From assembly GCF_003234855.1 (NCBI RefSeq), contig NZ_QKTO01000001.1, forward strand, positions 1-64,000: a stretch of DNA of 64,000 bases. The letters run 5' to 3'. The notes beneath the pieces were generated by a model. That model had not been told where the DNA came from. It saw only the letters and a list, made by a program, of their open reading frames with translations, and did not search any database. The stretch is from Curtobacterium sp. MCBD17_032. GTDB taxonomy: Bacteria; Actinomycetota; Actinomycetes; Actinomycetales; Microbacteriaceae. Below, one piece after another: positions 1 to 64,000 of the stretch. The first letter of the stretch is position 1; the number at the start of each line of letters is the position of its first letter. The translations under genes were made by a program, and so were the position numbers.

Positions 1-42
1 GGGTCAAGCGGCCCGCCGACTGGGTCGTGCGGGGGTGAGGGG

Positions 43-87
43 GCCGGGAGGCGCGGTGCGGGTCGGACCTGCACCGCGCCTCCCGGC
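43..87 (-). terminator. Strong hairpin terminator after the sugar-binding protein gene
   Basis: Two perfectly complementary 17-base arms (43-59 and 71-87, left arm GCCGGGAGGCGCGGTGC) flank an 11-base loop just downstream of the leftward solute-binding protein gene. There is no clear T-run, as is common for terminators in very GC-rich actinobacteria. It implies that the gene ends its transcript here or that readthrough into a permease gene is attenuated. Confidence 0.75.
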
Positions 88-127
88 GGGTGGCCGCGTC
101 AGCGGCGGAGCGGTTGACTGGAGGGCG

Positions 128-1432
128 TCAGCCGGTGACGGCCTTCACGCCGTCGGCGTACTGCTGGCCGAGTTCCTCGTTGACCTGCTTCGGCGAGCTG
201 CTGCCGTTCAGGACGCTCTGCAGACCGGCGTTGAGCTGGTCGTAGAAGGTCGAGGTGGGCCAGTCGGGGTAGAACGCCAGGCCGTCACGCTCGGTGAGCG
301 TGTTGAAGTTGGCGATGAGTTCCTTGCTCTTCTCGTCCGTGATGTCGGATTCGGTCGCCGCGACCGGGACGCCACCGTTGTTGCCGATGATCGCCTGCAT
401 CTCGGGACGGAGCGTGATGTCGATGAACTCCTCGGCGAGGGTCTTGTTCTTCGCCTTGGTCGGGACGACCCAGAGGTTGCCCGACGAGCCGGGCGACATC
501 TCGGCACCCGGGTAGAGGAACGTGCCCCAGTCCTGCTGCATCTCGGTGCCGAACCGGCCGTACCACCACGAGCCGGAGAAGAACATCGGGTACTTGCCGC
601 TGATGAAGGCGGTGCCCGCGTCCTCGGCCTTCATGCCGGTGGCGTCGGCGGAGATGTAGCCCTTGTCGGTCCAGTCCTGGATCGTCTTCGTGGCGTAGCT
701 GATCTGCTCGTCCGAGAAGTCGACCGGGTTCTTGTACAGCTGGTAGTCGTCGACCCAGTCACGGTCGGCCTTGGTCAGTGCGAGCTGGTACCAGAGCTGG
801 CCGAGCGGGTACTCCGCGGCCGACTCGGCGAGGGGCGTGATGCCCTTCGACTCGAACGTCGCCATGGCCTTCTCGAGGTCGGCCTCGGTCTTCGGGACCT
901 CGACGCCGTACTCCTCGAAGAGCTCCTTGTTGTAGTAGAACTCGACGTACTCGCCGTAGTCGGGCACGCCGTACCAGGAGCCGGAGCCCATCACGCCCTT
1001 CTCGTCGTACCGGGCCGTGGTCTGCAGCGACTTGGCGAGCTTGTCGTCCCAGCCGTACTTCTCCACGGCGTCGTCGAGCGGGCTGAGCAGGCCCTGGCTG
1101 GCGAGCAGGCCAGCCGTGGCGTTCCCCTTGTTGTACTCGATCAGGTCCGGGGCCTGGTCGGAGTTGAGCGACTGGCTGGCCGTCTTCCGGATCTGCTCGA
1201 AGCTCTTCTCCTGGAACTCGACCTTCGCGCCGGTCTCCTTCTCGAAGACCTTGATCGACTCCTTCCAGGCCTTGCCCATGGCGGAGTCCTCGGACTCGAA
1301 GTGCCAGAGCTCCAGGGTCTTGCCGTCCTCGTTGCTGCGGTCGTCGGCGCTCCCGCCGGCGGAACAGCCGGTGAGGACGACGGCGGTCGCGGCGAGCCCG
1401 GCGAGTGCGCCGAGCAGGCGTGACTTCTTCAT
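128..1432 (-). CDS. ABC transporter sugar-binding lipoprotein
   Basis: A 434-residue extracellular solute-binding protein of the family that serves carbohydrate ABC importers (CUT1-type). The N-terminus has a short lysine-containing n-region, a hydrophobic stretch and a lipobox ending LTGC near residue 23, so it should be lipid-anchored on the outer face of the membrane. The mature part begins with the typical LELWHFE strand and keeps the two-lobe pattern (residues about 35-430). The ATG is preceded by AAGGAAG at a good distance. The gene lies downstream of a LacI gene and has a LacI-type palindrome at 1472-1487 in its leader, so sugar-controlled repression is likely. Permease genes would be expected beyond the left edge, but a strong hairpin follows the stop. 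The substrate cannot be read from the sequence. Confidence 0.92.
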   Translation of the reverse strand: MKKSRLLGALAGLAATAVVLTGCSAGGSADDRSNEDGKTLELWHFESEDSAMGKAWKESIKVFEKETGAKVEFQEKSFEQIRKTASQSLNSDQAPDLIEYNKGNATAGLLASQGLLSPLDDAVEKYGWDDKLAKSLQTTARYDEKGVMGSGSWYGVPDYGEYVEFYYNKELFEEYGVEVPKTEADLEKAMATFESKGITPLAESAAEYPLGQLWYQLALTKADRDWVDDYQLYKNPVDFSDEQISYATKTIQDWTDKGYISADATGMKAEDAGTAFISGKYPMFFSGSWWYGRFGTEMQQDWGTFLYPGAEMSPGSSGNLWVVPTKAKNKTLAEEFIDITLRPEMQAIIGNNGGVPVAATESDITDEKSKELIANFNTLTERDGLAFYPDWPTSTFYDQLNAGLQSVLNGSSSPKQVNEELGQQYADGVKAVTG

Positions 1433-1471
1433 GTCGCTACTTCCTTGTAGGGGGATGGGGCTGGTTCGGTT

Positions 1472-1487
1472 GTCGAAGCGCTTCGAC
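1472..1487. promoter_or_regulatory. LacI-family operator in front of the sugar-binding protein
   Basis: GTCGAAGCGCTTCGAC is a perfect 16-bp palindrome with the central CG typical of LacI/GalR operators. It sits 40 bp upstream of the start of the solute-binding protein gene. Two close relatives of the same sequence flank the lacI promoter at 2585-2600 and 2627-2642, which makes this the likely site of the neighbouring LacI repressor. Confidence 0.8.
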
Positions 1488-1522
1488 GACGGACCGTCGA
1501 GAGCGCCGCTGAGCGGTGCCGG

Positions 1523-2530
1523 TCAGTGCACCGGTCGGATGGACCCGCGGTCGATGAACCGCGGTCGGAGGAGCGTGACGCCCGGTTCACGGACACCGTC
1601 GACCTGACGGACGGCGCCCTCCACGGCGCCGCGACACATCTCCTCGAGCGGGAGGGGGATGGTGGACAGGGGGACCTCGAGCACGTCGGTGTCGTAGCTC
1701 GCGCACGCGGCGAGCACGGACACGTCCTCCGGGACGCGGACACCCCGGGACACGAGGTGGGCGAGGACGGCCTCGACGACGGGCTCGTTGCAGTGGAACA
1801 CGAGCGCGGTCATGTCGGGCAGGCCGGCGAGGAGCTCGTCCGCGGCCCGACGCTGGTCGGCGCGGTCGAGCGACGGGTACATCGCGAGCGTGGCGACGCC
1901 GGCCGTCCGGCACTCGTCCTCGAAGGCGTCGGCGAAGCGGCGGATGAAGCCCGTGTGCCGCTCGACGTACGTCGCGGGGTGGCCGATGACCCCGATGCTG
2001 CGGTGCCCGGCGGCGGCGAGTTCCCGGACGGATGCCCGCCCGGCCTCGGCGAAGTCCAGGTCGATGCAGGTGAGCCCGGTGGTGTCGCCCGGGACACCGA
2101 CGAACGCCGCCGCGGCTCCCGACCGGCGCACGACCTCGGCGCGCTCGTCGTCCGTGGACACCCCGAGCACGACGACCCCGTCGACGAGTGAGCTGTCCAC
2201 CACGCGGCGGATGCCGGTGACCTCGTCGTCGCGGGCGAGCAGGAGCACGTCGTCGTCGTGCGCCCGGGCGGCCTCGACCACCGCGGTGACGAAGCGCATG
2301 TGCGTCGGCAGGTGCGCGTCCTCCCGGATCGGGGCGGACAGGGCGAGGATGTTCGTGCGGGCCCCGGCGAGCATCCGAGCGCCGGCGTTCGGACGGTAGT
2401 CGAGCTCGGCGACGGCCTGGTCGATGCGGGCCCGGGTCGTGGCGGAGATCGCGCGCTTGCCGGAGAGGGCGTAGGAGACGGTCGAGATCGACACGCCTGC
2501 GGCCTTCGCCACCTCGTGGATCGTCACCAT
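1523..2530 (-). CDS. LacI-family transcriptional repressor
   Basis: A 335-residue LacI/GalR regulator. Residues 2-50 form the helix-turn-helix and hinge (TIHEVAKAAG, VSISTVSYALSGK), followed by the periplasmic-binding-protein-like effector domain to the C-terminus. An open frame runs further upstream, but the start chosen here (MVTIHEV) is the family start and has GAGGAGG seven bases before the ATG. The gene ends 90 bp before the sugar-binding protein gene and reads the same way. Palindromes matching one another lie in front of both genes, so it probably represses the sugar importer and itself. The inducer is unknown. Confidence 0.93.
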   Translation of the reverse strand: MVTIHEVAKAAGVSISTVSYALSGKRAISATTRARIDQAVAELDYRPNAGARMLAGARTNILALSAPIREDAHLPTHMRFVTAVVEAARAHDDDVLLLARDDEVTGIRRVVDSSLVDGVVVLGVSTDDERAEVVRRSGAAAAFVGVPGDTTGLTCIDLDFAEAGRASVRELAAAGHRSIGVIGHPATYVERHTGFIRRFADAFEDECRTAGVATLAMYPSLDRADQRRAADELLAGLPDMTALVFHCNEPVVEAVLAHLVSRGVRVPEDVSVLAACASYDTDVLEVPLSTIPLPLEEMCRGAVEGAVRQVDGVREPGVTLLRPRFIDRGSIRPVH

Positions 2531-2584
2531 GTGCGCACCTCCTCGTGCCGGTCGTCGTCGTTCGCAGTCGGCCGTCGGAGGGCT

Positions 2585-2642
2585 TGTGAAGCGCTTCGAC
2601 GAGCTCGCGACGGCGACGCTAACAGCGTCGAAGCGCTTCGCG
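2585..2642. promoter_or_regulatory. Pair of LacI-type operators between lacI and the ABC exporter
   Basis: Two copies of the AAGCGCTT-centred palindrome lie 42 bp apart (centres about 2592 and 2634): 2585-2600 (TGTGAAGCGCTTCGAC) and 2627-2642 (GTCGAAGCGCTTCGCG). They are imperfect versions of the site at 1472-1487. The spacing is close to four helical turns, which would let one tetramer or two dimers bind the same face. They lie in the intergenic region shared by lacI and the divergent exporter gene. Confidence 0.75.
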
Positions 2643-2822
2643 CAACCCATTCGTCGGTGCGGCCCCCGGATGGAGCGCGCCACGAGCCACCGATGACTCG
2701 TGGCCGCGTGTTCGCACCGGCCGCGCCGTATCCTGACTGCCTGCTCGCCGCCGCTGGGGAGGCCCCCGAGCTCGGGCGACCCCGACCCGTCGGTCGGGCC
2801 CGTTGCCACGGAAGGAACTGCC

Positions 2823-4712
2823 ATGAGCATGGAGAGCGCGGCCTGGAGCTCGCTGTACAAGATCTCGACCGCCAAGAACGGCGAACACGGCTTCTCGCGT
2901 GAGTCGGTGCGGCGGATCCTGACGTTCGCCGTGCCCTACCGGGCCAAGCTCGTCGTCTTCATCGCCCTCTCCGTCGTGGGGGCCGTGCTCGCCGTGGCGA
3001 CGCCGGTGCTCGCCGGCCGGGTGGTCGACGTCATCGTCGCCCGGGGCGCGGTCGCCACGATCGTCTGGCTCGCCGTCGTCATCGCGCTCGTGGCGGTGGG
3101 CGACGCCGTCGTGTCGCTCGTGACGCGCTGGTACTCGGCGCGGATCGGCGAAGGCGTGATCCTGGACCTGAGGACCGCCGTCTTCGACCACGTGCAGAAG
3201 ATGCCGATCGCGTTCTTCACGCGCACCCGCACCGGCGCCCTCGTCAGCCGCCTCAACAACGACGTCATCGGCGCGCAGCAGGCCTTCAGCGGCACGCTCT
3301 CCGGCGTGGTCACGAACCTCGTGGCACTGGTCCTCACCCTGTCCGTCATGCTCAGCACGTCCTGGCTCGTGACGGTGCTCGCGGTGGTCATGCTCCCGGT
3401 CTTCCTGATCCCCGCGCGCCGCATGGGCAGCCGCCTGGCCGCGTTGCGCCGGGAGGCCGCCGACCACAACTCCGCGATGAGCACGCAGATGACCGAGCGG
3501 TTCTCGGCACCCGGCGCCACGCTCGTCAAGCTGTTCGGCCGCCCCGACGAGGAGTCCGAGGAGTTCCGCGTGCGCGCCGCCCGGGTCCGCGACATCGGGG
3601 TCCGGACCGCGATGCTGCAGTTCGTCTTCGTCACCGCGCTGACGCTCGTGTCCGCCCTCGCCCTCGCCCTCGTGTACGGGCTCGGTGGCTTCCTGGCGCT
3701 CGCCGGCCAGCTCGACACCGGCGCGGTGGTCACCCTGGCGCTCCTCCTCACCCGTCTGTACGTGCCGCTGACCAGCCTCGCGAACGCTCGGGTCGAGATC
3801 ATGAGCGCAGTGGTGAGCTTCGAGCGGGTCTTCGAGGTCCTGGACCTCGAACCGCTCATCCGCGAGCAGCCCGACGCGGTCACCGTCCCCGACGGTCCCG
3901 TGGCCGTGGAGTTCGACGACGTCCACTTCGCCTACCCGTCCGCGGACAAGGTGTCCCTCGCCTCCCTCGAGGAGGTCTCCACGCTGGACACCCGCGGCGG
4001 CGAGGAGGTGCTGCACGGCGTGTCCTTCCGGATCGAGCCCGGACAGACCGTCGCCCTCGTCGGGACCTCCGGTGCCGGCAAGTCCACGATCGCGCAGCTC
4101 CTCGCGCGCCTGTACGACGTCGACAGCGGCGCCGTCCGGCTGGGCGGGACCGACGTCCGCGACGTCACGTTCGCCTCCATGCGGCACACCCTGGGCATGG
4201 TGACCCAGGACGGCCACCTCTTCCACGAGACCATCGGCGCCAACCTCCGCCTGGCGCGGCCGGAGGCGTCCGACGACGAGGTGTGGGACGCCGTCCGCCG
4301 AGCGCGGCTCGAGCCGCTCATCCGGTCCCTGCCGGACCAGCTGGACACGATGGTGGGCGAGCGTGGCTACCGGCTGTCCGGGGGTGAGCGACAGCGGATG
4401 ACCATCGCCAGGCTCCTGCTCGCCCGACCGCGCGTCGTGATCCTCGACGAGGCGACGGCGGCGCTCGACTCGACCTCGGAGGCCGCCGTGCAGGCGGCGC
4501 TGAGCGAGGCGCTGGAGGGACGGACGGCGATGGTGATCGCGCACCGGCTCTCCACCATCCGCAGCGCGGACCTGATCCTCGTCGTCGAGGACGGCTCCAT
4601 CGTGGAGCGCGGGACGCACGAGGAACTGCTGGCCGCGCGTGGGCGGTACGAGGAGCTGCACCGGACCCAGTTCGCGGTGCAGGCGGACGCCGCGGCGGAT
4701 GCGGCGCGCTGA
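2823..4712 (+). CDS. ABC exporter (fused permease and ATPase)
   Basis: A 629-residue half-transporter of the multidrug/lipid exporter type. Residues about 35-330 hold six membrane helices and the coupling regions. The nucleotide-binding domain (about 360-615) has Walker A GTSGAGKST near 415-423, the signature LSGGERQR near 518, Walker B VVILDEATAAL near 538 and the switch histidine in IAHRLST. The ATG at 2823 is preceded by GGAAGGAAC; the frame stays open upstream to 2700, but nothing there resembles the family. An insert of about 20 residues (SLASLEEVSTLDTRGGEE) lies before the Walker A strand. It should act as a homodimer. The LacI operators upstream suggest sugar-linked control, but this is inference. 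Substrate unknown. Confidence 0.92.
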   Translation: MSMESAAWSSLYKISTAKNGEHGFSRESVRRILTFAVPYRAKLVVFIALSVVGAVLAVATPVLAGRVVDVIVARGAVATIVWLAVVIALVAVGDAVVSLVTRWYSARIGEGVILDLRTAVFDHVQKMPIAFFTRTRTGALVSRLNNDVIGAQQAFSGTLSGVVTNLVALVLTLSVMLSTSWLVTVLAVVMLPVFLIPARRMGSRLAALRREAADHNSAMSTQMTERFSAPGATLVKLFGRPDEESEEFRVRAARVRDIGVRTAMLQFVFVTALTLVSALALALVYGLGGFLALAGQLDTGAVVTLALLLTRLYVPLTSLANARVEIMSAVVSFERVFEVLDLEPLIREQPDAVTVPDGPVAVEFDDVHFAYPSADKVSLASLEEVSTLDTRGGEEVLHGVSFRIEPGQTVALVGTSGAGKSTIAQLLARLYDVDSGAVRLGGTDVRDVTFASMRHTLGMVTQDGHLFHETIGANLRLARPEASDDEVWDAVRRARLEPLIRSLPDQLDTMVGERGYRLSGGERQRMTIARLLLARPRVVILDEATAALDSTSEAAVQAALSEALEGRTAMVIAHRLSTIRSADLILVVEDGSIVERGTHEELLAARGRYEELHRTQFAVQADAAADAAR

Positions 4713-4751
4713 GCCGTTCCTGATCGCCGTCCGCTCTGCCATGCTCGGGAC

Positions 4752-5819
4752 ATGACGGACGGGTCCACCCACGCGGGCACGTGGTGGCGCCGCGGGAGAT
4801 CGGCGCGACCGTGGCTGCATGCCCTGCTGGCGGCGGTCGTCGGGATCGGAGCGGCGCACGCCGCGCACGTCGGTGGCGTCCTGGTCCTCCTCACCGGGGT
4901 CGCCGGCCTCGTGGCGCTGCTGGGTGCGGCAGCCGCCACCGGGGTCGCCCTCGCCGTGGTGGCCGTCGTCGGGACCGGCAGGACCAGGGCGGCCTGGCTG
5001 GGCCTGCCCGCGCTCGTCGTGGTGCCCGCGGTGCTCGTCGTCGACGTCCTGCCCGGTGTCCTCGGCGCGGTCGGGCGTGCCACCGGGAGCGGGGCCGCCG
5101 AGCTCGACGTGACACCGTCCCCCCTCCTGTACCTCGTCGGCGCCGTGCTCGCGACCGTCCCCGCGCTCCTCGTCCACCCCGGTCGCACCCGTGTCGTCGG
5201 CCTCGTGGCGTCGGCGGCGGGGACGATCGTGGTCGTCGTGCTCGCCGTCGTGCTCGGCGTACAGGCCCACCAGCTCGGTGTCGAACGCGACCAGGAGGCC
5301 CTTGCGCGTGCGCAGGCCGCGATCGGCGCCGACTTCCGGCCCGTCACCGTCGCCCCTGCCGGCTACGGGTCGGTCTATGAGGCGAACATCGAGAAGCGCC
5401 TCCCCGGGTTCCTGCAGGTGTTCACGTCGCCGGCGTCGAAGGGGCACGCACCCGGACAGACGAGCGGTGACGACCTCACCGTCGTCACGATGGCGGCGGA
5501 CACGCCCGTCTGCGGTCGTCCCGTCGAGGGGGTCGGCAGCGACGGCGGGTCCGAGGTCGAGTCCTCGTGCACGGTCGAGGCCGGGTTCGGCCGTCGGACG
5601 AGTGCCCACGGGCAGGAGGTCTCGGCGGTGGTCGGGGACACCCTCGTCGCGGTCAGCGCGCGGGTCGAGGTGGACGTCAGCGTGCTGGAGGACGCCGTCC
5701 GGTCAGCGGAGCCGATCGGGGACCAGGCGTACCGGCACGTCCTGCTCGGCGACGGCGACGAGTACAGCGACGAGCTCGACGGCAACCGCTGCCCGGTCAC
5801 CGGCGCGGTCTGCGGTTGA
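4752..5819 (+). CDS. Multi-pass membrane protein of unknown function
   Basis: I do not recognise the family. The 355-residue product starts with a basic segment (about 1-20), then has five likely membrane helices up to about residue 175 (for example LHALLAAVVGIGAAHAAH, VALLGAAAATGVALAVVAV and TIVVVVLAVVLGVQ), and ends in a soluble region of about 170 residues. The C-terminal part contains four cysteines (in TPVCGRP, SSCTVE, NRCPV and AVCG), compatible with disulfides if it faces outward. The start is 40 bp after the ABC exporter, same strand, so the two may be co-transcribed. High GC at third codon positions supports real coding. Confidence 0.75.
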   Translation: MTDGSTHAGTWWRRGRSARPWLHALLAAVVGIGAAHAAHVGGVLVLLTGVAGLVALLGAAAATGVALAVVAVVGTGRTRAAWLGLPALVVVPAVLVVDVLPGVLGAVGRATGSGAAELDVTPSPLLYLVGAVLATVPALLVHPGRTRVVGLVASAAGTIVVVVLAVVLGVQAHQLGVERDQEALARAQAAIGADFRPVTVAPAGYGSVYEANIEKRLPGFLQVFTSPASKGHAPGQTSGDDLTVVTMAADTPVCGRPVEGVGSDGGSEVESSCTVEAGFGRRTSAHGQEVSAVVGDTLVAVSARVEVDVSVLEDAVRSAEPIGDQAYRHVLLGDGDEYSDELDGNRCPVTGAVCG

Positions 5820-5930
5820 CGCCCGTCCTCCCGCGGGACGGTGGAGCGCACGGTCGACGCCGCTGCGACCTGGAGGTCGAGCAGGATCCCGGACCGACGG
5901 ACGCGCCGGTGCGCGCGTGCGTGCCCGCGG

Positions 5931-7013
5931 TCAGGAGAGCGGCACCGCCGCCGGCCGGGAGGCACGGCTCGCGACGGCGACGACCGCGTGCGTCCGCCCC
6001 GCGGTCGCGATGGACTCCATGACGTCGAGCACGTGGAACGCCAGCGCACCGGAAGCCCGGTGCTGCTCCCCCGAGGCGATCGCCCGCGCCATGTCCGCGA
6101 GCCCCACACCACGTCCGGCGTCCCGGTGGCCGGCGAGTTCCGGCAGCTCCCGGAACGTCCGGTCCTCGGCCGTGGCGATCCGGGTCGGGTCCGAGAACCG
6201 GTTCGGGTCGGCGACCGACAGCGATCCGGCGGTGCCGTGCACCTCGAACAGCGGCGCCTCGGTCGCCCAGACCTCGAACGACACCGTCATGGTGGAGACG
6301 ACCCCGCCCTCGTGCTCGAGGACCGCGACGACGTGGGTGTCGACGTCGACCGGCAGGACCCGGCCGGCGTCCGGGCCGGTGGCGACCGTGCGCTGCCGGG
6401 TCGACCGGGTCGTGCTGCCGCTGACGCGCACCACGGGGCCGAAGAACGTGACGAGGCTCGTCAGGTAGTACGGGCCCATGTCGAGCAGCGGTCCCCCGCC
6501 CGGCTGGTAGTAGAAGCCGGGGGCCGGGTGCCAGAGCTCGTGGCCGGGCGCACTCCACGACACCGCCGCTCCGACCGGCGTGCCGATGCGTCCCTCGTCG
6601 AGCGCCGCACGGGCGGTCTGGACGCCGGTGCCGAGGACGGTGTCCGGGGCGCTGCCGACCCGGAGACCCGCGGCGTCCGCAGCGGCCAGGACGGGAGCGG
6701 CCTCGGCGGTGTGCAGCGCGAGGGGCTTCTCCCCGTAGACGTGCTTGCCCGCGGCGAGCGCCCGGAGCGCCACGTCGGCGTGCGCGGCCGGGATCGTCAG
6801 GTTGAGGACGACGTCGACGTCGTCGGACGCCAGGAGCTCGTCGACCCCGAGCGCCTGCACGCCCTGTTCCTCGGCGACCGTCGCTGCCCGGGCGGTGTCG
6901 AGGTCGGCGACCGCGGTGAGCCGGAGGTCGGGCAGCGACGGGAACTGCTCGAGGTACTGCCGACTGATGTTCCCGACGCCGACCATGCCGACGCGGAGGG
7001 GTGCGGCACTCAT
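5931..7013 (-). CDS. Gfo/Idh/MocA-family oxidoreductase
   Basis: A 360-residue NAD(P)-dependent sugar or inositol dehydrogenase. The N-terminal Rossmann fold carries GVGNISRQ near residue 12, and the family motif EKPLA follows near residue 98. The remainder is the C-terminal alpha/beta substrate domain. The ATG at 7013 overlaps the stop of the ThuA gene by ATGA, so it is translationally coupled as the last gene of a three-gene operon (dehydrogenase, ThuA, dehydrogenase). Such sets process cyclic polyols or modified sugars. The exact substrate is not readable. Confidence 0.9.
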   Translation of the reverse strand: MSAAPLRVGMVGVGNISRQYLEQFPSLPDLRLTAVADLDTARAATVAEEQGVQALGVDELLASDDVDVVLNLTIPAAHADVALRALAAGKHVYGEKPLALHTAEAAPVLAAADAAGLRVGSAPDTVLGTGVQTARAALDEGRIGTPVGAAVSWSAPGHELWHPAPGFYYQPGGGPLLDMGPYYLTSLVTFFGPVVRVSGSTTRSTRQRTVATGPDAGRVLPVDVDTHVVAVLEHEGGVVSTMTVSFEVWATEAPLFEVHGTAGSLSVADPNRFSDPTRIATAEDRTFRELPELAGHRDAGRGVGLADMARAIASGEQHRASGALAFHVLDVMESIATAGRTHAVVAVASRASRPAAVPLS

Positions 7014-7741
7014 CGGGCGGCCCACAGCAGACCGCGCTCGATGATCGTGCGGACGGGTTGCGACTCGACGATCTCGATGCGGTGCCCGGGTGCCGACACG
7101 AAGACCCGCCCCTTCCCCCACTGCCGCGTCCAGATCGCCGGCGAGGTCACCGGGCGGTTCCAGGCGTCCCAGCTCCGGGCCTCCTGCGTGGTGGTGGCGA
7201 GCACGTCGTCGTACTCGTCACTGAGCACCCAGTACTGCTCGCTGACCAGATCGAAGTCGTCGATCCCCCGTGTGATCGGGTGCTCCCGGCCGAGGTCGGT
7301 CATGTGCACCGTGTACGGGATGTAGTTGTCGGACTGCTCGCCGACGCGCTCGGACGGGTGCTTGCCCGCGTGGTGGGCGAACTGGCCGCCGATCATGTGC
7401 AGGTAGTCCGCGTTGTCCCGGTACGAGTCCGCGATGCCGCCGTGCCACCCGGCCATCCCGGTCCCGGCGAGGACCGCGCGCTGCAGGCCGTCGAACTCCT
7501 CCTTCGCGATCGTCGACATCGTGTTCACCTGCACGACGAGGTCGACCGTGTCCATCACCGCCTGGTCGGCGTAGACAGCGGTGCCCTCCTCGACGCGGAC
7601 GTCGAAGCCGTTGTCGCGGAGGAACGGGATGAACAGCTCGGTGGTCTCGACGGGCATGTGCCCGTCCCAACCACCGCGGACGACGAGTGCCTGACGTTGC
7701 ACGGGAGGTGCTCCTTGCGGATCGAGGGAGTGGTCGGTCAT
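7010..7741 (-). CDS. ThuA domain-containing protein
   Basis: A 243-residue protein with the ThuA (trehalose utilisation) fold, a glutamine-amidotransferase-like flavodoxin domain. The strand-turn GGWDGH near the N-terminus, the GMAGWHGG motif near the middle and the C-terminal WGKGRVFVSAPGH segment fit the family. The start MTDHSLD lies 13 bases after the stop of the upstream dehydrogenase; longer upstream reading gives unrelated low-complexity peptide. ThuA proteins commonly sit with Gfo/Idh/MocA dehydrogenases, as here, and probably help in the same sugar pathway. Biochemical activity is not established for most members. Confidence 0.88.
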   Translation of the reverse strand: MTDHSLDPQGAPPVQRQALVVRGGWDGHMPVETTELFIPFLRDNGFDVRVEEGTAVYADQAVMDTVDLVVQVNTMSTIAKEEFDGLQRAVLAGTGMAGWHGGIADSYRDNADYLHMIGGQFAHHAGKHPSERVGEQSDNYIPYTVHMTDLGREHPITRGIDDFDLVSEQYWVLSDEYDDVLATTTQEARSWDAWNRPVTSPAIWTRQWGKGRVFVSAPGHRIEIVESQPVRTIIERGLLWAAR

Positions 7742-7754
7742 CGGGTGGGGCCGG

Positions 7755-8948
7755 TCATCGACCGGTGACAGGGGTCCACGCGCTGCCGTCGGCGGCGCTC
7801 CGCTGCACGGCGTCGAGGACGTCCTGCACGTGGAGCCCGACGGCGAAGGACGGTTCGGGCTGCTGCCCGGTGGTGATCGCGGTGACGAAGTCGACGACCT
7901 CGTGCACGAAGGTGTGCTCGTACCCGATCGTGTGCCCGGTCGGCCACCAGTTCGCCATGTACGGGTGCTCGGGCTCGGTGACGAGCACCCGCCGGAAGCC
8001 CTGCTCACCGGCGGGTGCGGTCGCGTCGTACACGCGGAGCTCGTTCATCGCCTCGAGGTCGAACACGATCGCGCCCTCCGACCCGCTGATCTCGATCGTC
8101 AAGCCGTTCTTCCTCCCGGTCGCGTACCGGGTGGCCTCGAACGAGGCGACGGTCCCGCCCGGCCGCGCCGCGCCTCCCGTCAGGCGCCCGAGGAACCACG
8201 CGGCGTCGTCGACCGTGACCTGCCCGCGCTCGTCCGAGGCGGTGCCGGAGAGGCCGACGCCGTCGGCCAGGAGCGGCCGCTCGTGCACGAAGGTCTCGAG
8301 CGTGCCGCTCACCGAGCCGAGCGTGGCGCCGGTGACGTGTTCGACCAGGTCCACGGCGTGCGCGCCGATGTCGCCGAGCGAGCCGGACCCGGCGAGCGCG
8401 GCGTCCAGCCGCCACGTCATCGGACCGTCCGCGTCGGTGAGCCAGTCCTGCAGGTACAGCGCGCGGGCCTGGCGGACCTCGCCGATCCGCCCGGCCTGCA
8501 CGAGCCGGCGGGCGAACGCGAGAGCGGGGACACGTCGGTAGCTGAAACCGACCATCGAGCGGACCCCGCGGTCCGCGGCGGACGAGGCGGCGGCGACCAT
8601 GGCCTCCGCCTCGGCGACGGTGTTGGCGAGCGGCTTCTCGCACAGGACGTGCTTGCCGGCCTCGAGCGCCGCGATCGCGACCTCGACGTGCGACGACCCG
8701 GGCGAGCAGACGTCGACGACGTCGATGTCCGGGTCCTCGACCACGCGACGCCAATCGGTCTCGGCGCGCTGCCATCCGAAGCGGGCGCGGGCTGCCTCGG
8801 TGCGGTCCGGGGCGCGACCGACGACGACGCTCATCTCGGGCTCGCGGTCGAGCGGGAAGAACCGCGGCGCCACCCGCCACGCCTGCGAGTGCGCGGCCCC
8901 CATGAAGCCGTGGCCGACCATCGCGACCCGCAACCGGTCCTCCGTCAT
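7755..8948 (-). CDS. Gfo/Idh/MocA-family oxidoreductase
   Basis: A 397-residue dehydrogenase, first gene of the operon. The Rossmann motif GHGFMGAAH starts near residue 11 and CEKPLAN lies near residue 98, with the substrate domain after that. The chosen ATG at 8948 has GAGGGAG eight bases upstream. Upstream methionines fall in shadow sequence. It is only distantly similar to the last gene of the operon, so the two probably act on successive intermediates or different epimers. The 5' region shared with the divergent lipoprotein gene (8949-9164) should hold its promoter. Confidence 0.9.
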   Translation of the reverse strand: MTEDRLRVAMVGHGFMGAAHSQAWRVAPRFFPLDREPEMSVVVGRAPDRTEAARARFGWQRAETDWRRVVEDPDIDVVDVCSPGSSHVEVAIAALEAGKHVLCEKPLANTVAEAEAMVAAASSAADRGVRSMVGFSYRRVPALAFARRLVQAGRIGEVRQARALYLQDWLTDADGPMTWRLDAALAGSGSLGDIGAHAVDLVEHVTGATLGSVSGTLETFVHERPLLADGVGLSGTASDERGQVTVDDAAWFLGRLTGGAARPGGTVASFEATRYATGRKNGLTIEISGSEGAIVFDLEAMNELRVYDATAPAGEQGFRRVLVTEPEHPYMANWWPTGHTIGYEHTFVHEVVDFVTAITTGQQPEPSFAVGLHVQDVLDAVQRSAADGSAWTPVTGR

Positions 8949-9164
8949 CGCATGCTCCCTCGCATCGTGCGTCCGCCGTCGACGGTAGGGACCGGCGGGT
9001 GGCCGGGACAAGCCGGACGGGAGGATCGGAAAACTTTCGTGCCCGGGTCACGGCAGGCGCGTGGTCACGGATGTCATCCCCGAGGAGCACACCGGTCCTC
9101 CGCTGCACCGATCCCGACGACCCGCCCGGTCCGGTGGGATCGGTACGACGACGAAAGGCACACC

Positions 9165-9599
9165 GTGTCCCACACCTCCATCCCCACCAAGCCCCTCACG
9201 ATCGCCGCGCTCGCCCTCTGCGTGGTGTCCCTGACCGGGTGTTCCGCCCTGAGCGACACGCTGCACGACGAGGTCACCGGTCACGCGGAGACCCGCGCGG
9301 ACCTGACGTCCGCGCCGGAGTGGATGCCGTCGGACGCGACGGACATCACCTCGGTCACCGGGACGGGCGCGGAGGACGCGTCGGCGGCGCCGAAGACGAT
9401 CGTGTTCACCAGTCCGGCCGGCGTCGCCACGGACGGCTGCGACACCGTGCCGAGGAAGTCGGCACCGGTCATGACCGTCCCCGGGGCCCCGGACGTGTAC
9501 GCCGCGGACACCGTCGTCCGGTGCGGGGACTGGTCCCTGGCGGCGACGGGGCACCGCTGGGTCGCCTGGACGCCGAACACGGGCGACGGCGCGTCCTGA
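9165..9599 (+). CDS. Small secreted lipoprotein
   Basis: A 144-residue protein starting at GTG with AAAGG seven bases upstream. The N-terminus is a lipoprotein signal (hydrophobic TIAALALCVVS, then lipobox SLTGC near residue 25). The mature part is about 120 residues and has two cysteines (in DGCDT and VRCGD) that may pair. It ends two bases before the start of the permease gene that follows, so it is likely co-transcribed with it and may be its extracytoplasmic partner. I do not recognise a named domain. Confidence 0.82.
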   Translation: MSHTSIPTKPLTIAALALCVVSLTGCSALSDTLHDEVTGHAETRADLTSAPEWMPSDATDITSVTGTGAEDASAAPKTIVFTSPAGVATDGCDTVPRKSAPVMTVPGAPDVYAADTVVRCGDWSLAATGHRWVAWTPNTGDGAS

Positions 9600-9601
9600 C
9601 C

Positions 9602-11032
9602 ATGTCCCGTCATCGCGGCCGACCGGCTCGTCGTCGGCCTCCCAGCTGGATCCGCGTCCGCGTCGAGAGTCGCTCGACGGTGGCGGTCGCCGCCCTGTCC
9701 GCCGGACTCGGAGCCCTCGTGGTGACCGGTTCCGAGGCGGCGCAACGGATCGTCGAACTCGGACGGCGCACCGGCGAGAGCGCGACGGTCGCGGCGATCC
9801 TGCCGGTCGTGGCATGGGTGTTCATCGCGATCGCGCTGTACGTCAGCGCCGTCGTCGCGTCGAACACCTGCGCGACGGTGATCGCCGGTCAGACCCGCTC
9901 CCTGGCCCTGCAGCGTGTCCTCGGCGCCACCGGCGTCCAGCTCCGGCGGCAGGTCACGGGCGTCGGCCTCACCTGCGGCGTCCTCGGCGCCCTCGTCGGG
10001 GTCGTCGCGGGCACGGTCGTCGCCAACGGCGTGCTCGCCCTCGCGGCGGCGACGTCGGTGCTCCCGCCGCTCGGGTGGTTGCTGCCGCCGGCGTCGGGGC
10101 CGATCGCCGCGCTCGTCGCCGCCATCACGACCATCGCCTTCCGCATCGGCTCCCGCGACGTCCTCACGATCCCGCCGCTGCGGGCGCTCGACGCCGCCGT
10201 CGAACCCCTGCCCGGCGAGGCGCCCACCAGGACCCGGAGTGTCGTGGCGGTCGTGTTCTTCCTGGCCGGCGCCGCGGGCATCGGCGTGGCGTTCGTGCTC
10301 GGTGCCACGACCGTCGGCGCGCTGCTGCTCGCGGTGACGAGCGGGGCCGTGTCGTTCACCGGGGTCGTCATCGCGTCCCCGGTGCTCCTGCCGGCCGTCC
10401 TCCGCCTCGCCGTGTCGGCGACCGCACACAGCGTCATCGCGTCGATGGCCGCGCGGAACTCGCTCCGGGCCCCGAGACGCACGGCCCGCGCGACCGTCGG
10501 CCTCGTCATCGCGGTGACCCTCATGTCGACCTTCTCGGTCGGGTTCGCCACCTACGCCACCATGCTGCAGCGTCAGGCCGCCGCCGACCCGGTCTACTAC
10601 CGCGACATCCAGACCCAGTTCGACCAGCTGGCGGTCATGTTCGCGGGACTCGTCGGCGCCGCGGGGATCATCGCGGCCGCCGGGGTTGTGGCCGTGACGG
10701 CGCTGACGATCGCGCAGCGCAGCCGGGAGCTCGGGCTCCTCCGGGTGGTCGGCGCGACGACCCGGCAGATCCGGTCGCTCGTCCTCGTCGAGACCGCCAT
10801 GACGATCGCGATCGCCGTCGTGCTCGGCGTCGTCCTGGGGACGGCGTACGGGTGGGCCGGTGCCTACACCCTGCTCGGAGCGACGAACGGTGCGGTGCTC
10901 GTCGGGCCGACGGTGCCCGCGTGGCTGCTCGTCGTCGTGCTCGCCGGCGCGGCCGGCACCGGTCTCGCCGCTGCACTCGGGCCAGCCGCTCGAGCGGTGC
11001 GAGGTACGCCGGTCGCGGCGCTGCGCGGGTGA
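9602..11032 (+). CDS. FtsX/MacB-type ABC transporter permease
   Basis: A 476-residue membrane protein with two FtsX-like permease units, each carrying the characteristic short coupling segment (LQRVLGATGVQLRRQ near residue 102 and LLRVVGATTRQIRS near residue 380) followed by three membrane helices. The N-terminus starts with a basic stretch and a membrane helix. No ATPase gene lies next to it, so it must use a partner encoded elsewhere. The start ATG is directly after the stop of the lipoprotein gene. This layout of a small lipoprotein plus permease suggests export of an envelope component or peptide, which is inference. Confidence 0.88.
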   Translation: MSRHRGRPARRRPPSWIRVRVESRSTVAVAALSAGLGALVVTGSEAAQRIVELGRRTGESATVAAILPVVAWVFIAIALYVSAVVASNTCATVIAGQTRSLALQRVLGATGVQLRRQVTGVGLTCGVLGALVGVVAGTVVANGVLALAAATSVLPPLGWLLPPASGPIAALVAAITTIAFRIGSRDVLTIPPLRALDAAVEPLPGEAPTRTRSVVAVVFFLAGAAGIGVAFVLGATTVGALLLAVTSGAVSFTGVVIASPVLLPAVLRLAVSATAHSVIASMAARNSLRAPRRTARATVGLVIAVTLMSTFSVGFATYATMLQRQAAADPVYYRDIQTQFDQLAVMFAGLVGAAGIIAAAGVVAVTALTIAQRSRELGLLRVVGATTRQIRSLVLVETAMTIAIAVVLGVVLGTAYGWAGAYTLLGATNGAVLVGPTVPAWLLVVVLAGAAGTGLAAALGPAARAVRGTPVAALRG

Positions 11033-11065
11033 CAGGACGTCGACGGGGCATTGCCCGACGGAGCG

Positions 11066-11914
11066 TCAGTCGCGGGTGGCGACGATCGTGTAGGTCGTCG
11101 GGATGCGGTCGCGGTCCGGCTCGGGCCACGTCCACGACCCGTCGCCGGCCTCCTCCATGCGGGAGCTGAAACGCCACGGCAGGGTCCGGCCCTCGTCGAG
11201 TCGACGGAGGCGGAGGCCGGCACCGAGCAGGGCGTTCACGATCTCGGACAGCGGGTGCGGCCATTCGTACGTGCGGGGCTGCGACACGGTCCCGTCGCCG
11301 GCGTAGGTGGTCGCGTCCTCCCACTGCTGGGCGGTCCCGTCCGGGAAGTACCGGTGGCGCGTGACGAGCTCGTCGGCGTCCTCGTCCAGGGCGTACATCG
11401 CCGGGTGGCCGTCGCGGATGAAGAACACCCCGCCGGGTCGCAGGAGGGCGGCCACCTGGGCGGCCCACCGGTCCAGGTCGGCCAGCCAGCAGATCGTGCC
11501 GATGCTCGTGTAGACGACGTCGAAGTCGCCCGGCACCGCGGCTCGGGCATCGAGGACGTCGGACTCGACCCACGTGACGTCGACCCCGGACCGCTCGGCC
11601 AGCGCCGCCGCCGACACGAGCGCCGGGTGCGAGAAGTCGACGCCGGTCACGCGCGCTCCCTCCCGCGCGAGCGAGACGGTGTCGGTGCCGATGTGGCACT
11701 GCAGGTGGCAGACGTCCAGGCCGTCGAGGGACCGGCCGGGGAGCCAGGGCGTGAGCGCCGGCAGGTCCTCGCGGACGACGTCCGACCGGTGGGCCGGGTC
11801 GGCGAAGGCGTCGCGCGCGTAGGCGCCCTCGTGGATCGGCACCCGGTCGTCCCAGTTCGCGCGGTTCGTGTCGCGGGCGTGCTCCCAGTCGACGTCGACG
11901 TGGTCCATGCTCAT
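11066..11914 (-). CDS. Class I SAM-dependent methyltransferase
   Basis: A 282-residue methyltransferase. The SAM-binding motif I appears as LDVCHLQCHIGTDT near residue 60, followed by the acidic end of strand 2 (GVDFS) and motif VVYTSIGTICWL around the active site. The methionine used here starts MSMDHVDVDWEHA; a second start two codons on is possible. The open frame extends upstream without family resemblance. It converges with the FtsX permease gene, and its 5' side faces the small gene at 12033. The methyl acceptor cannot be inferred. Confidence 0.87.
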   Translation of the reverse strand: MSMDHVDVDWEHARDTNRANWDDRVPIHEGAYARDAFADPAHRSDVVREDLPALTPWLPGRSLDGLDVCHLQCHIGTDTVSLAREGARVTGVDFSHPALVSAAALAERSGVDVTWVESDVLDARAAVPGDFDVVYTSIGTICWLADLDRWAAQVAALLRPGGVFFIRDGHPAMYALDEDADELVTRHRYFPDGTAQQWEDATTYAGDGTVSQPRTYEWPHPLSEIVNALLGAGLRLRRLDEGRTLPWRFSSRMEEAGDGSWTWPEPDRDRIPTTYTIVATRD

Positions 11915-12032
11915 GCGCCCGACCCTACCGAGCGGGACGACGCCGCCCGGTGCGGATCGGTCGGACGGGATCTGTGACGGAACGCCCGCTGGACACGTCA
12001 CACCAGGGGACCCCGACGACTGGAGGACGCCG

Positions 12033-12194
12033 ATGCACGACCCGCTCCCGACCGACGCCCGCTGCACGAGCGTGTTCGACCGGTGGCGCTGTGGGCTCCC
12101 GCAGGGCCACGGCGGACTCCACACGTGGACGGACGCGCACGGCCGGACGACCTGGAACGACACTGCCGCCGGCCGCCGCTTCCACGACCTGTGA
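12033..12194 (+). CDS. Small Cys-His protein (53 residues)
   Basis: A very small gene with a good ribosome-binding site (GGAGG seven bases before the ATG). The product carries a compact C-x8-C-x4-GHGGxH pattern (CTSVFDRWRCGLPQGHGGLH), which could bind a metal ion. A second, diverged copy with the same pattern is found at 58981-59139. It stands alone, divergent from the methyltransferase gene. Function unknown; I only claim that the conserved Cys and His spacing makes it a real protein. Confidence 0.7.
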   Translation: MHDPLPTDARCTSVFDRWRCGLPQGHGGLHTWTDAHGRTTWNDTAAGRRFHDL

Positions 12195-12208
12195 CCGCGG
12201 GACGACGC

Positions 12209-12253
12209 CCGGCAGCGCGCCGACCGGCAGCGCGCCGACCGGCAGCGCGCCGA
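12209..12253. repeat. Three tandem 15-bp repeats
   Basis: CCGGCAGCGCGCCGA is present three times in a row without change between the small gene at 12033 and the end of the LacI-GrpB fusion gene. Exact identity of the units suggests recent slippage. Part of the array can pair with itself and may help end transcription. Confidence 0.85.
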
Positions 12254-12257
12254 CCGG

Positions 12258-13901
12258 TCAGGCGGCCGGTCCGGTCTGTGCGGCCCGCGCGCGCGTCATG
12301 ACCGCCCGGATGACGTCCGTCTTCGCGTCCGCGTAGTCGTTCATGTCGTCCCACCGCTCGCTGAGGAGCGCCCGCTTCGTCCGCTCGTACAGCGCCCGGT
12401 CGTCGGCGTCGGACCGGAGGCGGTCGCGCAGCAGCAGGTAGTCGTCGACCGCAGGTGCGCCGCGCTCGTAGACGTGCACGTGGACGTCGCGTTCCGGGGT
12501 CCGCACCAGACGGTGACCCGGTTCGCGCACCCGGAGCTCGTAGCCGGTGGCCAGCAGCTGGTCGAGGTACGCGGCCTCGTCGGTGACGTCGGGCACGACG
12601 ACGACCAGGTCGACGATCGGCTTGGCGGCGAGCCCGGGCACCGAGGTCGACCCGATGTGCTCGATCTGCACGGCGGACGCCCCGAGTGCGGCGCCGATCC
12701 GTCGCCGGTGTGCTCGGAACGTCTCCGCCCACCGGGGATCGGGGTCGTGCAGTCCGACCCGCAGGGCCTCCGGTCCGCCGATGATCTCGACCGTCGTCAC
12801 GTCGGGACGGACGGGGGGCTCGTGGCGCGGCACGGGTCCGGGCGCGGCCGTGGAGTCACGGACCACGAGCGACGTGGCGAGTTCGACCCGGACCGGGCCC
12901 TCGTCGCCCCCGCCCCCGTGCTGCCGGAGCGCCGTCCGCGTCGCGCGCTCGGCCATCTCCCGCAGCGGCTGCCGGATCGTGGTCAGCGCCGGCCGTGCCC
13001 ACCGTGCCGGCGCCACGTCGTCGAACCCGACCACCGACAGGTCCTCGGGCACCCGGAGGCCGGACGCCCGTGCGGCGTCGAGCACCCCGAGGGCCTGCAG
13101 GTCGTTGCCCGTGACGATCGCGGTCGGACGGGGGTCGGCCGCGAGGAGCACACGGGCCGCGCGCTCGCCGTCCGCGCGGCTGAAGTCGGCGACGACCACC
13201 TGCCCGGCCGTCCCGTCGGCGTCCGACGGCGCCGCACCGGAGCCGGTGCGGGCCTCCCGTCCGGCGGCGACGAGCGCCGCGCGGTGCCCGGCCAACCGGT
13301 CCACTGCGCAGCGCATGTCGAGGGGCCCGGCGACCGCGGCGATCCTGCGGTGCCCGAGGTCGAGGAGGTGCTGTGTCGCGGCGGCTCCCCCGGCGGTGTT
13401 CGTCGCGCCCACCACGGGGACGTCGGCGGGCGGGTCCCCGACCGGGTCGACGACCGTGAACGGGATGCCGCGTGCACGGAGCTGGTCGCGCCGCCCCGCC
13501 GTGAGCGCGGAGAACTGCAGGACCACCGCGACCGGGCGGCGGTGGAGGACACCGGTGATCCAGTCCTCACCGACCGCGTGGTCCGGGCCGAGCGCGGAGA
13601 GGGACAGCGCGTAGCCGTGCTCGCGCGCGACCCGCTCGACACCGCGGACGATCTCGATCGACCACTCGCTGGCCAGGTCCTCGACGACGAGCTCGACGAG
13701 GGACCCCGGCTCGGGCGCACGGTCCCGGTGGGCGTAGCCGGAGGCGGCCAGTAGGTGTTCGACCCGCTGCCGGGTCGGACCGGAGACGCCGGGTCGACCG
13801 TTCAGGACCTTCGACACGGTGGCCAGCGAGACCGATGCCCGCCGGGCGATCGTCTCGAGGGTCGGCCGCGAGCCGGACCCAGCTCCCGCGCCGACGCCCA
13901 T
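12258..13901 (-). CDS. LacI-family regulator fused to a GrpB/UPF0157 domain
   Basis: A 547-residue protein, about 200 residues longer than normal LacI regulators. Residues about 13-60 form the LacI helix-turn-helix ([25 protein letters not shown]), residues to about 350 the effector domain with a normal LacI end (ATSLVVRDS). After a proline-rich linker, residues 371-547 match a complete GrpB (UPF0157, nucleotidyltransferase-like) domain, including [17 protein letters not shown] and the HVHVYE strand. No stop separates them. A GTG at 12798-12800 could start a separate GrpB protein, but LacI still lacks its own stop. The regulator is divergent from the TetR gene. See findings. Confidence 0.85.
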
Positions 13902-14033
13902 GCAGCGAGTATCGCAGCACGGGCGGCCGCTGCCCCGCCTACTGGGGCAGGCAGGACGGTCGGGACCCTCGCCAGACTGGTGGTGCACAGCCCCGTCCAC
14001 CCCCGGGGGCCCGCACGACGAACCGAGGCTGCG

Positions 14034-14771
14034 ATGACCACCGATGCCCGCTCCGCGGAGCCCGACGACCAGGCCCAGCCCGACACCCAGGCAGAGCCCG
14101 ACGACCAGGCGGAACCCGACGACCAGGCGGAGCCCGCGCTCGGGGACGGACCCGACGAGCACCTGGAGAACGCCCGGCTCCGCTCGCACATCGCCGCGGC
14201 CACGATCGAGCTCATCCGCACCGGGGAGACCCTCCGGCCCGACGGCGCGGCGGTGGCCGAGGCCGCGGGCGTCGACCCGGAGGTGCTGCAGCGGCAGTTC
14301 CCGACCTGGCAGAGCCTGCTCGCCGTCACGGTGATGCGCTGGCACGAGGGTCGGATCGCGCCGCTGCTCGCCGAGTCCGGTGGCGACGGTGCCGTCGTGT
14401 TCCTCGAGCGCCTCATCGCGGCGAACCTCGCCGACCCGCGCATGATGCGGCTGCTGGTGAGCACGTTGACCGAGGGCGCCGACACGTCCAACCCGGCGGC
14501 GCCGTTCTACCGGAACCAGTACGAGGGCTTCCACCGGACGGTGCGGCACCTGTTCGAGCAGGACATCGCGGCCGGTCGCGAGCCGGTCACGGCCGACCCC
14601 CGCCGCGCCGCCGACCAGCTGCTCGCCCTCTACGAGGGGCTCCAGCTGCAGGCCATGCTCCGGGACGGGTTCGACGTGCTCGCCGCGTTCCGCGACGTCA
14701 CCGCGCGCCTGCGTCGCGGCTGGGCGGCCGACGAGCGCGTCGGGGTGCTCGACGGGGTCTACGACCTCTGA
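14034..14771 (+). CDS. TetR-like regulator with an acidic repeat tail
   Basis: A 245-residue protein. Residues about 40-95 look like the TetR DNA-binding domain ([15 protein letters not shown], then [21 protein letters not shown]), and the rest is a helical ligand domain. The first 35 residues are unusual: an Asp/Glu/Pro/Gln-rich stretch with the unit AEPDDQ repeated, coded by near-identical direct repeats at about 14065-14135. It is divergent from the LacI-GrpB gene (132 bp gap) and precedes xylA, from which a hairpin separates it. Target genes are unknown. Confidence 0.78.
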
Positions 14772-14784
14772 CCTGGCCGACACA

Positions 14785-14815
14785 GGGCGCGCGGTCCGGG
14801 GCGCGGGGCGCGCCC
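14785..14815 (+). terminator. Hairpin between the TetR-like gene and xylA
   Basis: GGGCGCGC (14785-14792) can pair with GCGCGCCC (14808-14815) across a GC-rich loop, 13 bases after the stop of the TetR-like gene. No T-run. Likely insulates xylA from the upstream gene. Confidence 0.5.
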
Positions 14816-14866
14816 GACCCGCGTCTCCCGCTGGGCCGGGGGTTGCGCCGGGACGCGCCAGCGCAT

Positions 14867-14887
14867 ATGTTCTGGCTGACAACAAAT
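14867..14887. promoter_or_regulatory. Possible regulator site upstream of xylA
   Basis: A short AT-richer island with an imperfect inverted repeat (TGTT near 14868-14871 and AACA near 14881-14884) lies 28 bp before the xylA start, in otherwise GC-saturated DNA. Actinobacterial xyl genes are often under ROK-type XylR control with TGTT/AACA-ended sites, so this is a candidate operator. The match is weak and no xylR gene is in the window. Confidence 0.3.
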
Positions 14888-14914
14888 CCGCTCGACGACG
14901 ATCGGCAGACCCCC

Positions 14915-16108
14915 ATGGCAGTGCAGCCCACCCGCGACGACAAGTTCTCCTTCGGTCTCTGGACCGTCGGGTACAACGGTTCGGACCCCTTCGGCGGCCC
15001 GACGCGCCCCCAGCTCGACGTGGTCGAGGCGGTCGAGAAGCTCGACGAGCTCGGCGCCTACGGCCTCACCTTCCACGACGACGACCTCTTCGCGTTCGGC
15101 TCGACCGACGCCGAGCGGCAGACGCAGATCGACCGCCTCAAGGGCGCGCTCGAGTCGACCGGCCTCGTCGTCCCGATGGTGACCACGAACCTCTTCTCCG
15201 CCCCGGTCTTCAAGGACGGCGGCTTCACCTCGAACGACCGTGACGTCCGCCGGTTCGCGCTCCGCAAGGTGCTCCGCAACGTCGACCTCGCCGCCGAGCT
15301 CGGCGCCGAGACGTTCGTCATGTGGGGTGGCCGCGAGGGCGCCGAGTACGACGCCGCCAAGGACGTCCAGGCCGCGCTCGAGCGCTACCGCGAGGCCGTC
15401 AACCTCCTCGCCCAGTACGTCACCGACAAGGGCTACGGCATCAAGTTCGCGATCGAACCGAAGCCGAACGAGCCCCGCGGCGACATCCTGCTCCCGACGC
15501 TCGGCCACGCCATCGCGTTCATCGACACCCTCGAGCGCCCCGAGCTGTTCGGCGTCAACCCCGAGGTCGGCCACGAGCAGATGGCGGGCCTGAACTTCAC
15601 CGCCGGCATCGCGCAGGCGCTGTACTCGGGCAAGCTCTTCCACATCGACCTCAACGGTCAGCGCGGCATCAAGTACGACCAGGACCTCGTCTTCGGTCAC
15701 GGCGACCTGCAGAACGCGTTCTCGCTCGTCGACCTCCTCGAGCACGGCGCACCGCAGGGTGGCCGCGCGTACGACGGGCCCCGTCACTTCGACTACAAGC
15801 CGTCCCGCACCGAGGACATCACCGGCGTCTGGGACTCGGCCGCCGCGAACATGCGCATGTACCTGCTCCTCAAGGAGCGGGCCCAGGCGTTCCGCGCCGA
15901 CCCCGAGGTGCAGGCAGCCCTCGAGGCGTCGAAGGTCACCGAGCTCGCGCAGCCGACGCTGAACGCGGGCGAGTCGTACGACGACTTCCTCGCCGACACC
16001 TCCGCCTACGAGGAGTTCGACGCTGACGCGTACTTCGGCGGCAAGGGCTTCGGCTTCGTCAAGCTGCAGCAGCTCGCCCTCGAGCACCTCATGGGCGCTC
16101 GTGGCTGA
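14915..16108 (+). CDS. xylA: Xylose isomerase
   Basis: A 397-residue xylose isomerase of the short actinobacterial class, converting D-xylose to D-xylulose in the cytoplasm. Visible family signatures include FGLWTVG near the N-terminus, [11 protein letters not shown] with the active-site histidine near residue 54, MWGGREGAE near 140, the metal-ligand segment [10 protein letters not shown] near 185, [13 protein letters not shown] near 215 and [15 protein letters not shown] near 248. The ATG at 14915 gives the standard start ([14 protein letters not shown]). The stop overlaps the start of xylB by eight bases, so the pair forms a coupled operon. Confidence 0.97.
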
Positions 16109-17609
16109 CCTCGCCTCCAGCGCGACCGACCCCGGCGATGAGGACCTCCTCGTCGCCGGGGTCGACTCGTCCACGCAGTCCTGCAAGGTCGTGATCCGCC
16201 GCGCATCGACCGGCGAGGTCGTCCGCACCGGCCGCGCCTCCCACCCGGACGGCACCGAGGTCGACCCCGCCGCGTGGTGGGACGCCCTCGGCACCGCCGT
16301 CGCCGATGCCGGTGGCCTCGACGACGTCGCCGCGATCGGCATCGGCGGGCAGCAGCACGGCATGGTCGTGCTCGACGCCGACGGCCACGTGATCCGCCCG
16401 GCCCTGCTCTGGAACGACGTCCGCAGTGCGGCCGCCGCCGCCGACATGGTCGAGGAACTCGGCCGGGAGGCGTGGGTCGCCCGCACGGGTCTCGTCCCGG
16501 TGGCCTCGTTCACCGCCACGAAGCTCCGCTGGCTCCGCGACGCCGAGCCGGAGCACGTCGCCCGCGTGGCCGCCGTCGCGCTCCCGCACGACTGGCTGTC
16601 CTGGCGCCTGCGCGGCTACGGCCCGGCGGACGAGAGCCCGCTCGGCCCGGACCTGGACGCCCTGGCGACCGACGGTTCGGACGCCAGCGGCACGGCCTAC
16701 TGGGACCCGGCCCGCCGCGAGTACGACCCGGAGCTGTTCGAGCTCGCCCTGGGCCGCCCGCTGCGCGGAGCCGAGACCGGTGACGACGGCGACGCGGTGA
16801 TCGTGCCGCGCGTGGTCGCGCCGTCCGAGGCGATGGGCACGCTCGAGCAGGACGTCGACCTGCCGGGCGGTGCGCGGGCCTCCCGCGGGCTCGTCGTCAC
16901 GGCGGGTGCGGGCGACAACGCGGGTGCAGCACTCGGCCTCGGCCTGGCGGCGGGCGACGTCGCGGTGTCCCTCGGGACGAGCGGCACGGTGTTCGGCGTG
17001 ACCGACACCGCGATCGAGGACCCGACGGGCACGGTCGCGGGCTTCGCGGACGCCACGGGTGCCCGCCTGCCGATCGTCACGACGCTCAACGCGGCCCGCG
17101 TGCTCGAGGTGGTCGGCGGCCTCCTCGGCGTCGACCACGCCGAGCTCGGGCGGTTGGCACTGCAGGCACCGGCGGGTGCCGACGGGCTCGTCCTCGTGCC
17201 GTACTTCGTCGGTGAGCGCACGCCGAACCGACCGGACGCCACCGCGTCGCTGCTCGGCATGACGCCGGCGACGACGGACCGGGCACACCTGGCCCGGGCG
17301 GCGGCCGAGGGCATGCTCTGCGCCCTCGCCGACGGGCTCGCCGCGGTGGAGCGCACGGGGGTCACGGTCGAGCGGCTCCTGCTCATCGGCGGTGCCGCAC
17401 AGAACGAGGCCGTCCGGGTCGTCGCCGCGCAGGTGTTCGGCCGCGAGGTCCTCGTGCCCGAGCCCGGTGAGTACGTCGCCGCGGGCGCTGCCCGTCAGGC
17501 CGCGTGGGTCGTCACCGGGTCGCTGCCCGGATGGTCGATCCCGACGACGGCGATCCCGGCGGACCCGCACCCCGAGGTGCTCGAGCGCTACCGAGCCGCC
17601 GTCGGCTGA
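16101..17609 (+). CDS. xylB: Xylulokinase
   Basis: A 502-residue FGGY-family kinase that phosphorylates D-xylulose to feed the pentose phosphate pathway. The N-terminal ATPase lobe opens with [16 protein letters not shown]. The substrate segment [10 protein letters not shown] lies near residue 80, the catalytic aspartate in [13 protein letters not shown] near 275, and the C-terminal FGGY-type motif [18 protein letters not shown] near 433. The GTG start at 16101 overlaps the end of xylA by eight bases. The neighbouring pair gives a complete xylose-to-xylulose-5-phosphate route; no xylose transporter is adjacent. Confidence 0.95.
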
Positions 17610-17625
17610 CCGCGGAGCGCACGTC

Positions 17626-17665
17626 GGCGGCGAGGCGCAACGCGATGGTGTTGCGGCTCGCCGCC
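17626..17665. terminator. Bidirectional hairpin between xylB and the cupin regulator
   Basis: Arms 17626-17641 (GGCGGCGAGGCGCAAC) and 17650-17665 pair over 16 bases with one mismatch and an eight-base loop, exactly between two convergent genes. It can serve both strands. Confidence 0.75.
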
Positions 17666-17690
17666 GTCGTCGTGTCCGGCGACCGTGCCC

Positions 17691-18302
17691 TCAGTCCGCC
17701 CGCGGGCTGGACCGGACGTGCGCCCGCTCCCCCTGCGGCCCGTACAGGCAGAGCACCTCGGTGACCTGGTCGGTCACGTTGCCGACCCAGTGCGGGGTGT
17801 GGGTGTCGAACTCGACGACCTCGCCCGGGCCGAGGTCGAACACCTCGTCACCGAGCGCCAGTCGGAGCCGTCCGGACAGCACGTAGAGCCACTCGTAGCC
17901 CTCGTGGGTCTTCAACGTCGTGTCCGAGCCGTGGTCGTGCGGCTCGATGAGCTGCTTGAACGAGCGCACGCCCCCGGTCCGCTTCGTCAGCGGGATGACG
18001 ACGCGGCGACCGTGCCGCTCGGGCTTGAGGTGCACCCGGGGGTCCCCGGTCGCCGGTGCCCCGACGAGGTCGTCGAGCGGCACCTGGTACGCGCGGGCGA
18101 GCGGCAGCAGCAGTTCGAGCGTCGGCTTCCGCTGGCCGGACTCCAGCCGGGACAGGGTGCTCACCGAGATGCCGGTGCGCTCCGCGAGTGCGGCGAGGGT
18201 GGTGCCCCGTCGCGTGCGGAGCGCCCGGAGCCGTGGGCCGACCGCGTCCACGACGTCGGCCGTCGTCGGCTCCGTGGGGCGGGCCTCCCGTGCGTGTGCC
18301 AT
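17691..18302 (-). CDS. XRE-family regulator with C-terminal cupin domain
   Basis: A 203-residue protein. Residues about 22-80 are an XRE helix-turn-helix (LRALRTRRGTTLAALAERTG, SVSTLSRLESGQRKP) and residues about 120-190 a cupin barrel (THEGYEWLYVLSGRLRL, DTHTPHWVGN). This architecture is common for small-ligand repressors. It is divergent from the flavoprotein gene at 18369, with a 66-bp gap that carries an inverted repeat (18311-18327), so it most likely controls that gene. The chosen start MAHAREA is the last methionine before the HTH. Confidence 0.9.
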   Translation of the reverse strand: MAHAREARPTEPTTADVVDAVGPRLRALRTRRGTTLAALAERTGISVSTLSRLESGQRKPTLELLLPLARAYQVPLDDLVGAPATGDPRVHLKPERHGRRVVIPLTKRTGGVRSFKQLIEPHDHGSDTTLKTHEGYEWLYVLSGRLRLALGDEVFDLGPGEVVEFDTHTPHWVGNVTDQVTEVLCLYGPQGERAHVRSSPRAD

Positions 18303-18310
18303 GCCCCCAT

Positions 18311-18327
18311 GTTGCCATGCCGGCAAC
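18311..18327. promoter_or_regulatory. Candidate operator of the cupin-HTH regulator
   Basis: GTTGCC (18311-18316) and GGCAAC (18322-18327) form a perfect inverted repeat with a five-base spacer in the 66-bp gap between two divergent genes. A further TTGCC half-site lies at about 18333. Position and symmetry suit an XRE-family dimer. Confidence 0.6.
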
Positions 18328-18368
18328 GGAGCTTGCCACCGACCATCCGCTCGGCGGAGGATCCCCCC

Positions 18369-19328
18369 ATGTCCGAACCACATGACGTCATCGTCGTCGG
18401 CGGCGGTGCCGCCGGCCTGTCCGCAGCGCTCATCCTGGGGCGCTCGCGCCGCTCCGTGCTCGTCGTCGACGCGGGCGAGCCGCGCAACGCCCCCGCCGAG
18501 GGCGTCCACAACTACCTGGGCCAGGAGGGCACCGCACCCCTCGACCTCGTCCGCGTCGGCCGAGAGGAGGTGGCCCGCTACGGCGTCACCGTCACGGACG
18601 GGAGGATCGTGGCCGCGTCCGCCACGCCCGTCACCGACGACGACCCGGTCGGGTTCCGGCTCACCCTGGACAGCAGCGAGGTCGTCGCAGCACGCCGCGT
18701 GGTCATCGCCGGCGGTGGCGTCGACCTGCTACCGGACGTCCCCGGACTGGCCGAGCAGTGGGGCCGCGGGGTCGTGCACTGCCCGTTCTGCCACGGGTGG
18801 GAGGTCCGCGACCGACGGATCGGCGTCCTGGTGACGACCCCGGCCGGAGCGCACCAAGTGCAGATGTTCCGGGCCCTCAGCGAGGACGTGACGGCCTTCG
18901 TGGCCGATCCCGGCGCCGTCGAGGACACCGTCCTCGCCGGTTTCGCTGCACGGGGGATCACGGTCATCCACTCCCCGGTCGCGCGAGTGCTGCCCGACGG
19001 CGACCGGCTCAGCGGCGTGGAGCTGCCGGACGGGTCCGTCGTCGGACTCGACGCTCTGGCGGCCGCGAGTCGTGTCGAGGCCCGGGTCGACTGGGCCGCG
19101 GGGCTCGGACTGACGCCGGTGGACCAGGAGGCCAACGGGACCCGGTTCGGCCGGGTCCTGGCCGTCGACGCGCTCGGGAAGACCGACGTCCCCGGCGTCT
19201 ACGCGGCCGGCAACGCGGCGAACGCGATGCTGACGGTCATCGGCTCGGCGGCAGCGGGTACGCAGACCGGGGCCGCGGTGCACGGGGACCTGCTGCAGGC
19301 GGACGTGGCGGCGGCGCTGCTGCGCTGA
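18369..19328 (+). CDS. Thioredoxin-reductase-like FAD-dependent oxidoreductase
   Basis: A 319-residue flavoprotein. The FAD-binding motif VVGGGAAGLSAAL opens the protein, a CxxC pair occurs in VHCPFCHGWE near residue 140, and AAGNAANAMLTVIGSAAAG near the end is the second FAD segment. Where thioredoxin reductase has a GxGxxA/G NADPH motif after the CxxC, this protein has RIGVLVTTPAGAHQ, so pyridine nucleotide use is uncertain. The usual GD before the final motif is GN. It is divergent from, and probably controlled by, the cupin-HTH regulator. The relationship resembles gliotoxin/holomycin-type or small thiol oxidoreductases, but this is open. Confidence 0.85.
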   Translation: MSEPHDVIVVGGGAAGLSAALILGRSRRSVLVVDAGEPRNAPAEGVHNYLGQEGTAPLDLVRVGREEVARYGVTVTDGRIVAASATPVTDDDPVGFRLTLDSSEVVAARRVVIAGGGVDLLPDVPGLAEQWGRGVVHCPFCHGWEVRDRRIGVLVTTPAGAHQVQMFRALSEDVTAFVADPGAVEDTVLAGFAARGITVIHSPVARVLPDGDRLSGVELPDGSVVGLDALAAASRVEARVDWAAGLGLTPVDQEANGTRFGRVLAVDALGKTDVPGVYAAGNAANAMLTVIGSAAAGTQTGAAVHGDLLQADVAAALLR

Positions 19329-19384
19329 TCGGTCCGGGCGCGTGGCTGCGGCCGCGTGACTGCTGCTGCGCGGCTGCGGCGGCG

Positions 19385-19822
19385 TCACCGTGTCGGCGTC
19401 AGCACGCTGTCGAGCACCAGGTCCTTGGCCGGACCACGGGCCTCCCACCGGACCCGCCACCGCTCGGGCGTCCCGGTGAGGAGGCCCGAGTAGTCGTCCG
19501 GCGCACAGGCGTGCTCGACACGGTCGCCCCACGCCCAGTCGTGGAACGGCCGGCCGTCGGCGAAGTGCACGGACCACCGGTCACCGGTGCCGCGACGGAC
19601 GGACAGGGTGCGCCACACCGGCGTCTCGGTGGTGCCGAGGACCATCGTCCCCGCCTCGCACCAGCGCACGGACCCGTCGTCCTCGGCCGTCATCTCGGTG
19701 GAGCCGGTCACCGTGCCCGTCACCCCGGCGAGGCGGTCGTGCACCGTCCGGTGCAGGTCCCACCGGCCGAGCAGGTCGGGAGGCAGCAGCAGTGTCGGGG
19801 CGGACGCCTCGGTGGCCGTCAC
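19385..19822 (-). CDS. Small lipocalin-like protein (DUF6314-like)
   Basis: A 145-residue protein starting at GTG; its start overlaps the stop of the upstream gene by GTGA. The opening LLGRWDLHRTVHDRLAGVTGTVTG, the alternating beta-strand pattern and conserved WRTLSVRRGT and HFADGRPFHDWAWGD segments resemble the DUF6314 family, a small beta-barrel of unknown role. Coupling to the pentapeptide-type gene suggests joint expression. Family assignment is from memory of the motif pattern. Confidence 0.75.
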   Translation of the reverse strand: MTATEASAPTLLLPPDLLGRWDLHRTVHDRLAGVTGTVTGSTEMTAEDDGSVRWCEAGTMVLGTTETPVWRTLSVRRGTGDRWSVHFADGRPFHDWAWGDRVEHACAPDDYSGLLTGTPERWRVRWEARGPAKDLVLDSVLTPTR

Positions 19823-20484
19823 TCGACCCGGTACCCGGCCTGTGCGGCGAGCAGCGGCGCGAGCGTGACCAGCTGCTCGCCGCCGATCGTCGCACCGCGC
19901 AGCCCGTCGAGCCGCTCCACCCGGTCGAGGTCGGCGCCGCGGAGGTCGACGTCCTCGATGCGGGTGTTCGCCCCCGCGACCTCCCGGATCGTGCTGCCCG
20001 GGAAGGCCACGCGCTGCAGCCGGGCGTCCGCGATGTCGACCTCGTCGATGACGCAGTCGCGGAACACCACGTCGGTGAGGACCGAGGCGCGGAGGTTCAC
20101 GAACCCGAGCTTCATGCCGACGAACTCCACCGCGCTGAACGAGCTGTCGTACAGTTCGGCCGACCCGATCCGCCCGCCGGCGATCCGCACTTCGCGCCAC
20201 GCGCCGCTCTGGGCGCGGAGCACGGGGGCGTCGAGCACCTCGACGACGGTGTCCCGGATGCGGAACCCGCGCAGGTCGGTGCCGTCGGCGCGGAGGGTCC
20301 CGACCACGCACTCCTCGAGCTCGAGGTCGGGCAGGCGCTCCCCCACCAGGTCGAGCACGTCGATGCGCTTGCCGTCGATCCGGTCACCGGTGAGGACGTC
20401 CCCGACACCGGGCGTCCACGGCTCGAGGTCCGCCGGCTCGGTCAGGGAGATGCGGGGCGCCGCGACGCCGGACTTCCGTGCCAT
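19819..20484 (-). CDS. Pentapeptide-repeat-like beta-helix protein
   Basis: A 221-residue protein made of degenerate five-residue repeats of the A(D/N)LxX type, for example in LRADGTDLRGFRIRD, FSAVEFVGMKLGFVNLRASVLTDVVFRDCVID and RIEDVDLRGADLDRV. It should fold as a right-handed quadrilateral beta helix. Such proteins sometimes shield gyrase, but nothing here shows that. The methionine of MARKSGVAAP is chosen because the eight upstream codons add nothing family-like. It heads a two-gene overlap with the DUF6314-like gene. Confidence 0.82.
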   Translation of the reverse strand: MARKSGVAAPRISLTEPADLEPWTPGVGDVLTGDRIDGKRIDVLDLVGERLPDLELEECVVGTLRADGTDLRGFRIRDTVVEVLDAPVLRAQSGAWREVRIAGGRIGSAELYDSSFSAVEFVGMKLGFVNLRASVLTDVVFRDCVIDEVDIADARLQRVAFPGSTIREVAGANTRIEDVDLRGADLDRVERLDGLRGATIGGEQLVTLAPLLAAQAGYRVE

Positions 20485-20549
20485 GCAGCCCAGTCTGCCG
20501 TCCACGGCCGACTCCCGCGGACGCGCCTCGGCGCGTCAGGCACGGGGCG

Positions 20550-21032
20550 TCAGCAGTCGGGGTCGTCCGTTCGGGCGGCCGCGCGGATCGCGTCGGCCAT
20601 CCGTCCGGTGAAGTCGATGAACAGCTCGAAGGACTCCGGCGCCACCGCGTCCTCGAGCACCTGGCGGTACGCGGCCCGCACGGACCCGAGGACCGCGACC
20701 CCGTCGAGCGTGAGCTCGATCCGGACGCTGCGCCGGTCATCGGGGTTCCGGACGCGGTCGAGGAGCCCCTGCCGGGTGAGCCGGTCGAGGAGCGCGGTCA
20801 CGGCCCCCGTCCCCATCTCGAGGTACCCGCCGAGCTCCTTCGGCGTGCGGTCGTCGTCGACCGCACCGAGGAACTGCAGCGCGCGGAGGTCGACCGGGTT
20901 CAGGCCGTGCCGGACGGCGAGGTGCTGCATGAGGTGCGCGTGCTCGACCTGTGCGCCGTAGAAGGTCGCCACGGCCTCGTCGAGGAGACGGTCGAAGTCG
21001 GCGGTCGAGGGGCGCCGAGGAGGTGCGGTCAC
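20550..21032 (-). CDS. MarR-family regulator (outer left gene of the secretion module)
   Basis: A 160-residue MarR regulator with the winged helix at about residues 45-115 (LRALQFLGAVDDDRTPKELGGYL, TGAVTALLDRLTRQGLL, NPDDRRSVRIELT). It is divergent from the TasA-like gene at 21148. Two copies of the palindrome CTCGAAAATCGAG lie in the gap, one between the -35 and -10 elements of that gene, so it very probably represses the secretion genes and perhaps itself. Confidence 0.9.
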   Translation of the reverse strand: MTAPPRRPSTADFDRLLDEAVATFYGAQVEHAHLMQHLAVRHGLNPVDLRALQFLGAVDDDRTPKELGGYLEMGTGAVTALLDRLTRQGLLDRVRNPDDRRSVRIELTLDGVAVLGSVRAAYRQVLEDAVAPESFELFIDFTGRMADAIRAAARTDDPDC

Positions 21033-21068
21033 GAGGCAACCCTAGTCGACATCCGTTCATCACGGAGA

Positions 21069-21120
21069 TTGACAAACTCGAAAATCGAGGCGTATAGTCG
21101 CAGATGCCTCGAAAATCGAG
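21069..21120 (+). promoter_or_regulatory. Promoter with two MarR-type operators
   Basis: TTGACA (21069-21074) and TATAGT (21093-21098) are separated by 18 bp, a near-consensus primary sigma promoter. CTCGAAAATCGAG occurs at 21077-21089, inside the spacer, and again at 21108-21120, just downstream of the -10. The two palindromes are 31 bp apart centre to centre, about three helical turns, so two dimers would sit on one face and block RNA polymerase. Confidence 0.85.
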
Positions 21121-21147
21121 GTGACATGATCAGGATGGAACCCGGAA

Positions 21148-21750
21148 ATGCGTCGCCCTACCCGCACCCTCGCTCGCCTCGGCACCTTCGCCGTGATCCC
21201 CGCCGCGCTGCTCGCCGCCGGCGTCGCCGTCTCCACGGCGAGCTACTCGGCTTTCTCGGCGACCTCGTCCGACGGTGCCGACAACTGGTCGATGGGTACG
21301 GTCGCGTTGACGAACGACGCCTCGAACGGCGCGCTGTTCTCCGCGTCGAACCTCAAGCCCGGGTCCACCGGCACGAACTGCATCGCGGTGACCTCGAGCG
21401 GCAGCCTGCCGAGCGCCGTCCGCATGTACGCGAAGGACGTCACCCAGACCAAGGCCCTGGCCTCGTCCGTGACCCTGCAGGTCAAGCAGGGCACCGGCGG
21501 CGGCTACGGCACCTGCGACGGGTTCACGGCGGCGACCGGGACCGACGGCACCCTCTACGACGGCTCGCTCGCGTCCTTCGTGTCGACCCGGAAGGACTAC
21601 GCGTCCGGCCTCGGGACGTGGAAGACCGCGGGCACGAAGCCCGAGACGCGGACCTTCCAGATCACGTACACCGTCTCCCCCGACGCACCCGCGACCCTCA
21701 TGGGCGCCACCGCCAGCCTCGGCTTCACCTGGGAAGCCCAGAACCTCTAG
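21148..21750 (+). CDS. TasA/camelysin-like secreted protein (SipW-type substrate)
   Basis: A 200-residue protein with a long signal region (RLGTFAVIPAALLAAGVAVSTASYSAFS) followed by a beta-rich domain. The SipW-type pattern, a long hydrophobic signal then SYSAFSATSSDGADNWSMGTVALTND, and two cysteines (in GTNCIAV and GTCDGF) resemble TasA/camelysin and other SipW-dependent surface-fibre proteins. It is the first gene after a MarR-controlled promoter and precedes a signal peptidase gene by 42 bp. It is likely processed by that peptidase and exported as a matrix or fibre component. Confidence 0.82.
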   Translation: MRRPTRTLARLGTFAVIPAALLAAGVAVSTASYSAFSATSSDGADNWSMGTVALTNDASNGALFSASNLKPGSTGTNCIAVTSSGSLPSAVRMYAKDVTQTKALASSVTLQVKQGTGGGYGTCDGFTAATGTDGTLYDGSLASFVSTRKDYASGLGTWKTAGTKPETRTFQITYTVSPDAPATLMGATASLGFTWEAQNL

Positions 21751-21792
21751 TCCCTGCCCACCATCGCACGCCCACCGGACAGGAGGATCGGC

Positions 21793-22791
21793 ATGCGCTC
21801 GTCGTCGTGGCTCCGGTTCACGGTCGTGCTCGCCGCTCGTGGCGTCATCGCGGCACTCGTGGGCGTCGCGTTCTGGGGCATCGCTCCGCTCGCACTCGGG
21901 TGGCACACCACCACCGTGATGACGGGCTCCATGCAGCCCACCCTGCTGCCCGGTGACGTCGTCGTGAGCAAGCCGGTCCCGGCCCACGACCTCCGCGCGG
22001 GTCAGGTGCTGCTCTTCCCGGACCCCGACCACGCCGGCGTGCTGCGCCTGCACCGCCTCCACGACGTGGACGCCCGCGGCGAGCTCGTCACGAAGGGCGA
22101 CGCGAACCCGGAGGCGGACTCGACCGCCGTCGCGCGGTCCTCGGTCGTCGGGGTCGGGTACCTGCGTGTCCCGCTCGTCGGGCTCCCGGTCGTCTGGGCC
22201 GCAGAGCACCGGACCGTGCCCCTCGTCGCACTGGCCGCCGGGATCGTCGTGCTCGCCGGGTTCGCCGTGGTGCCCGCCGTGCGCACCCGCACCGACGACC
22301 CGACCGACCGGCTCCCGCACCACGGCCGTCACCGTGCCGCACGTCCGCGCCGCCCCCGCGCCCGGGCCGTCGTGGTCGCGGCGACGGTGTGTGCCGTCGT
22401 CGGGGTCGCACTGCCCGCACCCGCGGCGGCCGCTGCCTTCGCAGCGACCACGACCACCGGGGCCAGTTCGATCACCACCGCGGTCGCCACCCCGGTGACC
22501 GGGCTCACCTGCACGAACGTCGGTAACGCCGCGGTCGACGTGGGATGGACCTACTCCGGGGTCGCACCCGAACGCTTCACCGTCCTGGTCGACGGGGCCG
22601 CGAGCGGGATCAGCACCGGTGCGGGCGAGCGGGACGTCACGCTGGGCGCGTCGGACTTCTTCGTCTGGAAGACGTCGACCGTCAGCGTGCGCACCGACCT
22701 CACCGACACGTGGACGGCCACGTCGCCGTCCACCGTGCGGATCACCACGATCCGGCTGTTCGGACTCGGCCGCACCTCCTGCGCCCGCTGA
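21793..22791 (+). CDS. Ser/His signal peptidase I fused to a second secreted domain
   Basis: A 332-residue protein. Residues 10-37 are a membrane helix, and residues 38-140 form a signal peptidase of the SipW/ER type with catalytic Ser46 (TGSMQP), a histidine in RLHRLH (87 or 90) in place of the bacterial lysine, and aspartate in KGDAN (about 103). A second helix ends near 163. Unlike normal members it continues: a basic linker, a third hydrophobic segment (about 191-217) ending in an alanine-rich site that looks like another signal peptide, then about 115 residues of beta-rich sequence with two cysteines. It follows its likely substrate gene by 42 bp. Confidence 0.85.
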   Translation: MRSSSWLRFTVVLAARGVIAALVGVAFWGIAPLALGWHTTTVMTGSMQPTLLPGDVVVSKPVPAHDLRAGQVLLFPDPDHAGVLRLHRLHDVDARGELVTKGDANPEADSTAVARSSVVGVGYLRVPLVGLPVVWAAEHRTVPLVALAAGIVVLAGFAVVPAVRTRTDDPTDRLPHHGRHRAARPRRPRARAVVVAATVCAVVGVALPAPAAAAAFAATTTTGASSITTAVATPVTGLTCTNVGNAAVDVGWTYSGVAPERFTVLVDGAASGISTGAGERDVTLGASDFFVWKTSTVSVRTDLTDTWTATSPSTVRITTIRLFGLGRTSCAR

Positions 22792-22838
22792 CCGACCGGG
22801 CCGGTTCCCGACCGGCGGCGGTGGGCTCTTCCGGCCCG

Positions 22839-23119
22839 CGTCGGCCAGCTCAGGCAGGCGTCGGGCAGCTCTCCCGGCCTGCATCGGCCAGCTCAGGCCG
22901 GCGTCGGCCAGCTCTTCCTGTCGGCGTCGGCCAGCTCTTCCGGCACGCGTCAGCCAGCTCTCCCGGCACGCGTCGGCCAGCTCCGACCCCCGTCGGCCGC
23001 CTCCGGCCCGCATCCACCGCCTTCCCGGCCCGCGTCCGGCAGCTCCGACCCACGACCCAGCCCGGCGTCAGCGCCTGGCGTCAGGGCCCGGCGTCAGCGC
23101 CCAGCCTCAGGGCCCGGCG
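22839..23119. repeat. Degenerate tandem repeats between convergent genes
   Basis: About ten units of 20-23 bp with core CGTCGGCCAGCTC run from 22839 to about 23060, followed by a second family of 12-24 bp units built on GGCGTCAGCGCC/GGCGTCAGGGCC. No gene is visible here. The array sits between two convergent genes and is likely a slippage product that may also stop transcription. Units vary and there are no spacers, so it is not a CRISPR array. Confidence 0.75.
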
Positions 23120-23980
23120 TCAGCGCCCGGCGGCGTAGTGGCTGCTCACCTGCGCCGCGGTGAGCACGGAGTTGTACACCGCGGCGAAGCGCATGGAACC
23201 CGTGAAGTACGGGTTCGCCGGCGCTCCGGGCCAGCCGGAGATCGTGTCGTACCCGATCCGCCAGTAGCCGGTGTAGTTCTCCGGCGTCGTGTAGTTCGCG
23301 TTCGAGGCGACGAGCGCACCGTCGACGTACAGCCGCATGCCGGTCGTGGCGGACATCGTGGAGACGACGTGGTGCCACACGCCGTCGTTGTAGGACTTCG
23401 GCGAGGTCACCACCTGCGTGGCTCCGTTGTAGGCGCCGAACACGAGCTGTCCGTTCGTGTTGAGGTAGATCTGCCGGTCGTGCTGGCCGGAGACGGTGAC
23501 CTGGCTGCCACCGAACCCGATGAGCAGGCCGCCCGCCACCGAGGTGCGGAACCAGACCTCCTCGCTGAACGTCACGGGGTTCCGCTGCGCCGCGGGGGTG
23601 GAGACGAAGTCGGACGCCCCGTCGAGGAGCCAGGCGCTGCCGGCGTCACGGGGGCAGGCGATCGGGCTCGGCGTGCTGGCGACCATCCCGCCCTGGTAGG
23701 TGCCGTTCGCGCCCCTGCCGGAGAAGTCGGCCGCGGTCGTCGAGCCCGACGGCTCGGTCAGCTTGTACGCGAAGAGGGCATTGCTGGCGGTGGCGTCGAA
23801 GCCGACCGCGCCGGTGCAGGTGTTCGACGCCGCGGTGCCGGCGGAGTTCGACCCGTTCGTCACCTTCGCGGTGAAGGCGGAACGGGTCGGGGCGAACTGG
23901 TTGAGGAGCAGGACGACGGCGAGGGCGACGACCAGCAGCAGCGCGACGACCTTGCCGTCGCGGAGACGACCGGGGTTCAC
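23120..23980 (-). CDS. LamG-domain secreted protein
   Basis: A 286-residue protein beginning with GTG at 23980, overlapping the stop of the signal peptidase gene by GTGA. A SipW-type leader (KVVALLLVVALAVVLLLNQF, then RSAFTAKVTNGSN) precedes a concanavalin-like LamG jelly roll at about residues 75-280 (VTFSEEVWFRTS, YNDGVWHHVVSTMS, RLYVDGALVASN, YWRIGYD). It has two cysteines (in SNTCTGAV and IACPRD). It is the last gene of the leftward operon TasA-like, signal peptidase, LamG. It probably binds a carbohydrate or matrix ligand outside the cell. Confidence 0.85.
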   Translation of the reverse strand: MNPGRLRDGKVVALLLVVALAVVLLLNQFAPTRSAFTAKVTNGSNSAGTAASNTCTGAVGFDATASNALFAYKLTEPSGSTTAADFSGRGANGTYQGGMVASTPSPIACPRDAGSAWLLDGASDFVSTPAAQRNPVTFSEEVWFRTSVAGGLLIGFGGSQVTVSGQHDRQIYLNTNGQLVFGAYNGATQVVTSPKSYNDGVWHHVVSTMSATTGMRLYVDGALVASNANYTTPENYTGYWRIGYDTISGWPGAPANPYFTGSMRFAAVYNSVLTAAQVSSHYAAGR

Positions 23981-24861
23981 GAGGGCCGCACCGTCTCGAC
24001 ACGTCCGACCACCAGGCAGAGGACGAGCGGGACCAGGCACGCCGCGACGAGCAGTGCCCAGCCGACCGGGTCGAGGTCGATGCTCGACATGAGCTGGTAG
24101 TGACCGTGGCGGTTGAGCTCGGTGATGGTCACGCGCCCCACCTCGCCGTCGACGAGGTGCACGGCGTTCCCCCCGACCGCGTCGACGCGGACGGGGAAGA
24201 CGCCGGAGGAGACGACGGTCGCCTCGACGGAGCCGGGTGACGTGCTGTTCGAGATCGTCGTGACGTTGACGAAGGGCTTCAGCAGGAAGGCGGCGTACGA
24301 GACCGTGAGTGCGCCGCCGGCGATGCGCAGGCTGCTCCGGGTGACCCGGTCGGTGAAGGCGCTGGTCAGACCCCAGATGAGGAGTGTCCCGACCAGGAGG
24401 ACCGGGGTGGCCTTGAAGAGCCAGCCCAGGTGCGGGACGAGCAGGACCGGGGCGCCGACCAGGTCGTCCTGGGTCAGCGTCCACGGATCGGCCGCACCGT
24501 TCACGTCGCCGCGGGCGCGGATGCCGCCGTCGGGGTCGATCTCGATGATGCGGTGGGTGTACACGACGCCCGGGTTCGCGGCGACGCTGTACGAGACGAT
24601 GTCGCCGACGCGGAGCGACGATGCCTGGACCGGCATGTCGAGCACGAGCGTGCCGACCGGGGCGGTCTCACCCATCGACGGCGTCTCGACGACGAACCAG
24701 CGGCCGCCGTTGCCGAGGAAGAGCACGGCTGCGGTCAACAGGACCGCGGCGACGACGGCGACGGACCAGGCGAGGACGGACTCGGAGCGGCTGAACGTCC
24801 GCCCGCGGAGGAGCGGCCGCGGCAGTGTCCCGCTGAGCGGGATGGCCGAGGTCTGGCTCAT
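23977..24861 (-). CDS. Ser/His (SipW-type) signal peptidase I
   Basis: A 294-residue membrane protease. The first helix spans about residues 29-50, the active site has Ser62 (ETPSMGE), His103 (VVYTHRIIEI) and Asp119 (ARGDVNG), the Ser/His/Asp arrangement of SipW and eukaryotic-type signal peptidases. Further membrane segments lie at about 142-160, 175-190 and near the C-terminus, with a beta-rich region between. It is longer than minimal SipW. It lies between the LamG gene (GTGA overlap) and the TasA-like gene at 24956, which are its probable substrates. Confidence 0.88.
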   Translation of the reverse strand: MSQTSAIPLSGTLPRPLLRGRTFSRSESVLAWSVAVVAAVLLTAAVLFLGNGGRWFVVETPSMGETAPVGTLVLDMPVQASSLRVGDIVSYSVAANPGVVYTHRIIEIDPDGGIRARGDVNGAADPWTLTQDDLVGAPVLLVPHLGWLFKATPVLLVGTLLIWGLTSAFTDRVTRSSLRIAGGALTVSYAAFLLKPFVNVTTISNSTSPGSVEATVVSSGVFPVRVDAVGGNAVHLVDGEVGRVTITELNRHGHYQLMSSIDLDPVGWALLVAACLVPLVLCLVVGRVETVRPS

Positions 24862-24955
24862 GTGCTGCTCCGTCCTGGGAGGTCGTGGTCACGGGTGATG
24901 GCGACGCTCGACCGTAGGGGGGTCGGTCGAGCGTCGCCGGTCTGGGCAGGGCGGA

Positions 24956-25603
24956 TCAGGCCGTGAAGGTCCAGGTCATCGGGACCGAGGCGGCGAGGCC
25001 CTGGTAGGTGTTGCCGGCCGAGGAGTCGAGCGTGACCGCGAAGTTGAAGGGGACGCTCGTACCGGCGGCGGGAGCGGTGGGCAGCGAGATCGCGGCGGCG
25101 CCCTTGAAGCTGGCGAGGGTGCCGGAGAAGACCGTGGTGGAGCCCGAGGTGATGACGAGGTTCATCTTCGCGCAGAGGTCGGTCGCGGTGCCGTTCGACG
25201 TGCCGTTCGCCGTCTGCGTGCAGGTCGCGCCGGGGGTCAGCGTGAAGGTGTTCGCGGCGGCGGTGCCCGTGTTCTTGATGGTGATCGGGGTGTTGACCGT
25301 GTTGCCCGGGGTCATCGTCGTGCTGCCACCGAACTTGTTGATGGTCGAGCAGGTCGCGGAGTTGGTGGAGACCGAGCCGCCGTCGGTGCTGAGACAGGTG
25401 ACCGACGCGTTGGCGTTCTGCTCCTGCATGATCAGCGTGCCGCTGGCGGCGGTGTTGCTGCTGTTCGTGATGCTCGCGGCGAACCCGGAGAGGGTGCCGG
25501 TGAGCGACAGGGACAGGAGCACGGCCGCGAAGATGCCCGCGAGGAGCGCAACGGGGGCGAAGCGGAGGCGCTTCAGCGGGGAGGTGCGGAGCGGGTTGGA
25601 CAC
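24956..25603 (-). CDS. TasA/camelysin-like secreted protein (SipW-type substrate)
   Basis: A 215-residue protein starting at GTG (25603) with GAGGTA upstream; the long open frame beyond that is not part of the gene. The leader (RLRFAPVALLAGIFAAVLLSLSLTGTLSGFAASI) is the long SipW-type, followed by a Thr/Ser/Asn-rich beta domain of about 175 residues with four cysteines (in VTCLST, ATCSTI, ATCTQT and DLCAKM). It heads the leftward three-gene operon and faces a MarR gene, mirroring the arrangement at 21148. Confidence 0.85.
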   Translation of the reverse strand: MSNPLRTSPLKRLRFAPVALLAGIFAAVLLSLSLTGTLSGFAASITNSSNTAASGTLIMQEQNANASVTCLSTDGGSVSTNSATCSTINKFGGSTTMTPGNTVNTPITIKNTGTAAANTFTLTPGATCTQTANGTSNGTATDLCAKMNLVITSGSTTVFSGTLASFKGAAAISLPTAPAAGTSVPFNFAVTLDSSAGNTYQGLAASVPMTWTFTA

Positions 25604-25665
25604 GGGGTACCTCGATGTTCGTTCGGTCAGTGGTGTGGGGGTGCAACCGTTCGGTGTCGTGATTG

Positions 25666-25678
25666 CTTGATGATCAAG
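25666..25678. promoter_or_regulatory. Palindrome between TasA-like gene and second MarR gene
   Basis: CTTGATGATCAAG is a perfect inverted repeat with a one-base centre in the 212-bp gap between divergent genes, in an AT-richer patch. Its position matches the role of the CTCGAAAATCGAG sites in the mirror half of the locus, so it is the likely operator of the MarR protein at 25816. Confidence 0.6.
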
Positions 25679-25815
25679 ATAGTCACCGGTTGAACCACAC
25701 GGAAGGCCGCCACCGCCCCCAGAGCGGGGGGCAGCCCGCGACGGGAGGCGCACTGCGTCCGGCGCGGACGTGACGGCCCGGTACTCTGCCGCAACGAGGG
25801 AGGGACGGAGGCCAG

Positions 25816-26292
25816 GTGGGAACGGGACAGGACCAGGACGGCGCGACCGACCTGATGGCCGCGTTCGACGCGGTCGTCCGCGCGAACGCGAGCCTCGTCG
25901 GACAGTTGAGCGCCCGCGCCGGCGTGCACGAGAGCGGCCTGCGCGCGCTGGTCCTCGTCAGCGACACCGGGTACTCCACACCGACCGAGGTCGCGGGCTT
26001 CCTCGGCCTGACCTCCGGCGCGGTGACGAACATGATCGACCGGCTGGCAGCAGCGGGACTGCTCGACCGCACGCCGAACCCGTCCGACCGCCGCGGGTCA
26101 CTGCTGCGCCTCCGGCCGGCGGGCGAGGAGGTCGTCGCGGACTACCGCCGTCGCTACGCCGCGATGCTCCGCGCCGTCGACACACGGCACCGCGGTGACC
26201 TGCACGCGGTCCTCAACGACCTGGCGACGGGCCTGTACGAGCAGGCGGCGACCGCGGCACCCGACCCGGGGTCGGCCGGACCGTCCCGCTGA
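25816..26292 (+). CDS. MarR-family regulator (outer right gene of the secretion module)
   Basis: A 158-residue MarR protein beginning at GTG with GGAGG a few bases upstream. The winged helix spans about residues 35-105 (LRALVLVSDTGYSTPTEVAGFLGL, SGAVTNMIDRLAAAGLL, NPSDRRGSLLRLRP). It is divergent from the TasA-like gene at 24956 and not closely similar to the MarR protein at 20550, so the two halves of the locus may respond to different signals. Confidence 0.9.
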   Translation: MGTGQDQDGATDLMAAFDAVVRANASLVGQLSARAGVHESGLRALVLVSDTGYSTPTEVAGFLGLTSGAVTNMIDRLAAAGLLDRTPNPSDRRGSLLRLRPAGEEVVADYRRRYAAMLRAVDTRHRGDLHAVLNDLATGLYEQAATAAPDPGSAGPSR

Positions 26293-26445
26293 CCACGGGG
26301 CGGGCTGACCACGGGTCGGGCTGACCAGGGGTCGGGCTGGCCGCCGCTCGCGGCACGCCGCCGACGGCCCGGCACCGAGCACCGAGCACGGCCCGGGACC
26401 CCGACCAGGCCGCTCGTCCAGCGGACCGCGGTCGCGTCGCCGACC

Positions 26446-27471
26446 TCAGCCGCGCAGCGGCGGCGTCTCCGGCACGCCGTGGCCGTCCGCGAACCCGGCC
26501 ACCAGGTCACGCATGGCGTCCTCGGCACTGTGCCGGGCCTCCCACCCGAGGACCTCGCGCGCACGGTCGGTCCGCATCACCGGCACACCGGCCGCGATGT
26601 CGACCCAGCCGGCGTCCGTCGGCTGGAGGCGCAGCCTCCAGGTCAGCGTCACGAACCCGCGCACGAGCCACAGGGGCACGCGGACCGCGCCGAGCATCCC
26701 GAGCACCCGGGCCATCCGCGGCGGGGTGAGCACGGGCGCGGCGGCGACGTTGAACGCGCCACCGGCCTGCCGGTCGATCGCGCGCCAGAAGGCGTCGGCG
26801 AGGTCGTCGGCGTGCACCGCCTGGAACACGAACGGGTACGGCAGGGGCAGCACGGCGAACCGCAGCCACCGGACGGCGCGCATCGGCACGAGGTGACCGA
26901 GGAACAGCCCCCGGATCTCCGCGGCAGCGTCACGCTGGAACACCAGTCCCGGGCGCATCCGGGTGACCACCACGTCCGGGTGCTCGCGTTCGAACACGTC
27001 CATCGCCCGCTCGTTCTCCGCCTTGTGCACCGAGTACGTGGCGGTCGGGATGCCGTCGGCGGGCCAGGTCTCGTCCACCGGGGTGCGCTTGCCGGCCACG
27101 TCCACCCCGCGGTAGGCGCCGACCGACGAGGCGACGACGACCTGCGGCACCCCGGCCGCTGCGACGGCGGCGAGCACGTTCGCGGTCCCGGTGACGTCGG
27201 TGCGGTGCTGGGCCGGGATGTCGTGCGTCGGTTGCAGCGCCCAGGCGAGGTGGACCACGGCGTCCGCGCCACGGAACACGGCGGTCAGCCGGTCCACGGC
27301 GTCGGACGCGCCGACGTCGACCGTGTGCCAGAGCGCCGCGTCGTAGGGCCGGGCGCGCAGGTCGGGCAGCCGTCGGGCGACCCCGACCAGGTCGGCGCCG
27401 GCGTCCCGGAAGCGTCGGAGCAGCGCGCTCCCGACGTTCCCGGTCGCGCCGACGATGACGACCCTGGTCAT
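26446..27471 (-). CDS. NAD-dependent epimerase/dehydratase (extended SDR)
   Basis: A 341-residue extended short-chain dehydrogenase. The cofactor motif GATGNVGSALL lies at residues 8-18 and the catalytic pair occurs in TYSVHKAEN near 160 (YxxxK). The C-terminal half is the substrate domain. The ATG overlaps the stop of the zinc dehydrogenase gene by ATGA, so both are made from one message. The substrate is unknown; nucleotide-sugar or lipid-linked functions are both possible. Confidence 0.9.
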   Translation of the reverse strand: MTRVVIVGATGNVGSALLRRFRDAGADLVGVARRLPDLRARPYDAALWHTVDVGASDAVDRLTAVFRGADAVVHLAWALQPTHDIPAQHRTDVTGTANVLAAVAAAGVPQVVVASSVGAYRGVDVAGKRTPVDETWPADGIPTATYSVHKAENERAMDVFEREHPDVVVTRMRPGLVFQRDAAAEIRGLFLGHLVPMRAVRWLRFAVLPLPYPFVFQAVHADDLADAFWRAIDRQAGGAFNVAAAPVLTPPRMARVLGMLGAVRVPLWLVRGFVTLTWRLRLQPTDAGWVDIAAGVPVMRTDRAREVLGWEARHSAEDAMRDLVAGFADGHGVPETPPLRG

Positions 27472-28673
27472 GCCGCGGCCGAGGAGCCCGCGGGCAGCGC
27501 CGGGTCGAGGACGACCTTGATGCAGCCGTCCTCCTTCTTCTGGAAGACCTCGTACATGTGCGGCGCGTCCTCGAGCGAGACCTTGTGCGTCGTCAGGTCG
27601 AGCGTGCCGAGCGGGTCGGACGGGTCCTCGACGAGCGGCATGAGGTCGTCGACCCAGCGGCGGACGTTGCACTGTCCCTCGCGGATCGTGATCTGCTTGT
27701 CGAACAGCGTCATCATCGGCATCGGGTCGGCCATGCCCCCGTAGACGCCGCTCAGCGAGACGGTGCCGCCACGGCGGACCAGGTCGATCGCGGTGTGCAC
27801 GGCGTCGAGGCGGTCGACGCCCGCGGTCTCGATGGCCTTCTGCGCGAGCTTGTCGGGCAGCAGGCCGGCGGCGCGCTGGGCGAACCCAGCGGCGGGGTTG
27901 CCGTGCGCCTCCATGCCGACGCCGTCGACGACGGCGTCCGGGCCGCGGCCGTCGGTCAGGTCCACGAGCTCGGCGACGAGGTCCTTCGACAGGTCGAACG
28001 TCTCGATGTCGTACTTCGCGGCGAGGTCGCGACGCACCTGCTCCGGCTCGACGGCGAGCACGCGGTAGCCCAGGTGCTTGCCGATGCGGGCGGCGAACTG
28101 GCCGACCGGACCGAGGCCGAGCACCGCGAGCGTGCCGCCTTCGGGGACGTCGGCGTACTGCACGGCCTGCCAGGCGGTCGGGATGATGTCGCTCATGAAC
28201 AGCCACTGCTCGTCCGCGCCGGTGTGCGGCACCTTGATCGGGCCGTAGTCGGCGTGCGGCACGCGGAGGTACTCGGCCTGGCCGCCGGGGACCTGGCCGT
28301 ACATCTTCGTGTAGCCGAACAGGGACGCGCCGCTGCCGTACTCGGTCACCTGGGTGGTCTCGCACTGCGACTGCAGCCCGCGCTCACACATGTAGCAGTG
28401 GCCGCAGGAGATGTTGAACGGGATGACGACCCGGTCGCCGACCTCGAGGTTCGTGACGGCGGAGCCGACCTCCTCGACGATGCCCATCGGCTCGTGGCCG
28501 AGGACGTCACCCTTGTCGATGTACGGGCCGAGGACGCGGTACAGGTGCAGGTCGGAGCCGCAGATGGCGGTGGAGGTGATCCGGACGATCGCGTCGGTCG
28601 GTTCCTGGATGGTCGGGTCGGGGACGGTCTCGACGGACACCTTCTCGGTGCCCTGCCAGGTGAGTGCGCGCAT
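27468..28673 (-). CDS. Zinc-dependent alcohol/formaldehyde-type dehydrogenase
   Basis: A 401-residue medium-chain dehydrogenase. Catalytic zinc ligands lie in STAICGSD and DVLGHEPMG near residues 38 and 60, structural zinc ligands in SCGHCYMCERGLQSQC near 90-105, and the NAD-binding motif LGLGPVGQF near 185. The long insert after the cofactor region resembles glutathione-independent formaldehyde dehydrogenases. The ATG start at 28673 gives MRALTWQG, the usual start of that subgroup. It is coupled by ATGA to the epimerase gene. Confidence 0.9.
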   Translation of the reverse strand: MRALTWQGTEKVSVETVPDPTIQEPTDAIVRITSTAICGSDLHLYRVLGPYIDKGDVLGHEPMGIVEEVGSAVTNLEVGDRVVIPFNISCGHCYMCERGLQSQCETTQVTEYGSGASLFGYTKMYGQVPGGQAEYLRVPHADYGPIKVPHTGADEQWLFMSDIIPTAWQAVQYADVPEGGTLAVLGLGPVGQFAARIGKHLGYRVLAVEPEQVRRDLAAKYDIETFDLSKDLVAELVDLTDGRGPDAVVDGVGMEAHGNPAAGFAQRAAGLLPDKLAQKAIETAGVDRLDAVHTAIDLVRRGGTVSLSGVYGGMADPMPMMTLFDKQITIREGQCNVRRWVDDLMPLVEDPSDPLGTLDLTTHKVSLEDAPHMYEVFQKKEDGCIKVVLDPALPAGSSAAA

Positions 28674-28796
28674 GTGCGGTCCTTCCGTGGGCGGTGGGCC
28701 CGCCGGGAGGCGCGACCCGCGTTCCCGTCATGGCTACGCTCCGGCGTGTGGCGGCCTCCCAGCGAGGTCCGGCGGGCGCACCGACCGGACCGCGCG

Positions 28797-29564
28797 TCAG
28801 ACGGTGGCGACCGGGTCCGCCCGGCGCGCGCGGACCCGCGGCAGCACGACGACCGCGGCGAGCGCGAGTGCCGTCAGGACCGCCCCGACCGCGAGCGCAG
28901 CGGCGGCGGGCTGCACCGTGGGGTCGTCCGCCAGACCGGGGACGCCCTGTCGGGACATCACGACCGCGACGACGCCGGGCACGACGACGGCGGCGAGGAG
29001 CAGCGCGCCGCGGAGCGCCTCCGTCGGCAGGCGGCCCGGAGCGAGACCGAGGACCGACCCGGTCAGCAGCAGACCCACCACCAGGAACCAGAGCATCACG
29101 ACGGAGTGCAGGGCGGGGTCTCGCGTCGAGTCACCCGCGACGGGGCCGGTGTACAGGAGCCAGACGGACCCGAGGTCGAGCACGCCGGCGACGACGGGGA
29201 ACGCGAGGGCCCGGGTCGGCCAGCCCCCGACCAGCCGTCCGAGGCGCTTCGCCGGCACGGGGTCGAGCGTGCGTCGGGCGAGGGTGACGGGGGCACCGAG
29301 CACCAGCAGCAGGGGGGCCACCATCCCGATCACGACGTGACCGAGGACGTGCGTGACCAGGTCGTGGTTGCCGGCGTGCCCGAGGGGACCGACCAGCACC
29401 GACGCGACCGCGAGCAGCCCGACGATCCAGGACACGGTCCGCAGGTGGGGCCACGCCTCGTCGCCGCGACGCCGTTGCCCGACCGCGCCGGTGACGTAGA
29501 GCGCCCCGGCCACCGTGAGGGTGATGAGGGTGAAGGTCCCCAGCACACCGCCGTGTTCGTGCAC
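28797..29564 (-). CDS. CtaG-like cytochrome c oxidase assembly membrane protein
   Basis: A 255-residue protein with about seven membrane helices. The conserved histidine-bearing segments HAGNHDLVTHVLGHVVIGMVAP and DPALHSVVMLWF fit the caa3-type CtaG family, which helps deliver copper to cytochrome oxidase. The protein is slightly short and has no cytochrome genes beside it, so the precise role is open. It stands alone between the zinc dehydrogenase and a HEAT-like gene. Confidence 0.82.
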   Translation of the reverse strand: MHEHGGVLGTFTLITLTVAGALYVTGAVGQRRRGDEAWPHLRTVSWIVGLLAVASVLVGPLGHAGNHDLVTHVLGHVVIGMVAPLLLVLGAPVTLARRTLDPVPAKRLGRLVGGWPTRALAFPVVAGVLDLGSVWLLYTGPVAGDSTRDPALHSVVMLWFLVVGLLLTGSVLGLAPGRLPTEALRGALLLAAVVVPGVVAVVMSRQGVPGLADDPTVQPAAAALAVGAVLTALALAAVVVLPRVRARRADPVATV

Positions 29565-29647
29565 GTCTGGTCTCCCGTCGTCGAGGTGTCCATCCTGTCG
29601 GACGGCGGGTCCCGCCGTCCGGTGCTGTCCGCGGAAGGGCGGTGTCG

Positions 29648-30274
29648 TCAGCGGGGGGTGCGGAGTCGGTCGCGTTCGGCCGGCGGCAGGTGCTCGGTGG
29701 CCGTCTCCAGCGCGGACCGGCCGAGGAAGCGCCCCTGCCGTTCGAGGAACGCCACGAGGCCGGGCTCCGACGCTCGCTTGCCCGTCTCGCGCAGCACCCA
29801 GCCCAGGGCGGACTGCACGGTGTCGCCCCGTTCACGCACGAGTCGTCCGACCACGGCGAGCGCCACGTCCGCGTCGCCCTGCTTCACGAACGCCAGGGTC
29901 GCGACGACGGCGGCGCGACGGACCAGCGCGACGTCGGACTTGGCGAGGGCGAACAACGGCCCGGTCGACCCGCCGAGCAGCGGGACCCCGACGAGCTGCT
30001 CCGCCGCGATGTCGACCAGGAGCGGGTCGTCGAGGCGTTCTGCGCGGAGTGCCGACAGGTACTCGTCCGTCAGGTCCGGGTCGGCCCGGTCGCGTGCGGC
30101 CTGCACGAGGAGGACGACCGCGACCGATCGGGCACCCGGGTCCTCGCTCCAGAGCAGCGCCGACCGCTCCGCGGGGTCGAGGTCGCCGTACTGCCGCGCG
30201 ATCCGTCGCGCGGCTGCGACGTCACCGGCGGTGCGGGCGAACGCCGCGATGACGTCCTCGGCGGTGCCGGTCAC
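29648..30274 (-). CDS. DNA alkylation repair-like HEAT protein
   Basis: A 208-residue all-helical protein with HEAT-like units (DPLLVDIAAEQLVG, VALVRRAAVVATLAFVKQGD, DTVQSALGWVLRETGK), a pattern typical of AlkD-type DNA glycosylases. These remove alkylated bases without base flipping. It retains the C-terminal SALGWVLRE helix seen in the family. Single gene, no obvious operon partner. Confidence 0.78.
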   Translation of the reverse strand: MTGTAEDVIAAFARTAGDVAAARRIARQYGDLDPAERSALLWSEDPGARSVAVVLLVQAARDRADPDLTDEYLSALRAERLDDPLLVDIAAEQLVGVPLLGGSTGPLFALAKSDVALVRRAAVVATLAFVKQGDADVALAVVGRLVRERGDTVQSALGWVLRETGKRASEPGLVAFLERQGRFLGRSALETATEHLPPAERDRLRTPR

Positions 30275-30340
30275 GCGGGCACCGCCGGGAGGAGGGCGAC
30301 GGGACGGAGACGCATCCCCGTCAGCCTACGGGCGCGACGG

Positions 30341-31543
30341 TCAGCGGAACTTGAGCACCTTCAGCGGGTCGACCAGCGTGTTGCCCTGCCGTACCTCGAC
30401 GTGGAGGTGGGGCCCCGTCGACTGCCCGGTGTTGCCCGACGCCGCGATCCTCGTGCCCATCTGGACGACCTGCCCCTTCTTCACGGCGATGGTGCTGAGG
30501 TGCGCGGAGAGCACGGACGTCATGCCGTAGGTGACGACGACGTAGTTGCCGTAGGCAGCGTGGCCCTTCACCACGGTGGTCACGGTGCCGGTCCCCGAGC
30601 CGTACACGGGGGTGCCCACCCGCACGGGGGCGTCGGCGCCCTGGTGGTAGCGCGGGTTGTGGCCCGCGCCCCGGTCGTCGCCGAACCGGCCGGTGATCGT
30701 CGTGCCGACGACCGGCCAGGCGAGCCCGGTCACGCGACGCGTCGACCAGCTCCGGCTGTCGTCCTTCCCGTAGAGCACGACGTTCCCGTCCACCTGGACC
30801 AGGAGCGCACCGCCGCCCTTGCGGCTCGTGTTGGAGGCCCACAGCGCCTTGCCCTCCTTGGAGTAGACGACGAGGTTGCCGTCCTGCTGCACCGCGGCGG
30901 TCGCGCCGTACTGCTTGACGGTGTTCGTCAGCCAGACGTTCTTGCCGGCGTTGCGCTGGACGAAGACGCCGTTGGCCATCATCGTGAGGGTGTTCGCGTT
31001 CGTCGGCCCGGAGCGGAGGGTCGTCCCGGGCAGGATCGTCGAGCCGGCCGGCACCCGGTCCTGGTACCCGTTCCAGTTCACGATCGCCGTGGTGCCGACG
31101 AGGAGCGCCATCGTGCCGTCACCACGGACCTCGAACGACGTCGACTGGCCCGTCCCGCCCTGCGCCCACCGGGCGATGCGGGTGCTGCCGCGCACGAGGT
31201 CGACCGCGCGGTTCTTGCCGATCACCGCCACGGCGCCGGGAGCGTCCGTGCCCGAGGCCCAGATCACCGCGTTCGCGATGCCGTACTCGACCAGGTTGCC
31301 GTCGCCCTGCATGACGAGCCGGAACTGGCCGTTCGGGGACGTGACGGAGTCGCCGGGCCGGAGCGTGGTGCCGGCCGGCACGGTGCCCTTCCAGACCGCG
31401 GTCGCAGCAGCGGCCGGTTCTGCGGTGCCGACGAGACCGGTGCCGACGAGACCGGTGCCGACCGCTGCGACCGCGAGGACCGCGGCGAGCAGCGCGCGGA
31501 CCGTTCGCCGACCGGGACGGGACGAAGAGGAGGTGGAGCGCAT
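30341..31543 (-). CDS. Secreted M23 peptidase with bulb-lectin repeats
   Basis: A 400-residue exported protein. The signal peptide covers about residues 1-47 and ends AEPAAAA. Residues about 50-270 contain B-lectin (mannose-binding bulb type) units of the form GDGNLV(E/V)Y..., seen in MQGDGNLVEYG, VQQDGNLVVYS and VQVDGNVVLYG. The C-terminal domain (about 285-400) is an M23 endopeptidase with zinc-site motifs HQGAD and HLHVEV. It probably cleaves peptidoglycan while the lectin part targets glycans. AAGGGA precedes the ATG at 31543. The signal region contains a short repeated GTGLVGT segment. Confidence 0.92.
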   Translation of the reverse strand: MRSTSSSSRPGRRTVRALLAAVLAVAAVGTGLVGTGLVGTAEPAAAATAVWKGTVPAGTTLRPGDSVTSPNGQFRLVMQGDGNLVEYGIANAVIWASGTDAPGAVAVIGKNRAVDLVRGSTRIARWAQGGTGQSTSFEVRGDGTMALLVGTTAIVNWNGYQDRVPAGSTILPGTTLRSGPTNANTLTMMANGVFVQRNAGKNVWLTNTVKQYGATAAVQQDGNLVVYSKEGKALWASNTSRKGGGALLVQVDGNVVLYGKDDSRSWSTRRVTGLAWPVVGTTITGRFGDDRGAGHNPRYHQGADAPVRVGTPVYGSGTGTVTTVVKGHAAYGNYVVVTYGMTSVLSAHLSTIAVKKGQVVQMGTRIAASGNTGQSTGPHLHVEVRQGNTLVDPLKVLKFR

Positions 31544-31768
31544 GATTCCCTTGCACAGGACCGGGGAGACGGTCGTGACGGCGGCCACGCCCCTGCGTGA
31601 CCGTGCTGCGGCGCGCCTGACACCCGCCGCCGAACGATGGTCGCTTCTCCGGCAGGGCCACACAAGACCTGCGGCGCCGGAGGTGAACCCCAGTTCCGGG
31701 GACACGCGGCGTGTCCCGTGCGCTCCGCGGTCGAGGCCGGCAGCGCCGCGAGCGCGCAGGATGGGTCC

Positions 31769-33646
31769 ATGCCGACGCCGAACCCCGCCTTCGCCCCGCC
31801 CGCAGCGCATCCCACCCGACCCGACCTGCAGGGCACCTTCGGGATGGCGGCGTCGACGCACTGGACCGCCACCGCGACCGCACAGTCCGTCCTCGAACGG
31901 GGCGGCAACGCCTTCGACGCAGCCGTGGCCGGTGCCTTCGTCCTGCACGTCGTCGAGCCACACCTGAACGGTCCCGGTGGCGACCTCACCGCGGTGTTCG
32001 CCACGGCGGCCGACCCCGCTCCCGTCGTGCTCGTCGGGCAGGGGCCGGCGCCGGCCGGTGCGACGCCGGAGCACTACCGCGCGGAGGGGCTCGACCTCGT
32101 CCCGGGCTCGGGGGCCCTCGCCGCGGCCGTCCCCGGCGCGGTGGACGCGTGGCTCCTCCTCCTCCGCGACCACGGCACGTGGGAGCTCGCCGACGTCCTC
32201 GCGCCCGCCGTCGGCTACGCCCGCGACGGCCACCCGGTGGCGCCCGCCGTCGTCCGCACGATCGGCGCCGTGCAGGACCTGTTCCGCGCCCACTGGCCCA
32301 CCTCCGCCGCGCAGTGGCTGCCGGACGGAGCGGTGCCGGTCGCCGGGGACCTCCTGCGCAACGAGCCGCTCGCCGCCGTGTTCGACCGACTCGTCGCCGC
32401 CGGCGCGGGTGCCGGCAGCCGGACCGCCCGCATCGACGCCGCCCGGACCGAGTGGGCCGAGGGCGCCGTGGCCCAGGCCGTCGACCGTGCCGCACGCCGG
32501 CCGCACCGGCACTCCTCGGGCACGGACCACGCCGGCGTGCTCCGCGCGTCGGACATGGCGTCGTTCCGGGCCTCGTACGAACCCGCGACGACGACGGACT
32601 TCCGCGGCTGCACGATCGCGAAGACCGGCGCCTGGGGTCAGGGGCCGGCGCTCCTGCAGACCCTCCGCCTGCTCGAGCCGCTCGACGACGCCCTGCTGGA
32701 CCCGTCGACCGCGCTCGGCGCGCACACCGTCGTCGAGGCGCAGAAGCTCGCGCTCGCCGACCGCGAGGCGTTCTACGGCGACGGCGACGTCCCCCTCGAC
32801 GTGCTGCTCTCGGACGCGTACGCGGACGAGCGTCGTGCGCTCATCGGCGACCGCGCCTCCGCCGAGCTCCGCCCGGGCTCGGTCGCCGGTGTCGCGCACG
32901 CGCTGCCCCCGGTCCGCACCGAGGCCGAGGCGGCGGCGGCTGGCGCGGTGACCGGTCAGGGTGTCGGCGAGCCGACCGTCCGCGTCCGGCGTGCCGAGGA
33001 GCGAGCCGTCCCCGTCGAGGACCGCGGAGAACCGTCCGTCGCCCCGGACGGTGTGACCCGCGGCGACACCTGCCACATCGACGTCGTCGACCGCTGGGGC
33101 AACATGGTCAGCGCGACCCCGTCCGGCGGCTGGTTGCAGTCCTCACCGACGATCCCGGAACTCGGCTTCTGCCTGGGCACACGCCTGCAGATGACATGGC
33201 TCGAGGAGGGCACGGCGTCGACGCTGCGTCCCGGCGAGCGCCCGCGCACGACGCTCACGCCGACGCTGGTCCTCCGTGACGGCCTCCCGGTCGCCGCGCT
33301 CGGCTCCCCCGGTGGGGACCAACAGGACCAGTGGCAGCTGCTGTTCCTGCTCCGGTGGATCGTCGGCGGGTACTCCCCGCAGCAGGCGATCGACGCCCCG
33401 GCGCTGCACACGACCTCGTTCCCCGGCTCGTTCTGGCCGCGCACCTGGGAGCCGGCGGGTCTCGTCGTCGAGGACCGGCTGGGCGACACCGTCATCGCCG
33501 GCCTGGAGGCCCGTGGTCACGTCGTCACGCGCGCCGGCGACTGGAGCCTGGGTCGCCTGTCCTGCGTCACCCGTGACCCCGCGACCGGCATCGTCGGCGC
33601 TGCCGCGAACTCGCGGGGAGCGCAGGGGTACGCGGTTGGGCGCTGA
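31769..33646 (+). CDS. Gamma-glutamyltransferase family protein
   Basis: A 625-residue Ntn-hydrolase. The N-terminal half has the family opening FGMAASTHWTATATAQSVLERGGNAFDAAVA and LNGPGGD. The nucleophile threonine lies in RGDTCHIDVVDRWGNMVS, where autocleavage would release the small subunit, and SPGGDQQDQWQ is the glutamyl-binding loop. There is no signal peptide, so a cytoplasmic role is likely. The start ATG at 31769 is chosen because family resemblance starts directly after it. It is divergent from the M23 gene. Confidence 0.9.
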   Translation: MPTPNPAFAPPAAHPTRPDLQGTFGMAASTHWTATATAQSVLERGGNAFDAAVAGAFVLHVVEPHLNGPGGDLTAVFATAADPAPVVLVGQGPAPAGATPEHYRAEGLDLVPGSGALAAAVPGAVDAWLLLLRDHGTWELADVLAPAVGYARDGHPVAPAVVRTIGAVQDLFRAHWPTSAAQWLPDGAVPVAGDLLRNEPLAAVFDRLVAAGAGAGSRTARIDAARTEWAEGAVAQAVDRAARRPHRHSSGTDHAGVLRASDMASFRASYEPATTTDFRGCTIAKTGAWGQGPALLQTLRLLEPLDDALLDPSTALGAHTVVEAQKLALADREAFYGDGDVPLDVLLSDAYADERRALIGDRASAELRPGSVAGVAHALPPVRTEAEAAAAGAVTGQGVGEPTVRVRRAEERAVPVEDRGEPSVAPDGVTRGDTCHIDVVDRWGNMVSATPSGGWLQSSPTIPELGFCLGTRLQMTWLEEGTASTLRPGERPRTTLTPTLVLRDGLPVAALGSPGGDQQDQWQLLFLLRWIVGGYSPQQAIDAPALHTTSFPGSFWPRTWEPAGLVVEDRLGDTVIAGLEARGHVVTRAGDWSLGRLSCVTRDPATGIVGAAANSRGAQGYAVGR

Positions 33647-34122
33647 CCTCGACGCGAGGGCAGACGTTGAGGCGGTATCCAGTCAGTGTGAGCGGCGGGG
33701 ACAGGAACACCCTGACCCCGCGACTGCAGTCGACCGTCCCATCGACGGCAGATCAGTGTCGTCATCCGCAGCCAGGGCGACAACAGTGGTGCGATACGCA
33801 TCTCCCCGTCAACGGTGGATTCGAGCTCCTGCCGGTTGCCGTACTCGCCGGAGGCTGTGAACACGTCTCCGCTTTCGTTGGCGGCCGCGGGCGAGAAAGG
33901 GGAGTGGCCAGGCGGCGTGGAAAGCAAGCCCGCCCTCATTACCTGGGACCACCTCTGACATAACATACATTATCGGCGTATCTCCGGCTCATACGGAGGA
34001 GTAGCACTCAACTGACTGAGCCGGTGCCGTCACCCTTTGAGGCCAGCGCACGTTTCTCGCTGCCCCCAAAGGCGCCTCAAACTTCTCGAGGCCGGTGGTC
34101 GCGCTGTCCCGTTCGGGCAGGC
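33647..34122. other. Long intergenic region without a supported gene
   Basis: About 475 bp with mixed and locally lower GC. Several short open frames cross it on both strands, but none has a convincing ribosome-binding site or domain. An AT-rich patch (ACATAACATACATTATC, about 33958-33974) stands out from the surrounding DNA and could be a promoter or recombination site. I cannot assign a function. Confidence 0.5.
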
Positions 34123-34158
34123 GGGTGCGAAGCACCGGTCTCCCGGTGCTCCGCACCC
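34123..34158 (-). terminator. Hairpin terminator after the repeat surface protein
   Basis: GGGTGCGAAGCACCG (34123-34137) pairs with 34144-34158 over 15 bases with one mismatch and a six-base loop, 20 bp downstream of the stop of the leftward repeat gene. No T-run follows. Confidence 0.7.
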
Positions 34159-34177
34159 TGTCCTCTATGGTTGCCCT

Positions 34178-36805
34178 TCAGTGACGGCGTCGCAGGGTCA
34201 GTGTCCCGAGTCCGGCGAGCAGCAGCAGGACCGCTGCCAGCGCCGGGGACGCCGGGTTGCCCGCGCCCGTGTAGGCGAGGGTGCCGGCGGTGTTCGCCGT
34301 CGCCTCTGCCCCGGTCGCTGCAGCTGCTGCCGGAGCGGAGGACACGAGGGTCGGGGTTGACCGGACTACGTCTGCCGTAACGACCGGGGCTGTGTCGGTG
34401 TCGACGAGCGGCGTGGTGCCGGTGTTCGGGATGGTGTCTACGACCGGGGTCGTACCGGTGTCGGGGGTGTTGCCCGTGTCACCGGGAGTGGTCCCGGTGT
34501 TCGGCGTCGAGCCCGGGATGGTGCCGGGCGTGGTGCCGGGGTCGGTACCCGGGGTGGTTCCGGGGTCGGTACCCGGGGTGGTGCCGGGGTCGGTACCCGG
34601 GGTGGTGCCGGGGTCGGTACCCGGCGTGGTTCCGGGCGTGGTGCCGGTGGCCGGGGTCGTGGTGCCGTCTCCGATGATGCCGATGCCGTTGTCACCGACC
34701 GTGATCGGGATGTTCACGACGGGGATGATCTGCGTCCCGGAGCCGACACCGCCATCACCCGAGGTGGTGCCACCAGCGGCCGGGGCGGTGCCGGTCGTGG
34801 GGGTGGTACCGGTGGCGGTGCCACCGGTGCTGGTGCCGTCACCGACGACACCGATGCCGTTGCCACCGACCGTCACCGGGACCGAGACGACCGGGGTGAC
34901 TTGGGTGCCGGAGCCGATGCCGTCCTCGCCCGAGGTCGTGCCACCGGTAGCCGGAGCAGTGCCCGTACCGGTGGTGGGGGTGGTCGTGGTGCCGCCGGTG
35001 CTGGTGCCGTCTCCGAAGATGCCGATGCCGTTGCCACCGACCGTCACCGGGATCGAGACCACCGGCGAGACCTGCGTGCCGGAGCCGATGCCGTCCTCAC
35101 CCGACGTCGTACCGCCAGCCGCCGGAGCAGTGCCGGTCGTAGGGGTCGTGCCCGAGGCCGATCCGTCACCGATGACACCGACGCCGTTGCCGCCGGCCGT
35201 CACCGGGATCGAGACCACCGGGGTGACCTGGGTGCCGGAGCCGATGCCGTCCTCGCCGGAGGTGGTGCCACCGGCCGCCGGAGCGGTGCCCGTACCGGTG
35301 GTGGGGGTCGTGCCGGTGGTGGTGCCGCCGGTGCTGGTGCCGTCTCCGACGATGCCGATCCCGTTGCCACCGATCGTGACTGGGATCGAGGCCACCGGGG
35401 TGACCTGGGTGCCGGAGCCGATGCCGTCTTCGCCCGAGGTCGTGCCACCGGCCGTCGGGGCGGTGCCGGTGGTGGGGGCCGTGCCGGTCGTGGTGCCGCC
35501 GGTGCTGGTGCCGTCTCCGAAGATGCCGATGCCATTGCCACCGACGGTGACCGGGACGTTCACCACGGGCGACACCTGCGTGCCGGAGCCGATGCCGTCC
35601 TCACCGGACGTGGTACCACCGGCAGCCGGCGTCGTACCCGTGCCGGCCGTCGGGGCCGAACCGGTCGTGCCGCCCCCGGTGCTCGTGCCGTCACCGATGA
35701 CGCCGATCCCGTTGCCACCGACCGTCACCGGGACCGAGACCACCGGTGACACCTGGGTGCCGGAGCCGATGCCGTCCTCACCGGACGTCGTACCACCGGC
35801 AGCCGGCGTCGTACCCGTGCCGGCCGTCGGGGTCGAGCCCGTGGCCGAGCTCGATCCGTCGCCGAGGACACCGACACCGTTGCCCGTCACCGTGATCGGG
35901 ACCGAGACGGTACCGAGCAACTGCGTGCCGGAGATGAGCCCGTCCGACCCGGAGGTCGAGCCGGTCGGGGAACCACCGGTCGGAGCAGCCGGGGCCGCGG
36001 AGGTCCCGGTGGCCGATCCGTCTCCGAGCACTCCGATCCCGTTGCCTGAGACCGTGACGGGGACCGTGATGTCCGGCAGGACCTGGGTGCCCGAGAGCGC
36101 ACCGTCCTCCCCGGAGGTCGAGCCGCTCGTGGTGTCACCGGCCGGATCTGCCGGAGCGGCCGGAGCCGACCCGGAGGTCGAACCGGTGGCGGCAGCGTCA
36201 CCGAGGACCCCGACGGCGTTGCCGGTCGCCGTGACCGGCACGTCGACCGCGCCGGCGACCTGGGTGCCGGAGAGCAGCCCGTCCTCACCGGACGTGGTGG
36301 GTGCGGTTGCTGCCGGAGCAGAGGCAGGGGTGGCCGGCGCCGGAGACGGAGCCGGAGCAACGGGAGCCGGAGCAGCGGGGGCCGGTGCGGCCACCGCGTC
36401 CCCGAGGACACCGACGGCGTTGCCGGTCACCGTGACGGGAGCGCTGACGTCGGGCACGACCTGCGTGCCGGACGCGATGCCGTCGGCCCCGCTCGTGGTG
36501 GGAGCAGGTGCCGGTGCTGCGGGTGCTGGTTCCGCAGGCGCCGGTGCCGCGGGCGCAGGTGCCGCCGGAGCCGGAGCCGGAGCCGGAGCTGCCGGTGCGG
36601 CAGCGGTGGATACCGCGTCGCTGACGATGCCGAAGGCGTTGCGGGTGACGGAGACGGGCGCGTCGACGGTCGGCGCGACCTGGGTTCCGGAGACGGTGCC
36701 GTCCTCGCCGGTGGTCGTCGCCGCGTTCGCCGCGACGGCTCCACCGAAGGTCAGCCCGCTCACGCAGAGGGCGAAGAAGAGCCCTCGGGAGACGTTCTTG
36801 TTCAT
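34178..36805 (-). CDS. Chaplin-like repeat surface protein with LAYTG sorting signal
   Basis: An 875-residue secreted protein. The signal peptide (about 1-29) ends VAANAA. Twelve repeats of about 35 residues follow, consensus (T/S)TSGEDGxxSGTQVxPxVxVPVTVxGNGIGVxGDG, separated by Ala/Pro or Gly/Thr linkers. The VPVxVxGNxxxVxG core resembles chaplins, the amyloid-forming surface proteins of aerial actinobacteria, but lacks their cysteine pair. A Thr/Pro/Gly stalk with repeated TDPGTTPG comes next. The end is a cell-wall sorting signal: LAYTG, a hydrophobic helix and a basic RRRH tail, of the LAxTG kind recognised by class E sortases. Likely a fibre-forming coat or adhesin. CAGGAG precedes the ATG. 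Confidence 0.9.
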   Translation of the reverse strand: MNKNVSRGLFFALCVSGLTFGGAVAANAATTTGEDGTVSGTQVAPTVDAPVSVTRNAFGIVSDAVSTAAAPAAPAPAPAPAAPAPAAPAPAEPAPAAPAPAPTTSGADGIASGTQVVPDVSAPVTVTGNAVGVLGDAVAAPAPAAPAPVAPAPSPAPATPASAPAATAPTTSGEDGLLSGTQVAGAVDVPVTATGNAVGVLGDAAATGSTSGSAPAAPADPAGDTTSGSTSGEDGALSGTQVLPDITVPVTVSGNGIGVLGDGSATGTSAAPAAPTGGSPTGSTSGSDGLISGTQLLGTVSVPITVTGNGVGVLGDGSSSATGSTPTAGTGTTPAAGGTTSGEDGIGSGTQVSPVVSVPVTVGGNGIGVIGDGTSTGGGTTGSAPTAGTGTTPAAGGTTSGEDGIGSGTQVSPVVNVPVTVGGNGIGIFGDGTSTGGTTTGTAPTTGTAPTAGGTTSGEDGIGSGTQVTPVASIPVTIGGNGIGIVGDGTSTGGTTTGTTPTTGTGTAPAAGGTTSGEDGIGSGTQVTPVVSIPVTAGGNGVGVIGDGSASGTTPTTGTAPAAGGTTSGEDGIGSGTQVSPVVSIPVTVGGNGIGIFGDGTSTGGTTTTPTTGTGTAPATGGTTSGEDGIGSGTQVTPVVSVPVTVGGNGIGVVGDGTSTGGTATGTTPTTGTAPAAGGTTSGDGGVGSGTQIIPVVNIPITVGDNGIGIIGDGTTTPATGTTPGTTPGTDPGTTPGTDPGTTPGTDPGTTPGTDPGTTPGTIPGSTPNTGTTPGDTGNTPDTGTTPVVDTIPNTGTTPLVDTDTAPVVTADVVRSTPTLVSSAPAAAAATGAEATANTAGTLAYTGAGNPASPALAAVLLLLAGLGTLTLRRRH
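34663..36718. repeat. Twelve-unit coding tandem repeat
   Basis: Region coding the twelve chaplin-like units. Units 6-11 (counting from the N-terminus; about 34840-35800) are nearly identical at DNA level, so this half is probably expanding or converting, while units 1-5 are more diverged. Such arrays change length by recombination and are prone to assembly error. Confidence 0.85.
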
Positions 36806-36891
36806 GGTCGTTCACTCCTGATCGAGATGGGTGGTCGACCGCATGCTGCGGCCGATGGCGCGTCCTGCCATGACGGGCAGGTGCGCCGATC

Positions 36892-38454
36892 TCAATCGGG
36901 AGCGACGTCGTGGTCGCCGACGAGCGAAGCCGGGACGGCTTCGTCGGAGACCGGGCCGCGGAGACCCGCGGCGAGGGGAGAGGTCTGCGCTTCGGCACCG
37001 ACGGTGCCGAGGACGTTCGCGCCCGCGGAGCCACCGGCGGAGGTGCTGCCGCCCGTGGTGCCGGCGGTGCCGCCGTCGAAGGGCGTGTGCACCGGTGCGC
37101 CACCGAGCGGGAGGACGAGCGCCGCACCGTCCACGATGATCGCGGCGGGGGTGTCGGTGGTGATGGGCGCAGTGGCCGCTGTGCCGGAGGCGACGTGACC
37201 GAGGACGACGGCGCGGGTGTCGGTGGTGCCACGGGCCGACATAGTGCCGTTTGTAACCTGCGCGGTGGGGGCGTCGGCTACGGCGCCGCCGGTGCTGCCG
37301 TGCGCAGAGCGGGCCGGCGTGCGGTTCCCGACCGGGGCCGTTGTCGCGACGGGCGTGGGCGCTGAGACCGGATCAATGCCGGAGCCGGGAACCGTCGGGA
37401 GCGAGGGGACGTCGACGCCGGGGAGCGAGCCTCCCGGCAGGAGCGGCCCGCCGGGCAGGACCGGACCGGTGGGCAGCTCGCCGACGACGTCCGGAACTTC
37501 GTCGACGATGGCGGGGATCTGGGCGACGACGCCGGGAACCTGCGTGACGATGCCGCCGACGGAGTCGAGCGCGTCGTCGACGACAGCGGTGACTGGGGCG
37601 GTGATGCCGCCAAGCGTGTCGTCGCCGAGGAGTGGAGCGACGACCGGGAGGCTCCCGACCACCCGGTCGACGGTGTTGACCACTGCAGTGACCGGGCCGC
37701 CGCCTGCGACCGTTCCGACCGCCCCGGTGACGGGGTGAAGGACGGTGGCGGTGGTGTTGGTCACGGGGTGGAGGACGGTGGCGGCGGTGCCGGTTACCGG
37801 GCTGAGGACCGCATCGACGGTGTCGGTGATCGGACGGGAGGATTCACCCACGACGCCGTCGGTGACTGACGTGGTCGGGCGGGTGCCGGTGGTGGTCGTG
37901 CTCGGCGTCGCCGGGGCGTGTGCCTCCGATGCGCTGTCGTCCGGCGCGCTCGGCGCTGGAGCAGTGTGGGCCGGAGTGCTCGGCGCCGGGGCCGGGGCGT
38001 GCTGGGCTGGGGCCGGGTGGCTCGGCGCGGGACTGGCGGCGACCGGCACCGCGGGCGCGGCCGGAGCGGGCGCTGCGGGAGCGGGTGCGGCCGGGGCGGG
38101 AGCGGCCGGAGCGGGCGCTGCGGGAGCGGGTGCGGCCGGAGCCGGCACCGGGGGTGCGACCACAGTCCGGACTGGAGTGACCGCAGTGTCGAGCACCTGG
38201 CCGACGCCGCTCGAGACGCCCCGTACGGCCCCGCCGACGCTCGACGTGATGCCGCTGACGAGCCCGTTACTGCGCTGCTGCGTGCTGGTCTGCGGACCAC
38301 TCGTTGACGTCGCTCCGAGGAGCGGGCTTTCCGCCGCCGCGGCCGGGCGAGCGCCCAGGAGCAGCGAGAGCAGCACAACCGCCGCAGCGATCCCGGAACC
38401 CAGAAGGGCCCAACGGATCACTGCCCGCAGGGGTCGACGCATCGACGCGTCCAT
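36892..38454 (-). CDS. Ala/Pro-rich secreted protein
   Basis: A 520-residue exported protein with no domain I recognise. The signal peptide covers about residues 1-38 (ALLGSGIAAAVVLLSLLLGARPAAAA). Then come a Ser/Gly region, an (APAAP)n stretch near 110-145, and a region near 210-260 with repeats of VLHPVTxTxATVLHPVTG. A region of VxDxVxxVPxVVxxxP pattern follows, and the tail is Gly/Thr-rich. No sortase motif or transmembrane tail is visible, so it may be released or wall-attached non-covalently. GGAGGTGAGCGC precedes the ATG at 38454. It lies 86 bp upstream of the chaplin-like gene, same strand, so the two are probably expressed together. Confidence 0.8.
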   Translation of the reverse strand: MDASMRRPLRAVIRWALLGSGIAAAVVLLSLLLGARPAAAAESPLLGATSTSGPQTSTQQRSNGLVSGITSSVGGAVRGVSSGVGQVLDTAVTPVRTVVAPPVPAPAAPAPAAPAPAAPAPAAPAPAAPAPAAPAVPVAASPAPSHPAPAQHAPAPAPSTPAHTAPAPSAPDDSASEAHAPATPSTTTTGTRPTTSVTDGVVGESSRPITDTVDAVLSPVTGTAATVLHPVTNTTATVLHPVTGAVGTVAGGGPVTAVVNTVDRVVGSLPVVAPLLGDDTLGGITAPVTAVVDDALDSVGGIVTQVPGVVAQIPAIVDEVPDVVGELPTGPVLPGGPLLPGGSLPGVDVPSLPTVPGSGIDPVSAPTPVATTAPVGNRTPARSAHGSTGGAVADAPTAQVTNGTMSARGTTDTRAVVLGHVASGTAATAPITTDTPAAIIVDGAALVLPLGGAPVHTPFDGGTAGTTGGSTSAGGSAGANVLGTVGAEAQTSPLAAGLRGPVSDEAVPASLVGDHDVAPD

Positions 38455-38636
38455 GCGCTCACCTCCTGATCTCGGCTGCGCACGTAGAGTGGTTGACCGG
38501 CACGGTACGCCTCGACGGCCGAGAGCGCGAGGTGTTCTCAAGAAAATGTCAGGATCCTGCCGACAGCGTGGCGCCGCTGAGTTGATCGTGACGGCCGCGA
38601 TCAGCCGGCCACTGTCGAGATGCCTCGTTGTCCTCG

Positions 38637-39824
38637 TCAGCTCGACGGGTCTTGCGTTGGCGCTGCGCCATGCCGTGCAAGAACGAGCGTGGTGACATCG
38701 TCGTCAGGGCTGCGTTCGGCGATGAGGGCGCGGACTCGACGAAGGAAGTCGTCTGGAGCAGCCCAGTACATCTCGGCAAGCCGATCAAGCGACGCGAGAG
38801 TCCCGTCGAACAGGTCGAGGACGCCGTCGCTGCAGACGATCAGCGCGTCTCCGGGCTGCAGGACCAGGAACCCGGAGGAGCGGCGCATCGCGCCGGGATG
38901 CAGCCCGAGTGGGAGGTCCCGGGATCGAAGCAGCCGTACCGGTTGCCCGTGTGCTGAAAGGTGCATCGCGATGCCATGACCGGCATCGCCGAAATCCACC
39001 CAACCCGTGGCAGTGTCGAGGTGCGCATGGAACGCCGTCGCGAACGAATCCGCTCGCACGAGCGCCGGCCCGACCTCTCGGTCCGTGGCACCGATCACGT
39101 CGGTGGCGGGACGTTCCTGGTCCTGGGCGCGGAACGCCGCGCGGATGGAAGCGGCGTGTTTGGCCGCCTCCATGCCCTTGCCCATCACATCAGTAAGCGT
39201 GATGGCCACCCCATACGTCGTGGGTGTCCAATCGTAGAAGTCCCCGCTGGCACCACTGAACGGGACTACTTCGGCGCGCAGATCGTAGCCGGGAAGCTGA
39301 ACCGGACCAGGGATGAGGGCGCTGGCGTCCGTTCCCGAATCGGTTGCGCTGCCGCCGTCGCTGAGGATCCGGCCTGCCCAGGTGGCGAGGTCCTGAAGCA
39401 GGATGACGTCGCTGTCGGCCAGGACTCGCGGGCGGGTATCCATGACGCACACCGACCCGACTCGTGTGCCTCGCACCTTGATGGGCGCGCCAGCGTAGAA
39501 GCGAATTCCAAGCGTCTGCACCACTGGCAGTGTCGCGAACCGGTCATCAGTGCGAGCGTCAGACACCACAGTGGGCTCGTCGTGAAGCACGGTCTCCGCG
39601 CAGAAACTCTCGCTCGCGGGTAGCTCCCGCCGACCAGTCGATGTCTGCGGGGTGAGGGTGTACACGGTGTTGTCATCGACGAGATTCACGAACGCCATCG
39701 GCGCACCGAACACGTCCCGCGTCAGCCGAGCAACGCGGTCGAACCGCTCAGCCGGGTCTTCCCCGATGACGTCGAGCTCGTGCACAAGAGCCGCCCGAGC
39801 CGTCACATCATTCACAGCCGCCAC
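38637..39824 (-). CDS. GAF-PP2C (SpoIIE-type) serine phosphatase
   Basis: A 395-residue cytosolic signalling protein. Residues about 20-150 are a GAF sensor domain (RLTRDVFGAPMAFVNLVDDNT, SFCAETVLHDEP). Residues about 180-390 are a PP2C phosphatase of the SpoIIE/RsbU type with metal-binding aspartates in SGDFYDW, DVMGKGM, GDAGHG, CSDGVLD and DDDVTTLVLA. These usually dephosphorylate anti-anti-sigma factors. No partner kinase or anti-sigma gene is adjacent, so the target is elsewhere. Confidence 0.92.
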   Translation of the reverse strand: MAAVNDVTARAALVHELDVIGEDPAERFDRVARLTRDVFGAPMAFVNLVDDNTVYTLTPQTSTGRRELPASESFCAETVLHDEPTVVSDARTDDRFATLPVVQTLGIRFYAGAPIKVRGTRVGSVCVMDTRPRVLADSDVILLQDLATWAGRILSDGGSATDSGTDASALIPGPVQLPGYDLRAEVVPFSGASGDFYDWTPTTYGVAITLTDVMGKGMEAAKHAASIRAAFRAQDQERPATDVIGATDREVGPALVRADSFATAFHAHLDTATGWVDFGDAGHGIAMHLSAHGQPVRLLRSRDLPLGLHPGAMRRSSGFLVLQPGDALIVCSDGVLDLFDGTLASLDRLAEMYWAAPDDFLRRVRALIAERSPDDDVTTLVLARHGAAPTQDPSS

Positions 39825-40327
39825 TGTAAGCGTGCTGCAGCACTGGAGTCTCGCGCCTGGACGCCGTGGCGCTGCGACGCAGTGCTAGCGCTATGCAAGC
39901 GGTACGCAAGCATGCGCATGCGACGCCACGTGCAACCTGCGCAATGGACGTGTGTGTCACCGTCACAGGCGGTTTCTACAGGTTGCGCGCTTCATCTTCG
40001 GCGATCGCGCAGGAGTGGCATCTGGCGTTCTCGAGCGGAGAAATGAAGCGGCGGCGTGGCGTAACGAATCAGGAGTCGCGCCACGCCGCCTTGGCTCCGG
40101 TAACCAACCGGTGCGTGACGTAAACGGTATCAGTTGGACGGAAACGGCACCGTGCAACGTTGCAAATCGCAGCGAAGGCATAACGCTTTGAAATCGTTAC
40201 CGGAATCGCATGACGCCAAGCTCTGGGCTGGCAAGATGACAATGCCCCAGGAAGGAATCAGGGTCCTGGGAAGGGAGGGCGGGGGCCTCACCAACCCTCG
40301 TTCTCCGTCCCACCAGGAGCGCGGATG
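39825..40327. other. Intergenic region with a strong inverted repeat
   Basis: About 500 bp of lower GC than its surroundings without a supported gene. It contains a perfect 12-bp inverted repeat, GGCGGCGTGGCG (40050-40061) and CGCCACGCCGCC (40079-40090), with a 17-base loop. No T-run follows, so it is not a classical terminator. It could form a stable RNA hairpin between the phosphatase promoter and the end of the AraC gene. Confidence 0.55.
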
Positions 40328-41269
40328 TCAGCGGGCCAGGGTCTCGCGCGGAGTCTCGCCGTACGTTGCTCGGTACAGCGCAGCGAAACGTCCGGGATTG
40401 CTGAACCCCCAGGCTGCAGCGACAGCTGTCACTGAACCACCTCGAGTGGGATCCGCCGACAGCAGATCCCGCCGGGCGCCGGCCACACGAGCGAGCCGCA
40501 CGTACTGCATGGGCGACTGGCCCCGTTCCCGTTGAAACGCTAGTGACAGCCCTCGTTGCGACAGCCGGGCGGCCGAGGCGATGTCCTGCGCTGTGATCGG
40601 TTCCCGCAGGTGATCGTCGATGTACGCAATGGCGCGTCGCACCGCAGCACTCGGTGCGGCCGCTGAACGGATCGGTGTCTCGACGAGGCCGAACGCAGTG
40701 ATGGCGCTGACGATCAGGTACCGAGATGCCTGGTTGCGCAGTAGCTCATCGGCGTAGATCGCCGGTGTCTCGAAGACCTGATGCCGGTACTCCTCGACGG
40801 TCCGCCGCCACAACCAGTGCTGTGCCGCATCGACAGGGCGTACTGCCCCCTCTCGCAGCCGGACGTGATCAACGTCCCACAACTCGCTGGCGATCTGCCG
40901 GAGCAGTGCTGCTGAAAAGGAGCATGTCGAGACCCTGGCGTGGTCGATGCTGAACTGCATGTCTTGATCCGGCGGCATCAGAAACGCCTCACCTTGACCG
41001 AGCATCTGCTCTGATCCCCACGGGTTGTAGGCGTAGGTGCCCGAATCCACCTGGACGAGCATCACCTCATCAGTGGCATCGAGATCGACCTGCACCTCAG
41101 CGCCCAGACCAAGGTCGGCGATCGTGACGGCATCGCCGACGACGACCCGCTGACGGTACGACAACGCCCCCGTGGACAGAGCTGCCGTGTACCCGAAGCT
41201 CTGGCTGATCGCCTCAGCGGCTTCATCAGCGTTCTCCGTCGCAACGTCGACAAAGGTTGGAACGCTCAC
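40328..41269 (-). CDS. AraC-family regulator
   Basis: A 313-residue protein with an N-terminal ligand domain of the AraC-binding-like type (GEAFLMPPDQDMQF) and a C-terminal double helix-turn-helix at about 205-310 (ITAQDIASAARLSQRGLSLAFQRERGQSPMQYVR, and VTAVAAAWGFSNPGRFAALYRATYGETPRETL). It is divergent from the coupled secretion operon starting at 41537 and may control it. It resembles two other AraC proteins in the window (54929 and 56453). Confidence 0.9.
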   Translation of the reverse strand: MSVPTFVDVATENADEAAEAISQSFGYTAALSTGALSYRQRVVVGDAVTIADLGLGAEVQVDLDATDEVMLVQVDSGTYAYNPWGSEQMLGQGEAFLMPPDQDMQFSIDHARVSTCSFSAALLRQIASELWDVDHVRLREGAVRPVDAAQHWLWRRTVEEYRHQVFETPAIYADELLRNQASRYLIVSAITAFGLVETPIRSAAAPSAAVRRAIAYIDDHLREPITAQDIASAARLSQRGLSLAFQRERGQSPMQYVRLARVAGARRDLLSADPTRGGSVTAVAAAWGFSNPGRFAALYRATYGETPRETLAR

Positions 41270-41536
41270 AGCAGGGGTTCTACCACGATTCGGACGGAGT
41301 ATCTCGTTGCAGGGACACCCTCATGGCCTGCGACCCAGGCCTGCATCCGTTCGCTTCGCGAAGCTCACGAACGTGCACGACGCGTCGCTTTCGTCTTGCG
41401 GGGGCGTGGCGTTGCTGACAAGATCGCCGGAACATCGCTGACGGAGTTGTCGGGGATCCTCACCAGGTCGCCATGGCAGCAGGAACTAACCACTCCTGCC
41501 ACCGTCCGCGGACAGGAATCAGGATCAGGAGCAACG

Positions 41537-42223
41537 ATGTCAGGACAGTCCACCGCGCCCGCTTCTCGGCGCACCAAGATTTTCGCCCTTGCAACTGGCG
41601 GTGCCCTCGTCGTCGGCGGGGTCGGACTCACCCTCGCCGCGTGGACGGACACGGAATGGGTGTTCGGCGGGAACGGCGCTGGAGGCGCAGGGGTTGGTAC
41701 CTCGACGTTCGAGGTCGAGCAGAGCGTCGCCGGGGCGCCTTTCACAGCCGGATGGACGCAGGCGGAAGCGAACCCGGGCCAGGGCATGACGTTCACGGCC
41801 GACGCGCTCGCGCTGTCGCCGGGTGAAGCTTCCTATGCCGCGGTGGCGCTCCGAACAGTCTCGGGCTCCGTCGCAGGATCGCTCCGCCTCGAGTCCGCGA
41901 CGCCCGCGGCCGGCATCACCACCGCCGACACGGACGAGATCCTGTGGGACGCACTGCAGGTCCGCGTCGCCACGACGGCGACGTCCGCATCCTGCGGCGC
42001 AGCAACGTTCAACGACCCTGCAGCCGTCATCGCAAGCGGTCCTTTGGGCACGGCAGGGGCCGCGACGACGCAAGCGCTGGCAGCGAATTCCGGATCCGCC
42101 CAGGCGTACTGCTTCGAGGTCTCCTTGCCAGCCACTCCCGCGCTGCCGACGGGCGTCGAACTCGATGCCCTGCAAGGGCGAACCGTGGCACCAGCGTGGG
42201 AGTTCACGGCCGAATCAGCGTGA
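41537..42223 (+). CDS. SipW-type secreted protein, first gene of coupled operon
   Basis: A 228-residue protein. The leader (RRTKIFALATGGALVVGGVGLTLAAWTDTEWVFGG) is the SipW-dependent type with the LAAWTDTE turn common to such substrates. The mature part is Ala/Thr-rich with two cysteines (in TSASCGAA and QAYCFEV). The ATG at 41537 has GGAG eight bases before; an upstream methionine at 41396 lies in unrelated sequence. The stop overlaps the GTG of the signal peptidase gene, so product and peptidase are made together. Confidence 0.85.
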   Translation: MSGQSTAPASRRTKIFALATGGALVVGGVGLTLAAWTDTEWVFGGNGAGGAGVGTSTFEVEQSVAGAPFTAGWTQAEANPGQGMTFTADALALSPGEASYAAVALRTVSGSVAGSLRLESATPAAGITTADTDEILWDALQVRVATTATSASCGAATFNDPAAVIASGPLGTAGAATTQALAANSGSAQAYCFEVSLPATPALPTGVELDALQGRTVAPAWEFTAESA

Positions 42224-42786
42224 CCCAGGTGCACACCGAGCTCGCCTCCACCGCGGCACCAAGGCGCTCACCAGCGAAGCGAACGCTGCATCACATCGTC
42301 CGCACGGGTGTGGTCACCGTCACCGGCATTATTGGTTTCGCATGCGTCGCCTGGTGGGCGATTGCCACCCTCGCTGGGCTGTCACTCATCGTCGTCACGA
42401 CCGGGTCGATGAGTCCCACGATTCCCACAGGAGCTGTCGTCGTCGCCCGCTCCGTGCCGGCGAGCGAGATACAGACGGGACAAGTCGTCACGGTTCCCCG
42501 AACCGGCTCCGTGCTGCCTGTCACCCACCGAGTGATCGCTGTTGACGACGTTCCGGCGGACCGGGAAGCACGCTCGCTGACCCTCCGCGGGGACGCGAAC
42601 GCCACTCCCGATCGCGCCCCCTACGTCGTGCGCGACGCGCAACTCACGATCGCCTCAGCGCCCGCCGTTGGTTCCGTGCTCCAGGCACTCGACAGCCGCC
42701 CGCTGCACGGGCTGCTCGTTGTGGTGGTCGGAGCCGTGATCATCTGGACGTTCTGGCCGCCACGACGCAAACCAGACGCAGCATGA
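42220..42786 (+). CDS. Ser/His (SipW-type) signal peptidase I
   Basis: A 188-residue minimal signal peptidase. An N-terminal membrane helix spans about residues 30-58, and the catalytic Ser63 (TTGSMSP), His103 (PVTHRVIAVDD) and Asp125 (LRGDANA) are in place. A second helix lies near 165-182, followed by a short basic tail. The start GTG at 42220 overlaps the upstream stop (GTGA), and its own stop overlaps the next start (ATGA). It is the third such peptidase in the window and probably serves the secreted products of this operon. Confidence 0.9.
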   Translation: MTQVHTELASTAAPRRSPAKRTLHHIVRTGVVTVTGIIGFACVAWWAIATLAGLSLIVVTTGSMSPTIPTGAVVVARSVPASEIQTGQVVTVPRTGSVLPVTHRVIAVDDVPADREARSLTLRGDANATPDRAPYVVRDAQLTIASAPAVGSVLQALDSRPLHGLLVVVVGAVIIWTFWPPRRKPDAA

Positions 42787-43535
42787 CCGGTTCACGGTGG
42801 CTCGGCGTCCTCGCCGCCGGCACTCTCATGTGTGGTGGTTTCGGGATTCTCAGCACCACGGCGGCCGCCGCGGCGGTCTGGCATCCGGTTCCCGAAACAG
42901 GAGCCCCCAGTGGGCTCACACTCGACACCGACCGCAGCCGCCTCGACATCCCCGATCTCGCACCAGGGCAGCCTGCGTTCTGGCAGGTTCACACCCGCGT
43001 CGACCGTGACGGGAGGGTGCGACTCGACCTCGACGTCCGAAAGGACGGCGACCTCGTCACCCACCCCCGCGGGCTCCAGGTCGCGGTGACAGCGTGTGAT
43101 GAGGAATGGCAGGAGGTGCGATCCGCCCCTCGGTGCGCCGACCCGCACCCCATCGTCCACTCGAGCCCTACCTCTCCGGCGGGGCGCACGGCGCTCACCG
43201 TTCCGCATCCGCGCGCGGACGGTGAGACGTTCCTGCTCGTCGAGTTCTCCCTCCCCGACACTGCTGCTGCCGCGAGCGATGAGAGCCTTATGGGACTGAC
43301 TGCGACCGTTGGCATCGGGGTCACCGCGACGACCGACACCGGCTCCCCTCCGGGTGCGCTGACGCCCACGGTTACCGGTGCGGAGCGAGGAAAGACTTCA
43401 TCGACGTCGTCGCGTCCCGCCTCCTCCGTCCTGGCATGGACCGGCACCGGAATCGTCGTACCGTGCCTCACCGGCGCGGCTCTGATCGCCATCGGACTCA
43501 CGCTTCGACGACGACGGTTCCGAGGAGCATCATGA
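42783..43535 (+). CDS. LAWTG-anchored surface protein
   Basis: A 250-residue protein with an N-terminal signal peptide (LGVLAAGTLMCGGFGILSTTAAAAA), a beta-rich domain with two cysteines (in VTACDEE and PRCADPH), a Ser/Thr-rich linker, then LAWTG near residue 219, a hydrophobic helix and a basic RRRRFRG tail. This is a sorting signal of the LAxTG kind, like the LAYTG of the repeat protein at 34178. It is coupled by ATGA overlaps on both sides and is likely the anchored element of the operon. Confidence 0.87.
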   Translation: MTGSRWLGVLAAGTLMCGGFGILSTTAAAAAVWHPVPETGAPSGLTLDTDRSRLDIPDLAPGQPAFWQVHTRVDRDGRVRLDLDVRKDGDLVTHPRGLQVAVTACDEEWQEVRSAPRCADPHPIVHSSPTSPAGRTALTVPHPRADGETFLLVEFSLPDTAAAASDESLMGLTATVGIGVTATTDTGSPPGALTPTVTGAERGKTSSTSSRPASSVLAWTGTGIVVPCLTGAALIAIGLTLRRRRFRGAS

Positions 43536-45364
43536 CCGGCGCGCATTCGCAGGGCCGCCGCTTCGCTAGCCGACGAGCGCGCGGCTCCGCCGTCATGGCC
43601 GTCATCGCGGTGGTGGCGGTCATCCTCCCAGGAGCCACATCGACCGCGGCGTCCTGGAATGACCAGGAGTGGACACACGCTGGCATCGGTACCTCGGCGT
43701 TCCGATGTGGTTCCGACTCCGACTACACGACACAGTCATCAAGCCGATTCCTCAGCGGCACGCTCGCGGGCACCGACCTCGACACCGTGGCCGGCGTCCA
43801 CGGCCTCGACGTAACCAAGCCCAGCACGAACAGCGCGACCGTGGATCCGGTCACCGCTCCGGAGATCACCAGCACACCGACCGTCGCCGCGTTCGGGAAC
43901 CCGTTGAACGCCAGCGTTCTCGGCGATGTCCTCGGACTCGATCTCTCCGGGCTCGGAGTCGGCCTCCCGGCCGGTTCTGCCGGAGCGGTGAATCAGTACG
44001 CGAGGGCCACAGCCACGGGGCAATCGACCGCAGCATCCGGCCTCGTCAACGACTCCGGCGGCGTTCTCGTCACCGACTCGACTCCCATCGACCGTCTTCC
44101 AGATCCGGCGTCACTCACTCTCCGCCAGGCACTTCCCGCACTCAGCGGGGTCAGCGACGTCGGCCTCGAGGTCGGCGCCGTCGCATCGAGCGCAGAGCTC
44201 GACGGCTGCGCCTTGCTCCGCGACGCGATCTGGGGCGACGCAAGCACCAACGCTGCGAAAAGCAGCCCCGCTGATGCCACGACGGTCAGCTCCGTCTCCC
44301 GATCCGCCGCTCTCCCCGCCGGTGCGCGCCTTGTCCGTGACTACGGCATCGCGGGCCTCGGGCTGCGCATGGAAAGCCCTCTCGTCGGATCGCTCGTCAG
44401 CAGCGTCAACACCACCGTCACGACCCTGCAGAGCTCCATCGCACAACTCTCCGGCACGAACGGGCTCCTCTCCCGGGCGCTTCAGCAGGACATCGTCGGA
44501 GCGCTCACCAACGGGCTCCGCCTCGGCACCGTCTCTGGCACCGTCACCGTCGACGGAGTCGACCTGGCTAGTGCTGTCCGTCCGCTTCTGACTGATACCC
44601 TCACCGACGGGACCGTCAGCGTCGACCTAGCTTCCGGCAAGATCCGTGTCGACCTTGCTCACTTGCTCGGAGACCGCGAAACCGGACTCAACGATCTCCC
44701 TCCGAACACCGAACTCGTCGTCAACGCCGCAGTCCTCAACGGCATCTCCACCCGCGTTGGCGCACTCCTCGACGCCTGGACAGCCCGCGTCACCGCAGCA
44801 CTCACCGCCGCCATCAACACGCTTCAGGTTCGCGTCGCCCTCGACGTGAACCTCAATCTCGCCACCGCACCGCTCGTGCAACTCAACATCCGCATGAACA
44901 GCGGCGTCGAAGCCATCATGAACCGCCAGTCCAACCTCACCGTCGGCACGACCCTGCTCGGGCTGAACCTCGGCCTGCTCACCGGCGTCGTCAGCGCACT
45001 GGTCTCCGGGCTCATCACCGGCCTTCCAGCCGTCATCGTGTCCACGTTGACGTCGGCACTCTTCACGACGGTCGGTTCCCTCGGCAGCACCATCACCGCT
45101 GTCGCACGGCCGCTCCTCGGCGCGGTCGGCAGCGTCACCGACCGGCTCCCAGGCCTGCTGTCCGTCACAGTCAACGTGCACGACGAGACGACCGGAGGGC
45201 GTACCGCAACATCGGCCCGGACCGGCAGATACACGGTCGTGGCGCTTCGCATCCGCCTGCTCAGTGCGCTGCTCCCCACCGGCGCAGCAGGCATCGATCT
45301 GGCACGCTCGACTGTCGGCCCGGCCGTCGTCGACCTCCGCCGGACGAGTCCCTCGCCCTCATAG
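43532..45364 (+). CDS. Large secreted protein (choice-of-anchor G-like)
   Basis: A 610-residue protein, last gene of the operon. The N-terminus has a basic start, one hydrophobic segment (AVMAVIAVVAVILPGATSTAASW) and a SipW-like junction (NDQEWTHAGIGTSAF). The rest is a long Ala/Leu/Val/Thr-rich region of repeated amphipathic segments such as LVSSVNTTVTTLQSSIAQLSG, IKVDLA-like strands and VSALVSGLITGLPAVIVSTL. No wall anchor is present, and it has two cysteines near 51 and 229. The layout matches actinobacterial choice-of-anchor G proteins in memory. It may be a fibre or coat subunit held by the LAWTG protein. Confidence 0.8.
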   Translation: MTGAHSQGRRFASRRARGSAVMAVIAVVAVILPGATSTAASWNDQEWTHAGIGTSAFRCGSDSDYTTQSSSRFLSGTLAGTDLDTVAGVHGLDVTKPSTNSATVDPVTAPEITSTPTVAAFGNPLNASVLGDVLGLDLSGLGVGLPAGSAGAVNQYARATATGQSTAASGLVNDSGGVLVTDSTPIDRLPDPASLTLRQALPALSGVSDVGLEVGAVASSAELDGCALLRDAIWGDASTNAAKSSPADATTVSSVSRSAALPAGARLVRDYGIAGLGLRMESPLVGSLVSSVNTTVTTLQSSIAQLSGTNGLLSRALQQDIVGALTNGLRLGTVSGTVTVDGVDLASAVRPLLTDTLTDGTVSVDLASGKIRVDLAHLLGDRETGLNDLPPNTELVVNAAVLNGISTRVGALLDAWTARVTAALTAAINTLQVRVALDVNLNLATAPLVQLNIRMNSGVEAIMNRQSNLTVGTTLLGLNLGLLTGVVSALVSGLITGLPAVIVSTLTSALFTTVGSLGSTITAVARPLLGAVGSVTDRLPGLLSVTVNVHDETTGGRTATSARTGRYTVVALRIRLLSALLPTGAAGIDLARSTVGPAVVDLRRTSPSPS

Positions 45365-45465
45365 GGCGAAGCGGCCTTTGCTTTCGACTCGACCGCCGGT
45401 CGACGATGTCGGCCACTTCCGCGTGCCGACCGCTCAACGTCGGCCACGTGGCCACGCGGTTGCGC

Positions 45466-46509
45466 TTAGCGAGGCTCCTCGGAATCACTGTCGCTGGTAG
45501 CTCGGTCGAGCGCTGCGGCAAGGTCCGCCTCCGAGGGGAGCGCCGCCTTCACCGCAGGCGGGAGCAGGTCGTAGCTGGCGACCCCGATGGGGCTGTGGTG
45601 CGCGCCGAGTGAGTAGCGGACGACAGCGTCGTTCTTGTCCGCCACGAGAAGCAGCCCCACGGTGTCGGCGTGCTGGCTGCGACGCAGCTTGTCGTCGACG
45701 AGGGCGACGTAGAAGCCGAGCTGGCCGAGATACTCGGGCTTGAACTTCCCGGTCTTGAGCTCGATGACCACGTAGCGGAGTTGCTCGACGTGGAAGAAGA
45801 GAAGGTCGACGTAGAAGTCGTCGCCGTCAACGTCGAAGTGCACCTGCCGGCCGACGAACGCGAACCCCTCCCCCAGCTCGCGGAGCGTGTCGATAATGCG
45901 GTCGATGAGCGCTTGCTCGAGGTGGCGTTCCTTCGCGTCGCTGTCCAGCGCGAGGAAATCCAGGACGTATGGATCCTTCGTCAGCTGCTGCGCGAGGTCA
46001 GACTCCCCCGCAGGCAACGTCGCCGCGAAGTTCGACGGCGCCGCCTGAACACGAATGTGAGCTTCTGTGCGGATGTGGTGCTCGAGTACATTCCTCGACC
46101 AACCGTGCTCAACCGAATGCGCCGCGTACCAGTCCCGGGTGTGCTGGTCGTCGAGCCGGTCGAGGAGGACGGTGATGTGCCCCCACGGCAGTTGTGCAAC
46201 AGCCTGTTGCAGAACCTCCTCGCTCCTCCATGCGACCGCGAAGGCGCGCATATACGCGAGGTTGCGGGGCGAGAAGCCCTGCATGTCCGGGAACGCTGCG
46301 CGAAGATCGTCCGCAAGCCGACTGATCACCTTCGTGCCCCAGCCGTCCTGCTGCTGCCGCTGTCGAATAGTGCTGCCAATCCCCCAGTACAGCCGCACCA
46401 GCTCAGTGTTGACACGCCGCTGAGCCGTGAAGCGGGCGCGACGTACCTGCTGCTTCAGGTCAGCGAGAGCGGCAGCATAATTCGATGGCACCGGCGAGGA
46501 GGCGGACAT
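45466..46509 (-). CDS. DUF1016 (YhcG-type) PD-(D/E)XK nuclease
   Basis: A 347-residue protein. The N-terminal DUF1016 helical domain (about 10-150) contains VNTELVRLYWGIGSTIRQRQQQDGWGTKVI and NLAYMRAFAVAW. The C-terminal PD-(D/E)XK nuclease domain has a metal site in DFYVDLLFFH...YVVIELKTGKF near residues 255-280. YhcG-type proteins are often accessory genes in variable or defence regions. The ATG at 46509 has GGGAG upstream. It is divergent from lsr2. Confidence 0.92.
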   Translation of the reverse strand: MSASSPVPSNYAAALADLKQQVRRARFTAQRRVNTELVRLYWGIGSTIRQRQQQDGWGTKVISRLADDLRAAFPDMQGFSPRNLAYMRAFAVAWRSEEVLQQAVAQLPWGHITVLLDRLDDQHTRDWYAAHSVEHGWSRNVLEHHIRTEAHIRVQAAPSNFAATLPAGESDLAQQLTKDPYVLDFLALDSDAKERHLEQALIDRIIDTLRELGEGFAFVGRQVHFDVDGDDFYVDLLFFHVEQLRYVVIELKTGKFKPEYLGQLGFYVALVDDKLRRSQHADTVGLLLVADKNDAVVRYSLGAHHSPIGVASYDLLPPAVKAALPSEADLAAALDRATSDSDSEEPR

Positions 46510-46618
46510 GTCTTCATTCTCCCTGAGTCCGTTCAGCAACTCGCCCCCTGGAGGATCGAAGTGATGGGGCGTGTGCCACAGTGGACGTGCACTTCCCCTA
46601 CTGAAAGGCGGCGTTCCT

Positions 46619-46963
46619 ATGGCGCAGAAAGTCACCACGCAGCTCGTCGACGACTTGACTGGCGACACCATCGAAGACGGCAAGGGCCGAACCGTCACCT
46701 TTGGGTTCGACGGCACCAGCTACGAGATCGACCTCACCGACGACAACGCGGACCAGCTCCGCGAAGCGTTCTCCGACTACATCGCCGCAGCCCGCAAGAC
46801 CGGCAACCGCAGCGGCCGCGCATCCTCCGGCAGCGCGCCGAAGCGTGGGAACTCCGAGGAGCTTGGCAAGATCCGCGAGTGGGCTGCAGCCAACGGCCAC
46901 GAGGTCTCCTCCCGCGGCAGGATCAGCCAGGCCGTCCGGGACGCGTACGACGCAGCGCACTGA
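46619..46963 (+). CDS. lsr2: Lsr2-family nucleoid protein
   Basis: A 114-residue Lsr2 homologue, an H-NS-like DNA-bridging protein that silences AT-richer foreign DNA. The N-terminal dimerisation domain starts MAQKVTTQLVDDLTG, and the C-terminal DNA-binding domain holds the minor-groove motif SSRGRIS near residue 97. Its location directly before the lower-GC segment (47-49.5 kb) is suggestive. AAAGG lies upstream of the ATG at 46619. Confidence 0.94.
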   Translation: MAQKVTTQLVDDLTGDTIEDGKGRTVTFGFDGTSYEIDLTDDNADQLREAFSDYIAAARKTGNRSGRASSGSAPKRGNSEELGKIREWAAANGHEVSSRGRISQAVRDAYDAAH

Positions 46964-47073
46964 CGCCACTCCCCCAGACACGCAACGGCCGGTCAACCAT
47001 TAGGTAACCGGCCGTTGCTGTCTCGCCGGTATCGGTCTCTTATTTCAACTCAAAGCGCCACGGGCCCTCACCA

Positions 47074-48141
47074 CTAGCGCTTCTTCGGACGCTTCAGCCT
47101 CTTCGTCGCACGCCGAGCTGACGGAGGTATCCGCCCAACCCGAGGCACACCACCTCCCGGCGTCAAATTCATTTCTCGTACCAGTTCGTCCAACACGGGA
47201 TCTGAGGAAGTTACTGAATTCGAATAGACAGAATCGAGAAGCGCACCGTCCTCACCGAACAGCAAGCCATATGCGCGGTCAGCCTTGATCTGATACTGCT
47301 TTACCCGAACGTACTGAGCAAGTCGCTCCATTCCTATCGCGACGGGCATGCCTCTCGGGACAACGGCCGGGAAGATTGCGGCATACCCCCATATTCCTGC
47401 ATACCCGAGCACCGCGTGATGGTACTTCCGGTCTAAGCGCACGCGCTCAGCAAGCGTCCGCAAGGAGCCAATCAGCCCGGACTGAGCCCCGCCTGACAGA
47501 GACAACACATCCGCCCCCAACCTGAACCACCCTGGTCGTGAGGAACGATGAACGTCGTCTACCAGACGTAGTACCTCCGCAGAGGCGCGCATGGCGGGCT
47601 TTGTGACCGTCTCGCCCTCGGGAAGCCTATCGCGCACCATCCAGGTATTGAGCTGCATGCAGTTGTCGCTCACCATCGTACCGACCGCTGACTTTTGACG
47701 GCGCTTGCGATCGCGCTTGCTGGCGTCTGCTATTGAAGGATGGGCAGCTTTAACCTCATCTGGATCTTCCTCGACGAAGAGGTCGCCATCCAGAAAGAGC
47801 ATATAGAGATCTAGCTCATCCAGGGCTCGATAAAAGCCCCTCACCGGACTATCGGTCCGCCGTCGGATATACAGAAGGAACTCCGATGGCCGCTCACCAA
47901 TCTCTGCAATCACGGCGAGGTCATGCAAAGACAGAATTAGGGGTGGGCGATCCTCACCCAGGAGCGACGCCGCCTGGAGGTCGGCGAGGTTGGTTCCCAG
48001 CGGACCGATGTCATCAAGGAGGACTACGACGCTGCGTATTTCTCGCACGTGACTCAAGTCCGCCCACTGCCCTCCGCGCTCCCAAAACCCTCCGTTTTGC
48101 TCTATAAGCAAACGGAGACGCTCGGTCTTTCTCTGCCCCAT
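47074..48141 (-). CDS. C-terminal half of a broken nuclease-like protein
   Basis: A 355-residue open frame from an internal ATG. It carries no start signal of its own and begins inside the overlap with the frame at 48014. When one base in the T-run at 48128-48130 (A-run in the mRNA) is dropped, it continues the upstream gene smoothly. The helical segment TERLRLLIEQNGGFWE and the strand IRSVVVLLDDIGPLG are part of one domain. The end is basic (RRATKRLKRPKKR). I do not recognise the family. GC is visibly lower than in flanking genes, which fits recent acquisition. Confidence 0.7.
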   Translation of the reverse strand: MGQRKTERLRLLIEQNGGFWERGGQWADLSHVREIRSVVVLLDDIGPLGTNLADLQAASLLGEDRPPLILSLHDLAVIAEIGERPSEFLLYIRRRTDSPVRGFYRALDELDLYMLFLDGDLFVEEDPDEVKAAHPSIADASKRDRKRRQKSAVGTMVSDNCMQLNTWMVRDRLPEGETVTKPAMRASAEVLRLVDDVHRSSRPGWFRLGADVLSLSGGAQSGLIGSLRTLAERVRLDRKYHHAVLGYAGIWGYAAIFPAVVPRGMPVAIGMERLAQYVRVKQYQIKADRAYGLLFGEDGALLDSVYSNSVTSSDPVLDELVREMNLTPGGGVPRVGRIPPSARRATKRLKRPKKR

Positions 48142-49501
48142 GGCGAATAGTGGCTTTGAGGTCGTTCGTGAGACGCTTCACGTCCCCTCTGCGGGCTTGA
48201 TCCGCGATGGCCTTAGCCTTGACCTCGACGATGATTGCCACATCGTCCACGATGAACAGGGCGTCGCCCTCCACTTCGTCCGACGAGGACCGAAGGTCTT
48301 CCGCTTGTGGACCTAGGGCGTCGATGTGAGCCTGCTTCTTCGGTGCCATGTAGTGGTACGCAACCCGCCAAGCCTTCGTTCCAAGAACAGCTTCTAGATA
48401 CTTGATGGTCAAAGACTCACTGACCGGCTGTCGTGCCTTTTGGTCATATCTACGGACGTCCGTTGAGTTAGCAGCAAGTGATCGCTCGAACAAACGCCGC
48501 AGTATATCGAGCCCGATATCGTTCGAGGTGAGGACGTATCCACCCTCGCCGTCGTGAATCAGCGGACGCGTCAGAAACAGATTCTCACGGGTTAGCAGGT
48601 CAAACACTCGGTCGCCTGCTGATGCAGTGCTATCAAAATCTTGCGAGAAAGAGCTAAGAACCGCTGAAGCGATGCCCGGCGCAACTCCTGCTGCTTTTGC
48701 AATGTCTAGGGCAGAAATGATAGCTCGATCGCCCGGAAGGAACATAAGGCTAATCATTCCCTGTCGGAAGCGGGCGGCAACTTCATCGGGCAGTTCCGCC
48801 GGATGCACGTCTCGGTGACTCGACATAATCTCGCCGGTTTCATCTCGAAGCCGCGTGAGGCGTTCAGCAGAAATGTCTGTCAAGGCGGTTCGTATAGAGA
48901 GCATGTCGTCGTAGCTATATCCGAGGCGGCTCGACATCAGTTCGCGCACGATGGGCGTTGCAAACAAGGCGCGATCGTGATTATCGCGGATATGATCGTA
49001 CTGAAGGTTTCGAATATTTAGTACCGCACCTTGATATTCACTGGCAAGGCGAGCTATTGGCTCGGCGCGCAGGCGGCCCTCGGTAAGCAGCCGGTAGCTC
49101 GCCATTCGCGCAAGCTTCATGCAACGCTCGTGTAGCTCACCGATCACCTCATGTGGTCGGGTTGCCTCCCTCGGAACATCACTCAGCATGCGCGAAGGTC
49201 TTGATACGAGGATTGCGGCGAGAATCTCGACGGGTAGTGACGCTCCATCGACGGGTCCTAAGCGCGGATCTGGAACGATCGAAAACTCGCGCATCCTGAT
49301 GAGTTCAATCAGATCGAAGGCGTCGAGTTCAGCAATTCTGTCCAGGATCGCCGTCACTTCCCGCTCGACTGCTTCCCTGAGGACTGCCCTTACTTCGACC
49401 GGCGTCCTGCACGCGGCGAATGGCAGTAACTCTTCGGTGGGATCTCCGAGCATCTCGGGGTTGAAGTCCCCCAGTATGTTTCGGATCGGTACCTGATTCA
49501 T
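48014..49501 (-). CDS. N-terminal half of a broken nuclease-like protein
   Basis: A 495-residue open frame with a good GGAGGGAAGCTC ribosome-binding site before its ATG at 49501. The first 400 residues are helical with no family I recognise. Near residues 415-440 lies VEGDALFIVDDVAIIVEVKAK, a strand-turn-strand with Asp and ExK as in PD-(D/E)XK nucleases. The last 30 residues (after ATIRHGAEK) are low-complexity shadow sequence caused by the frameshift. The intact gene would be 47074-49501, about 808 residues (2428 bases, one more than a multiple of three). It lies beside an IS3 element. Confidence 0.72.
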   Translation of the reverse strand: MNQVPIRNILGDFNPEMLGDPTEELLPFAACRTPVEVRAVLREAVEREVTAILDRIAELDAFDLIELIRMREFSIVPDPRLGPVDGASLPVEILAAILVSRPSRMLSDVPREATRPHEVIGELHERCMKLARMASYRLLTEGRLRAEPIARLASEYQGAVLNIRNLQYDHIRDNHDRALFATPIVRELMSSRLGYSYDDMLSIRTALTDISAERLTRLRDETGEIMSSHRDVHPAELPDEVAARFRQGMISLMFLPGDRAIISALDIAKAAGVAPGIASAVLSSFSQDFDSTASAGDRVFDLLTRENLFLTRPLIHDGEGGYVLTSNDIGLDILRRLFERSLAANSTDVRRYDQKARQPVSESLTIKYLEAVLGTKAWRVAYHYMAPKKQAHIDALGPQAEDLRSSSDEVEGDALFIVDDVAIIVEVKAKAIADQARRGDVKRLTNDLKATIRHGAEKDRASPFAYRAKRRVLGARRAVGGLESRARNTQRRSPP

Positions 49502-49654
49502 GAGCTTCCCTCCACCTCTGTCGCCGATAGTAGGGCAGGTCGACGAGCTTGCATCCGCCGTGCCGCGCCGCGCACTGAGTGGTGCTGGGGTATACCCCAA
49601 TGCGACACACGGGGAAGCACGAATTCAGTGTGGTGTTTGGGTCCCTGCTGACTC

Positions 49655-49680
49655 GGGACTGCTGCAGGTTTCGTTGACTC
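49655..49680. repeat. Left terminal inverted repeat of the IS3 element
   Basis: Starts GGGACTGCTGCAGGTTT and ends GTTGACTC; complementary to 50893-50918 at 25 of 26 positions. Confidence 0.88.
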
Positions 49681-49686
49681 GTTCGT

Positions 49687-50556
49687 CTAGGCCGCGAGAG
49701 CGACCTGTGGGTTGATGATCGTCTCGTACTCGATCGGGGTCAACTTCCCCAGGCCACGTTGCCGCCACTTCCGGTGATAGGTCGCTTCGATCCAGGTAAT
49801 GATCGCCAGCCGGAGCTCTTCCCGAGTCGCCCAACGCTTCCGGTTCAGGACGTTCTTCTGCAGGAGCGCGAAGAACGATTCCATCGCAGCATTGTCCGCG
49901 CACGCACCGACTCGGCCCATCGATCCGAGCAGGCCGGCATCACCCAGCGAGCGGACGAACTTCTTCGACCGGAACTGACTACCGCGATCCGAGTGGACGA
50001 CCGTCCCGGTCGGATTCCGGCGGTGCACCGCCATCCGCAGGGCCGCGACGGCAAGCGAGGACCGCATACGATCGCCGATTGAGTAACCCACGATCCGGCG
50101 CGAGCAGGCGTCCTTGATCGCGCAGAGGTAGAGCTTGCCCTCACCAGTCGGGTGCTCAGTGATATCGGTCAGCCAGAGCTTGTCGAGGTCTGGCGCCGTG
50201 AACGCACGCCGGACCCGGTCGTCGTGCACCGGCGGCCCGGCCTTCCGGTTCAGGCCACGCTTCTTCGCGTGCAACGACCACAGCCGCTGCTGTGAACACA
50301 GCCGCCACACCCGCCGTTCCGAAACCCGGTGGCCGGCCGCGACGAGGTCGTCGGCGATGAACCGATACCCGAACGTTGGGTCGTCGCGGTGCGCATCAAT
50401 CGCTGCGTTGGTCAGGTGCGCGTCGTCCCAGTCCCGCTTCGACACCGGATCGGCGCGCCACCGATAGAACGCCTGCTTCGAGAAGCCCAGCACCCGGCAG
50501 GCCACCGCGACAGGAACACCGTCGTCGGCGAGTTCGAGGACCAGCGGGTAGATCAT
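49687..50556 (-). CDS. IS3-family transposase OrfB (DDE integrase)
   Basis: A 289-residue DDE transposase. An HTH_21-type region (FGYRFIADDLVAAGHRVSERRVWRL) precedes the catalytic core with Asp in LWLTDITEHPT, Asp in VVHSDRGSQF and Glu in ADNAAMESFFALLQKN. The start ATG overlaps the stop of OrfA by ATGA after an A-run (AAAATGA), the usual place of programmed frameshifting in IS3 elements, so the active enzyme may be an OrfAB fusion. It looks intact. Confidence 0.94.
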   Translation of the reverse strand: MIYPLVLELADDGVPVAVACRVLGFSKQAFYRWRADPVSKRDWDDAHLTNAAIDAHRDDPTFGYRFIADDLVAAGHRVSERRVWRLCSQQRLWSLHAKKRGLNRKAGPPVHDDRVRRAFTAPDLDKLWLTDITEHPTGEGKLYLCAIKDACSRRIVGYSIGDRMRSSLAVAALRMAVHRRNPTGTVVHSDRGSQFRSKKFVRSLGDAGLLGSMGRVGACADNAAMESFFALLQKNVLNRKRWATREELRLAIITWIEATYHRKWRQRGLGKLTPIEYETIINPQVALAA

Positions 50557-50849
50557 TTTGGGAGTTGTGACTGGGCGAAGTACGCCGCTGCCCGGCGGAG
50601 GATCTCGTTCTCCTGCTCGAGCAGCCGGATCCGTTTCTGCGCCTCCCGCAGCTCAGCCTGCTCCACCGCTTTCCCCGACGGCGACGCCGCGACACCGACG
50701 CCATCATCACGGTCCGCGAGGCGCAACCAGCGGGCCAGGCAGGACTCGGACACACCAAAGTCCTTCGCGACCTGCCGCACCGACGTCTCACCCTTCCGAG
50801 CGACCGCGATCACATCACGGCGGAACTCTTCCGGATACGCCTTCACCAT
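50553..50849 (-). CDS. IS3-family transposase OrfA
   Basis: A 98-residue protein. Residues about 5-45 are a helix-turn-helix (YPEEFRRDVIAVARKGETSVRQVAKDFGVS) and the rest a leucine-zipper coiled coil (LREAQKRIRLLEQENEILRRA). It binds the element ends. The methionine of MVKAYPEE is the family start; three upstream methionines extend the frame needlessly. Confidence 0.93.
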   Translation of the reverse strand: MVKAYPEEFRRDVIAVARKGETSVRQVAKDFGVSESCLARWLRLADRDDGVGVAASPSGKAVEQAELREAQKRIRLLEQENEILRRAAAYFAQSQLPK

Positions 50850-50892
50850 GGCGCACATCCTTCCAGCAGGAGCCAACGCCCCTACCTGTCAG

Positions 50893-50918
50893 GAGTCAAC
50901 CAAACCTGCAGCAGTCCC
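50893..50918. repeat. Right terminal inverted repeat of the IS3 element
   Basis: Starts GAGTCAACC and ends CTGCAGCAGTCCC; mate of 49655-49680 with a single mismatch. Confidence 0.88.
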
Positions 50919-51476
50919 CCACGACCGGTCCAGTCCAGCGGGTTGCACATCAACTGGGGCGAACAGGTCTGACGGCGCACTGCTTACTCACTGAAGCGCA
51001 CGTGAAACGCAACTGCGGCGAGCTCCAGCTGCTACCGACGAGACTGAAGGCCATGTCGATGAGCGCGCCATTCAACCCTGTCGGACAACCCGACCCCGAG
51101 GGAGTTCCGGTGGACTCCGAGTCCCTCAGCGAGATCGATCGTGAACGAGGCCAAGCTGAGCAAGTCGAGGCCGGCATCGACAACCAGGAGCCCGGAACCG
51201 TTGGTGCGGACCGACGGGAAGCGCTCCAGCCGGACGGGGACCCGGTTTTTCGCACGCCCCATCCAGGCGACCGGCTTCACCCCGACGACCTCACCTGACC
51301 TCAGCTACCCATCCGGCATGAAGCAGTGCGGACGTCGCGGGTTCGGTTACGTCAGAAGCACCGCTGCCCGTCCGCCCGTCCGTCCGTCAGCAGGGTGCTG
51401 ACTTGCAGCAACCCTTTTAGTGGCACGCGGCCGAGCCTGAGCGTTCTTGCCGCGGGGGTCCGCGTAGCGTTCATGC
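50919..51476. other. Region right of the IS element without a supported gene
   Basis: About 560 bp. Two overlapping frames on opposite strands (about 51054-51298 plus and 51032-51280 minus) both have GC-rich third positions and neither has a clear start or known motif, so I cannot choose. The sequence may be a remnant of a gene cut by the IS insertion. Confidence 0.45.
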
Positions 51477-51668
51477 GTGACACAGATCTCGACGCAGAAG
51501 CCGCATCGGGTCGCGTTCATCGGCGCGGCGGCGGTGATCCTGCTCGGGATCGCGCTGCTGATCAGTCCGTGGGACGGCCTGATCGTGGCGCTTGCGTGGG
51601 CGCTCATCATCGCTGGCGGCATCGCATCAGCGATGACGCTCTACTTCGTACGCGTCCCAAGCCGCTGA
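51477..51668 (+). CDS. Small membrane protein (63 residues)
   Basis: Starts at GTG. The product has two hydrophobic helices (VAFIGAAAVILLGIALLI and LIVALAWALIIAGGIASAM) with a short loop, and a basic first part (ISTQKPHR). I recognise no family. It precedes the MarR gene by 17 bp and is probably co-transcribed with it. Confidence 0.72.
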   Translation: MTQISTQKPHRVAFIGAAAVILLGIALLISPWDGLIVALAWALIIAGGIASAMTLYFVRVPSR

Positions 51669-51685
51669 ATGCGTCCAGGGATCTG

Positions 51686-52306
51686 ATGACGAGCGAGGAC
51701 AACGCCCGCAACGCGCATCGCGTCTGCGCAGAAAAGCCCAGCAGTCAGGCCGGGGCGGCGGCCATCGAGGCCCTGCAGTCGCTGAGCGACAGCGTGCACG
51801 ACGCTGACGAGCGAGCGCTCCGCGCGCTCCAGATGCGTCCGATCGACGCGCTGGCACTGCTGCACCTGGTCGAGGCCAGCCGCGGAGGTCGGTTCCTGAG
51901 ACCGACCGAGCTCGCTGTGAGACTGCACCTCACCACTGCCGGGGTCACCAAGCTCGTCGATCGTCTCAGCAGAGCCGAGCGCGTGGATCGCCGTCCGAAC
52001 CCGCGGGATCGCCGCAGTGTGGCCCTGGTTCCGACCGCGACCGGGACCGCGGACCTGACGCGGGCGTACGGCCACATCCACACACCGTTGATCACCGTCA
52101 TCAACGAACTCTCCGACGCCGAAGCGACCGTGGTGGCACGTTTCGCCACGCGGTTCGCCGAGGCGCTCCGTCAGGACAGCGACCAGAACGAGCCTTTCCC
52201 TGCCGGCTTGACCGAGCCGCTGCTCCGAGCAGGAGACAGCGCAGTTGAGGGGAGCTCGTCCAATCGAGGGCCCGCAAACCGGCCGCCGCCAATTCCGACC
52301 CCCTAG
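51686..52306 (+). CDS. MarR-family regulator
   Basis: A 206-residue MarR regulator. The winged helix spans about residues 50-125 (DALALLHLVEASRGGRFLRPTELAVRL, TTAGVTKLVDRLSRAERVDRR, NPRDRRSVALVP). The N- and C-terminal tails are longer than usual; the C-terminal 45 residues are Pro/Gly/Ser-rich and probably disordered. No good ribosome-binding site precedes the ATG, which suits coupling to the small membrane gene upstream. Targets unknown. Confidence 0.88.
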   Translation: MTSEDNARNAHRVCAEKPSSQAGAAAIEALQSLSDSVHDADERALRALQMRPIDALALLHLVEASRGGRFLRPTELAVRLHLTTAGVTKLVDRLSRAERVDRRPNPRDRRSVALVPTATGTADLTRAYGHIHTPLITVINELSDAEATVVARFATRFAEALRQDSDQNEPFPAGLTEPLLRAGDSAVEGSSSNRGPANRPPPIPTP

Positions 52307-52461
52307 CAGTCACCCTCGGATTCCAGAGAGACCGCTGCTGATGCCGGTGCCGTCGATCATTGCTCCACCAGGGGTGGCGCGGACAGGTTCGAGACGTACA
52401 CTCATCGCAATCGCTTCAGTACCTGGACCCCGCGCTGCAGCCCACCTCGATGGGAGCGCCC

Positions 52462-53157
52462 ATGCTCAGGTCCGATGATGCAATGCAGCACCCGCCGGAC
52501 GACCTCACCGGCCCGTTCGTCAACTCCCTCCCGGTTGCGGCAGCGGCGATCTCCACCTTCGGGGGGATCTTCGGAACGGCGCTCGTCGCCGCATCCGGCC
52601 CGAGCGCTGCAACCGCCGACGAACAGCAGGTCGCACTCGGGGAAGGCCCGGGCTGGTCAGCGCTCCGGGATCGGAGCCCCGTCACCGTGTACGACTTCGC
52701 CACTGCCAGCGCGGAAGACTGGCCGACGGCCCTCTTGATGTTGCAACGAACGGGCTGGTCGGGGGTGCTGTCCTTCCCCCTCTTCACCAGCTCACTCGAC
52801 ATCGGCGCTGTCACCCTGTACCTGGCTGACACGAAACCGCTCTCATCGGCAGAGATCACCAACGCGACACATCTGGCCGGCCTCACCGCGCAACGCATCC
52901 TCGCCGGCGCCGTCCGCGACATGGACACCGGTGCCACCCCTACCGTCCCGTCCGTCGCACACCCGTCCGGGCGACACATTCAACAAGCAACCGGGATGGT
53001 GGCAGCGCAACTCGACGTGTCCGTCGAGAACGCACTCCTCATCATCCATGCACGTGCCTTCGCGAACGCTCAACCGCTCCACACCCTCGCCGAAGCGATC
53101 CTCGACCGCCGCGTCAACCTGCACCACGACGAAGACGACCAACACCGAACCGGCTAA
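52462..53157 (+). CDS. GAF-ANTAR domain regulator
   Basis: A 231-residue protein. Residues about 25-150 form a GAF-like sensor domain, and residues about 165-222 an ANTAR RNA-binding domain (IQQATGMVAAQLDVSVENALLIIHARAFANAQPLHTLAEAILDRR), the antitermination module that opens transcription through two-hexanucleotide-loop leader hairpins. GGGAG lies eight bases before this ATG; an in-frame ATG at 52450 is less well placed. It is common in actinobacteria, often with GAF-PP2C or DUF proteins; its target leaders are not evident here. Confidence 0.9.
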   Translation: MLRSDDAMQHPPDDLTGPFVNSLPVAAAAISTFGGIFGTALVAASGPSAATADEQQVALGEGPGWSALRDRSPVTVYDFATASAEDWPTALLMLQRTGWSGVLSFPLFTSSLDIGAVTLYLADTKPLSSAEITNATHLAGLTAQRILAGAVRDMDTGATPTVPSVAHPSGRHIQQATGMVAAQLDVSVENALLIIHARAFANAQPLHTLAEAILDRRVNLHHDEDDQHRTG

Positions 53158-53507
53158 CAACAACCGACGTTGGCCAGCGCTGCGTCCGCAAGATGATCCG
53201 GAGGGTGGCGTCTCGGTGCCAGCAGAATCAGAACGCTCCACGCGGGCTGCCTGGCTGCCCCTTCTCGGACACCACACATCCACATGTGTCGGCTCCCAGA
53301 AGCAGGTGAGAAGCTTCTGCTCGCCGCTTGCACCCCTGAGCGGGGCCGCCCCACTGAGATGCCGGTCTCGCTCAGCTCAGGATGTGACTGAAGTGCCTGA
53401 GCAGCTGCTCGAGGGTGTGCCCCTTCTCCTGTTCCACGTGCACAGCCACCAGCACCCATCTTTCGGTCGCGGCCGTTCAAACCTCACCTGCAACCGATCG
53501 GATCCGC
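53158..53507. other. Intergenic region without a supported gene
   Basis: 350 bp between the GAF-ANTAR gene and the next small gene. It contains overlapping low-complexity frames and possible short hairpins but no start, domain or repeat I can support. Given its place behind an ANTAR gene it might contain a leader RNA, but I see no clear twin-hexaloop. Confidence 0.45.
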
Positions 53508-53816
53508 ATGGCTCTCTCCAACCTTCCCTACGACGACCGAGCGATCGTGGACGGCATCAAGAACGTCACCATCCACGCGGAGCAGGTCAGCCAGGTCGCG
53601 GTGAACTTCATCGCCGACGACCTCAGCGATGACACGACCGCGACGGTCACCGCCACGATGACCTGGGTCATCAGCTCAGCTGACGCCGTCCGGCTCCTCG
53701 ACTCCGCACGACCGACGGGACTACTCAACCCGGCAGGCGACGCACGGACGCTGACCAGTCCTGCCGCCAGTGAATCCGACCTCGACGAAGGCCCCCAGTG
53801 GGCCGACGCCAACTAG
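53508..53816 (+). CDS. Hypothetical protein (102 residues)
   Basis: Starts MALSNLPYDDRAIVDG. No ribosome-binding site stands out. The composition is ordinary for a soluble alpha/beta protein, with a Ser/Thr/Asp-rich tail (ASESDLDEGPQWADAN). It is followed by a perfect palindrome at 53893 and a DUF7882-like gene, and resembles other small proteins that cluster with these in Microbacteriaceae. Family not recognised. Confidence 0.65.
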   Translation: MALSNLPYDDRAIVDGIKNVTIHAEQVSQVAVNFIADDLSDDTTATVTATMTWVISSADAVRLLDSARPTGLLNPAGDARTLTSPAASESDLDEGPQWADAN

Positions 53817-53892
53817 CGAACCAGTTCGCTCCACCGGGGCTTCGCTCCAGACAGCTCCGCTGTTAGAACCTGCACCCACCGGGCGACCCCGC

Positions 53893-53911
53893 TGACGCCT
53901 CTGAGGCGTCA
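53893..53911. promoter_or_regulatory. Perfect palindrome between two small genes
   Basis: TGACGCCTCTGAGGCGTCA has nine-base arms and a one-base centre, 37 bp before the DUF7882-like gene. It may be an operator for one of the many local regulators or a short terminator of the preceding gene. Confidence 0.5.
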
Positions 53912-53947
53912 CTGCAACCGCGTACCACTACCGGAAAGAAGAACCAC

Positions 53948-54271
53948 ATGGGGTACTTGATCTACGACGGTCAAAGCGCCGAGATCCAGATGGACGACCG
54001 CACCCTCGCGCACCTCCAGATCGTCATCATCAGCAAACTGCGCCGCCAGGAAAGCTTCGCGTTCTCCTGGAAGGAACCCGTGTCGAAAGGTGATGGTCGG
54101 AGCACCATCTGGATCTTCCCCACCGTGAGCCTCCGTTTCAAGTTCGAAGGCAGCAGGGCCCCGGTCGTCAACGAGGCGTGGCTCGACGTCCTGAAGCAAT
54201 CGGTCAACAGCAACGGTGGGCTCCAGATGATCCCCGAACCGATGGGATCCAGGACCGTTGCCGGGCAATGA
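53948..54271 (+). CDS. DUF7882-like small protein
   Basis: A 107-residue protein with the recognisable order MGYLIYDG, TLAHLQIVIISKLRRQESFAFSWKEP, GDGRSTIWIFPTVSLRFKF and SVNSNGGLQMIPEP. Members are widespread in Microbacteriaceae, often in many copies and sometimes mislabelled as DNA-ligase related. Function unknown. GGAAAGAAG lies before the ATG. Confidence 0.85.
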   Translation: MGYLIYDGQSAEIQMDDRTLAHLQIVIISKLRRQESFAFSWKEPVSKGDGRSTIWIFPTVSLRFKFEGSRAPVVNEAWLDVLKQSVNSNGGLQMIPEPMGSRTVAGQ

Positions 54272-54491
54272 CGCGGAACGAACCCCAGCACTCGTGCGTT
54301 GTCCTGCCGCCCCTCGGACGCGTAACCCACTTCTCCGGCAAGGCTCGGTAGGTGGAGATCCGTCGGGGCCTTCGCTCGTCGCCCTTGTTGTCCACCGCGC
54401 GCGGTGATCGGGGCAGTGCTCCGTTAGCCGATCGCAGTAGCCATCGGGCGTCCTACCGTGAAACCAGGAACACGAGGGAACCGGGAATGCC

Positions 54492-54788
54492 ATGCACTAC
54501 TTGACCTATTCGGGCGTCCCACTGCTGACGAGCGATGCTGCTGCGGACGCGACGCTGGCGTACTGCAGCGCGTTGGCGCAGAGCCGCATCACCGACGTGG
54601 TCCGCGTCCCGAGCATCGACGCGCACGGGATGCCGATCCGTGTCGCGATGGTGCTCGGGCCGGCGATTCCGGTGCTGGCAGTTCCCGCCCCTGATGACGA
54701 GCTTGAGTCGGACGACGCGGTGTTCGTCCGCGACCTGGAGATGCGCACCGCCGCCGTGCAGCAGGGTCTCTTCGCCGGAACAGAGTGA
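54492..54788 (+). CDS. Small protein, paralogue of the one at 55991
   Basis: A 98-residue protein beginning MHYLTYSGVPLLTSD. It aligns over its full length with the 112-residue product at 55991: matching segments are LTSD, ADA, Y, AL, a VP and a GP pair, then an acidic DDELExDD stretch and VRDLEMR against VARLRAA. These two paralogues flank an AraC regulator. The domain is not known to me; the acidic patch in the middle may bind a partner. Confidence 0.75.
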   Translation: MHYLTYSGVPLLTSDAAADATLAYCSALAQSRITDVVRVPSIDAHGMPIRVAMVLGPAIPVLAVPAPDDELESDDAVFVRDLEMRTAAVQQGLFAGTE

Positions 54789-54928
54789 GCAGCTCGGCGC
54801 GTGCCTTTCCGCCCGGGCGGTTGCGCGCCTGCTCGGCTGACGCTGCACAATGTCCACTTCCGGGCGGTCCGCAGTGTTGATTGTGCGATCGTCCTGCTTC
54901 CCACGAAAATCGGACAGTGCAAGACACG

Positions 54929-55867
54929 ATGCGCCGCATCCGGAGGGAGACCCGGACGTCCGACCCAGCGGTCGCTGCTGACGTCGTCGCCCAAACCCAC
55001 GTCACCCACGGGTTGGAAGCTATCCCCGATGGGGCGTCGTTCTCCTTCGAGGAACGCGTCCGTGGGACACGGCTGCTGTCGTTGGAGTCGACCAGTTGCA
55101 CCGGGGTATTGACCGGAGAGGTTGAACCGGACAGTGCGATGGTGCTGGTCTGGTTGAAGTCCGGTCGCGGCTCCGTGGACGGTCGCCCGGTGCCGATCGG
55201 CCGTCCGACCTTGTATCGGCATGCTCCGCAGCCGTTCCGGTGGGAGTCATTCCAGAAGGACGTCATCCGCATCGACCGTGCGACCGTCGAAGCCGTCGCA
55301 GCCGAACGCGGGGGGTGGGCGCCGGGCCCACTGGAGTTCAAGCCACAGCACGTGCCGGAGGGTCCGACCCTCGCCGCCTGGTGGCTGATGATCCGCACCG
55401 TCGCATCAGAGGTGCTGCACGGGCCGGAGGAAGTCCCCGCCGACCGGGAGCGTGAGCTGACCCGGTTCGCTGCCGGAGGGCTGTTGACCGCGATCCCGCA
55501 CTGGCCTGTCACGCAGCGACCACCGCGGTCAGCGAGCAGCGCACGTTTCGCGCGCGCCGAGACGTTCCTCCTCGAGCATGCGGCCGAGCCGATCACCGTG
55601 GGTGACGTCGCCGCAGCTGGTGACCTCAGCGTCCGCGGCCTGCAGAACGCGTTCCAGCGGCACCACGGTATGACTCCGTTGTCGTATCTGCGTCGCATCC
55701 GCCTACTGCTCGCTCGCGAGCAGCTGCAGGCCGGGCATGTGGATGTGACTGTCGCCGACGCCGCGCGTGCGGCTGGTTTCGCGCACCTCGGCCGGTTCGC
55801 TGCCGCCTACCGGGAGGAATTCGGGGAACTCCCCCGGGATACCCGTCGGGCCGCACTCGGCTGGTGA
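54929..55867 (+). CDS. AraC-family regulator
   Basis: A 312-residue protein. The N-terminal part is an AraC-type ligand domain, and the C-terminal HTH pair (about 205-305) contains ITVGDVAAAGDLSVRGLQNAFQRHHGMTPLSYLRRIRLL and VADAARAAGFAHLGRFAAAYREEFGELPRDTRR. A methionine at 54881 is possible, but the reading between adds nothing. It lies between the two paralogous small genes, suggesting that they are its targets or cofactors. Confidence 0.88.
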   Translation: MRRIRRETRTSDPAVAADVVAQTHVTHGLEAIPDGASFSFEERVRGTRLLSLESTSCTGVLTGEVEPDSAMVLVWLKSGRGSVDGRPVPIGRPTLYRHAPQPFRWESFQKDVIRIDRATVEAVAAERGGWAPGPLEFKPQHVPEGPTLAAWWLMIRTVASEVLHGPEEVPADRERELTRFAAGGLLTAIPHWPVTQRPPRSASSARFARAETFLLEHAAEPITVGDVAAAGDLSVRGLQNAFQRHHGMTPLSYLRRIRLLLAREQLQAGHVDVTVADAARAAGFAHLGRFAAAYREEFGELPRDTRRAALGW

Positions 55868-55990
55868 CCGCGGCCAAGCCGCAACTCCGCTTGGCACCCT
55901 GCTCACTGGGCGACCGGCGATGTGCGTGGATCGGAGAAACTGAGCGAGCCATGAAGCTCTTCCGTTTCCATAGGAAGGGAAGGAGCACCA

Positions 55991-56329
55991 ATGAAACACA
56001 TCCACTACGACAGCAGCACGATCCTCACCAGCGATGACGTTGCCGACGCGGTCATCGAGTACGCGGCGGCTCTCTCCGGTGGAGACCGTGCAGACACCGT
56101 CGCGGTCCCCGCGATTGCGGCCGACGGAACCATGACGACGACCAAGATCCTCATCGGACCGTCCAGCGAAATCGTCATCGAGGACGCCGAAGAGGACGAC
56201 CTCGAGCTCGAAAACGACGAGTTTGTCGCGCGTCTCCGCGCCGCGGCGGCGACGTTCGGTCACAGTGAGCCGATCCACGCCGACACCCGTTCCGACCTCA
56301 CCACCGGTCAGGACGACGTGACGTCCTAG
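55991..56329 (+). CDS. Small protein, paralogue of the one at 54492
   Basis: A 112-residue protein with a strong site (GGGAAGGAGCACCA) before ATG. It starts MKHIHYDSSTILTSDDVADAV and has the acidic middle segment DAEEDDLELENDEF and a polar tail. Similar over most of its length to the product at 54492. It is the second small gene after the AraC gene and convergent with the AraC gene at 56453. Confidence 0.8.
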   Translation: MKHIHYDSSTILTSDDVADAVIEYAAALSGGDRADTVAVPAIAADGTMTTTKILIGPSSEIVIEDAEEDDLELENDEFVARLRAAAATFGHSEPIHADTRSDLTTGQDDVTS

Positions 56330-56452
56330 TCATTCTGCGAAGAGGCCCGCACCCCAAGTACGGCGTGCGGTCCTCCTGTCATGCTGCGCATTCCGCGATG
56401 CCCACTCATGCGAATTGAATCACCGCCGGGGGCAACGGCCATGGCTCGTCGT

Positions 56453-57406
56453 CTAGCTGCTGCGCAGAGTGTCGCGCGGGTACTCCCCGTACTGCTGCGC
56501 GTACGCCGCGGAGAACCGGCCGGCGTGGGCGAACCCCCATGCGCGGGCGATATCGGAGACGTTGGTCGTGACCGGGTCCGCGTGCAACAGTTCCTGCCGG
56601 ATCCGACTGAGCCGGACCGAGCGGATGTAGGCGTTCGGGGACATGCCCAGCACCCGGTTGAACGCGACCTGCAGGGCACGCAGGCTGAGGTTCGCAAGCG
56701 TCGCCAGATCCGTACTGGTAATCGGGAGGTGCGCGTGCGCGTGGACGTACTCCGCGACCATCCGGATCCGTGCGTTCTGCGGCAGCAGCAGCTCGGCGGG
56801 CATCTCCGCCGTGGCCTGCGGGTACAGCTCCAGCAATGACACGGCGGCGAGGCGGCTCATCTCGGCCTGCAGCAGCGGAGAGGCGTTCCGGTCCATGGTC
56901 GTGGCGGAGATGAGTTGCACCGTCTGCCGCCACTGCCGCATCGCGCCGTCGTCGGGGCGCGCCGTGTGGTCGAAGTTCGTCCGGCTGACCGCCAGGCCGC
57001 GCTCCGCTGCGATCTCGTCCACCGCTGTCCGGTTGACCTGGACGAGGCGCTGGTCGTAGTCCTCGAAGGCGAAGTCGAACGCGTGCCCGGGCCACATCTG
57101 TGGCTGGCCGGGGGTGAGGTGGATCTCGTTCCTGCCGACGTCGAGCACGCCGCTGCCGCGGGTGATCCACTGCACGACGAAGTCGTCGCCCTGCGGCATT
57201 TCCCCGGTGAGCCGGCCGTCGAACTGCACGGCGCGGAGCGTCATGGAAGCGTCCCCCGCGGCGGCGTACCGGTACGAGAACGGTGTGTCGGTTGTGTCCG
57301 CTGCCCAGGCGATCCCGGCGTACGCGGTCGCGAGGGTCTGCTTCGCAGCGTCGAGGTCATCGCCGCGTTCGTCGACGCGGATGGAAGCGGGGGTCGGGTC
57401 AGTCAT
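56453..57406 (-). CDS. AraC-family regulator
   Basis: A 317-residue AraC protein. The N-terminal ligand domain (GRNEIHLTPGQPQMWPG) is of the AraC-binding-like type, and the C-terminal HTH pair (about 205-315) contains ITSTDLATLANLSLRALQVAFNRVLGMSPNAYIR and NVSDIARAWGFAHAGRFSAAYAQQYGEYPRDTL. Similar in architecture to the other two AraC proteins in the window. Its target is unknown. Confidence 0.88.
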   Translation of the reverse strand: MTDPTPASIRVDERGDDLDAAKQTLATAYAGIAWAADTTDTPFSYRYAAAGDASMTLRAVQFDGRLTGEMPQGDDFVVQWITRGSGVLDVGRNEIHLTPGQPQMWPGHAFDFAFEDYDQRLVQVNRTAVDEIAAERGLAVSRTNFDHTARPDDGAMRQWRQTVQLISATTMDRNASPLLQAEMSRLAAVSLLELYPQATAEMPAELLLPQNARIRMVAEYVHAHAHLPITSTDLATLANLSLRALQVAFNRVLGMSPNAYIRSVRLSRIRQELLHADPVTTNVSDIARAWGFAHAGRFSAAYAQQYGEYPRDTLRSS

Positions 57407-57471
57407 CGGGCACCGGGAAAAGTGTCACACCCCGACGTAGTTCGGGCCGTGTCAGTGTCCGGAATCTGCCA

Positions 57472-58071
57472 TCAGAACAGGGATGGTGCCTCGTACACGG
57501 ACATCAGCATCGCGGCCGCCATCCTGCCGGTACGCGCAGGGGTGATGTTGCCGTGGATCGCGGCCTCGACCTGGGCACCCTGAACGAGGAGCGTCAGCGC
57601 GGGGGCGAGGTGCGCTGGCATCTCAGCGGCGGCGCAGAGCATCGCGATGTGCTGTTCGAGCTGGCGGAGGTGATCATTGGCAAGCCCTGCAACGACGGGG
57701 TCGAGCCGCCCGAGTTCGCCGTAACCGTTGATGAACGCACATCCCCGGTAGCTGCGATCGGTGAAGCAGTCCTCGAGGTAGCTGAAGACAGCGAGGACCT
57801 GGTCGCGCGGATCCTCGAAGGACGCCTCCGCGGCGATGAGGGCGGTCATCCACTCGTCGTGGCGGTACCGGAGGGCAGCGACGACGAGTGCCTGCTTCGA
57901 CGGGAACACGGCTCGAAGCTCTGCGGGTGTGACGTGTGCTCCGTCTGCCACGCGCTCGACCGCTACCGGGGTGACACCCTCGGCGGTGAACAACGCATCC
58001 GCGGACACCACGATTGCGTCCTGGACCGCGGTGCGGTCAGGAGCGGTGGCGATCAGCGAAGGAGGATTCAT
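57472..58071 (-). CDS. TetR-family regulator
   Basis: A 199-residue TetR protein. The DNA-binding domain at about 15-65 has VVSADALFTAEGVTPVAVERVADGAHVTPAELRAVFPSKQALVVAALRYRHDEW. The rest is the ligand domain. A start eight codons upstream (MSGSLRTHM) is equally possible; neither has a good ribosome-binding site. It is 65 bp upstream of the AraC gene on the same strand and may form an operon with it. Confidence 0.85.
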   Translation of the reverse strand: MNPPSLIATAPDRTAVQDAIVVSADALFTAEGVTPVAVERVADGAHVTPAELRAVFPSKQALVVAALRYRHDEWMTALIAAEASFEDPRDQVLAVFSYLEDCFTDRSYRGCAFINGYGELGRLDPVVAGLANDHLRQLEQHIAMLCAAAEMPAHLAPALTLLVQGAQVEAAIHGNITPARTGRMAAAMLMSVYEAPSLF

Positions 58072-58303
58072 ATGCGTTCGTAAGGAGCCGGACATATGCA
58101 GAGTACGGACCTTTGCGGTGGGTCCGCTCAGCACCGTCCGTCTGACGGGCCAGACGGACGCGAACGCGAACTGCGTGACAGGTCGGTATCGCCAGGCGTG
58201 GCGGCTACGGTGCCCTGAAGGCGGTGCAGGCGGCGCCACGTTTCTCGGTGCTCTGGCCGAAGCCCCGGCAGGTGCTGCTCGATCATGCGCGCATCAACTC
58301 GTT

Positions 58304-58477
58304 CTAGGCGACGACGAAGAAGTCAGCGTAGGAGGGCTCAGCCGGAACGAACGTGGTACCGGTGCCGTCGATGCGGGCAGCGACGATCGCGTTGAGCTCC
58401 GACGGCGGCGTCAGGCCGCGACGTCGCCATTCGACCGGGCGCCGGCGGAGAGTGTCGAGAGAGAGCGTGTCACGCAT
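58304..58477 (-). CDS. Small protein B1 of a duplicated two-gene module
   Basis: A 57-residue protein (MRDTLSLDTLRRRPVEW...). Its core LRRRPVEWRRRGLTPPSE matches LRRPPSAWQRAGLTPPHE of the 57-residue protein at 59189, giving the pattern LRRxPxxWxRxGLTPPxE. Its ATG overlaps the end of the 32-residue gene A1 by eight bases (58470-58477), so it is translationally coupled. Composition and conservation argue that it is real; it is too small to appear in normal gene calling. Function unknown. Confidence 0.65.
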   Translation of the reverse strand: MRDTLSLDTLRRRPVEWRRRGLTPPSELNAIVAARIDGTGTTFVPAEPSYADFFVVA

Positions 58478-58568
58478 CGGTGCGATCCTGTTCTGTGATG
58501 AGGGCGAGCACGTCGATCGGTTGCGTCAGCGCGAGATCGACGTCCGTGAAGGTCATAGTGGTGCTCAT
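58470..58568 (-). CDS. Small peptide A1 of a duplicated two-gene module
   Basis: A 32-residue peptide (MSTTMTFTDVDLALTQPIDV...). Its core DLALTQPIDVLALI matches DLHLPPTQPIDITHLL in the remnant at 59359. It starts just after the stop of the 67-residue gene at 58574 and overlaps B1, so the three form a compact leftward operon. The second methionine could also be the start. I cannot assign a role; a leader or signalling peptide is only a guess. Confidence 0.55.
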   Translation of the reverse strand: MSTTMTFTDVDLALTQPIDVLALITEQDRTDA

Positions 58569-58573
58569 GGTGA

Positions 58574-58777
58574 CTAGGCGGCGAGGCCGAGCACGACGGC
58601 AGCGGACGCTGCGACCGTGACGGACAGGATCCCGGTCGCCGTAGCGAGGATCATCAGGGTCCGCTGGCGCGCTTGCTCCTGCACCTCGGTGAAGGGGCTG
58701 CGCTGCGAAGCGCGGGATGCGGCGAAGGAGGGGCGCTTCGCTGCGAGGGTGGTCTCGGGAGCGGTGATCGTGGTCAC
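58574..58777 (-). CDS. Small membrane-anchored protein at the head of the A1-B1 operon
   Basis: A 67-residue protein starting at GTG with AAGGAG six bases upstream. The N-terminal half is polar and basic (TTLAAKRPSFAASRASQRSPFTEVQEQARQR) and the C-terminal half a single membrane helix (TLMILATATGILSVTVAASAAVVLGLAA). It ends five bases before the start of A1. A tail-anchored topology would keep the basic half in the cytoplasm. Family unknown. Confidence 0.72.
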   Translation of the reverse strand: MTTITAPETTLAAKRPSFAASRASQRSPFTEVQEQARQRTLMILATATGILSVTVAASAAVVLGLAA

Positions 58778-58980
58778 GATGTCTCCTTGTTCTGGCCGTT
58801 GCCGGCCTGTTCGATCCGGTGCTCCGGACATGAGATGACCATAGAAGCGAAAAGGTTCACGATGTGAAGGATCTGACGAAGACGTCGAATCCCGGATAGC
58901 GGACCGGGCGGCTGCGACGAGAAGTGACCAGATCCAGCGTGCAGATCTGACCGCACAGGCAGGACCGTAGAGTTCGATGC

Positions 58981-59139
58981 GTGCCGACCGAATCCGGAGT
59001 CCGCCGAGGTCTCGCCAGCTGCCAAGCCGTCTACTCCACGTTCCAGTGCCAACTCCTCGACGGGCACGCAGGATCGCACTGCTACGACAGGGAGACCGCA
59101 GGGGGCGAGATGCACGTGAGCTGGGGCAACGACACCTGA
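58981..59139 (+). CDS. Small Cys-His protein (52 residues)
   Basis: Starts at GTG and ends at TGA after ...SWGNDT. It shares the spaced motif C-x8-C-x5-GHxGxH (CQAVYSTFQCQLLDGHAGSH) with the 53-residue protein at 12033, with no resemblance outside it. That two unlinked frames of equal length keep this spacing argues that both are genes, perhaps a zinc-binding family. No clear ribosome-binding site is visible before the GTG, so the start is tentative. Confidence 0.6.
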   Translation: MPTESGVRRGLASCQAVYSTFQCQLLDGHAGSHCYDRETAGGEMHVSWGNDT

Positions 59140-59188
59140 ACGGACAGTACGGTGCGCCGTACCGCTGCCGAGCAGGCGGATGAACGGT

Positions 59189-59362
59189 TCAGATGTGGGT
59201 GGGGTCGCAGCGGCAGTCGCATGCGCGGGGGTGCTGGATGACGAGTTGATCGGCGAGCACGGCGTGCTCGTGCGGGGGTGTCAGGCCAGCACGTTGCCAG
59301 GCGGATGGGGGCCGGCGAAGGTGCCGCACCTCGCGGCAGGTCATCGTCACCGTCCGCGTCAT
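59189..59362 (-). CDS. Small protein B2 of a duplicated two-gene module
   Basis: A 57-residue protein, the same length as B1, with the matching core LRRPPSAWQRAGLTPPHE. It differs from B1 in the C-terminal half, which has three cysteines in ACDCRCDPTH. Its ATG overlaps the end of the A2 remnant by ATGA, the same order as in the first copy. Function unknown. Confidence 0.58.
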   Translation of the reverse strand: MTRTVTMTCREVRHLRRPPSAWQRAGLTPPHEHAVLADQLVIQHPRACDCRCDPTHI

Positions 59363-59451
59363 GCGATTGTCTCGTCGCCGGTCGGGCCTGAGACGAGCAG
59401 ATGTGTGATGTCGATCGGCTGCGTCGGGGGAAGGTGCAGATCTGCGGGCGA
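59359..59451 (-). pseudogene. Remnant A2, truncated copy of small peptide A1
   Basis: An open stretch (...PADLHLPPTQPIDITHLLVS...) homologous to A1 that lacks a start codon; a stop lies just upstream (59452-59454). Its 5' side runs into the fragment of a GntR gene on the other strand, so the upstream part was probably lost by recombination. Confidence 0.5.
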
Positions 59452-59979
59452 TCAGCTCACCGCATGGCTCGGTGTCTCCCGCACCCCTGTTCGGGAGGCG
59501 ATCGCGCGTCTCGTGGTTGAGGGGTTCGTCGAGATGGCCGCGGACCGGTACACGAAGGTCAGCTCGCTCTCAGTGAGCGGGTACGACTACGCTCGCCAGT
59601 CCTCGCCAGTCCTCGCCAGTCCTCGCCAGTCCTCGCCAGTCCTCGCCAGTCCTCGCCAGTCCTCGCCAGCCTGCACCGACTCGCGCTCGAGCAAGCGGCC
59701 GGTGTCGACAGGACGGTCAGAGTCGAGGTCGCCGCCCAAGCGACCGCAGCTCGTCGCGCCATCGAGGCGGAGGACTTGAGCGGGTACCGGAGCTTGATGG
59801 ATGCATACGGCAGGCTCGTCGCAGCGCTCGGTAACCCACTGTTCATTGACGCTGAGCGCAACGCCCGCGGACGAGCGAGGTTCAACGCTGCCGCTGCCGA
59901 CGTCAGCATTGAATCACTCGACTGCCGCCGCCGTCTCGATAGGCGATCGGCGATCGGCTATCGATACGCGCCAGCGTGA
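59408..59979 (+). pseudogene. Broken GntR-family (FCD-type) regulator
   Basis: The helix-turn-helix core DQLTAWLGVSRTPVREAIARLVVEGFVEM is clear at about 59450-59535, and FCD-like helices (LHRLALEQAAGVDRT, EAEDLSGYRSLMDAYGRLV, NPLFIDAERNARGRARF) follow at about 59670-59890. The two halves are in different frames, separated by eight copies of a 10-bp repeat (59591-59670). The N-terminal recognition helix region before GDQLT is missing or replaced, and the C-terminus decays after ADVSIE. Either a decayed gene or one switched by repeat number. Confidence 0.72.
59591..59670. repeat. Eight tandem copies of a 10-bp repeat inside a coding region
   Basis: The unit CTCGCCAGTC is repeated with one variant at each end (GCTCGCCAGT first, CCTCGCCAGC last). 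Ten is not a multiple of three, so every gain or loss shifts the frame of the GntR gene; counts of three, six or nine restore it, while the eight present here do not. Confidence 0.92.
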
Positions 59980-60750
59980 TCATCGTGTCGGGACGGTTCC
60001 TCCGTCGACGTTGAGGTCGACGCCAACGATGCCCGAAGCTGCGCTCGAGACGAGGAACGCAACAGTGGCGGCAACCTCTTCGGGTTCTGCGGGGCGGCCG
60101 AGGGGGATGCCGCCAAGCGAGCCCATCAGTGACTGGCGGGCCGCGTCGAGGTCCGTGCCGTTAGCTGTCGCGATCCGGTTGATGAGCGCTTCAGCTGATG
60201 GCGTCCGGATGAATCCCGGCGAGACGGTGTTAACGCGGACTCCGTAAGGTGCGCACTCATTGGCGAGGGCTTTGCTGTAGGTGCTAAGGGCCGCTTTCGC
60301 GGCGGCGTAGGCGAGGGTCCCGTCGTACAGGGGCATCTGGGCCTGGATGGAGGACACATGGATCACTGCCCCGTTGCCGCGGCTGATCATGCCGGGGATG
60401 ATGACCCGGTCGAGTCGGACTGCGCTGAGCAGGTTGAGTCTGAGCTCGTCGTCCCAGTGCTCGTCGTCCAGGGCCTGGAATCCTCCCGCCGGACCGCTAG
60501 ATCCGCCTGCGACGTGGACGAGGATGTCCACGTCGCCGGTGCGGTCCGCGACGGTGCTCAGAGCCTGAGCGTCCGTGACGTCGACCTGCAGGCATGTCTG
60601 CGCTGGGTGTGAGGGATCGGCGGCGCTGCGGCCGAGAACGGTGACGTGTGCACCAGCCGAGACGAGTGCTTCGGCGACGGCGCGTCCGGTGCCCTTCGTG
60701 CCGCCGGAGACGAGCGCGCGCTTCCCGCTGAGGGCGAGGGGGTTGGTCAT
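59980..60750 (-). CDS. SDR-family oxidoreductase
   Basis: A 256-residue short-chain dehydrogenase. The cofactor motif [11 protein letters not shown] lies near residue 17, NAG-type strand VHVAGGS near 77, and catalytic Ser, Tyr and Lys in [25 protein letters not shown] near 130-155. The last residues [14 protein letters not shown] are the usual SDR end. It is the last gene of a leftward group with the HEAT and NTF2-like genes. Substrate unknown. Confidence 0.92.
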
Positions 60751-60787
60751 GGTGTCCTTTCTGGTTCGCGTCCGGTGCCGCGAATAG

Positions 60788-61876
60788 TCATGCGTTCACG
60801 TCGAAGAAGGTCGGTGCGGATCGTTGCCCGTTGGCTTGAGTGGTGAGCGAGTGCCGCCCTGCCCGGATGGTGCGAGTGCTGAGCGGGGTAAAGCTCCGCT
60901 TTCCCGAGACCGTGACGGTGCCGTTCCCCGGGATCAACCGTCTGGCGAGCTTGAAGACTTTCTCCGTGCTTCCGCCGGTCGCGGTCGGAGAGGTGAGGAC
61001 CACGTCGATGACGACGTTCGCGTCGCTGTCGCCAAGGTTCTGCACAGTGACTGTGTAGGGCAACGTCTCGCCGATGTGAACGTGGTCAGCGTGGAGTGCC
61101 GGCGGCTCGAGCCCGAGCTTCGTGGTCGAGAATCCCAGCAGCGTCAAGGCGTCGAGGTCGCCCCGCTTAATGAGCGTGCGAAGCCCGCGGCGGACCGTCG
61201 GAGTGGCACAGTGCTCCGCGGTCCAGTCTGCTGCGATCGCGGTAGCGGTGTCGGGGTGATCGCGACTGATGTCGTTGAGGTGGTTGCCGACGCTCCGACG
61301 TACGTACTCGCTGGGATCTGCCACGAGCTTGTCCAGGATCGACCGTGTCACGCCCGGAGCGGCAATCAGCGCCGGCACCTGCTTGGCCCACGGCAGACGT
61401 GGGCGCGTCCCCTCACTTGCCAGCCTTCGCACATGATCGTCAGGCGATCCCGTCCACTCGCCGATGATCGCGAGGGAACGCCGGTGGTCGGCGATGAGGA
61501 GGTCCCGAATGGCAAACTCACCGCTCAAGCGCGTTGTGAGCTTGGCCAGGACACGATGCACGTCGTCGAACGCGACCGTGGTGGAGCCATCGAGTGCGCG
61601 GTGCACTAGGGCTTCCGAGAGCGGCCAAATCATCCACCCGTCCAGACGGGAGTCCTCGAACATCGCGTCGGTGAGGGCGACGGTACCGCGGTACGAGGAC
61701 GGCAGCGTCGCCAGGATCCCTGCACGCACCGTGTCAACGCGGGCACGCAATCTCCGTCCGGACAGCGTCTCGGCGGTAGCAAGGAGCGCTGTGGTGTCCA
61801 CGCGACCGTGGTCCCGCATGATCGACGCGAGATTATCGACCACGGTGGGATTGATCAACTCGTCCATTGCGCCCAT
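60788..61876 (-). CDS. DNA alkylation repair-like HEAT protein
   Basis: A 362-residue protein. Residues 1-240 form HEAT-like helices ([34 protein letters not shown]), a pattern of AlkC/AlkD-type alkylpurine glycosylases, including the [10 protein letters not shown] helix seen in AlkC. The C-terminal 110 residues are a beta-rich extension ([23 protein letters not shown]) that AlkC proteins of this type often carry. It is between the SDR and NTF2-like genes in one direction, suggesting a stress response unit. Confidence 0.85.
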
Positions 61877-61944
61877 CAGGCCTCCAGGCCTCCTTCAAGG
61901 CGAGTGCGAGTGTGCGGGGAGTCGGAGCTCCCCGCACGACCGGG

Positions 61945-62283
61945 CTACTCCGCGATACGGATCTCGAGCGCCTGAACGCTCTGGGCGTCGAGCGTGAAGC
62001 GGAACGCGAACGGCAGCGGGCCTCCCGGGAAGTCGCCGTCCGCAGATGCGGTGAGCTGAACGGCGCTACCGTCGCCGTTCTCGTACGCGGTCGGCCCGAG
62101 AGTGATTCTTGGTGCGATCTGGTGCTCCCGGATCCACTGCTCGATCTCTGCGGACCCCGTGTAGGTGGTGCCGTCGTCGGTGACGGACGCGTCCGCTGCG
62201 AAGACGGCGAGCAGCGCGTCAGCGTCGTGTCGGTTCGTCGCGCCGATGAAGTCCTTCACGGGGCCTGCGGGGATCTCGGTCAT
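61945..62283 (-). CDS. SnoaL/NTF2-like protein
   Basis: A 112-residue protein with the NTF2-like cone fold: VKDFIGATNRHDADALLAVFAADASVTDDGTTYTG, then EIEQWIREH and beta strands to the end. GGAGAAG precedes the ATG. Such proteins are small-molecule enzymes or binding partners. It heads the leftward group and is divergent from the MarR gene, with palindromes in between. Confidence 0.88.
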   Translation of the reverse strand: MTEIPAGPVKDFIGATNRHDADALLAVFAADASVTDDGTTYTGSAEIEQWIREHQIAPRITLGPTAYENGDGSAVQLTASADGDFPGGPLPFAFRFTLDAQSVQALEIRIAE

Positions 62284-62334
62284 AGTTCTTCTCCAGTTGT
62301 GTTGAGCGAGCTCTGACGGGCGGTACGTAAATAG

Positions 62335-62362
62335 TGTCGCACGCGACAGTATGTGCTGTCGC
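62335..62362. promoter_or_regulatory. Overlapping palindromes in the MarR-NTF2 divergent promoter
   Basis: TGTCGC (62335-62340) and GCGACA (62343-62348) form one inverted repeat; GCGACAG (62343-62349) and CTGTCGC (62356-62362) form another with a six-base spacer. The shared arms make an array of three half-sites with alternating orientation, in the 131-bp gap between divergent genes. Likely operator of the MarR protein at 62415. Confidence 0.7.
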
Positions 62363-62414
62363 GGAGGACAGTTAACTCCCAGCGGAAGGGTGCGCACCGC
62401 AGTAGTGTCAGGGC

Positions 62415-62951
62415 ATGCCAGCTGCTCGGAACGCCCGCGACCCGGAGCGCGAGACGAGGTACCGCTCTGCCCTCCTGACGGACCTCAGTCGGCTGATCTA
62501 CCTGTGGGAGTCCCCGCAGTTCCAGTCGGAGGTGTTGACGCGATCAGGTGAGCCGCTTGACCAGTCGTCGCATCAGCTGCTCCGCCTGCTCGGGTTCTCT
62601 GGCCCCCTTCGGCCGTCACAGATCGCGGAGCGGTTGAAGACCGGGGCATCGAATGTCAGCAAGATGTTGCGCCGACTGGAGGGGAACGGCTGGTTGAAGC
62701 GCACGCCAGACCCAGCGGATGCGCGAGCCTCACTCGTTGGGCTGACCCCGGCTGGCGTTGAGGCGGCGCAGCACGTGTTTGACCTCGGCGACGACATGAT
62801 CGCTCAAGTGCTGACGGGGTGGAACGCCCGCGACCTGGAGCACTACACGAACCTCACACGCCGCTTCGTCGATGATGCGTACGACGCTGCCGAAGTGATG
62901 CGAGCGCGGGGCCTGACCCGCACGTGGACGTCCGACAGCTCCACCTCCTGA
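62415..62951 (+). CDS. MarR-family regulator
   Basis: A 178-residue MarR regulator. The winged helix is at about 50-125 (QLLRLLGFSGPLRPSQIAERLKTGASNVSKMLRRLEGNGWL, then DPADARASLVGLTPAG). It is divergent from the NTF2-like gene and its likely operator array at 62335, so it probably controls that group (NTF2-like, HEAT protein, SDR) and itself. Confidence 0.9.
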   Translation: MPAARNARDPERETRYRSALLTDLSRLIYLWESPQFQSEVLTRSGEPLDQSSHQLLRLLGFSGPLRPSQIAERLKTGASNVSKMLRRLEGNGWLKRTPDPADARASLVGLTPAGVEAAQHVFDLGDDMIAQVLTGWNARDLEHYTNLTRRFVDDAYDAAEVMRARGLTRTWTSDSSTS

Positions 62952-62961
62952 ACGCTGGCGC

Positions 62962-63375
62962 TTAGCCCTCGATTGTGCGGACATCGACGAATAGCCCGGG
63001 CGGCGGTGCTGTGTACGGCAGCGGGTCACCCGGCTCCGTGGTCCCGGACGTCTTCGCGAACGGCCCCACGGAGCTCAGGAGGACGCCCATGTGGTGATCG
63101 GCGTGGTCACGCCACCACACGCTCATCCCGGTCGCTCCGTCGTTCCGGAAGTGCTCCCAGCTGCGCCAGAGCGCATCGAGACGCGCCACGGCCTCCGGGT
63201 GCATCCACCAGCGAGGGTCCCACCGGAAGTCGCCCTTCGGGCTGACCTCGCGGCGGTAGGTGACGGTCAGGAACTCCCGCACGAACTCGTCGGCCGAGCC
63301 GTAGAACGTCTCGGGCTCCTCGAGCACGTCGTCGTCCTCGTCGATGTGGCCGTCCCACTCCGCGACGGCGCTCAT
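62962..63375 (-). CDS. DUF4913-like protein
   Basis: A 137-residue acidic protein with many tryptophans (FRWDPRWWMHPEAVARLDALWRSWEHFRN, MSVWWRDHADHHMGVL), the pattern of DUF4913, a family that accompanies conjugation genes of actinobacterial plasmids and integrative elements. The ATG at 63375 overlaps the stop of the coupling protein gene by ATGA; the frame extends upstream without resemblance. Supports the presence of a conjugative element at this edge. Confidence 0.85.
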   Translation of the reverse strand: MSAVAEWDGHIDEDDDVLEEPETFYGSADEFVREFLTVTYRREVSPKGDFRWDPRWWMHPEAVARLDALWRSWEHFRNDGATGMSVWWRDHADHHMGVLLSSVGPFAKTSGTTEPGDPLPYTAPPPGLFVDVRTIEG

Positions 63376-64000
63376 CGGCCGTCCTCCGCCTCGAGCGGCT
63401 GCACCGTCGAGGCGTTCAGCCACGGGTTGCCCTCTGCCGGCAGAGAGGACGCTAGCGACTCCGTGCGCTCGGCGCGGGCGGCGTCCTCGTAGGCGGCGAT
63501 CGACGCACGAACCTTCTCAGCGTCGGAACCTTCGTACCAGGGCGCCGTCTTCACCATCGAGGACCGCAAACCCGACGCGATCAAGATCGCGCGGCCACGG
63601 GGCAGCTCCGCCAACTCGGACGGGTCAAGGATGCGGCGGCGGTTGTTCTGCACGCTCGTCGACCGGACACCCTTGTTCATCGAGTACGAGATGGTCTCGT
63701 GGTCGTAGTCGCCGATCAGCTCGGACAACTCGCGCAGGAACTCAATCTCCTTGACACCGCCGAGGTACACGACCTCGTTGGCGGCGCTGAACAGCTTCCG
63801 CATGCCGGCGAGGGAGAACACTCGACGCCCTGGGACCAGGACTGGAAGATCGACATGATCGGGATCCCGCGCGACCCGTAGTGCGAGTACAGGTCCGGGA
63901 GGTCCTTCCACCGGCAGACGTTCGCGGCTTCGTCGAGGATGCACAGCAGCGGCGTGGCCATGCGGCCGCCGGGCTGCGTCTTCGCCAGGCGCTCGCCTGC
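63372..64000 (-). pseudogene. Type IV coupling protein (VirD4/TraG-like), C-terminal part, frameshifted
   Basis: The gene enters from the right edge. The part before about 63826 reads PLLCILDEAANVCRWKDLPDLYSHYGSRG and IPIMSIFQSWSQG, the Walker B region of VirD4/TraG ATPases that bring DNA to a type IV secretion channel. After that the frame changes: the matching continuation GMRKLFSAANEVVYLGGVKEIEFL is in another frame. One base appears to be missing near 63817-63826 (GTCGAGTGTTC reads through if one G is added). A real mutation or an assembly error. It is followed by the DUF4913 gene. Confidence 0.8.

Follow-up and report, generated by a model that had tools for sequence, protein, structure and literature searches.

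Small proteins of a family that we call B form a genus-wide, multicopy and purifying-selected group in Curtobacterium, and its accessory copies are found in modules that adjoin genes for TetR-, AraC- or MarR-family regulators. One such module lies in the window (the whole 64,000-nucleotide stretch that was analysed), where the minus strand reads, in order, H, A1, B1, a probable C1, a TetR-family and an AraC-family regulator. We regard the families H, A, B and C as new, and their architecture with them. At a probability of roughly 0.4, our preferred reading is that these proteins would be small effectors of sensor-controlled response modules, with B as an adaptor that docks via a C-terminal YADFF peptide. 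The families themselves are solid; the mechanism is what we infer from them.

The small genes in the window

The row begins with H (58574–58777, minus strand), a 67-residue protein with a hydrophobic C-terminal segment of the tail-anchored type, whose GTG start is preceded by AAGGAG, a strong ribosome site. It is followed by the 32-residue peptide A1 (58470–58568, minus strand; core TQPIDxxxLI) and by the 57-residue B1 (58304–58477, minus strand), which comprises two predicted helices and a C-terminal EPSYADFF tail and overlaps A1 by 8 nt (ATGCGTGA). After a gap of 17 nt comes C1 (58128–58286, minus strand), probably a third small protein, of 52 residues, with the core HRxTWxRLxRL. The TetR-family gene (57472–58071, minus strand; 199 residues) gave a TetR_N match at E=1.1e-5, computed on 57472–58068, and the AraC-family gene (56453–57406, minus strand; 317 residues) matched HTH_18 (E=1.6e-20) and AraC_binding_2 (E=7e-9). 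These two regulator genes 3′ of the module had gone unmentioned in the sequence-only reading; they are recurrent partners. Further on, on the plus strand (55991–56329), lies a 112-residue protein without Pfam or NCBIfam match whose cluster, c23, is a recurrent neighbour of B modules, also adjoining B copies in L063, L144, L152, L159 and L162; the L063 member is 48% identical to that of the window.

Membership of the window proteins in their families was assessed with profiles from which they had been left out. The B profile built without B1 and B2 recovered both from all six frames of the window (E=1.1e-25 and 4.3e-6; next best 0.29), which bears out the sequence-only reading in its view that their likeness exceeds chance, and the H profile built without the window row matched the window's H at E=9.7e-21. 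The C profile built without C1 ranked it top in the window at E=0.0015 (next 0.47), so that C1 probably continues the H-A1-B1 row, being weaker as a family member than the other parts; a stronger value from an earlier C search was a self-match, because C1 was a row of that alignment.

The second pair likewise agrees with its first description, i.e., two 57-residue B proteins, overlapping stop and start codons in both pairs, and a truncated A2. B2 (59189–59362, minus strand) is a diverged B relative lacking the YADFF tail, with a Cys-containing C-terminus, and overlaps by 4 nt (ATGA) the A-type frame A2 (59359–59451, minus strand), which has no start codon in its frame. The A2 frame runs out of an opposite-strand remnant of a GntR-family gene that abuts it (59453–59539, plus strand); this remnant covers profile positions 29–57 only, in a match of E=1e-6 within the open reading frame 59180–59779. 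The same frame contains a perfect 10-bp tandem repeat (CTCGCCAGTC, 7.8 copies, 59592–59669). An intact relative of A2-B2 is present in another species (G051), with a B2 that is 73% identical and a B1-type frame directly 3′ of it. From these sequences, A2-B2 is taken as a diverged relative whose 5′ end has been lost, and the two pairs are not a simple recent duplication. The equal length of B1 and B2, formerly counted as a signal, is a coincidence, since their cores start at different residues and B2 is devoid of the (D/E)P(S/T)YADFF tail.

The GC content falls from about 0.70–0.75 in the first 40 kb to 0.62–0.67 at 40000–64000, the part that carries the module, which suggests acquired DNA; a tRNA search of 40000–64000 found none, and the gene calling used for context misses genes in this low-GC part.

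Distribution, selection and genomic settings

With the B profile (E<=1e-4), the family was found in all 66 Curtobacterium genomes at 3–9 copies each, seven of them in the genome under study; at E<=1e-3, none of the 388 non-Curtobacterium genomes in a Microbacteriaceae sample of 398 was matched. The common core reads LRxxPxEWRRRGLTPPxxLxAxVxxR ... (D/E)P(S/T)YADFF. Of 90 distinct B proteins, 85 have the tail pattern, the median distance to the C-terminus being 2 residues; of the five exceptions, one is B2, three differ by a single residue ahead of YADFF/YGDFF, and one has a nearby variant. Comparison of the sequences indicates purifying selection on the core copies, i.e., those at the core locus described below: in 18 orthologues (153 pairs), the pooled pN/pS was 0.353 and the median dN/dS 0.276, and in 11 gap-free sequences pN/pS was 0.37 in frame versus 1.45 and 2.17 in the other two frames; the differences numbered 421 at the first, 375 at the second and 859 at the third codon position, which varied most. 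For the window module, pooled values from three sequences only were 0.503 (B) and 0.383 (H). The sequence-only reading had named a lack of B homologues in related genomes, or of purifying selection, as what would refute it; homologues were found across Curtobacterium, and the core copies are under purifying selection. H occurs in 57 of 66 Curtobacterium genomes and, being missing from nine, is not obligatory; nor is A, since 28 distinct H-B modules include, by a strict pattern that misses at least one likely case (L009), 13 with an intervening A-type peptide and 15 without.

A structure model of B (pLDDT 81.2, pTM only 0.49) predicts helices at residues 7–19 (7–12/14–19) and 25–41 and, beyond a linker modelled with less certainty, a short one at 50–54 that is the YADFF tail. 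In this model, the tail helix has the look of a docking peptide. The idea that the module is undescribed held up in the libraries searched: none of A1, B1, B2, H and C1 scored above the cut-off in Pfam, NCBIfam, PHROGs or PADLOC, and none of 13 B members had a Pfam match. H is weakly similar to DUF3040 (PF11239; E=0.003, 18.2 bits), below the gathering cut-off of 24.7 bits, and the other H members scanned against Pfam had no match. The B profile reached E=0.14 at best against PDB sequences, and Foldseek of the B model against the PDB returned no match with E<=10. No phage matched B1 in tblastn, and a plasmid search yielded two records with B, both from Curtobacterium. Homology between B and C was considered and rejected (hhalign probability 0.2%). 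The literature on Curtobacterium small proteins and Curtobacterium MarR, in the portions accessible, contained no description of the H, A, B or C proteins.

Genomic settings were compared in 74 context loci, among which the window is counted twice, a second time as L148. In 42 of these, clusters c5 and c4 occur together and define the core B locus, with one c5 member identified by Pfam as a subtilase-family protein and one c4 member as adenylosuccinate synthetase (purA); for most loci this is a fixed chromosomal setting, and no regulator was recognised as direct neighbour of core B beside the subtilase gene and purA. The accessory copies lie near regulator genes, a TetR cluster (c12) being present in 15/74 and an AraC cluster (c9) in 19/74 context loci (window counted twice in both). 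H-A-B rows like that of the window, with TetR and AraC, were found at L060, L153, L064, L065, L075, L145 and L151, the orientation of AraC varying among them, and MarR genes adjoin B at L155, L157, L147 and L108. On plasmids, pCspYC1 carries AraC, H, B and TetR (no A frame is listed there, the gene table being incomplete), and P20 carries two MarR genes, H, an A-B frame, a further small protein and AraC. At L303 (P20) and L314 (G038:C53), A and B are apparently fused or in one frame (TEPIDMGPLL ... PxxWHRRG ... EPTYGDFL). An AraC-type protein (L144:8831-10039) beside a B module seems, by eye, to end in a second helix-turn-helix region.

The H-C and C genes lie between the genes for an ATP-dependent DNA ligase and a LigD primase-polymerase, identities that come from Pfam in the own genome and from sequence patterns in the other loci, with L220 showing the ligase side only. 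By eye, the L220 contig leaves the LigD region abruptly, the polymerase gene being cut and followed by a transporter-like gene; this is possibly an assembly joint or a rearrangement.

Beyond Curtobacterium, relatives of H were detected in 24 genomes of six other genera. One locus (L309, g34) reads MarR, a YADFI protein, an operator-like site (2 mismatches to the operator described below), H, a YADFF protein and a MarR of the clade discussed there; another (L311, g34) reads AraC and TetR (42% and 43% identity to those of the window), a small protein that has a hydrophobic end and was not among the hits of the H profile, and a YADFF protein. Genus g64 has, at L310, a lone YADFF protein preceded by a site with 3 mismatches; its H follows a clade MarR (L312) or precedes an A-like peptide (L313). 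Across genera, the N-terminal parts of the YADFF proteins thus differ, while tail and regulator partners persist. A comparison of B with the YADFF proteins of other genera gave a probability of 94%, which is driven by the tail and partly circular because the B profile had served to select these proteins. Weak B matches (E 1e-3 to 1e-2) occurred in 17 other-genus genomes, and of seven such loci inspected five held a small YADF-tailed protein and two did not; weak other-genus C matches numbered 20. A further small-protein family, D (WRLADTDFWAASYxGYFGGTIDKQGxHYFVRDTF), without Pfam match, follows H in other genera and in G038 (L251, L253, L255; also L143:11744-12073), and cluster c7 near core B looks, by eye, related to it.

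A shared operator and its candidate binder

About 40 nt before the core B start, the palindrome GTAGTTAGnCnAACTAG is conserved in 39 aligned loci, of which 37 are core copies and two are A-B copies in which its form is weaker. As a 17-bp operator at <=1 mismatch, it has 125 sites in the 66 Curtobacterium genomes (0–4 per genome) and is present in 65 of them with 1–4 sites each; the reversed pattern, used as control, occurred twice. Among the matches listed, 63 sites are within 500 bp of B, 33 of H and 10 of both, and the remaining 19 comprise 18 directly upstream of C genes (L220 included) and one near neither. The latter (L231, G037:C16:6484) precedes a gene for a transglycosylase-associated (GlsB/YeaQ-like) membrane protein. 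The arrangements under the operator are B alone, C alone, H-C and H-B; through it, genes of B, H and C that lie at unlinked places are tied together by shared control. In C promoters the operator is a perfect dyad (GTTAGGCTAAC), which has its centre in common with the DtxR/IdeR iron box; the outer halves differ, and an iron-box reading was set aside. A third operator match in the own genome has 2 mismatches (C12:366930).

The likely binder, to judge from gene neighbourhoods and co-occurrence, is a clade of MarR proteins whose identity is supported by Pfam. Clade members are present in 65/66 genomes (E<=1e-15). A MarR gene abuts an operator-H-B row in 10/66 genomes, and elsewhere the clade gene lies apart. 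The only genome without a clade member at this threshold, G050, is also the only one without the operator at <=1 mismatch; its H-C locus is intact, with no site better than 6 mismatches, and the coincidence rests on this one genome. Promoters of a second clade member, MarR-2, carry CTAGACnnnCTAACTAG in 11/11 sequences, at 4 mismatches from the operator (4/15 defined positions), a likeness reached by 1–7 of 200 shuffles. MarR-1 promoters have no conserved operator (3–6 mismatches, in many cases a level that shuffled sequences also reach), and the own-genome MarR closest to the query (L304) has none either (7 mismatches). In having a MarR gene, a palindromic operator and small target genes in a row, the system resembles the autoregulated operons of the MarR family, with the difference that its targets are small proteins at unlinked loci instead of a pump or enzyme.

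This operator is found upstream of core B, H and C, and not at the window copy, where the best site of the TAGTTAG type has 4 mismatches, i.e., the operator is absent; the MarR link therefore does not apply to this copy. Its likely operator is another palindrome, TTCACGATGTGAA (58856–58868, no strand assigned), 79 nt upstream of H and the only match in the 64 kb, with 0.03 expected. The same palindrome is located upstream of H at L060 and L153 and of the MarR-linked B at L147; its pattern occurs in 21/314 loci, many of which are overlapping copies of the same places, and at L313 it does not adjoin H.

Proposed working of the modules and competing explanations

In the scheme that we prefer, the MarR clade, which is marked by an N-terminal SGYW motif, would repress the core B gene, the H-C or C gene and the MarR-linked H-B modules, and binding of a ligand or stress signal to MarR would lift the repression. 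Other copies, such as that of the window, would have been placed under TetR/AraC control, making MarR, TetR and AraC interchangeable sensors and B the constant effector, so that many sensors would feed one effector type. B itself would be a small cytosolic adaptor docking with its YADFF C-terminal peptide on one constant cell component, H would hold the response at the membrane, and A would serve as a translation-coupled helper peptide. The wider and more tentative claim is that YADFF-tailed microproteins plug MarR, TetR and AraC sensors into one constant machine, with H as membrane partner and an operator-tied, genus-wide mini-regulon, and that they may represent an undescribed class of response system in Microbacteriaceae.

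Two alternatives compete with parts of this scheme. B and A could act as co-regulators, negative or positive, on the transcription factor encoded next to them, forming a feedback loop within each module, which would fit the adjacency of accessory B copies to TetR and AraC or MarR genes and has precedents in proteins of such size, namely ANR proteins for AraC regulators and DUF397/BldB-type proteins for their XRE partners (PMC5570504 and PMC10294661, in the portions available). We consider this doubtful, as the B tail stays constant though the regulator families differ, and core B, beside the subtilase gene and purA, has no recognised regulator as direct neighbour; varying regulators combined with a constant tail favour a constant partner other than the neighbouring regulator. 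Another possibility is that a different regulator binds the operator, or that the element is the promoter of an alternative sigma factor, the link to MarR being accidental. Most of the aligned core promoters have a GGACA element immediately 5′ of the palindrome, which points this way, as does the lack of the operator in the MarR-1 promoters and at the nearest own-genome MarR; the perfect dyad of the C promoters, the MarR abutment in ten genomes, the joint absence in G050 and the related site in MarR-2 promoters make it unlikely.

The modes of action that the sequence-only reading had left side by side fare worse. Tiny overlapping genes, a hydrophobic peptide and plasmid copies are reminiscent of a toxin-antitoxin or membrane-toxin pair, with H as toxic membrane peptide and A or B as antidote, but B alone, C alone and H-C are also found behind the shared operator, each of the three thus occurring apart from the others, so that no two-gene pair is obligatory, core B is present in 66/66 genomes in a mostly fixed chromosomal setting, and no toxin or antitoxin domain was found for A, B or C in Pfam, NCBIfam and PADLOC, H showing the sub-cut-off DUF3040 likeness only; such a pair is improbable. 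Slighter still are the chances that A and B, as precursors, give rise to a secreted or modified signalling peptide, notwithstanding their small size, the operon with regulators and the short conserved C-terminus: the tail is near-invariant across paralogues, versus the conserved leader and variable core of such precursors, no signal sequence was seen by eye, and neither a receptor nor a modifying or maturation enzyme was recognised among the neighbour clusters, some of which were named or run against Pfam. MFS transporters near two modules are discounted here, as exporters are common beside MarR genes. That the open reading frames are spurious or decayed junk we regard as very improbable in view of the frame-specific selection on core B and the family-wide conservation; the 5′-truncated A2-B2, beside the GntR remnant and the 10-bp tandem repeat, and the GC content, lower than in the first 40 kb, speak for such a reading, which may apply to A2-B2 alone.

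Among known systems, the XRE-DUF397 and WhiJ-BldB pairs of Streptomyces comprise multicopy small proteins beside transcription-factor genes, e.g., bldB with ten paralogues in S. venezuelae (PMC10294661; also PMC6262351 and PMC10364602, as far as their available text shows). B is similarly small, multicopy and regulator-linked in an actinobacterial genus; however, its partners are MarR, TetR and AraC instead of XRE, its core copies have no recognised regulator neighbour, and, as B is without any Pfam match, it has none to DUF397. The ANR proteins, described from Gram-negative pathogens as small proteins tied to AraC-family regulators (PMC5570504, in the part available), share size and AraC linkage with B, whereas B pairs with three regulator types; B1 matched none of the models that Pfam and NCBIfam contain.

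If the adaptor reading is correct, the combination of a constant YADFF tail with changing N-terminal parts and sensors points to one docking partner that a single pull-down could reveal, and, with an operator so dedicated (1–4 sites per genome in 65/66 genomes), a simple reporter would be enough to find the inducing signal. It would further mean that the family libraries searched lack proteins of <75 residues that form a core regulon of a whole plant- and soil-associated genus. More generally, shared regulation, instead of length, can validate short operon genes.

As to the signal, the module probably helps the cell to respond to stress or a chemical. Stress is the likely theme of the response, given a manganese catalase gene as neighbour at L147, a ferritin-like gene adjoining MarR-1, which in our own reading is Dps-type, the LigD neighbours, and the rise of MarR-family genes in desiccated Curtobacterium (PMC12029717, the available part of which does not name these loci). 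For the plasmid copy in the P20 row (L303), a BLUF-domain gene nearby hints at light as a possible signal.
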